Assembly: GCA_000310025.1 (NCBI GenBank)
Contig: FN649737.1
Span: forward strand, 3,353,521 to 3,378,562
Direction of reading: 5' to 3'
DNA: 25,042 bases
DNA from: Ectocarpus siliculosus
Taxonomy: Eukaryota > Sar > Phaeophyceae > Ectocarpales > Ectocarpaceae
Both the position numbers and the translations under genes were made by a program. Each line of letters starts with the position of its first letter. The first letter of the stretch is position 1. The notes beneath the pieces were generated by a model that was given only the letters and a program-made list of their open reading frames with translations, made no database searches and was not told the DNA's origin. Shown in pieces: positions 1-25,042 of the stretch.

Positions 1-3000
1 GACGGGGTTGGGTCAAGCGGAGGTTCTGCAGTGACCGGAGGGGCGGGTCCCGGTGCATCAACGGGCGGAGGTGTTGGACCCAGCGTGGGAGCTACGACTG
101 GCGACGGGGTCGGATCAAGCACAGGCTCTGTCGTGACGGGAGACAGGGGTCCCGGTGTCCCTTCGATAGATGTCGGACCCGGAGGCGGTGCTATGACAGG
201 CGACGGGGTTGGGTCGAGCAAAGGTTCTGTCGTCAGCGGAAGTACAGGTTCCGTTGTGTCTACGAGGAGAGATGGTGGACCAGGTGATCGTAAGGCCACC
301 TGCGAAGGGGTTGGGTCAAGCGATGGTACTGCCGTCACTGGGGGTACAGGGCCGGGTGTCTCTACGATATATGCTGGATCGGAAGTCAGTGCTGTCACGG
401 GCAAAAGGGTTGGGTCCACAGATGGTTCTGCCGTCAGCGGAAGTACAGGTCCCGGTGTGTCTATGGGAAGAGATGTTGGACCACGTGATGGTACGACCAC
501 CTGCGAAGGGGTTGGGTCAAGCGATGGTTTTGCCGTAACTGGAGATACAGTTCCTGGTATCTCTACGATGGATGTTGAACCCGGAGTCGGTGCTATGACA
601 GGCGACGGGGTTGGGTCGAGAGATGGTTCTGGCGTCGGCGGAAGTACATGCCCCGGTGTCTCTATCACGAATGTTGGACCAGGTGTTGGTACGACCACGG
701 GCAAAAGGGTTGGGTCAGGCGATGGTTCTGCCATCACTGCAGAGACTGGTGCTGGTGTTTCAATGGGAGGAGACGTCGAACCAGGAGAGGGTGCTATGAA
801 AGGCGACGGTGTTGGGTCGAGAAATGGTTCTGCCGTCAGCGGAAGTACCGGCCCCGGTGTCTCTATCACGAATGTTGGACCAGGTGTTGGTACGACCACC
901 TGCGAACGGGTTGGGTCAAGAGATGGTTCTGCCGTCACAGGAGGTACAGGTCCTGGTGTCTCTACGATAGATGGTGGACCAGGTGTTGGTGACACAACCT
1001 GCGAAGCGGTTGGGTCAAGCGATGGTTTTGCTGTGACGGGAGCCATAGGTACCGGTGTCTCTACCGGAGGAGTTGTTGGGTCAGTCGTCGGTCCTACGAC
1101 AGGCGACGGGGATTCAACCGATGGTTCAGCTGTGACCGAAGGTGCAGTCTCCGGTTTCTCTACGGGTAATGTTGGATAAGAAGTCGGAGCTACGGCGGGC
1201 GACGGGGTTGGATCAAGCAATGGTTGTGCTGTCGCTGGAGAGATAAATCCAGGTGTCTCCGAGGGAGATGTGGGATCTGAAGTCGGTTCTACCGAAGAAA
1301 ACAAGGTGGGGTCAAGCGATGGTTCTGCGGTCACTGGGAGGACGGGTCTTGGCGTCTCCGCGACAGACGTCGGATACAGAGTGGGTGTTATGACTGGCGA
1401 CGGCGTTGGGTCAACCAATGGTTCCGCCGTGACGGGAACAATGGGGCCGAGTGTTCCTCCGATAGATGTTGGATCAAGTGTCTGTGCTATGACAGGCGAC
1501 CGAGTCGGTGTTAGGACAGGTGAAGGGGTTGTGTTAGGCGATGGTTCTGCTGTGACCGTGGGCACAGGCTCTGGTGTCTCTACGAGAAACGTTGCGTCAG
1601 AAGTCGGAGCTACGGCTGGCGACGGGGTCGGGTTAACCGATGGTTCGGCCGTTATTGGACGGACCGGGTACAGCGTCTCTACGAGAGATGTTGGATCAGA
1701 TGTGGGTACGATTACCTGCTCAAAGGTTGGGTCAAGCGATGGTTCTGCCGTGACTGGGGGGACGGGCTCTTGAGTCTCTACCGTTAATGTTGGATCAGAA
1801 GTCGTTGCAATGACAGGCGACGGGATTGGGCCGAGAGATGGTTCTGCCGTCAGCGGAAGTTCAGGTCCCGGTGGTTGTACGATTGACACTGGACCAGGTG
1901 TTGGTGACACCATCTGCGAAAGGGTTGGGTCAGGCGATGGTTCTTCCGCTACTGGGGTGACAGGTTCCCGTGCTACGAGGAAAACTGTAGGATCTGGAGT
2001 CGGTGCAACAACGGGCGATGGGGTCGCGTCAAGCGATGGTTCTGTCGTCACCTGAGTCACGGGTCCCGATGTTTGCACAAAAGCTGTAGAAAAAGGAGTA
2101 GGTGCTACGACGATCGACGGGGTGGGGTTGAGGGATGGTTCTGGAGTGACCAGAGGAATCGGCCCTGCCATCTCTACAGGAAATGCTGGAAGAGCAGTCG
2201 GTGCTGCGACGGGCGATGGGGTTGCGTCAAGGGATGGCTCTGTCGTGACCTGAGCGACGGGTCCTGGTGTTTCGAAGAACGTATCCGACGTCGGTGCTAC
2301 AACGAGCGACGGGGTTGGTTCGAGGGACAGTTCTGCGGTGACTGCAAGAATAGGTCCGGATGTCGTCAAGGGAGGGTAAGTTGGATTTCGAGTCCGTCCT
2401 ATCACCGGCGAAAGGGATGACACAGCGGATGGTTCTGCCGTCCCAGTAAGGATGGGTCCCGGCGTTTCTGGGATAGAATTTGGACCCGGAGTCGATGCTA
2501 CGACCGACGACGGCAAGGTATCAAACGATGGTTCTGCTGTCACGGGAGGGACGGGTGCAGGCGTCTCTGCGATGGATGTTGGATTCAGAGTAGATGCTAC
2601 GACGGGCGACGGTTTTGGTGTCATGGCAGCAATAGGTCCTCGCGTCTCTATGACAGACGTTGGACCAGGAGTCGGTGCTAGGACAGGAGACGTGGTTGGG
2701 TCAAGCGATGGTTCCGCCATCACAGCACGGACGGGTCCTGGCGTCCCTACGATAAGCGTTGGACCAATAGTCGGTGCTACGACGGGCGACGCTGTCAGGC
2801 CAAGCGATGGTTCTGCTGTGACGGAAGGCACAGGTCCAGGTGTCTCTACAACAGACGTTGGATCAGGAGTGGGTGCTACGACCAGCGGTAGGGTTGGATC
2901 AAGCGATGGTTCTGCTGTGACGGGAGGCACAGGTCCCGGTGTCTCTACGAAAGATGTGGGATCAGGCGTTGGGACGACCACCCGTGGAGCGGTCGCGACC
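1..3000 (-). repeat. 99-bp coding tandem repeat, about 31 copies
   Basis: The landmark gatggttctg (plus strand; AEPS on the minus strand) recurs at 421, 523 (variant), 622, 721, 823 (variant), 922, 1021 (variant), 1120, 1219, 1318 and onward, at steps of 99 bp with occasional 102 bp. Steps are always multiples of 3. Copies are moderately diverged, so the array is older than the mini-exon array to its right. Confidence 0.9.
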
Positions 3001-3068
3001 GGTGATGGTTCTACTGTAGGAGGCGCAGGAGGGGTGGCTATAGGGGTAGGTACATTTGTCTCTTGCGT
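1..3068 (-). CDS. Large repeat exon of the P/T-rich protein (partial)
   Basis: Read on the minus strand in the frame whose triplets begin at multiples of 3, there is no stop codon from position 3146 to the left edge (about 1,047 codons). The plus-strand frames over the same DNA are broken several times (for example near 1179, 1773 and 2055). The proposed exon begins at 3068, after a CAG acceptor, at phase 0. The translation is a diverged 33-residue repeat of the form APTPDPTSVVETPGPVP then PVTAEPSLDPTPSPVV. It contains few aromatic residues and essentially no cysteine. Drift between copies is mostly substitution with in-frame spacing, as expected of a frame under coding constraint. The exon continues past the window, so its C-terminus is unknown. 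Confidence 0.8.
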
Positions 3069-6000
3069 CTGGATTACAGGCGCCGGAGTAACGACGACGG
3101 GTTGAGGGGTTTCCAGCAGAACAGGAGCAAGGGTTGTACCCCGTTAAGGTAGAGAGAGTGAGCGAGGGTTCGGGTTCAGTGAAGCACTAGCAAGGTTTGT
3201 TCTGGCTTCTAGCTTTCAGCTGACTCCTACCGGCGAAGAGTGGCGGGTTTGGTCGATGAGGAGGACCTCAAGGCTGTTGAAATCACAGATAGATCTTTAC
3301 CAGCTTTTGGGTAGCGGGCGCCTGGGACACAATTTCCTCGCGTTGTTTCGAAGTGCAGGGGCGTTGTCGGTTTGACAGTCTTTTGCAGGGAGATTTTTTG
3401 TTTACTCCTCCATGTGCTGTTGCGACTGCTGGGTGCATGCATATGTGTGGCGCAGGAGGGCTCATAGGAAACCCCTGTGCGTTGATGTTTTCGTTCCCAT
3501 CTGAGACATAAAATCCGTTGGCCATACCAGACACAAGACACATGTTCAAGCAAAGCAGGATCCACGATGGCCACCATCAAAACATGAATGAAACTCACCG
3601 GTGTTGGAGTATCGACAGGTTCCGGCTGTTTTTGAAAGTAGAGCGCGTGTCACGTAGGAGGTTCACGTCGAACCGCGAAAGGCGCACGGAGAAACACACA
3701 ACATGAGAGCATGAGACGGGGCGAGGGTCAACACCATGCAGTCCGAGCGTTCCTCTCCTGCAATTCCTCCACCCTTCAAGAAAAACAATACCAGGTCACA
3801 AGCCAGCACTCTTCACGTGGGCCCGCGCGACACACAACAGCGGCAGCTGTAGATTCAATTCACCTCCGCACACACACACCGGGACGACCACTTGGTACAT
3901 GTTTCGATTCTCCCCAAATCCAAGCAATTATGCCAGCACGCTAACGCAGGTAGGGCGTATCTCACCGTCGGTACAGGCGGCGCCTCGACGGGCGCGAGGG
4001 TAGGTATCACAGGCTCGGCGGTCTCGGCGACCGGCTCCGCGGTCACCGGGGCAGGAGTTTCTGGTACCACTGGAGTGGCCTGTTGGCCAAACAAACACAT
4101 TGACAAGCGTATCACAGTTTGCACGCGCGTTCAAGAAACGTCGACTTCGGTCGAGGCTCGATATCGGTCGAGGCTTAATATCTGACGTCGTCCAGCATAG
4201 GACATCGTGTCGAATCAACTGTTGGATCCCTGGCCGAGGCGTGTTTATCAGTCGATTTTTCATCTTCATCGCCAAAATCTGACTGTTTGCTACTCGATCG
4301 GGGGCGTTAGCTGTATCGACGGGTGGACACCCGTTGGTTAGTCGTGAAGGGTCTCTCGCATCTCCGGGCTAATCCTCGATTTCTAGGCCATGCTCGGAGT
4401 TCTTTCAACATACCGGCGCTGGGGTGGGGTCGACCACAGGCTCCGCAGTCACTGGAGCAGGCGTTTCAGGTACCACAGGTGCGACCTAGACGGTTTGCGA
4501 GGAAGGTTGTGGACGGGCAGTAGCTTTGACGAAGGAGAACGTGTGTGTGCTTGTCTACCATAGGTCCCTCAGCTCGTGGTTTGAAAAATAACTACGCAAA
4601 AACAATTGAAAAATATGCCCAGACTCCTCGCCACATGGCGGCGCTGGGGAGGGGTCGACCACAGGCTCCGCTGTCACTGGAGCAGGCGTTTCAGCTACCG
4701 CAGGTTCGACCTGAATGAGGACGCAGTGCAGCTTTTTGTCTTGGAAGCAAGAGCTCAAAATATGTTTGTCATGTACGTATGCCTTCGACAAAAAATCCGA
4801 ATGCATACTTTGACGTACACGTATGGGGGAAAGCCTGAACCGGAGTGCCTGCAGGGGTGCACTGCTACCCTTTCTCATATCTCCACTTTTTTTTTGGTCT
4901 CGTGAAGGTTTGGTTTGGGGTCATACGGATAAATTACGCTATGTAGGATCAGAAAAGCGTAAGAAAATCGGAGGTCACGACTCAAAAATGTCAGGTGAAA
5001 ACGTCCAAAGCATGGCTTCATCCTAGGCAAAAAATCTGGCGTCTAGATTTCACTTCTTATACTAAATCCTACGCAATAGACCCCTCCTCTTCCTCTCGAC
5101 TTTGACTTCAGCGAGGTTTGCAGGGCATCCCGGTCTACACTTGCAGAACACCTACCAACGGTTCTTTGACAACATCACCAACAAATCATGCTCTGCGTGG
5201 CTTGCCACATACCGGTGCTGGGGTGGGGTCGACCGCAGTCACCGGGACAGGCGTTGGATCTACAACCGGCGCGACCTGAAACATTTCGAAGAGGATAGTG
5301 TATATCGACGGCACTTCCAACAATCGTGATCGGACGGATGCGCATAATACTTCGATGTATATACCACATGTTTACGAAACCTCTGGACACCTAACCGCTC
5401 ACCGGTGCTGGGGTGGGGTCCACCACAGTCACCGGAGCAAGCGTTGGAGGATCTACCAACGGTGTTACCTGAACGATTGCGAGGACGGTAGTGGATGTTT
5501 CATGTCTTTGGACCATCGAGAACGTGTGTGTCATGTCGACAGCGCTTCCAACAATCGTGATTGGACGGATTTTTCTACCAAGCCTCAGACAACTAACCGC
5601 TTACCGGTGCTGGCGTGGGGTCGACCACAGTCACCGGAGCAAGCGTTGGAGGATCTACCAACGGTGTTACCTGAACGATTGCGAGGACGGTAGTGGATGT
5701 TTCATGTCTTTGGACCAACGAGAACGTGTGTGTCATGTCGACAGCGCTTCCAACAATCGTGACCGGACGGATTTTTCCACCAAGCCCAAGACAACTAACC
5801 GCTTACCGGTGCTGGGGTGGGGTCGACCACAGTCACCGGAGCAGGCGTTGGAGGATCTACCAACGGTGTCACCTGAACGGTTGCGAGGACGGTAGTGGAT
5901 GTGTCGTTTCTTTGGACCAACGAGAACGTGTGTGTCATGTCGACGGCACTTCCAACAATCGTGATAGGATGGATGCACATAATACTTCGATGTATGTACC

Positions 6001-9000
6001 ACATGTTTACGAAACCTCTAGACAACTAACCGCTTACCGGCGCTGGCGTGGGGTCGACCACAGTCACCGGAGCAGGCGTTGGAGGATCTACCAACGGTGT
6101 CACCTGAACGGTTGCGAGGACGATAGTGGATGTTTCATGTCGTTACAAAAGCCGAATGAGAACGTATGTGTCATGTCGACAATACTTCAACTAATCGTGA
6201 TCGGACGGACAAACTTCGAAACCCCATTTGTTAAGCAGCCTCTAGACAACTAACCGCTTACCGGCGCTGGCGTGGGGTCGACCACAGTCACCGGAGCAGG
6301 CGTTGGAGGATCTACCAACGGTGTCACCTGAACGGTTGCGAGGACGGTAGTGGATGTTTCATGTCGTTAAAAAAGGCGAAGGAGAACGTGTGTGTCATGT
6401 CGACAATACTTTCAACAATCATGATCGGACGGATTTTTCCACCAAGCCCAAGACAACCAACCGCTTACCGGTGCTGGGGTGGGGTCGACCACAGTCACCG
6501 GAGCAGGCGTTGGAGGATCTACCAACGGTGTCACCTGAACGGTTGCGAGGGCGGTAGTGGATGTTTCATGTCTTTGGACCAACGAGAACGTGTGTGTCAT
6601 GTCGACGGCACTTCCAACAATCGTGATCGGACGGATTTTTCTGCCAAGCCTCAGACAACCAACCGCTTACCGGTGCTGGGGTGGGGTCGACCACAGTCAC
6701 CGGAGCAGGCGTTGGAGGATCTACCAACGGTGTCACCTGAACGGTTGCGAGGACGGTAGTGGATGTTTCATGTCGTTACAAAAGCCGAATGAGAACGTAT
6801 GTGTCATGTCGACAATACTTCAACTAATCGTGATCGGACGGACAAACTTCGAAACCCCATTTGTTAAGCAGCCTCTAGACAACTAACCGCTTACCGGCGC
6901 TGGCGTGGGGTCGACCACAGTCACCGGAGCAGGCGTTGGAGGATCTACCAACGGTGTCACCTGAACGATTGCGAGGGCGGTAGTGGATGTTTCATGTCTT
7001 TGGACCAACGAGAACGTGTGTGTCATGTCGACGGCACTTCCAACAATCGTGATCGGACGGATATACTTCGAAACCTCAATTGTTGAGCAACATTCAGACA
7101 ACTAACCGCTTACCGGCGCTGGCGTGGGGTCGACCACAGTCACCGGAGCAGGCGTTGGAGGATCTACCAACGGTGTCACCTGAACGGTTGCGAGGACGGT
7201 AGTGGATGTTTCATGTCGTTACAAAAGCCGAATGAGAACGTATGTGTCATGTCGACAATACTTCAACTGATCGTGATCGGACGGACAAACTTCGAAACCC
7301 CATTTGTTAAGCAGCCTCTAGAAAACTAACCGCTTACCGGCGCTGGCGTGGGGTCGACCACAGTCACCGGAGCAGGCGTTGGAGGATCTACCAACGGTGT
7401 CACCTGAACGGTTGCGAGGGCGGTAGTGGATGTTTCATGTCTTTGGACCAACGAGAACGTGTGTGTCATGTCGACGGCACTTCCAACAATCGTGATCGGA
7501 CGGATATACTTCGAAACCTCAATTGTTGAGCAACATTCAGACAACTAACCGCTTACCGGCGCTGGCGTGGGGTCGACCACAGTCACCGGAGCAGGCGTTG
7601 GAGGATCTACCAACGGTGTCACCTGAACGGTTGCCAGGACGGTAGTGGATGTTTCATGTCGTTACAAAAGCCGAATGAGAACGTATGTGTCATGTCGACA
7701 ATACTTCAACTAATCGTGATCGGACGGACAAACTTCGAAACCCCATTTGTTAAGCAGCCTCTAGACAACTAACCGCTTACCGGCGCTGGCGTGGGGTCGA
7801 CCACAGTCACCGGAGCAGGCGTTGGAGGATCTACCAACGGTGTCACCTGAACGATTGCGAGGGCGGTAGTGGATGTTTCATGTCGTTAAAAAAGACGAAG
7901 GAGAACGTGTGTGTCATGTCGACGGCACTTCCAACAATCATGATCGGACGGATTTTTCCACCAAGCCCAAGACAACCAACCGCTCACCGGCGCTGGCGTG
8001 GGGTCGACCACAGTCACCGGAGCAGGCGTTGGAGGATCTACCAACGGTGTTACCTGAACGATTGCGAGGGCGGTAGTGGATGTTTTGTCTTTGGGCCAAG
8101 GAGAACGTGGTGTGTCATGTCGACGGCAGTTCTAACAATCGTGATCGGACGGACGCACATAATGCTTCGAAATATATATTCATGCTTAAGCAACCTCCAG
8201 ACAACTAACCGCTTACCGGCGCTGGCGTGGGGTCGACCACAGTCACCGGAGCAGGCGTTGGAGGATCTACCAACGGTGTCACCTGAACGGTTGCGAGGAC
8301 GGTAGTGGATGTCTTTTTATGTCTTTTGAGAACACAGGCGTGACGTGTAGAGTACAAAATAGGAAATCCCTGAGCTCACATGCACAATTTGATGCGCACA
8401 CACATGGGCCTACCGACGGCTCATTTGACGAAAATTCAGCAAGGGATGAGCAATGCTGTACACGAGTAGCTCGCCGCTTACCGGTGCTGGGGTGGGGTCG
8501 ACCACAGTCACCGGAGCAGGCGTTGGAGGATCTACCAACGGTGTCACCTGAACGGTTGCGAGGACGGTAGTGGATGTTTTGTCTTTGGGCCAAGGAGAAC
8601 GTGGTGTGTCATGTCGACGGCACTTCTAACAATCGTGATCGGACGGACGCACATAATGCTTCGAAATATATATTCATGCTTAAGCAACCTCCAGACAACT
8701 AACCACTTACCGGCGCTGGCGTGGGGTCGACCACAGTCACCGGAGCAGGCGTTGGATCTTCACCAGGTGTCACCTGGATAGTTACGGGGACGAGGCGGAA
8801 ACTCAACATCATGGGACGACACACCTACAACAGGGAGCCCAATAGAGCCTCGTTCGACCAATACATGTGACTGCCCACAACCAAAATTGAAGTAGAAAGA
8901 CGAACCCTCTCCGAGACCCCGCTTCGTACCGGTGCTGGGGTGGGGTCAACCGCAGTCACGGGAGCGGGCGTTGGATCTGGGTCGGGTGTCGCCTGGACAC

Positions 9001-12000
9001 ATGCAGACGCGGGGACGGTAGTGGACGCTCAATATCGTGGGACGAGGGAGAGAGTTTCAAAAACCTACAACCTGCGAGCGTCGTTCAACCACTACACGTG
9101 GCCTGTCTACACCCACAATACAACAGGAGAAAATGAAATCTCTCTGGAGATTTCTGCCACTTACCGGTGCTGGGGTGGGGTCGACCGCCGTCACAGGAGC
9201 GGGCGTTGGATCTGGATCAGGAGTCACCTGGACGGATGCAGATGCGGGGACGGTAGTGGACGCTCAGCATCATTGTACGAGGTATTCCGTGAATCACGCA
9301 TCTAAATGGAATTCCCTGAGAGCGTCGTTTAACCAATGCAAGTGGCTTCCACACCCAAAATACAACAGGAAAAATTGAAATCTCTTGAGATCCTGCTACT
9401 TACCGGTGCTGGGGTGGCGTCGACCGCAGTCACGGGAGCTGGCGTTGGATCTGGATCAGGTTCCACCTGGACAGATGCGAGGACGGTAGTGGACGCTCAA
9501 CGTCACGGGACAAAGGACATCCAGCGCATCACGATTCTACAACATTTCCTCGAGAAAGCCGTTCGACCAATAAAGACGGCCTACCGACACCCAACATGGA
9601 AAAGAACATAAAGACCCCGCCACTTACCGGTGTAGTTGTCGCCGGGGTCACAGGAGCGGGCGTTGGGTCTGGGCCAGGCAGGGTCTGGACGGTTGCGACG
9701 ACGGTTGTGGACAACAGGAATTTTGGAGTGTGCAGACAAACGTGGTGATGGCATCAGACGAAAAAGAAACGTAGCGACACGGAAGGTCCCCGTGGAGCTC
9801 TTGATTTCACGCAAAGGACCTACGATGTCATGAACCATGCAAGTGCAGTGCCAAAGCGCAACAATCCCCTTGCACAGCAGTCACCGCTCACCGGTGCTGG
9901 AGTGTCGGGAACGGGCGTTGGATCAACATCAGGCGTTACCTGGACGGTTGCAAGTATGGGGTCCGACGAGGGATGCGAGTGGTGCACAATCATTAGTTTC
10001 AGTCGTCAAGGAACACTCTGGGCAGCTACACACTTCGGACAAGGCACGCTAGATCACTCGCAATAGTGAATGCTCAAAATGGACGGGACTGGGCACAAAG
10101 GGCGCACGCCGTCGAGGACTACGGTCTGGCTTCATGTTTCTATGCACAATGATGGCGAGCAGCCCTATCCCGCCCCAATTGTGATGCCCCATCACCTCTA
10201 GCGAACAATCGCCTTACTCCACGCAAGCGGTCACCACCTACATTCACGGACGATACTTGCTTAAGGTGAGGTGCCGATGCGTCCACAAGGAAAACAAATG
10301 CAAGTTCCAACGGCTGTATTCGACGGGCAACTCTGTATATGCAACCAATATTCCGAGCTGCCTGAAAGACTCAACGCTCCTTCCGGCAGGAACACGGCGA
10401 ACTGCACGAACAAAAAAAACAAAAGGTTCCTAACTGCCGGGCTAGGTATGATCTACGGCGAAACATACCGGAGCGGGAGTCTCGGGAGTCGGCTCAGGAG
10501 TCGGCTCAGGGGGCTCCGCAACTGGCAGCAGCGTTGGAATCACCGGCGCCGGCGTCTTTTTGGCGGGGGCGGGGGGCGGGGGGGGGTAGACGGACAGAAC
10601 GAGGCAAGAGAGCGATGTGTCGAATATAAGACAGCGTTCTTGGTGCCTTCCTGGTTGTGCTGGCAGCTACAGGCAGTTACAAGGACCAGCACCACAATGC
10701 GTATACCCGATCACGGGCGGAGAGGGACAACTACACTCCCCAACCGAAGTCTCTCAAAATCAAACCCAAGCTAACGGCACCAACCAACATGTCGGGTAGT
10801 TCCCGATAGCGCCGCGAAACTGCTGTGTGCCTGGCCTGGTTTCTGCATCGCTAGGTATCACGATCGTCCATGACGGGGGCGGCAGGGTGCTTTTTGCCCA
10901 AAAGCAATGCACGCGCATGACCGGAAGCAGCTGAGCAACAAAACAAACTAGTAGGGGTTTCCTGTTTATGCCCGCCTACAAAAGGTCGGTGTAAAGTCGC
11001 TTGGCACGGATGGAGTATTCAAATTGTCTCATGCTCTGAAAAAGGCAGGGTGCCCTGTACAAGGCCGGTGTTTTCCACCGTGGCAAACGGCGGCCTTAAA
11101 CAGGGACCTCTCCTCTGAAACGGCCACCCACCCTAAACACGGACAGATACCGCTACTCGACGAAGATCGCCAAATGCGCAAGGCTGGCACGTGCGCAGGG
11201 CCATTAAGGGGAGAAATGGAACCACCGCCCACGCCCATCACAAAACAAACTGACCGTGTTCTTGCACCTTTGAGGACAAGATATGAACACACAGCACGCT
11301 TCGAAGGCGATTCGGCCCCGGACAGGGAGCAGCTTCGCCACGCCCGTTGCTACTGTTGGGTGGAGGTATACCCGCTGCGGCGTGCCGCGCTCTTGAAAAA
11401 ACTGTTGCTCCCTAATACACGAGCACCACGAGGCTAACTTCTTTTGTACTGCTGTTCTGAAAAAAGTAAGGCAACAACTTCATGTCTGGCTATGCACGGA
11501 AAACTTTCTCCGCGTTGTCCTGCGTGCCAACTGGATGAAGCGCTTCAGGCGGGTGACGGAAGAAGATACCCTTACCCCTGTAGCTTCGCCAATAAGGCTT
11601 TCCCTAGGGCCTGGTAGGCATACGTGACTGAAATAAATGGAGTACCTAAAAGATAGAGAAGGCATGTACGATCTGGGGTTGCGGGGCCCGTTTAAAACCT
11701 CGGCCCCAATAGTTCAACAGGTGTGCATCGACTAAATCAAGCTCACGAAGGGACTGGGTTGGTATGCTGTAAATCAAATCCTTCTCGGGTACACAAATGC
11801 AAATGAAGGCATACACCGTCGGAACTCTTAAAGGTACAAGGCTCGAGCTCTTGAGAAACCCGAGGGTGCAAGTTGCAACCCAAAACCAAAAAAGGGGCAA
11901 ACGTATTGGGCCCGGACAGAGAACAATCAAACTCGCTCGGAAACAGGTGTGCTTCAATATTTGACACACGAAAAATGCATCGAAGAATCCGGTCCCAGCC

Positions 12001-13238
12001 TACTATACGATTAGTATGCATACTGCTGTGTGCGTACGTTTCGTACGCGCCCGTCCCCTTCCTTTTCGAAGGAATAAAATACAATCGATACATCCACGCA
12101 ACGACTGCTTTTTTAGAAAGTAAACCACTCTTCGCAGCAGACAAGTCAACATGAGCTATGTACCTCTACAGGCTCCCACATGTTGGCATTACTGTTGATG
12201 CAAGACCTATCTATTTAGTGACTCGTTATTCTGGAAACCTTCCACAAAACGTAGTTTGTACTATTGTACATACGGTAATTAGGAGTTGACACATGGTCGA
12301 CTGGGCGTTTGTTGTATTTAAGGAATAATAAAAACACATACAGAAAGAGTACCCATTCGAGATATACCCACAGCAGTCGAACGGGATGTGGTGGAGTCTT
12401 TTCAGTGAGTGGAGGGAAACCGGCTGGGTACTGGACTTATTTCGAGTCTTTTTAAGTCTATACACCGATGATTTATACCAGTGATGCCAGCTGGTGCTAT
12501 TTAAGTACAAAAACATCTGTACTGTTATATATTACGGCCGCGCTACTGCATGCAACCATCTGCGCTTCCCCTGCCGAATAAGTTGTACCAGGTACAACAG
12601 TAAGTGAACAAATTAACGCACGACAGCAGTGAAAGAAAAAGGAGAAAAGAGCGTTCCTGGTTCTAAACCGCAGGCAGATATAAGGAACACGTTTGAGGCA
12701 AGTGGATGAGTTTCAAAAACCAACGGTATGCCCAGTTGTCCCCATCGGGATGTCTGTGTGCGAGGCTCTGCTTGGATTCCTAACAAGGAGTACGTCTGAT
12801 ACGCTGTTGTTTTTGTTGTATTTCTCTATAGCGGCCTGCCGTTGTTAATCTCATCACTGAATGCTTTCTACGTGGTTATATTTTGATATTTTGGAGTATT
12901 TCGCACGGCACCGCAGTGCTCCAACTTTTTACCGGTACAGCAGTACAGCAGCAGTACCTCTTTTCTCTGGGGGTTGCACTACATAAATCAAAGACAATAA
13001 GAAGTCGCCCGCTCACCACCAATACTACAACAGAGGAAGGAATGCCTCCCTCGCCTTCATGCAGAAGAGTCTATGATACAAGGCGTTTGCTGTGTGACAG
13101 GTAAATAGCATTTTCCGTCTCTCTTTTCATCATTTTTTGCTCTCTTACCGTTGGTGCGTCCGGCGTCACAGGAGACGGCGTTTCTCCCGGGGCTATCGTC
13201 ACAGGAGCCGGCGTCTCTCCCGGGGCTGGCGTTGACAT
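1..13238 (-). CDS. Multi-exon Pro/Thr/Val-rich repeat protein, 3' end beyond left edge
   Basis: Gene-level call. Exons in transcription order: 13149-13238, 10469-10555, 9892-9939, 9628-9684, 9404-9466, 9165-9227, 8930-8992, 8711-8773, fifteen 66-bp exons (8482-8547 down to 5403-5468), 5213-5275, 4414-4485, 3966-4079, 3599-3625 and 1-3068. A further copy at 4639-4710 lacks a donor. Every exon is a multiple of 3 and joins at phase 0; acceptors end in AG and donors are GTAAGY, GTGAGY, GTATGT or GTACGA. The spliced frame gives about 1,620 codons in the window, almost all variants of 'DPTPAPVT' and 'ETPGPVPPVTAEPS'. No catalytic or binding domain is visible, and neither a signal peptide nor a C-terminus is seen. 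Such repeats suggest a stalk, cell-wall or surface linker; that is inference. The strand is set by the minus frame being free of stops over 3 kb and by repeated splice signals around each small exon. Confidence 0.75.
3069..3598 (-). other. Intron with a disrupted 3' splice region
   Basis: Proposed intron between the 27-bp exon and the large exon. Its 3' part holds a strong pyrimidine stretch on the minus strand (about 3148-3168) followed by TAA (3144-3146) but no AG. About 24 repeat-like codons follow (APVLLETPQPVVVTPAPV) before the first AG that gives phase 0, at 3069-3070. The true exon may therefore once have begun near 3143. No other gene is seen here. Confidence 0.45.
3599..3625 (-). CDS. 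27-bp microexon of the P/T-rich protein
   Basis: On the minus strand a pyrimidine-containing intron end (CTTTCAAAAACAG) is followed by nine codons, PEPVDTPTP, then the donor GTGAGTTTC. It is phase 0 on both sides and ends in TPTP just before the donor, as the other exons end in TPAP. It is short but agrees with its neighbours in phase, composition and splice signals. Confidence 0.55.
3626..3965 (-). other. Intron, no other feature seen
   Basis: Intron between the 38-codon exon and the 27-bp microexon. It includes a short CA run near 3870-3881. No additional P/T-type exon with splice signals was found. Confidence 0.4.
3966..4079 (-). CDS. 114-bp exon of the P/T-rich protein
   Basis: 38 codons between acceptor CCAACAG and donor GTGAGATACG, phase 0-0. 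It begins ATPVVPETPAPVTAEPV and continues with AETAEPVIPTLAPVEAPPVPT. The 'ETPAPVTAEPV' block links the small exons to the 33-residue units of the large exon, making this exon intermediate between the two repeat types. Confidence 0.7.
4414..4485 (-). CDS. 72-bp exon of the P/T-rich protein
   Basis: 24 codons, VAPVVPETPAPVTAEP then VVDPTPAP, between acceptor CCGTCTAG and donor GTATGTTG, phase 0-0. It combines the ETPAPVTAEP core of the large exon with the VVDPTPAP ending of the 66-bp exons. Confidence 0.75.
4639..4710 (-). pseudogene. Donor-less copy of the 72-bp exon
   Basis: 24 codons, VEPAVAETPAPVTAEP then VVDPSPAP, preceded by a good acceptor (TTCAG). At the place where the 4414-4485 exon has GTATGT, this copy has CCATGTGG, so no GT follows the last codon. 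If retained, the frame reads on through intron sequence to a stop near 4555. It is probably skipped (an intron from 5212 to 4486) or spliced at a cryptic donor. Its coding body shows no stop. Confidence 0.65.
4711..5212 (-). other. Intron, no other feature seen
   Basis: About 500 bp between the 63-bp exon at 5213 and the donor-less exon. Short AT-rich and T-rich tracts are present. No further exon of the repeat type was recognised. Confidence 0.4.
5213..5275 (-). CDS. 63-bp exon of the P/T-rich protein
   Basis: 21 codons, VAPVVDPTPVPVTAVDPTPAP split at the usual VT block. The acceptor is TTTCAG, the donor GTATGTGG, phase 0-0. It is related to the 66-bp array exons but lacks the extra Pro codon, and it forms the 3' border of the homogeneous array. 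Confidence 0.75.
5403..8547 (-). CDS. Array of fifteen 66-bp mini-exons
   Basis: Exons (left-right coordinates): 5403-5468, 5605-5670, 5807-5872, 6038-6103, 6262-6327, 6469-6534, 6671-6736, 6895-6960, 7114-7179, 7338-7403, 7557-7622, 7781-7846, 7988-8053, 8217-8282 and 8482-8547. Each is exactly 22 codons, phase 0-0, reading VTPLVDPPTPAP then VTVVDPTPAP. Thirteen are identical at protein level by eye; the two left-most have TLAP for TPAP. Acceptors are CCGTTCAG or a close variant (CGATTCAG or CGTTCAG). Donors are GTAAGCGG, with GTGAGCGG at 5402 and 7987. Introns are 136-199 nt and are themselves repeated. The plus-strand reading frames crossing the array, rich in Arg, Cys and Trp, are antisense shadows. 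Any number of these exons can be skipped without a frameshift. Confidence 0.85.
5403..8710. repeat. Tandem exon-plus-intron repeat with higher-order structure
   Basis: Unit lengths between exon ends are 202, 202, 231, 224, 207, 202, 224, 219, 224, 219, 224, 207, 229, 265 and 229 bp. Introns fall into families. A 158-nt type occurs at 6104, 6737, 7180 and 7623; a 153-nt type at 6961 and 7404; 136-nt at 5469, 5671 and 6535; 141-nt at 6328 and 7847; 163-nt at 8054 and 8548. All share a core around gtgtgtcatgtcgac and aatcgtgatcggacgga. The 224+219 pair makes a 443-bp dimer. Confidence 0.85.
8711..9466 (-). CDS. Four 63-bp mini-exons of the P/T-rich protein
   Basis: Exons 8711-8773, 8930-8992, 9165-9227 and 9404-9466, each 21 codons and phase 0-0. 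They begin VTPGEDPTPAP, ATPDPDPTPAP, VTPDPDPTPAP and VEPDPDPTPAP and end VTVVDPTPAP, VTAVDPTPAP (twice) and VTAVDATPAP. Acceptors are TCCAG and donors GTAAGTGG, GTACGAAG, GTAAGTGG and GTAAGTAG. Introns are 156-176 nt and more diverged than in the 66-bp array; the two to the right share text such as caacaggaaaa. The exons are the same family as the array but older, without the extra Pro codon. Confidence 0.8.
9628..9684 (-). CDS. 57-bp exon of the P/T-rich protein
   Basis: 19 codons, TLPGPDPTPAPVTPATTTP, between acceptor CGTCCAG and donor GTAAGTGGCG, phase 0-0. It keeps the DPTPAPVT core but has a shortened, diverged end. Confidence 0.75.
9892..9939 (-). CDS. 48-bp exon of the P/T-rich protein
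   Basis: 16 codons, VTPDVDPTPVPDTPAP, between acceptor CGTCCAG and donor GTGAGCGG, phase 0-0. The central VT-x-V block present in neighbouring exons is missing. Confidence 0.7.
9940..10468 (-). other. Intron, no other feature seen
   Basis: A 529-nt intron between the 87-bp and 48-bp exons. No repeat-type exon, RNA gene or mobile element is recognised in it. Confidence 0.4.
10469..10555 (-). CDS. 87-bp exon of the P/T-rich protein
   Basis: 29 codons, TPAPVIPTLLPVAEPPEP then TPEPTPETPAP, ending at donor GTATGTTTCG. Upstream on the minus strand is an almost pure C tract followed by AAAAAG, which is taken as the acceptor (phase 0). The PEPT triplets resemble those of the 27-bp exon. Confidence 0.6.
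10556..13148 (-). other. Presumed large intron carrying a dispersed repeat
   Basis: About 2.6 kb separates the 87-bp exon from the next recognisable P/T-type exon. ORFs of up to 137 codons occur on both strands (for example plus 11024-11437), but none shows a family motif, exon signals or a partner. A CAGCAG/GTAC-rich patch lies near 12930-12957. The dispersed repeat at 12318-12522 is the only structured element seen. The region may instead be upstream flank if the gene starts near 10.6 kb. Confidence 0.4.
12318..12522 (-). repeat. Dispersed element, copy 1 (inverted relative to copy 2)
   Basis: The reverse complement of this stretch matches plus-strand 22215-22412 nearly base for base, from GTACAGATGTTTTTGTACT to TTATTATTCCTTAA, with a few substitutions and short indels. 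No ORF of a transposase or reverse transcriptase is present, so it is a short non-autonomous repeat or a fragment. It begins with a short palindromic GTAC...GTAC motif. Confidence 0.85.
13149..13238 (-). CDS. 90-bp exon of the P/T-rich protein, possible first coding exon
   Basis: 30 codons from an ATG at 13238-13236: MSTPAPGETPAPVT, IAPGETPSPVT, PDAPT, then donor GTAAGAGA. It repeats an APGETPxPVT block twice and is phase 0 at its 3' end. The ATG sits in a good context (GCGGCCATG). No phase-0 acceptor with a pyrimidine tract lies just upstream, so a start here is plausible. A secretory signal peptide is absent, which is odd if the product is extracellular; an upstream exon cannot be excluded. 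Confidence 0.5.
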
Positions 13239-15654
13239 GGCCGCCCCTTTTCTATTCCGGAGAACCTTCCCTGGGTGTGTGCTCTACTATTTCGGTGCCC
13301 TCCTTCCCTCTCGTTTCTCGCGCCCCTCCCAACCCGAAAGCTTCTCCAAAATCTCACAGCAAGAGCGCGCAGGGTCCACAACCAATCCACTTCTTTTTCC
13401 GGCCGGGTAGAGCAGCAGCGGCGGAGACCCGGGGCACGGGGGAAGGTTAAATCGATGGCAAACGAATGGTTCACGTGGACATGGTGGCACTATTTAGGCG
13501 TGTGTGTCGCTGCCGATAGGTGCATGTTGGCCGCGTGTTGATGTGTGACTCCCGATTCGATTCTGAGAGAGCCGGACAAGCAGCATCAACAACGCGCGTA
13601 TATCGCATGAGGAACCAAAGTGCCCCCCCGCGCCCCTCCTGGCAAAGTACCTACCTACCCAACCAAGAGGTGCACCTTGTCTAAAACCGGGAATGTGCAA
13701 GAGCACGCACATCACGTGTGTGCCAGCCACCCCTGCAATGGGATTAGGGAAGAGAGATGGGGGGTAAATCGCCTAGAGCCCCGGACGGTGCTGCCCGGTT
13801 TTTGCGTCACACAAAACACACACACACACACGCCAAAAAATTGCTATGAACAAAAAACAGTTCGGGAGGCGGAGAGTGGGAAAACAACCCGCCTTTCTTG
13901 TCCGTTCCCTGTTCGGTCGGTGGATGGCGATGTGTCCATCGTCGTCCGCTACGGTTTTTCGAGCTGCCACCAAGCATTTCGCAAAGGGGTGGCAGTGATC
14001 GCAGAGGATGTGCGAGCCATCAACCTCATGTGCAATCATCACTCTCGTGTCCAAGGTACACGCTCCTCTTGACTACCGCCCGGAGAGAGGACAAGACAAC
14101 AAGGGCAAATCACATCACACATCACAGGTCCTCTGTGTACGTGATCGTGATCTGACATTCGAAAGAACGAAATGTCTACCACAGAACCGCCCCGCGCGCC
14201 GGCGCGCATGTGCGTGCGCGGAATCCGTTGGAACTGACCCCAACTCGCTCACCTAGTAAACGGCCACGGATCCCTCCTTCCTCCCTCCCCGTTGAAAGGG
14301 TCCTCGCACGCCCCAAGGGGCTGCTATGTCAGAGGCAAACACAGACAGGACAGGCACACCCACAGCAGCTTGTTGTTTGTCGCCGAACAGCAAACAAAAT
14401 ATGAGAATGTTCGGCTGATCTTCCTCGGCTCTCCTGCCCTTTTCTCCAAGGGCGCGCCGGCGGGCAGGGCTCCGGCGGTCAAGGGCGTTCTAGGGCGTCC
14501 GCCTAACCCCGCGTAGCACCCGCGCCTATTTTGGCTTAGGCGAGGCCTGCGGCTCTCTCTTCTCAACGTGTACAATCCAGGGATGAAGAGAGGGAGTCTT
14601 TGACGAAAAAAATCGGAAGCCTGGAAGCTGGAAGAGTGCATCTGCCCCCCCGTATTTTTTTATCCCACCTGCGGCTCCCCCTGTTCAAAATGTAGGGAAA
14701 AATGACGGTCCGCCCCACCCGCCTTCCTTTGTCTGTTGGTTGTGTCTCAAGACGAGATCGCACAGCAGTAAGTATAGTAGTCGTAGTGCTACATGCGAGT
14801 GGCCTAGGACGTACGTTTGTGTAGCTCGATAAGCCATCCACGCGCAGCGAAGCGAGGGAATTGTCGGAAAGATGGTGGGATTGAGCCTCTGACTGCTTGA
14901 TCCCCGGGTTAATTCAAAACCTTGCCTGATTGTTCTCCCGCATCCAGCTGTATCACAACCAACCAAGCTCACAAGTGATGAACCTACACTCCATGGTGTA
15001 CCACAATGCGCACAGTAGGTGCACAGGCACAGGCTTTCACGCTTACTTCATCAGGATGTTTTCGCTACGTAAATCCAACGCCAAGCAGCCGCGACTATGT
15101 ATGTACGAACGGAAAAACCAAAACTCCAGTCGCAAGTGCGGCAAACAAATAGCACCGAAAGCTGACCGGAAAGCAGTGCGTCGACGTCCGTTGACACCTG
15201 CTGCCTCACGCATGATGTAATGGACACATCATACAAATAATGGTTCATCCGACGTACCGAAGGTAGGGTAGGCCACTTGCCCTAGAGAACGAGAGAGCAC
15301 CTGCAACCGAGGAGCTGTTGGAGCCGGAATCGTTGCACATGCTTGTTGAGTCAGCAGCGGCAGCGGTATGTTGACCGCTGTCGCAGGATTCGAGATCCAA
15401 ACAAAGAAGTATTAGTCTACATTGCACAGATCCACAGGAGAACGCGTCTTGCGCAACACACAGATACATATCTAAAATACAGCAGTAGTATCTTACGCGT
15501 GTCGATTGCCTGCCCCGTTTTGGGCTGAATACTCTGGCACAGGCACGGATCACCTTGTTGCAGTCAGGGCAGTGCATCCTCACAACACACGAGGAGCTTC
15601 TTCGTTGATGTGTAAGCACATTTTGCTGGCAGTAGTTGAGGAAAGAAGCAGAGC
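13239..15654. other. Divergent intergenic region
   Basis: This 2.4 kb separates the minus-strand repeat gene from the plus-strand EF-hand gene and should hold both promoters. No TATA-like or other defined element is convincing. It includes a CA microsatellite (13811-13832), a perfect 14-bp palindrome gcgcgccggcgcgc (14194-14207) and GC-rich patches around 14440-14530. No RNA gene was recognised. Confidence 0.4.
13811..13832. repeat. CA microsatellite
   Basis: A short (CA)n run seen directly in the sequence. Confidence 0.9.
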
Positions 15655-18600
15655 ATGCTGGCTCGGAGGTCCCGCAGTAGCAGCCGCAGCGGCGGTGATG
15701 GATCGTCAACTCGGTCCTACTCCGAAGATCAAGTCCGTGCGTTCTCCGGCGAGAACAACGACAACAACAGCATGAACAATAGGGAAGGCTCGGCGAAGCC
15801 CACGAAGAGTGGTTTGGCTTCTTTCCAGGCGAGTGGACGTTTTCTCGCGTCATACGACCACCACAGAGACGCACGCGATGCGCCCTCGACAAGTCGTCGT
15901 CATCGAGGCGGTGACACCTACGGGATCAACCGCTCCGGGGTGGACGACGCGAGGAAGCTCGAAGAGGGCATCCGTGGACTCAGGTACGCCGCGATTGCCT
16001 TGTTTTTGTTTAGTTTCGAGAGCCACGGTCGGACTCGCCATCGCCTTTGTCACGAGGTGTGTACCGCTGCTGTACATAATCACTCCCAACGTGTCCAGTG
16101 CGCCGTACGGCTGGGCTCCGTGCTTCAGGCGCGTATCCGCGGTGTTACCGCTGTACGGCTGGCAAAGCTGTCTGGTGGAGCCTGTAACCCACAAACTCAC
16201 ACACTCTACAGTATAGCATCATACGTCGTGCACTACTGCTGTAGCACAACCGTCCCCCTTGTGTGGAGTTCTCTCCATATAGTCTCAAGATGATGAAACC
16301 GTTTTATGTACAGTAGATGCCATGTTCACCCGACTCGGCACGATTATTTCACGTGCAAACAAGTACGCCCAATGAGGACCCGGGGCTTGTGAACCAGTTT
16401 GGATAGCAGCCTCTACGCAGTAGGCCGGGGAAGCTCGCCGAGGTATAACAGGTACCAGCAAACACGTTCTTCGGTTGACACTGATTTACTTCCAAGCATG
16501 CACCCATTCCAGAGAGAACCCATTGTCAGAGTGTTGCGCCACGCAGGAGGCGATTCTTGTTCGACTTTTACACCCCCCATGCATTTCGTATTTCGACCTA
16601 TGTATCAGTCTGTCTGTCTCTCGATCTGCTTCACAGTTCTCATTAATGCCCACCTTTTCCTGGATGCATGGGTCGGTGCCATTGGCAACCACAGCAGTCA
16701 ACCAAAGGACGGGAGCAAGAGGCCGTCAGGGGAGAATGAGACAGGCAACAGGGGCTCGAACGGCCACCGCCACAAGGATACTGGCTTCCTCGCGACACTC
16801 AGGACGACCTTGTTCGGCGCCCGCGAACCGGTGTCCGACCTGAGCATCGAGACGTTAGAGGAGCTACACATGGTGACGGGCTGTGAGTAGTAAACTTGCT
16901 CCTTCGATGTTGCAAGCTTCGGCATTCCTGCTGGCATCCTCCGCCACTTGCTGTTGGTCTTGCACGAGGGTCACGTCGCCTGGCAGAAGGAAGTTTGCCC
17001 GCACTGCACCCGCGTGAAACGCCGTCGTAAGTGGTTTCCTAACGATTATTGCATTTCTTGGTGGACGTACAATCGTGGCCGCAGTCACGTACAAGGAGCT
17101 ACGACTCACCCGGTCTCACTTCCTTGCTCTGGTGAACGAGGCAAGCTTTATCACCAGGGAGGAATTCCTCGAGATACCATGTGAGCCAACCATTCGGCCA
17201 CGATCGAGCGCTGGAACGAACAGAGTTTTCCAATTACTTCTCTTGACGAACTTGAAACAGCCAACTCGTTACCATGACAGGTACATAGGCCGGTGCCATG
17301 GGCGACTTACTCTCGCGAAATCCCTTTTTCCTTTTCCCTGCTCCTATCATAGCCGTGGCAAACAACCCGCTGAGAGAGCGTCTGCTCGTTTGCTTCGGTT
17401 TCGATTCGATGGACAACTTGAAGTTCAAGGTGAGCTCTGATGACGTTCATCTCGTTCGCGCAAGCTATGTCCTCGGGAACTCAACCAGCAATTTCATGGA
17501 AAACGAGGGTACTATACGCACTTTTCGAACATCATGCACACGCTCTAGATGTAGAGAAACCTGGTCCCACGGCGTCTTCAAGCGGTATCCGCCTCACGTG
17601 TAGACAGGTTATGTTCCTCGAAAGCACCCTAGTCACCCAACACCGCTTCTGAATACGGAGCATACCTCACCGTTCCGGAGAGGAAAAAGTTTTTTTTCGC
17701 TTTTTCGGTCCTGAGCCTCAAGCATCGCTTACTGTCAGAAACAACAAACATCCCGTGCCTTGGCTGGCTCATATCTCGGCCAAGCCTCTTGCCTCTGGTC
17801 TACGATAACACCCCCTCCTCTGGCCCTTTCCACGTGTATCTGCCGCTGTTCGTCGTGAACCCGTTCGGGACATCGCAGGAGTTCGTGGAGATCCTATCAA
17901 TGTGAGGGTTTCACGCCTTTGAACACTATGTACAGCACTGGAGTAGCGTTTCGCTGATTCTCGAGCTTTCGCCTAGGCCCTTGCTTGTGTCACGGGTGCA
18001 CGGCGTACTCACGTGAAAAAATCGTCAGCCCATGTCAGCCCGACAGCTTGGAGAACCGATCTTGTTTCTTGCAAAATGCCAATCAGGATATCTGGAAGAA
18101 GATTATCGGCGAGCTTTGAGTCCCACCCCCGACAACCCCCCTCGCAGTCCTTCAAGTGTTCTTAAACCAGCCCGGCTTAAACTGTTATTCCTGCTCGTTT
18201 GTGCGGTCCTTTCGCAGCTTCAACAATCCGAGCGCCCAGAGGGATCAGAAGCTGAGAAGTGAGTGTATCGAGAGGGCGTCTCTATCGTTGGGGGCAGCCG
18301 GTGGAGGCTCCCTGGATCGAAATTTGGCACCCCCCCGTGTGTAGCTGAAATATCTTCTAAGTCTCGTAGTTTGTACGTATGTATAGATCCTTCGAGGAAA
18401 TCGTACATCACTAGCTACGCCTCTACCGCTACGGTCAAGAACTACGACAAGTTGACTACGATTTCTTATGTTTCGCCCCAAATGTGTTTTCCTGACCATA
18501 GGCTCGAAACTCTTTTTGTGGGGCCTTGTGGCCTGCGGTTGTGACGAACTTCCTCCAACGTCGCGCCAGCCCATTTCCGGGCTGAAAGAAAACCGTTCGA

Positions 18601-20115
18601 GACTCTGCAGTACATATCTCGGCATCTGCTTTAGAAGCTTAACCAGTACGTTCCGCGCCCTCCACGTGCCCCACACGTGGATGTTAAAAAACACACAGTC
18701 CACAGTAGTTTGCCTCGTCTTGGAAACGACACCGGTTCACACGGTGTGGTGCGAAAAGAAAGAGAGTCATCTTGAAGATTTGTGGTGTAGGTTCGAGCAC
18801 GCATGCGGACGGCCAGATCTTGGCACGGAAAACGCACTTCTCCCCTCGGCAATCTACTGCTGTACGTAGTCGATCCTCGAGACACTACCCACAGAGCTCG
18901 AGCTACCCCCTGCCCTTCCTTAACAACGAAAAGTGGCGCGTTCTTGCTTCATCTTGATGACTACTGCGAAGTGGCCTTTACGCTTGTCGATATCGACGGC
19001 GACGGCCAGGTGTCAAAGAATGATCTCGTGCGATACCTCGAGCTGATCACGGCCGCGCCGGAGGGTGTGAAGATAGACCTGGTGAGTGGTTGAGACCACT
19101 CAAACCGACTCACGTTTGACCTTGCAATTGCTTGCTCGGGGTAAAGTGGTCGGGTGCACAAGCAGGAGCCAATGAGTCCAACATGTTAGATAAGTCCAGC
19201 ATATTAGAGTTAGTGTCGCGTGAAGGGAAGCACAGTTTGAATGGGCCATAACGAGGTTGTGAATCTGCTTTTGGTGGGAATATACCGGTTCGACACCTGG
19301 TTCAGCATTACATCAATACTGAGATGGGCGGTGTTCATCCAGATATTAGGGCTTAGGTAAGGGTATCACAGGCCTCGTGCAGTGACTGCGCTCACTGGAA
19401 GCTGGCTGATTACAGAAGATGGAGACCAGATTGCATGACAGACGGCAATAAAAATATTGTATTCGACAAGAAAGACGCCGTGTTTACGACCAGGCAACGC
19501 CATCTCCACTTCGGGAGCACGAAGACGAAGGATTTGCGTGTGTGGAGTTGCCCGTGATATTGACGAGAAAATCGCTCGTTTCCGACCACGCGCGTGTTGT
19601 AGACGGTCTCGTTTTCATGGAAGGCAACCACCACAAGGAACTGACCATTTTGTTGTGCATGGGAATCATCTGGATTGGAGGATGACAAGGAGTTCACTTG
19701 AGGAACTTTTCCCCCAACAATCCCCCCTCTCCCCTCCCTGTCATACACATACCACCACCCGACCATCCAGAACGCCGTCGCTGCGAGAGTCATCGAGGAG
19801 GGTGCGTCTGCGCCAGGAGTCACGTCGTTGTCGCTCGGTGACTTCATCAAGGTAGTTTACCGTTTGGGCCAATTTTGTTTGAGAAAGGTCTGATCTTCAG
19901 ACACGGCCACGCCTCAAGAGATCTGGTGAAGTATCTGAGCACCCCCCATGTGTCACGAACAACGAAATAAGGTAGTCTTTCCCCCTCTCAATTCCCGTTC
20001 CTGTCCTATTCCCTGCCAAACTGTCAAACAATGCTATTCTGGCCTCCATCCCCCGGCGGACATTCAGATCATGGGTGCCGCAGACTTTGCAGACAAGCTG
20101 ACGATCCCATTGTGA
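15655..20115 (+). CDS. EF-hand protein of calcineurin B / CHP type
   Basis: Eight exons: 15655-15983, 16695-16882, 17085-17180, 17353-17429, 18171-18258, 18972-19081, 19771-19851 and 20068-20115 (stop TGA). All phases agree and give 338 residues. Residues 1-150 are Ser/Arg/Asn/Gly-rich and probably disordered. From about 170 the protein follows the calcineurin B family. GFTYKEL leads to a degenerate EF1 (ASFITREEFLEIP) and the conserved 'NPL..R' helix (VANNPLRERLL). EF2 is degenerate (FDSMDNLKFK). Then come FVRSFRSFNNPS and QKLRMAFTLV, and one canonical EF3 loop, DIDGDGQVSKND (266-277), with ligands at positions 1, 3, 5 and 12. EF4 is degenerate (TSLSLGDFIK), and the protein ends ADKLTIPL. 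The ATG is preceded by an in-frame TGA at 15637. Probable role: a Ca2+-responsive regulatory subunit; the partner is unknown. The acceptor of exon 5 is the least certain junction. Confidence 0.8.
17430..18170 (+). other. Intron 4 of the EF-hand gene, with unexplained open frames
   Basis: The donor GTGAGC follows the codons for LKFK; the proposed acceptor is TTAAACCAG at 18162-18170. The interval contains two open stretches. Plus 17440-17652 begins TFISFAQAMS. An ATG-less frame at about 17695-17899 follows a T-rich acceptor-like tract and is followed by GTGAGG. Neither joins the gene in phase. Confidence 0.45.
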
Positions 20116-21480
20116 CAGAGGGACGCCCAAAAACAACGAAGAGGGCACACCCTAGAGTGGGGCGTGCATCGGAGTACCCGTGCCTCTGTCCTCTTTACGA
20201 GCAGCCTCCGTTTAGACCGAATGGTTGGAGCAACAATCGAGAGGGTCGGAAAATCCAAAGGCACACGTTTCAGGATACTGGGGAGGCGGGGTACTCGGGG
20301 TGGGGTGGGCAACGGATGGCGGGGTGGTGGCCGTGAGAGGCGCCTCCGCCGAGTGTTGCTTGAACACCACACACGGCCACCGACTAAAGATTGGTGGTGT
20401 ATTTTTCTGCATTTCCATCGTTTGTTGAAGTGGTGCCTGTTATATATGTTCGCTGAGTTCTACCTCCCACACTTTTCGGTACTACTACCAAGCTTGGTTT
20501 GGGGGTTGGTTAGGGGAGATGCGTCGTGCGGGTCAAGCTGTTCGGATATATTTCTTTACTCTGGGAGAGACCAACACGTTGAATTGCTGCTATGTGCGCG
20601 GGGACGATCACCAACCAGACAGAGAGTGTTACTTCCGGGCAGTTCTTGTTTAGCCGTCATCGGAGAACACCTTCAGCGGAGTCGGTAACGGCGTCACCGG
20701 TCTCCGCGCCGGCACCGGCTTTGACGATTGGTGCGGGGGCCGCAACTCGGACCGAGTGTTGCGATTGTCCAGCACTGCTGTATGTTTCTTGCCTCCATCT
20801 TTCTGTGAGGTGGAGAGCCCCTGACGGGTGCGCGATCGTTGTTTTTTTTATGTGTTCTCTCGGTTTGTTTTTTTACACCCCGGTGCGATCTCTCCGACCG
20901 GTGCGATGCCCAATGAACTAAACACACGGGCCTACTGGTGCTCGGCTGTGTTGTATGCACGCACCCCGGTGCCATCTACCCGCCAGTGTATCTACAAGCA
21001 AGAGGCGGTGTGTGTACCGTTGTTCCTCGCTGGAAGCACATCGGTAACGGCAACTTTAGGCTAGTACGTACAGTAACAGCGTAGCAGAGCTTTCCATATT
21101 ATACTGCTGTGCAGCGCGTGGTCACGGGTTTGAATGCGAGTATGGATATGGCGTGACAAGGACAACAGAAGATGTGGTTTTCATCTGGAGTACCGGTACA
21201 TTATATACGGCATCATGAAGTTGTCGCCCACTTTCCTTTCGGTTTTCATCTGCGAGTACCACTACGTAGCAGCAGCATTCGGTGTGTGTGGTGGGGTAGG
21301 TTGCCGCTCGTATGTTGTGTGCTTGGTAAACGTCCAACGAATAAAACGAAACCAACTGGCATCCCGCGTGAACCGCGACCGTACGTACATACATGAAGGA
21401 GTGGCGCTCCACTGACGTCGTCCCCACATGTAAAACGTAAACCGTACTCTGATGTAAAGAATACATACCAATACCTCTGA
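20116..21480 (+). other. 3' flank of the EF-hand gene, no gene recognised
   Basis: This stretch follows the EF-hand stop codon and presumably includes its 3' UTR. An ORF at plus 20164-20688 (174 codons) has no recognisable motif and begins only 49 bases after the stop; it is taken as chance. A G-rich patch lies at about 20279-20332. No standard polyadenylation signal was convincing. Confidence 0.4.
20861..20911 (+). repeat. Short CCCCGGTGC repeat, copy 1
   Basis: A T-rich stretch followed by caccccggtgcgatctctcc and gaccggtgcgatgccc. It matches 21600-21652 over about 50 bases. Partial copies occur at 20960-20980 and 21556-21586. Confidence 0.7.
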
Positions 21481-21483
21481 TCC

Positions 21484-21540
21484 AAGAAAAAGGGGGTCAA
21501 TCAAGAAAAAGGGGGTCAATCAAGAAAAAGGGGGTCAATC
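21484..21540 (+). repeat. Three perfect 19-bp direct repeats
   Basis: aagaaaaagggggtcaatc occurs three times head to tail with no mismatch. It is too short and too few for a CRISPR array and has no spacers. Confidence 0.95.
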
Positions 21541-21599
21541 AATGCTGGATTGGGGGTCGGGTGCGATCTCACCGACCCCGGTGCGGAAACCATGCCGTC

Positions 21600-21652
21600 C
21601 TTGTTTGCTTTTTTTCGCACCCCGGTGCCATCTCCCCCGACCGGTGCCATCG
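21600..21652 (+). repeat. Short CCCCGGTGC repeat, copy 2
   Basis: T-rich tract, then gcaccccggtgccatctccc and cgaccggtgccatcgg, the partner of 20861-20911. The element contains the palindrome accggt. Confidence 0.7.
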
Positions 21653-21811
21653 GCCTTTCGCGGTAGCTCCCTTTTTAGGGATCCGGGAAATACCGGTTAC
21701 CGGTTGCGCACATGACATGCACACATGTAATGTGGCGGACTGGCGGACACAGGTCGCGCCGCTTTTTTTTTTTTTCTGTCCGTCCCGCTCTCTCTCCTGC
21801 CACCCTGCGGC

Positions 21812-22030
21812 TTGGTAATACCCATGAGAGCAGGCATGGGCGACGTGAGGGGGCAGGGAGATGTCCAATCGCCACGGCCGTGCCTCAGCTTGGTGAAAAC
21901 CTTTGCGCTTTCCTTGCGAGATAAGTACGGTGCCGGTTGCCAGGCACTCGAGGAGGATCACTTGGATGAAGCGATCGAAAGAGAGGTGGGCCGGGTGGAT
22001 TCTCCGCACAGGAGTGCTTACGGCATGTAG
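21812..22030 (+). CDS. Small ORF or unattached exon, unrecognised
   Basis: A 72-codon frame with ATG and stop. The stretch LRDKYGAGCQALEEDHLDEA, followed by IERE, looks more protein-like than its surroundings and is followed at 21988 by GTGGGC, a weak donor. No family is recognised and no neighbouring exon could be joined to it. It may be an orphan exon or chance. Confidence 0.15.
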   Translation: MVIPMRAGMGDVRGQGDVQSPRPCLSLVKTFALSLRDKYGAGCQALEEDHLDEAIEREVGRVDSPHRSAYGM

Positions 22031-22214
22031 GGTGCACACGCTCTACTATTGCACGATCTACTATCACACCTACGCATGTTTTGAAACTCATCCCCACCGC
22101 TTCTCCGATGTAAAGATACGAACTTTACTACACAACGGAGGGATTCTCCCCGATATTTTGTCGTTGACCCCAGTAGAGAACTGCGGGGGATGTAATGTAA
22201 AATGTAAGTTACCT
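22031..22214. other. Intergenic, nothing recognised
   Basis: No exon-like frame or structured element is seen between the small ORF and the dispersed element. Confidence 0.4.
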
Positions 22215-22412
22215 GTACAGATGTTTTTGTACTGTTCACCAGCTGGCATCACTGGTATAAATCATCAGTGCATAGACTTAAAAGACTCGAAATAAGTCCA
22301 GTACCCAGCCGGTTTCCCTCCACTCACTGAAAAGACTCCACCACATCCCGTTCGACTGTGGGTATATGTCGAATGGGTAGTCTTTCTGTGTGTGTTTTTA
22401 TTATTCCTTAAT
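22215..22412 (+). repeat. Dispersed element, copy 2
   Basis: Plus-strand copy of the element found inverted at 12318-12522. Landmarks in order: gtacagatgtttttgtact, ccagctggcatcac, taaatcatc, gactcgaaataagtccagta, cccagccgg, tttccctccactcactgaaa, ccacatcccgttcgactg, and ttattattccttaa at the end. Confidence 0.85.
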
Positions 22413-23024
22413 AATTAGTACTGCGGGACACACACGCGAGTGCTGCGAACGAGCTACACAAGCTACACTTTGTCTCCCTCGAAGATTGCGTTATTGCGCC
22501 GCATCACCGCCGTTGTTGTCCCTGACCGAGGTGCTCGTGTGTTGACCACGTCTTCAAAGTGCCGTAACGTGCAGCTCCTGGAGGGTGTGTGTATTGAAGG
22601 ATTCCTGGCGAGTAGCCCATCACTAGAGTACGAGCCTTCCCATCTCTTGATCTCTTGATACTACAATCAATACACACAACACCTCACGCAACAACCTTGC
22701 ACGCGGGGACTGCTGCTATGAGCCAATCAGATGTTTGGGTTTTCGTTGTGTTCGTTCACAGAATTGGGCGAAGTATCGCCCCCCCGATAAGGTGATGGAG
22801 AAGGTGCAGGAGAAAAGAAATGGAGGGGACAGACTGGAGTGATTGTTGACGTATGACGGGAATCGTTGGGAGGCGATGTGGTACAATGTGGTTTGAGGAA
22901 GAAGGGTTGTTCATGAATGACAGGAAAATTGAAAAATCGAAAATATTAAGAAAAAAAAAAAAAAAAAAAATCGAAATGAAGCCATCGTCGTGAACCGTGT
23001 TCTACTGACCGTAGATGTCATTGC
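22413..23024. other. Intergenic, nothing recognised apart from a poly-A run
   Basis: ORFs such as plus 22440-22658 have no recognisable motif. A run of 20 adenines lies at 22951-22970 within an A-rich patch. Confidence 0.4.
22951..22970 (+). repeat. A20 homopolymer
   Basis: Twenty consecutive A residues, read directly. No retroposon body or target-site duplication was identified around it. Confidence 0.9.
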
Positions 23025-23450
23025 GCGAAAAGGAAAAACCGCTGCTGCTGCAGCTGTGGCGTACTGCGGTGGTATCAATCGTCCCGTAGATACGTGCGTG
23101 AACCGCGGCTGCGCCCACCCTAATTCGCTTGCGGTAGGTCTGCCAGTGTACTGCGCGTCTGTGGTGGATGCTGTGATTGGTTTGCGACGTGTGTCGGCGT
23201 TTTCTTGGAAGTCGCGCATGAGATCACGTGTGTGTGTGACAGGAAACGTAACAATTCGGGGGTAGCGAAAAGGAAAAACCGGGTTGCTCTGTGGCGGACT
23301 GCTGTGTTACAGTAGCCCTTAATTGGCTTTCCGTGGGCCTGGAAGTACGACCAACGTCTACTGCGCGTCTATGACAGCATTTGGGACGTGTTTCGGCGTC
23401 CATCTTGGCGGTTGAGCGTGACTGTGCGTTCGGCAGAAGAAAAAAAAATC
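23025..23450 (+). repeat. Diverged direct duplication, two copies 240 bp apart
   Basis: gcgaaaaggaaaaacc occurs at 23025 and again at 23265. The same order of landmarks follows in each copy: ctgtggcg.actgc, tactgcgcgtct (23149 and 23359), then gacgtgt.tcggcgt. Spacing differs by indels, so the duplication is old. Confidence 0.6.
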
Positions 23451-23570
23451 GGGGTACTCTATTTTCTAGTTAAAGCGCAGACAACGGCGCCATTTCTGAC
23501 TGTAATATTCCGTTCCTGTCCCCCGCCTCCCGCGCCCGTATCCACGTCGATTTTAGCTAGAGGGCGCGCC

Positions 23571-24196
23571 ATGGCTCAGCCCCTTCCTGCCTTCATCCCC
23601 GGAAGCGATGTGCTCCTTCGTGCAAATAGCAGGTAACGGACGCACGATTAGCGCCTGCACTCGAGGTTTTGTTACTCGAAGTGACCCGTTGGTCAGTGGT
23701 GAACAGCGCCAGCACATGATGACCACGATGACGACGTTGTACCTACTGCTGTTGCCGGTGAAATGGACCTATGACACGATGAATGCGTGGAGTTCTTGAG
23801 CCAGCCGAGTCGTTCAAAGCCAGGTATCTAAGCACTGACGATACAGCATCGCGTTCGTATCGATCCCGGAGACTAAAATCAGTAATTCTGCAAGGGAAAG
23901 TTGTTCAGAAAATCATCCACCTGTACAACTGGTATGTGATCACGCTCAGGTCAGAGGTCGTATGTGTTTCGCCGGTAGGATCCGAGATCCTCAGTCGGGT
24001 CTATGCCCTGATTCGTGCCATCCTCTTGGTGCGGGAAATTCATGTGCCCGATTTGCTTGCCTTGCCCCCTTTCGTCGATCGTGAAGATCTATCGGCAGAT
24101 GATGTGGTGTTGGACGTGGGGTGCGGGGACGGGCGCGTGCTGGTGACCATGGCGAAGGTTCTCGGGTGTCGAGGGATAGGCATCGATGTCTCGCAG
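23571..24196 (+). CDS. Class I SAM-dependent methyltransferase, 5' part (two exons)
   Basis: Exon 1 is 23571-23632 (ATG in the strong context GCGCGCCATGG; donor GTAACG). Exon 2 is 23995-24196 (acceptor ATCCTCAG; donor GTAGTA). Phases agree and give 88 residues ending at phase 0. After MAQPLPAFIPGSDVLLRANS comes a hydrophobic/basic helix (RVYALIRAILLVREI), then PPFVDREDL. Motif I follows, VVLDVGCGDGRVL (58-70), whose GCGDG loop binds S-adenosylmethionine, and an acidic residue at the end of strand 2 (IGIDVSQ, D85) would bind the ribose. Spacing resembles the FAM173/ATPSCKMT-like 'PFV...D.G.GDGR' methyltransferases, but with half the fold missing the substrate cannot be named. The intron-1 coordinates rest on phase and splice consensus only. 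Confidence 0.7.
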
Positions 24197-25042
24197 GTAG
24201 TATCCATCAAATACTGCAGCAGTCTCTTCCCGTGTGTGTGTGTCTTTACTATTAGCATCGACCGCGCTAACCGGCTGACCAATCAAAATACGCCAGTCTC
24301 AATGCGGCAGAAAACAGATTTTGCTTGTAAAAGGCATGATCTGGGACCCCGTGAGGGGGCGTCATGGGGGAGGTGTGTGCGTGTGTGTGCGTGTGGTTGA
24401 ATGCCACTTGGGTGCGCCCGCTTTCTGAACTGCACATCACCCTGGTAGACTTGTTTAGGGGCTCTCGTTTGTCAGAGGGGGCTCGGTACGTTGTCGAAAA
24501 CCTACTGTTTGGACCAGTTCGGAAATTTAGAAGGTACTAAGCCGAGACCGGCACGGTTTTGGTTGCAAAGACAAAAACCACAACCCGAATACGGCAAGAT
24601 GGGAGAACGCTCTCCCCCCCTCGAATATGTATGTCGCCCCGGGTGGAATAACTTCCAGAAAACGCTCTGAACCGTTGGGAGCGGCAAACTACGCCATGGT
24701 CGGGAGAACACACGCAAGGTTGCAAGGAACGCGTCCGTAGTACTTTGACTCTTCGTCGTATTTGGTGTATAGCATTCTCTTTGTGATGGAACTCCCCTGC
24801 CCCTGCCCCCCTTCACTCATACGTAAGAGTGCTGGAAACAGTTTGTTTCCACGACAGCGGTATTGCACGTTTTTCCCTGCTTACGGCGCAATCCAGCCCC
24901 CCCCCCCCTCACCCCCCCCGGGTTTGCCATCGGGGTTGGGGTTTCGTCGCTTGGCAACGACGTTGTAAAACAACCCAATTCACTTCGTGAACTCTGCAAC
25001 CAGGTTACCGTTTTTCTTTTACCTCAGTTTTTTTTTTGGAGG
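24197..25042 (+). other. Presumed intron or continuation of the methyltransferase gene
   Basis: Starts at the donor after GIDVSQ. TG-rich microsatellite-like stretches occur near 24233-24241 and 24372-24396, and a C-rich tract at 24896-24920. No exon encoding the expected next methyltransferase segment could be recognised, so the rest of the gene probably lies beyond the right edge. Confidence 0.4.

Follow-up and report, generated by a model that had tools for sequence, protein, structure and literature searches.

Exon arrays in which each repeat occupies an exon of its own are generally old and diverged, and coding repeats that were amplified recently are usually found in a single exon. Fibrillar collagen is encoded by symmetric phase-0 exons with a uniform length of 54 bp that specify a repetitive extended chain, the PEVK exons of titin are short and in-frame, and mucins have a Pro/Thr/Ser-rich composition. 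AGP motifs are defined by many AP, TP, SP and VP pairs, and the AGP/HRGP composition criterion asks for at least 50% Pro+Ala+Ser+Thr together with AP/SP/TP/VP pairs. Exon arrays of brown-algal LRR-ROCO and NB-TPR genes were reportedly described by Zambounis in 2012.

In the available part of PMC11378527, brown-algal LRR-ROCO genes carry tandem, alternatively spliced 72-bp phase-2 LRR exons, which encode a folded LRR, four sites of which are under diversifying selection, and an NB-TPR exon-array precedent is mentioned. The titin PEVK segment is presented, in the excerpt of PMC6469411, as a proline-rich spring region assembled from many exons, with highly repetitive PEVK-C exons, internal duplications and an exon number that varies across mammals. 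Animal mucins with VNTRs are large glycoproteins whose tandem repeats vary in number (excerpt of PMC13345508), and brown-algal AGP-like core proteins have a P/A/S/T-rich backbone (excerpt of PMC8307928).

Here we report a probable brown-alga gene with fifteen near-identical 66-base exons and a Pro/Thr-rich product, located in a window of 25,042 nucleotides (the whole stretch of DNA that was analysed) of Ectocarpus siliculosus. It may be possible to adjust the length of the protein by 22 residues at a time. The array resembles LRR-ROCO genes in having one repeat per exon and exons of a single length and phase. However, the 72-bp phase-2 LRR exons of those genes were not found in it: its exons are 66 bp, phase 0 and encode a Pro/Thr-rich linker, and the LxxLxxL pattern is absent from the array peptide by eye. 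The LRR-ROCO precedent invoked in the sequence-only reading is thus real (PMC11378527, available part), but its selective picture is the opposite, since the ROCO exons diversify and the exons described here are near-identical and conserved. With titin PEVK the array shares a repetitive proline-rich region split over many exons; titin is an animal muscle spring, whereas the array protein looks extracellular, and a run of identical 22-residue exons is not mentioned in the excerpt of PMC6469411. Mucin repeats reside in one large exon instead of one exon per repeat; in our gene, that arrangement is confined to the separate frame at 1-3143, which is one giant repeat exon. Collagen has similarly uniform, symmetric phase-0 exons, but these are not near-identical and encode another motif. 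The AGP-like proteins share the P/A/S/T-rich composition with AP, TP, SP and VP pairs; the excerpt of PMC8307928 does not mention an exon array.

Layout and splice sites of the array

The array spans 5403..8547 on the minus strand, and each 66-bp phase-0 exon is followed by an intron of 127-199 bp. Exon 1 (VTPLVDPPTPAPVTVVDPTPAP) lies at 8482..8547, followed by exon 2 at 8217..8282, exon 3 at 7988..8053, exon 4 at 7781..7846, exon 5 at 7557..7622, exon 6 at 7338..7403, exon 7 at 7114..7179, exon 8 at 6895..6960, exon 9 at 6671..6736, exon 10 at 6469..6534, exon 11 at 6262..6327, exon 12 at 6038..6103, exon 13 at 5807..5872, exon 14 at 5605..5670 and exon 15 at 5403..5468. The 66-bp unit is open at all 15 positions, from 8547-8482 through 5468-5403, and at the sequence level every exon has splice sites on both sides: TTCAG stands directly before 15/15, and the donor is GTAAGC in 13 and GTGAGC in 2. 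The peptide VTPLVDPPTPAPVTVVDPTPAP is encoded by 13 of the 15 units, and exons 14 and 15 (the units at 5670 and 5468) differ by a single Pro-to-Leu change, Pro10Leu. Counting five exons of 63 bp, 20 exons have phase-0 introns on either side. TRF independently recovered 5386-8312 of the array, with periods of 202, 224 and 443. The copy number of 15 is that of one assembly of near-identical repeats. These data confirm the sequence-only reading of fifteen 22-codon, phase-0 exons with their own acceptors and donors and 13 identical peptides, and support the proposed exon-per-repeat layout of a Pro/Thr-rich linker made of frame-neutral units, all 15 being symmetric.

The array units would be spliced in. 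All 19 introns between 9404 and 5276 hold an in-frame stop if retained, and their lengths fall in all three classes modulo 3; unspliced read-through of the array was rejected because of these stops. On the plus strand, open frames extend across the units, the longest with 192 residues. Splice sites were scored with a small model trained on 12 TCP-1 junctions from elsewhere in the genome. For this model, 32 of 64 TCP-1 matches were used and 20 profile-adjacent pairs were tested, giving one solution in 14, two in 1 and none in 5; two of the 14 junctions, without a G before the donor, were dropped before model building, so that the model leans towards consensus. By this measure, the array donors rank in the 97th-99th percentile of the window's minus-strand GT, and the acceptors, which are moderate, in only the 91st percentile of its minus-strand AG. 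The array introns are short for the genome, as the 12 TCP-1 introns measure about 338-878 bp.

Regulation at the RNA level is possible, though we doubt it: the 15 cassettes could be variably skipped, so that one allele would yield a ladder of isoforms in 22-residue steps. The units are symmetric, almost identical and nearly equal in site scores; a neighbouring open exon (4639..4710) has lost its donor, which leaves skipping or read-through as its only fates; and the tandem LRR exons of brown-algal ROCO genes are reported as alternatively spliced (PMC11378527, available part). However, uniform sites are equally needed for constitutive inclusion, and five of five intron stretches tested gave no sign of an RNA structure to direct a choice, their folds being less stable than the shuffle mean (z about +1.0 to +1.4).

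Conservation of the exons

Mean divergence between units is 2.6% in exons versus 18.6% in introns, which means that the exons are conserved about sevenfold better. None of the 15 exons has an indel or a stop, and the introns contain several indels. Across all 15 units, 5 of 66 exon columns are variable versus 63 of 98 gap-free intron columns; for units 2-14 the counts are 4/66 and 44/134 (Fisher P = 1.5e-5, with columns not fully independent). The splice edges outside the exons are also conserved. We therefore favour the reading that the units are real coding exons, as far as their pattern of change can tell. It is quite improbable that the array is dead, i.e., a minisatellite-like tandem duplication or pseudogene with functionless passenger exons: such an origin fits the recent near-exact tandem copies, the donor lost in one neighbouring exon, the frame changes in the Pro/Thr-rich region past the N run and the failure of a simple scan of 10.4-20 kb to find a usable signal peptide, but not the sevenfold difference, the intact exons or the kept splice edges.

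The changes in 4 of the 5 variable exon columns are silent (P = 0.034, small sample), which also speaks against a dead array. The same result bears on whether focused gene conversion, rather than selection on the protein, made the exon cores uniform. Unit-to-unit conversion or unequal exchange is well supported (see below), but conversion would give silent changes no advantage over replacement changes. Among six exon types, moreover, 11 of the 21 variable sites fall at third, 6 at second and 4 at first positions, and focused conversion does not account for the conserved edges outside the exon; we regard this explanation as improbable.

Exchange between units and origin of the introns

The array introns combine a few types in mosaic fashion, and some pairs of units are duplicated near-exactly, which argues that copy number changed by exchange or conversion. 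Intron blocks recur in units 4, 6, 8 and 11 at 99-100%; between units 5 and 7 a single base differs, and the two-unit period is 443 bp. In the four-gamete test, 110/325 site pairs were incompatible (Rm 9). These sequence patterns thus give good support to conversion or unequal exchange among the units. Exons and introns are homologous by tandem duplication and were duplicated together in blocks. Exon shuffling, as the sequence-only reading had it, holds for past exchange between units; judged by its sequence, however, the array is an intragenic tandem exon duplication, not a product of shuffling between genes.

DNA, pattern and protein searches of the 189-Mb genome found no copy of the array exon or intron DNA outside the array gene. 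The pattern PTPAP|GTRAG had 18 matches, 17 in the array gene and 1 on C22, against 1 for the reversed control, and the 700 bases surrounding the C22 match held no exon array. A 32-base exon pattern had 0 exact matches in the viral and prokaryote collections. As for a ROC-COR in the array gene, the genome's only reported COR-A match lies on contig C17 (2 candidates), and part of the region downstream of the array reads N; a single match does not show that ROCO is absent, because exons were searched one by one. For EsV-1-7 domains, 880 first-look candidates were obtained and all 150 that were scored and listed exceeded the cut-off, so that the genome has at least 150; this would fit a brown alga, probably of the Ectocarpales.

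Introner-type gain, in which related introns were repeatedly inserted into a once-intronless repeat exon, is very improbable. The array introns are indeed short and related, and the same gene holds an intronless frame with a module that looks similar by eye. However, related introns dispersed in other genes were not found: with one array intron as query, 18/18 genome-wide matches lay inside the array gene, as did 16/16 for the stretch 8714-9530 including introns, in a search that may overlook common words. Moreover, duplication involved exon and intron jointly. An introner origin was accordingly judged unlikely.

Flanking exons and protein character

The array forms the central part of a more extended series of phase-0 exons rich in Pro/Thr, with further candidates on both sides; the sequence-only reading had left out this series with its 63-bp relatives and donor-less exon. 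All features lie on the minus strand. Upstream, 63-bp relatives are at 8711..8773 (followed by an intron nearly the same as the one after array exon 2), 8930..8992, 9165..9227 and 9404..9466; they differ in length from the array exons by one codon. Beyond them are phase-0 exon candidates of 57 bp (TLPGPDPTPAPVTPATTTP, 9628..9684, acceptor only 49th percentile), 48 bp (VTPDVDPTPVPDTPAP, 9892..9939, splice sites scored) and 87 bp (Pro-rich, 10469..10555), and a candidate first coding exon (MSTPAPGETPAPVT..., 13149..13238) without a signal peptide, which makes a provisional 5' end. In the scan of 10.4-20 kb, one hydrophobic N-terminus was found (14122); it has no GTRAG donor in its frame and therefore provides no usable signal peptide. 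Downstream are another 63-bp relative (5213..5275), the 72-bp open module at 4639..4710, with CC for the donor GT and thus a decayed or skipped exon, and phase-0 candidates of 72 bp (4414..4485, TAG acceptor, 61st percentile), 114 bp (3966..4079) and 27 bp (a microexon, 3599..3625, acceptor 74th percentile).

A Pro/Thr-rich open frame without introns, 1,047+ residues long and containing 33-residue repeats, occupies 1..3143 and runs into N. By eye, it contains a module similar to that of the array. The 3' end of the gene runs into 10,878 N, beyond which Pro/Thr-rich frames show several frame changes and a transmembrane-like segment may or may not belong to the gene; Pfam at E 0.01 found no domain in 7 frames from there. 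Pro+Ala+Ser+Thr content is 64% in the 22-mer and 57.5% in the 1,047-residue frame, which has 125 AP/SP/TP/VP pairs, so the product is AGP/HRGP-like in composition. The array protein would be surface-exposed and O-glycosylated.

Discussion

We consider it likely that the array encodes an extensible linker in the product of a large minus-strand gene, a Pro/Thr-rich, AGP- or mucin-like protein probably of the cell surface, and that the array consists of tandem-amplified cassettes under purifying selection. We propose the following course. First, one codon would have been added to an ancestral 21-residue module with phase-0 introns at both ends (63 to 66 bp, the direction we infer). Second, repeated unequal exchange and conversion among units would have multiplied exon plus intron in tandem to 15 copies. 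Third, purifying selection would hold the peptide and the splice edges while the introns drift. Each unit is a symmetric cassette; thus gain, loss or skipping shifts the protein by exact 22-residue steps. Copy number, and perhaps splicing too, may still be variable. Frame neutrality at the DNA level does not depend on introns, because an intronless 66-bp repeat is equally neutral; the introns would add an option at the RNA level. A length dial of a surface glycoprotein with two levels, heritable unequal exchange between units and fast RNA skipping that could leave out any number of cassettes, both in conserved 22-residue steps, with a similar module also in an intronless, DNA-only form in the same gene, is an extension that we regard as unlikely.

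What appears new here is an exon-per-repeat array of the titin PEVK or brown-algal LRR-ROCO kind whose exons are near-identical and conserved. Since the 15 exons are still almost identical and the introns record the exchanges, one gene shows how such arrays can grow. The array may provide a clean test case for whether linker length is tuned by splicing or by copy number, in cells or in lineages, and the similar module with and without introns in one gene would serve as a natural internal comparison.

Layout of the exon array

The minus strand of 4600-9600 was read and the units were then mapped by pattern, which confirmed the claim of the sequence-only reading that fifteen 66-bp exons each carry their own acceptor and donor, with 13 of the 15 encoding the same peptide. 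Numbered in gene direction on the minus strand, the exons lie at 8547-8482, 8282-8217, 8053-7988, 7846-7781, 7622-7557, 7403-7338, 7179-7114, 6960-6895, 6736-6671, 6534-6469, 6327-6262, 6103-6038, 5872-5807, 5670-5605 and 5468-5403. The peptide is VTPLVDPPTPAPVTVVDPTPAP in 13 exons, and the last two (14 and 15) carry Pro10Leu. TTCAG stands directly before all fifteen exons, and they are followed by GTAAGC (13/15) or GTGAGC (2/15). Tandem Repeats Finder detected the portion 5386-8312, with periods of 202, 224 and 443.

The array is the middle part of a longer exon series. Five 63-bp relatives on the minus strand, encoding VTPDPDPTPAPVTAVDPTPAP or a variant, start at 9466, 9227, 8992, 8773 and 5275; the 66-bp form has one additional Pro codon. 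When these five exons and the array form minus its extra codon are treated as six exon types, the variable sites fall at third (11), second (6) and first (4) codon positions. Further phase-0 Pro/Thr-rich exon candidates were read from the minus-strand sequence at 10555, 9939, 9684, 4485 (peptide VAPVVPETPAPVTAEPVVDPTPAP), 4079 and 3625, and another at 13238 is a possible first exon. The 72-bp Pro/Thr module at 4710-4639 is fully open with an intact acceptor, but CC replaces its donor GT, which makes it a probable case of a cassette that is skipped or in decay.

Splicing signals

All 19 introns between 9404 and 5276 would bring in-frame stops if retained, and their lengths span all three classes modulo 3; therefore, only a spliced transcript could yield a coding product. 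An independent yardstick came from chaperonin (TCP-1) genes at other places in the genome (64 matches, 32 used), with junctions solved from profile coordinates: of the profile-adjacent pairs (n=20), a single GT/AG solution existed for 14, two solutions for one and none for five. Twelve junctions, left after removal of two doubtful ones, formed a small splice model, by which the array donors reach the 97th-99th percentile of the window's minus-strand GT (n=1,746) and the acceptors the 91st percentile of its minus-strand AG (n=1,346). Two of the unrelated TCP-1 donors, CGG|GTGAGC and ACG|GTAAGC, are similar to the array's CCG|GTAAGC. Two points count against the splicing model: the weak acceptors of three exon candidates outside the array (9684, 49th; 4485, 61st; 3625, 74th percentile), and the shortness of the array introns compared with 12 chaperonin introns of ~338-878 bp. 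In a separate observation, all five array-intron stretches tested had less stable folds than the shuffle mean (z ~+1.0 to +1.4).

Gene ends and surroundings

Downstream, a minus-strand frame is open from 3143 to the window edge, comprising at least 1,047 residues of intronless, Pro/Thr-rich 33-residue repeats whose core, ETPxPVxxVTAEPxxDPTP, is similar by eye to the exon at 4485; thus both repeat layouts, intronless and exon-per-repeat, seem to occur in one gene. Genome search placed the window at C12:3353521-3378562 of the 189.5-Mb assembly, with 10,878 N directly past its low edge, downstream in gene direction. Past this N run, a stretch on the same strand (L006, C12:3333521-3343520, minus) holds further Pro/Thr-rich repeat frames with several frame changes, for which assembly errors, introns and decay are candidates, and a second stretch (L007) contains a transmembrane-like segment (GMFVLFLVALLLGTCGCLWAILGFC; minus strand, ~8817-9284 of L007) after Pro/Thr-rich frames; all of this may or may not be part of one giant gene. 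Seven frames from beyond the N run had no Pfam match at E 0.01. A simple minus-strand scan of 10.4-20 kb found one hydrophobic N-terminus, at 14122, without a GTRAG donor in frame, and hence no usable signal peptide in that interval.

Plus-strand frames at 18791-19093 and 23783-24400, with weak EF-hand and methyltransferase matches under Pfam cut-offs, probably belong to adjacent genes of opposite orientation. A perfect 19-bp tandem repeat (CAAGAAAAAGGGGGTCAAT, 3.2 copies) lies at 21483-21542. Across the genome, EsV-1-7 cysteine repeats are abundant (880 first-look candidates; all 150 scored exceed the cut-off), and some of them form long tandem frames such as C30:3303043-3304857. This abundance points to a brown alga; the single COR-A match found gives no further support for that.

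Conservation and exchange of units

Alignment of all 15 exon-plus-intron units, with units 1 and 15 placed less surely, gave a mean pairwise divergence of 2.6% for exons against 18.6% for introns. No indel occurs in the exons, and intron length lies between 127 and 199 bp. Variation affects five of the 66 exon columns, four at silent third positions and one as Pro/Leu (P ~0.034 for at least four of five being silent by chance). Across units 2-14, 4/66 exon columns vary against 44/134 gap-free intron columns (Fisher P = 1.5e-5; shared ancestry of the units makes the columns less than fully independent). The intron edges of these units are nearly constant: +3 (A/G) is the sole variable position among the ten bases at the intron start, and the seven bases directly preceding the exon are invariant.

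Intron types recur, with units 4, 6, 8 and 11 being 99-100% identical, units 5 and 7 differing by a single base, and units 3 and 10 sharing 95% identity; their order fits duplication in pairs, as seen in the 443-bp period. In units 2-14, 110 of 325 site pairs (26 informative sites, 3 exonic) fail the four-gamete test, requiring at least nine exchanges, although recurrent mutation could account for some conflicts. Array unit 2 has nearly the same intron as the one that follows the 63-bp exon at 8773, which indicates a common recent history of the 63-bp and 66-bp parts. Genome searches with the array exon, intron and peptide found no match outside this gene, and the stretch 8714-9530, introns included, matched within this gene only; such searches may miss common words, and N runs hide sequence. 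With these two reservations, the search results argue against mobile introns.

The best account of these patterns is that a single symmetric cassette of exon plus intron, lying within a Pro/Thr-rich linker, was amplified in tandem, that purifying selection would maintain the peptide and splice edges, and that unequal exchange would shift the unit number. The earlier proposal of 22-residue steps through unequal crossing-over or RNA skipping is partly supported, in its frame-neutral cassettes and past exchange between units; its frame neutrality at the DNA level is independent of introns, because any 66-bp coding repeat has the same property.

Comparison with known systems

Brown-algal ROCO genes encode one LRR per 72-bp phase-2 exon, with four sites under diversifying selection and alternative splicing (PMC11378527), the exons of titin PEVK-C are described as a homogeneous, highly repetitive series that contains duplications and varies in length (PMC6469411), and animal mucin repeats sit within one large exon (PMC13345508). 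The array has its layout in common with ROCO and PEVK-C.

Its composition resembles that of animal mucins and AGPs. Among the open-licence papers listed, titles and abstract starts gave no description of such a Pro/Thr-rich exon array in brown algae. Judged from sequence, the array is real and rather striking, set apart from all four systems by its near-identity and conservation. What its introns would contribute is the predicted option of RNA skipping and a tolerance of lost splice sites, of which the module at 4710-4639 may be an example.
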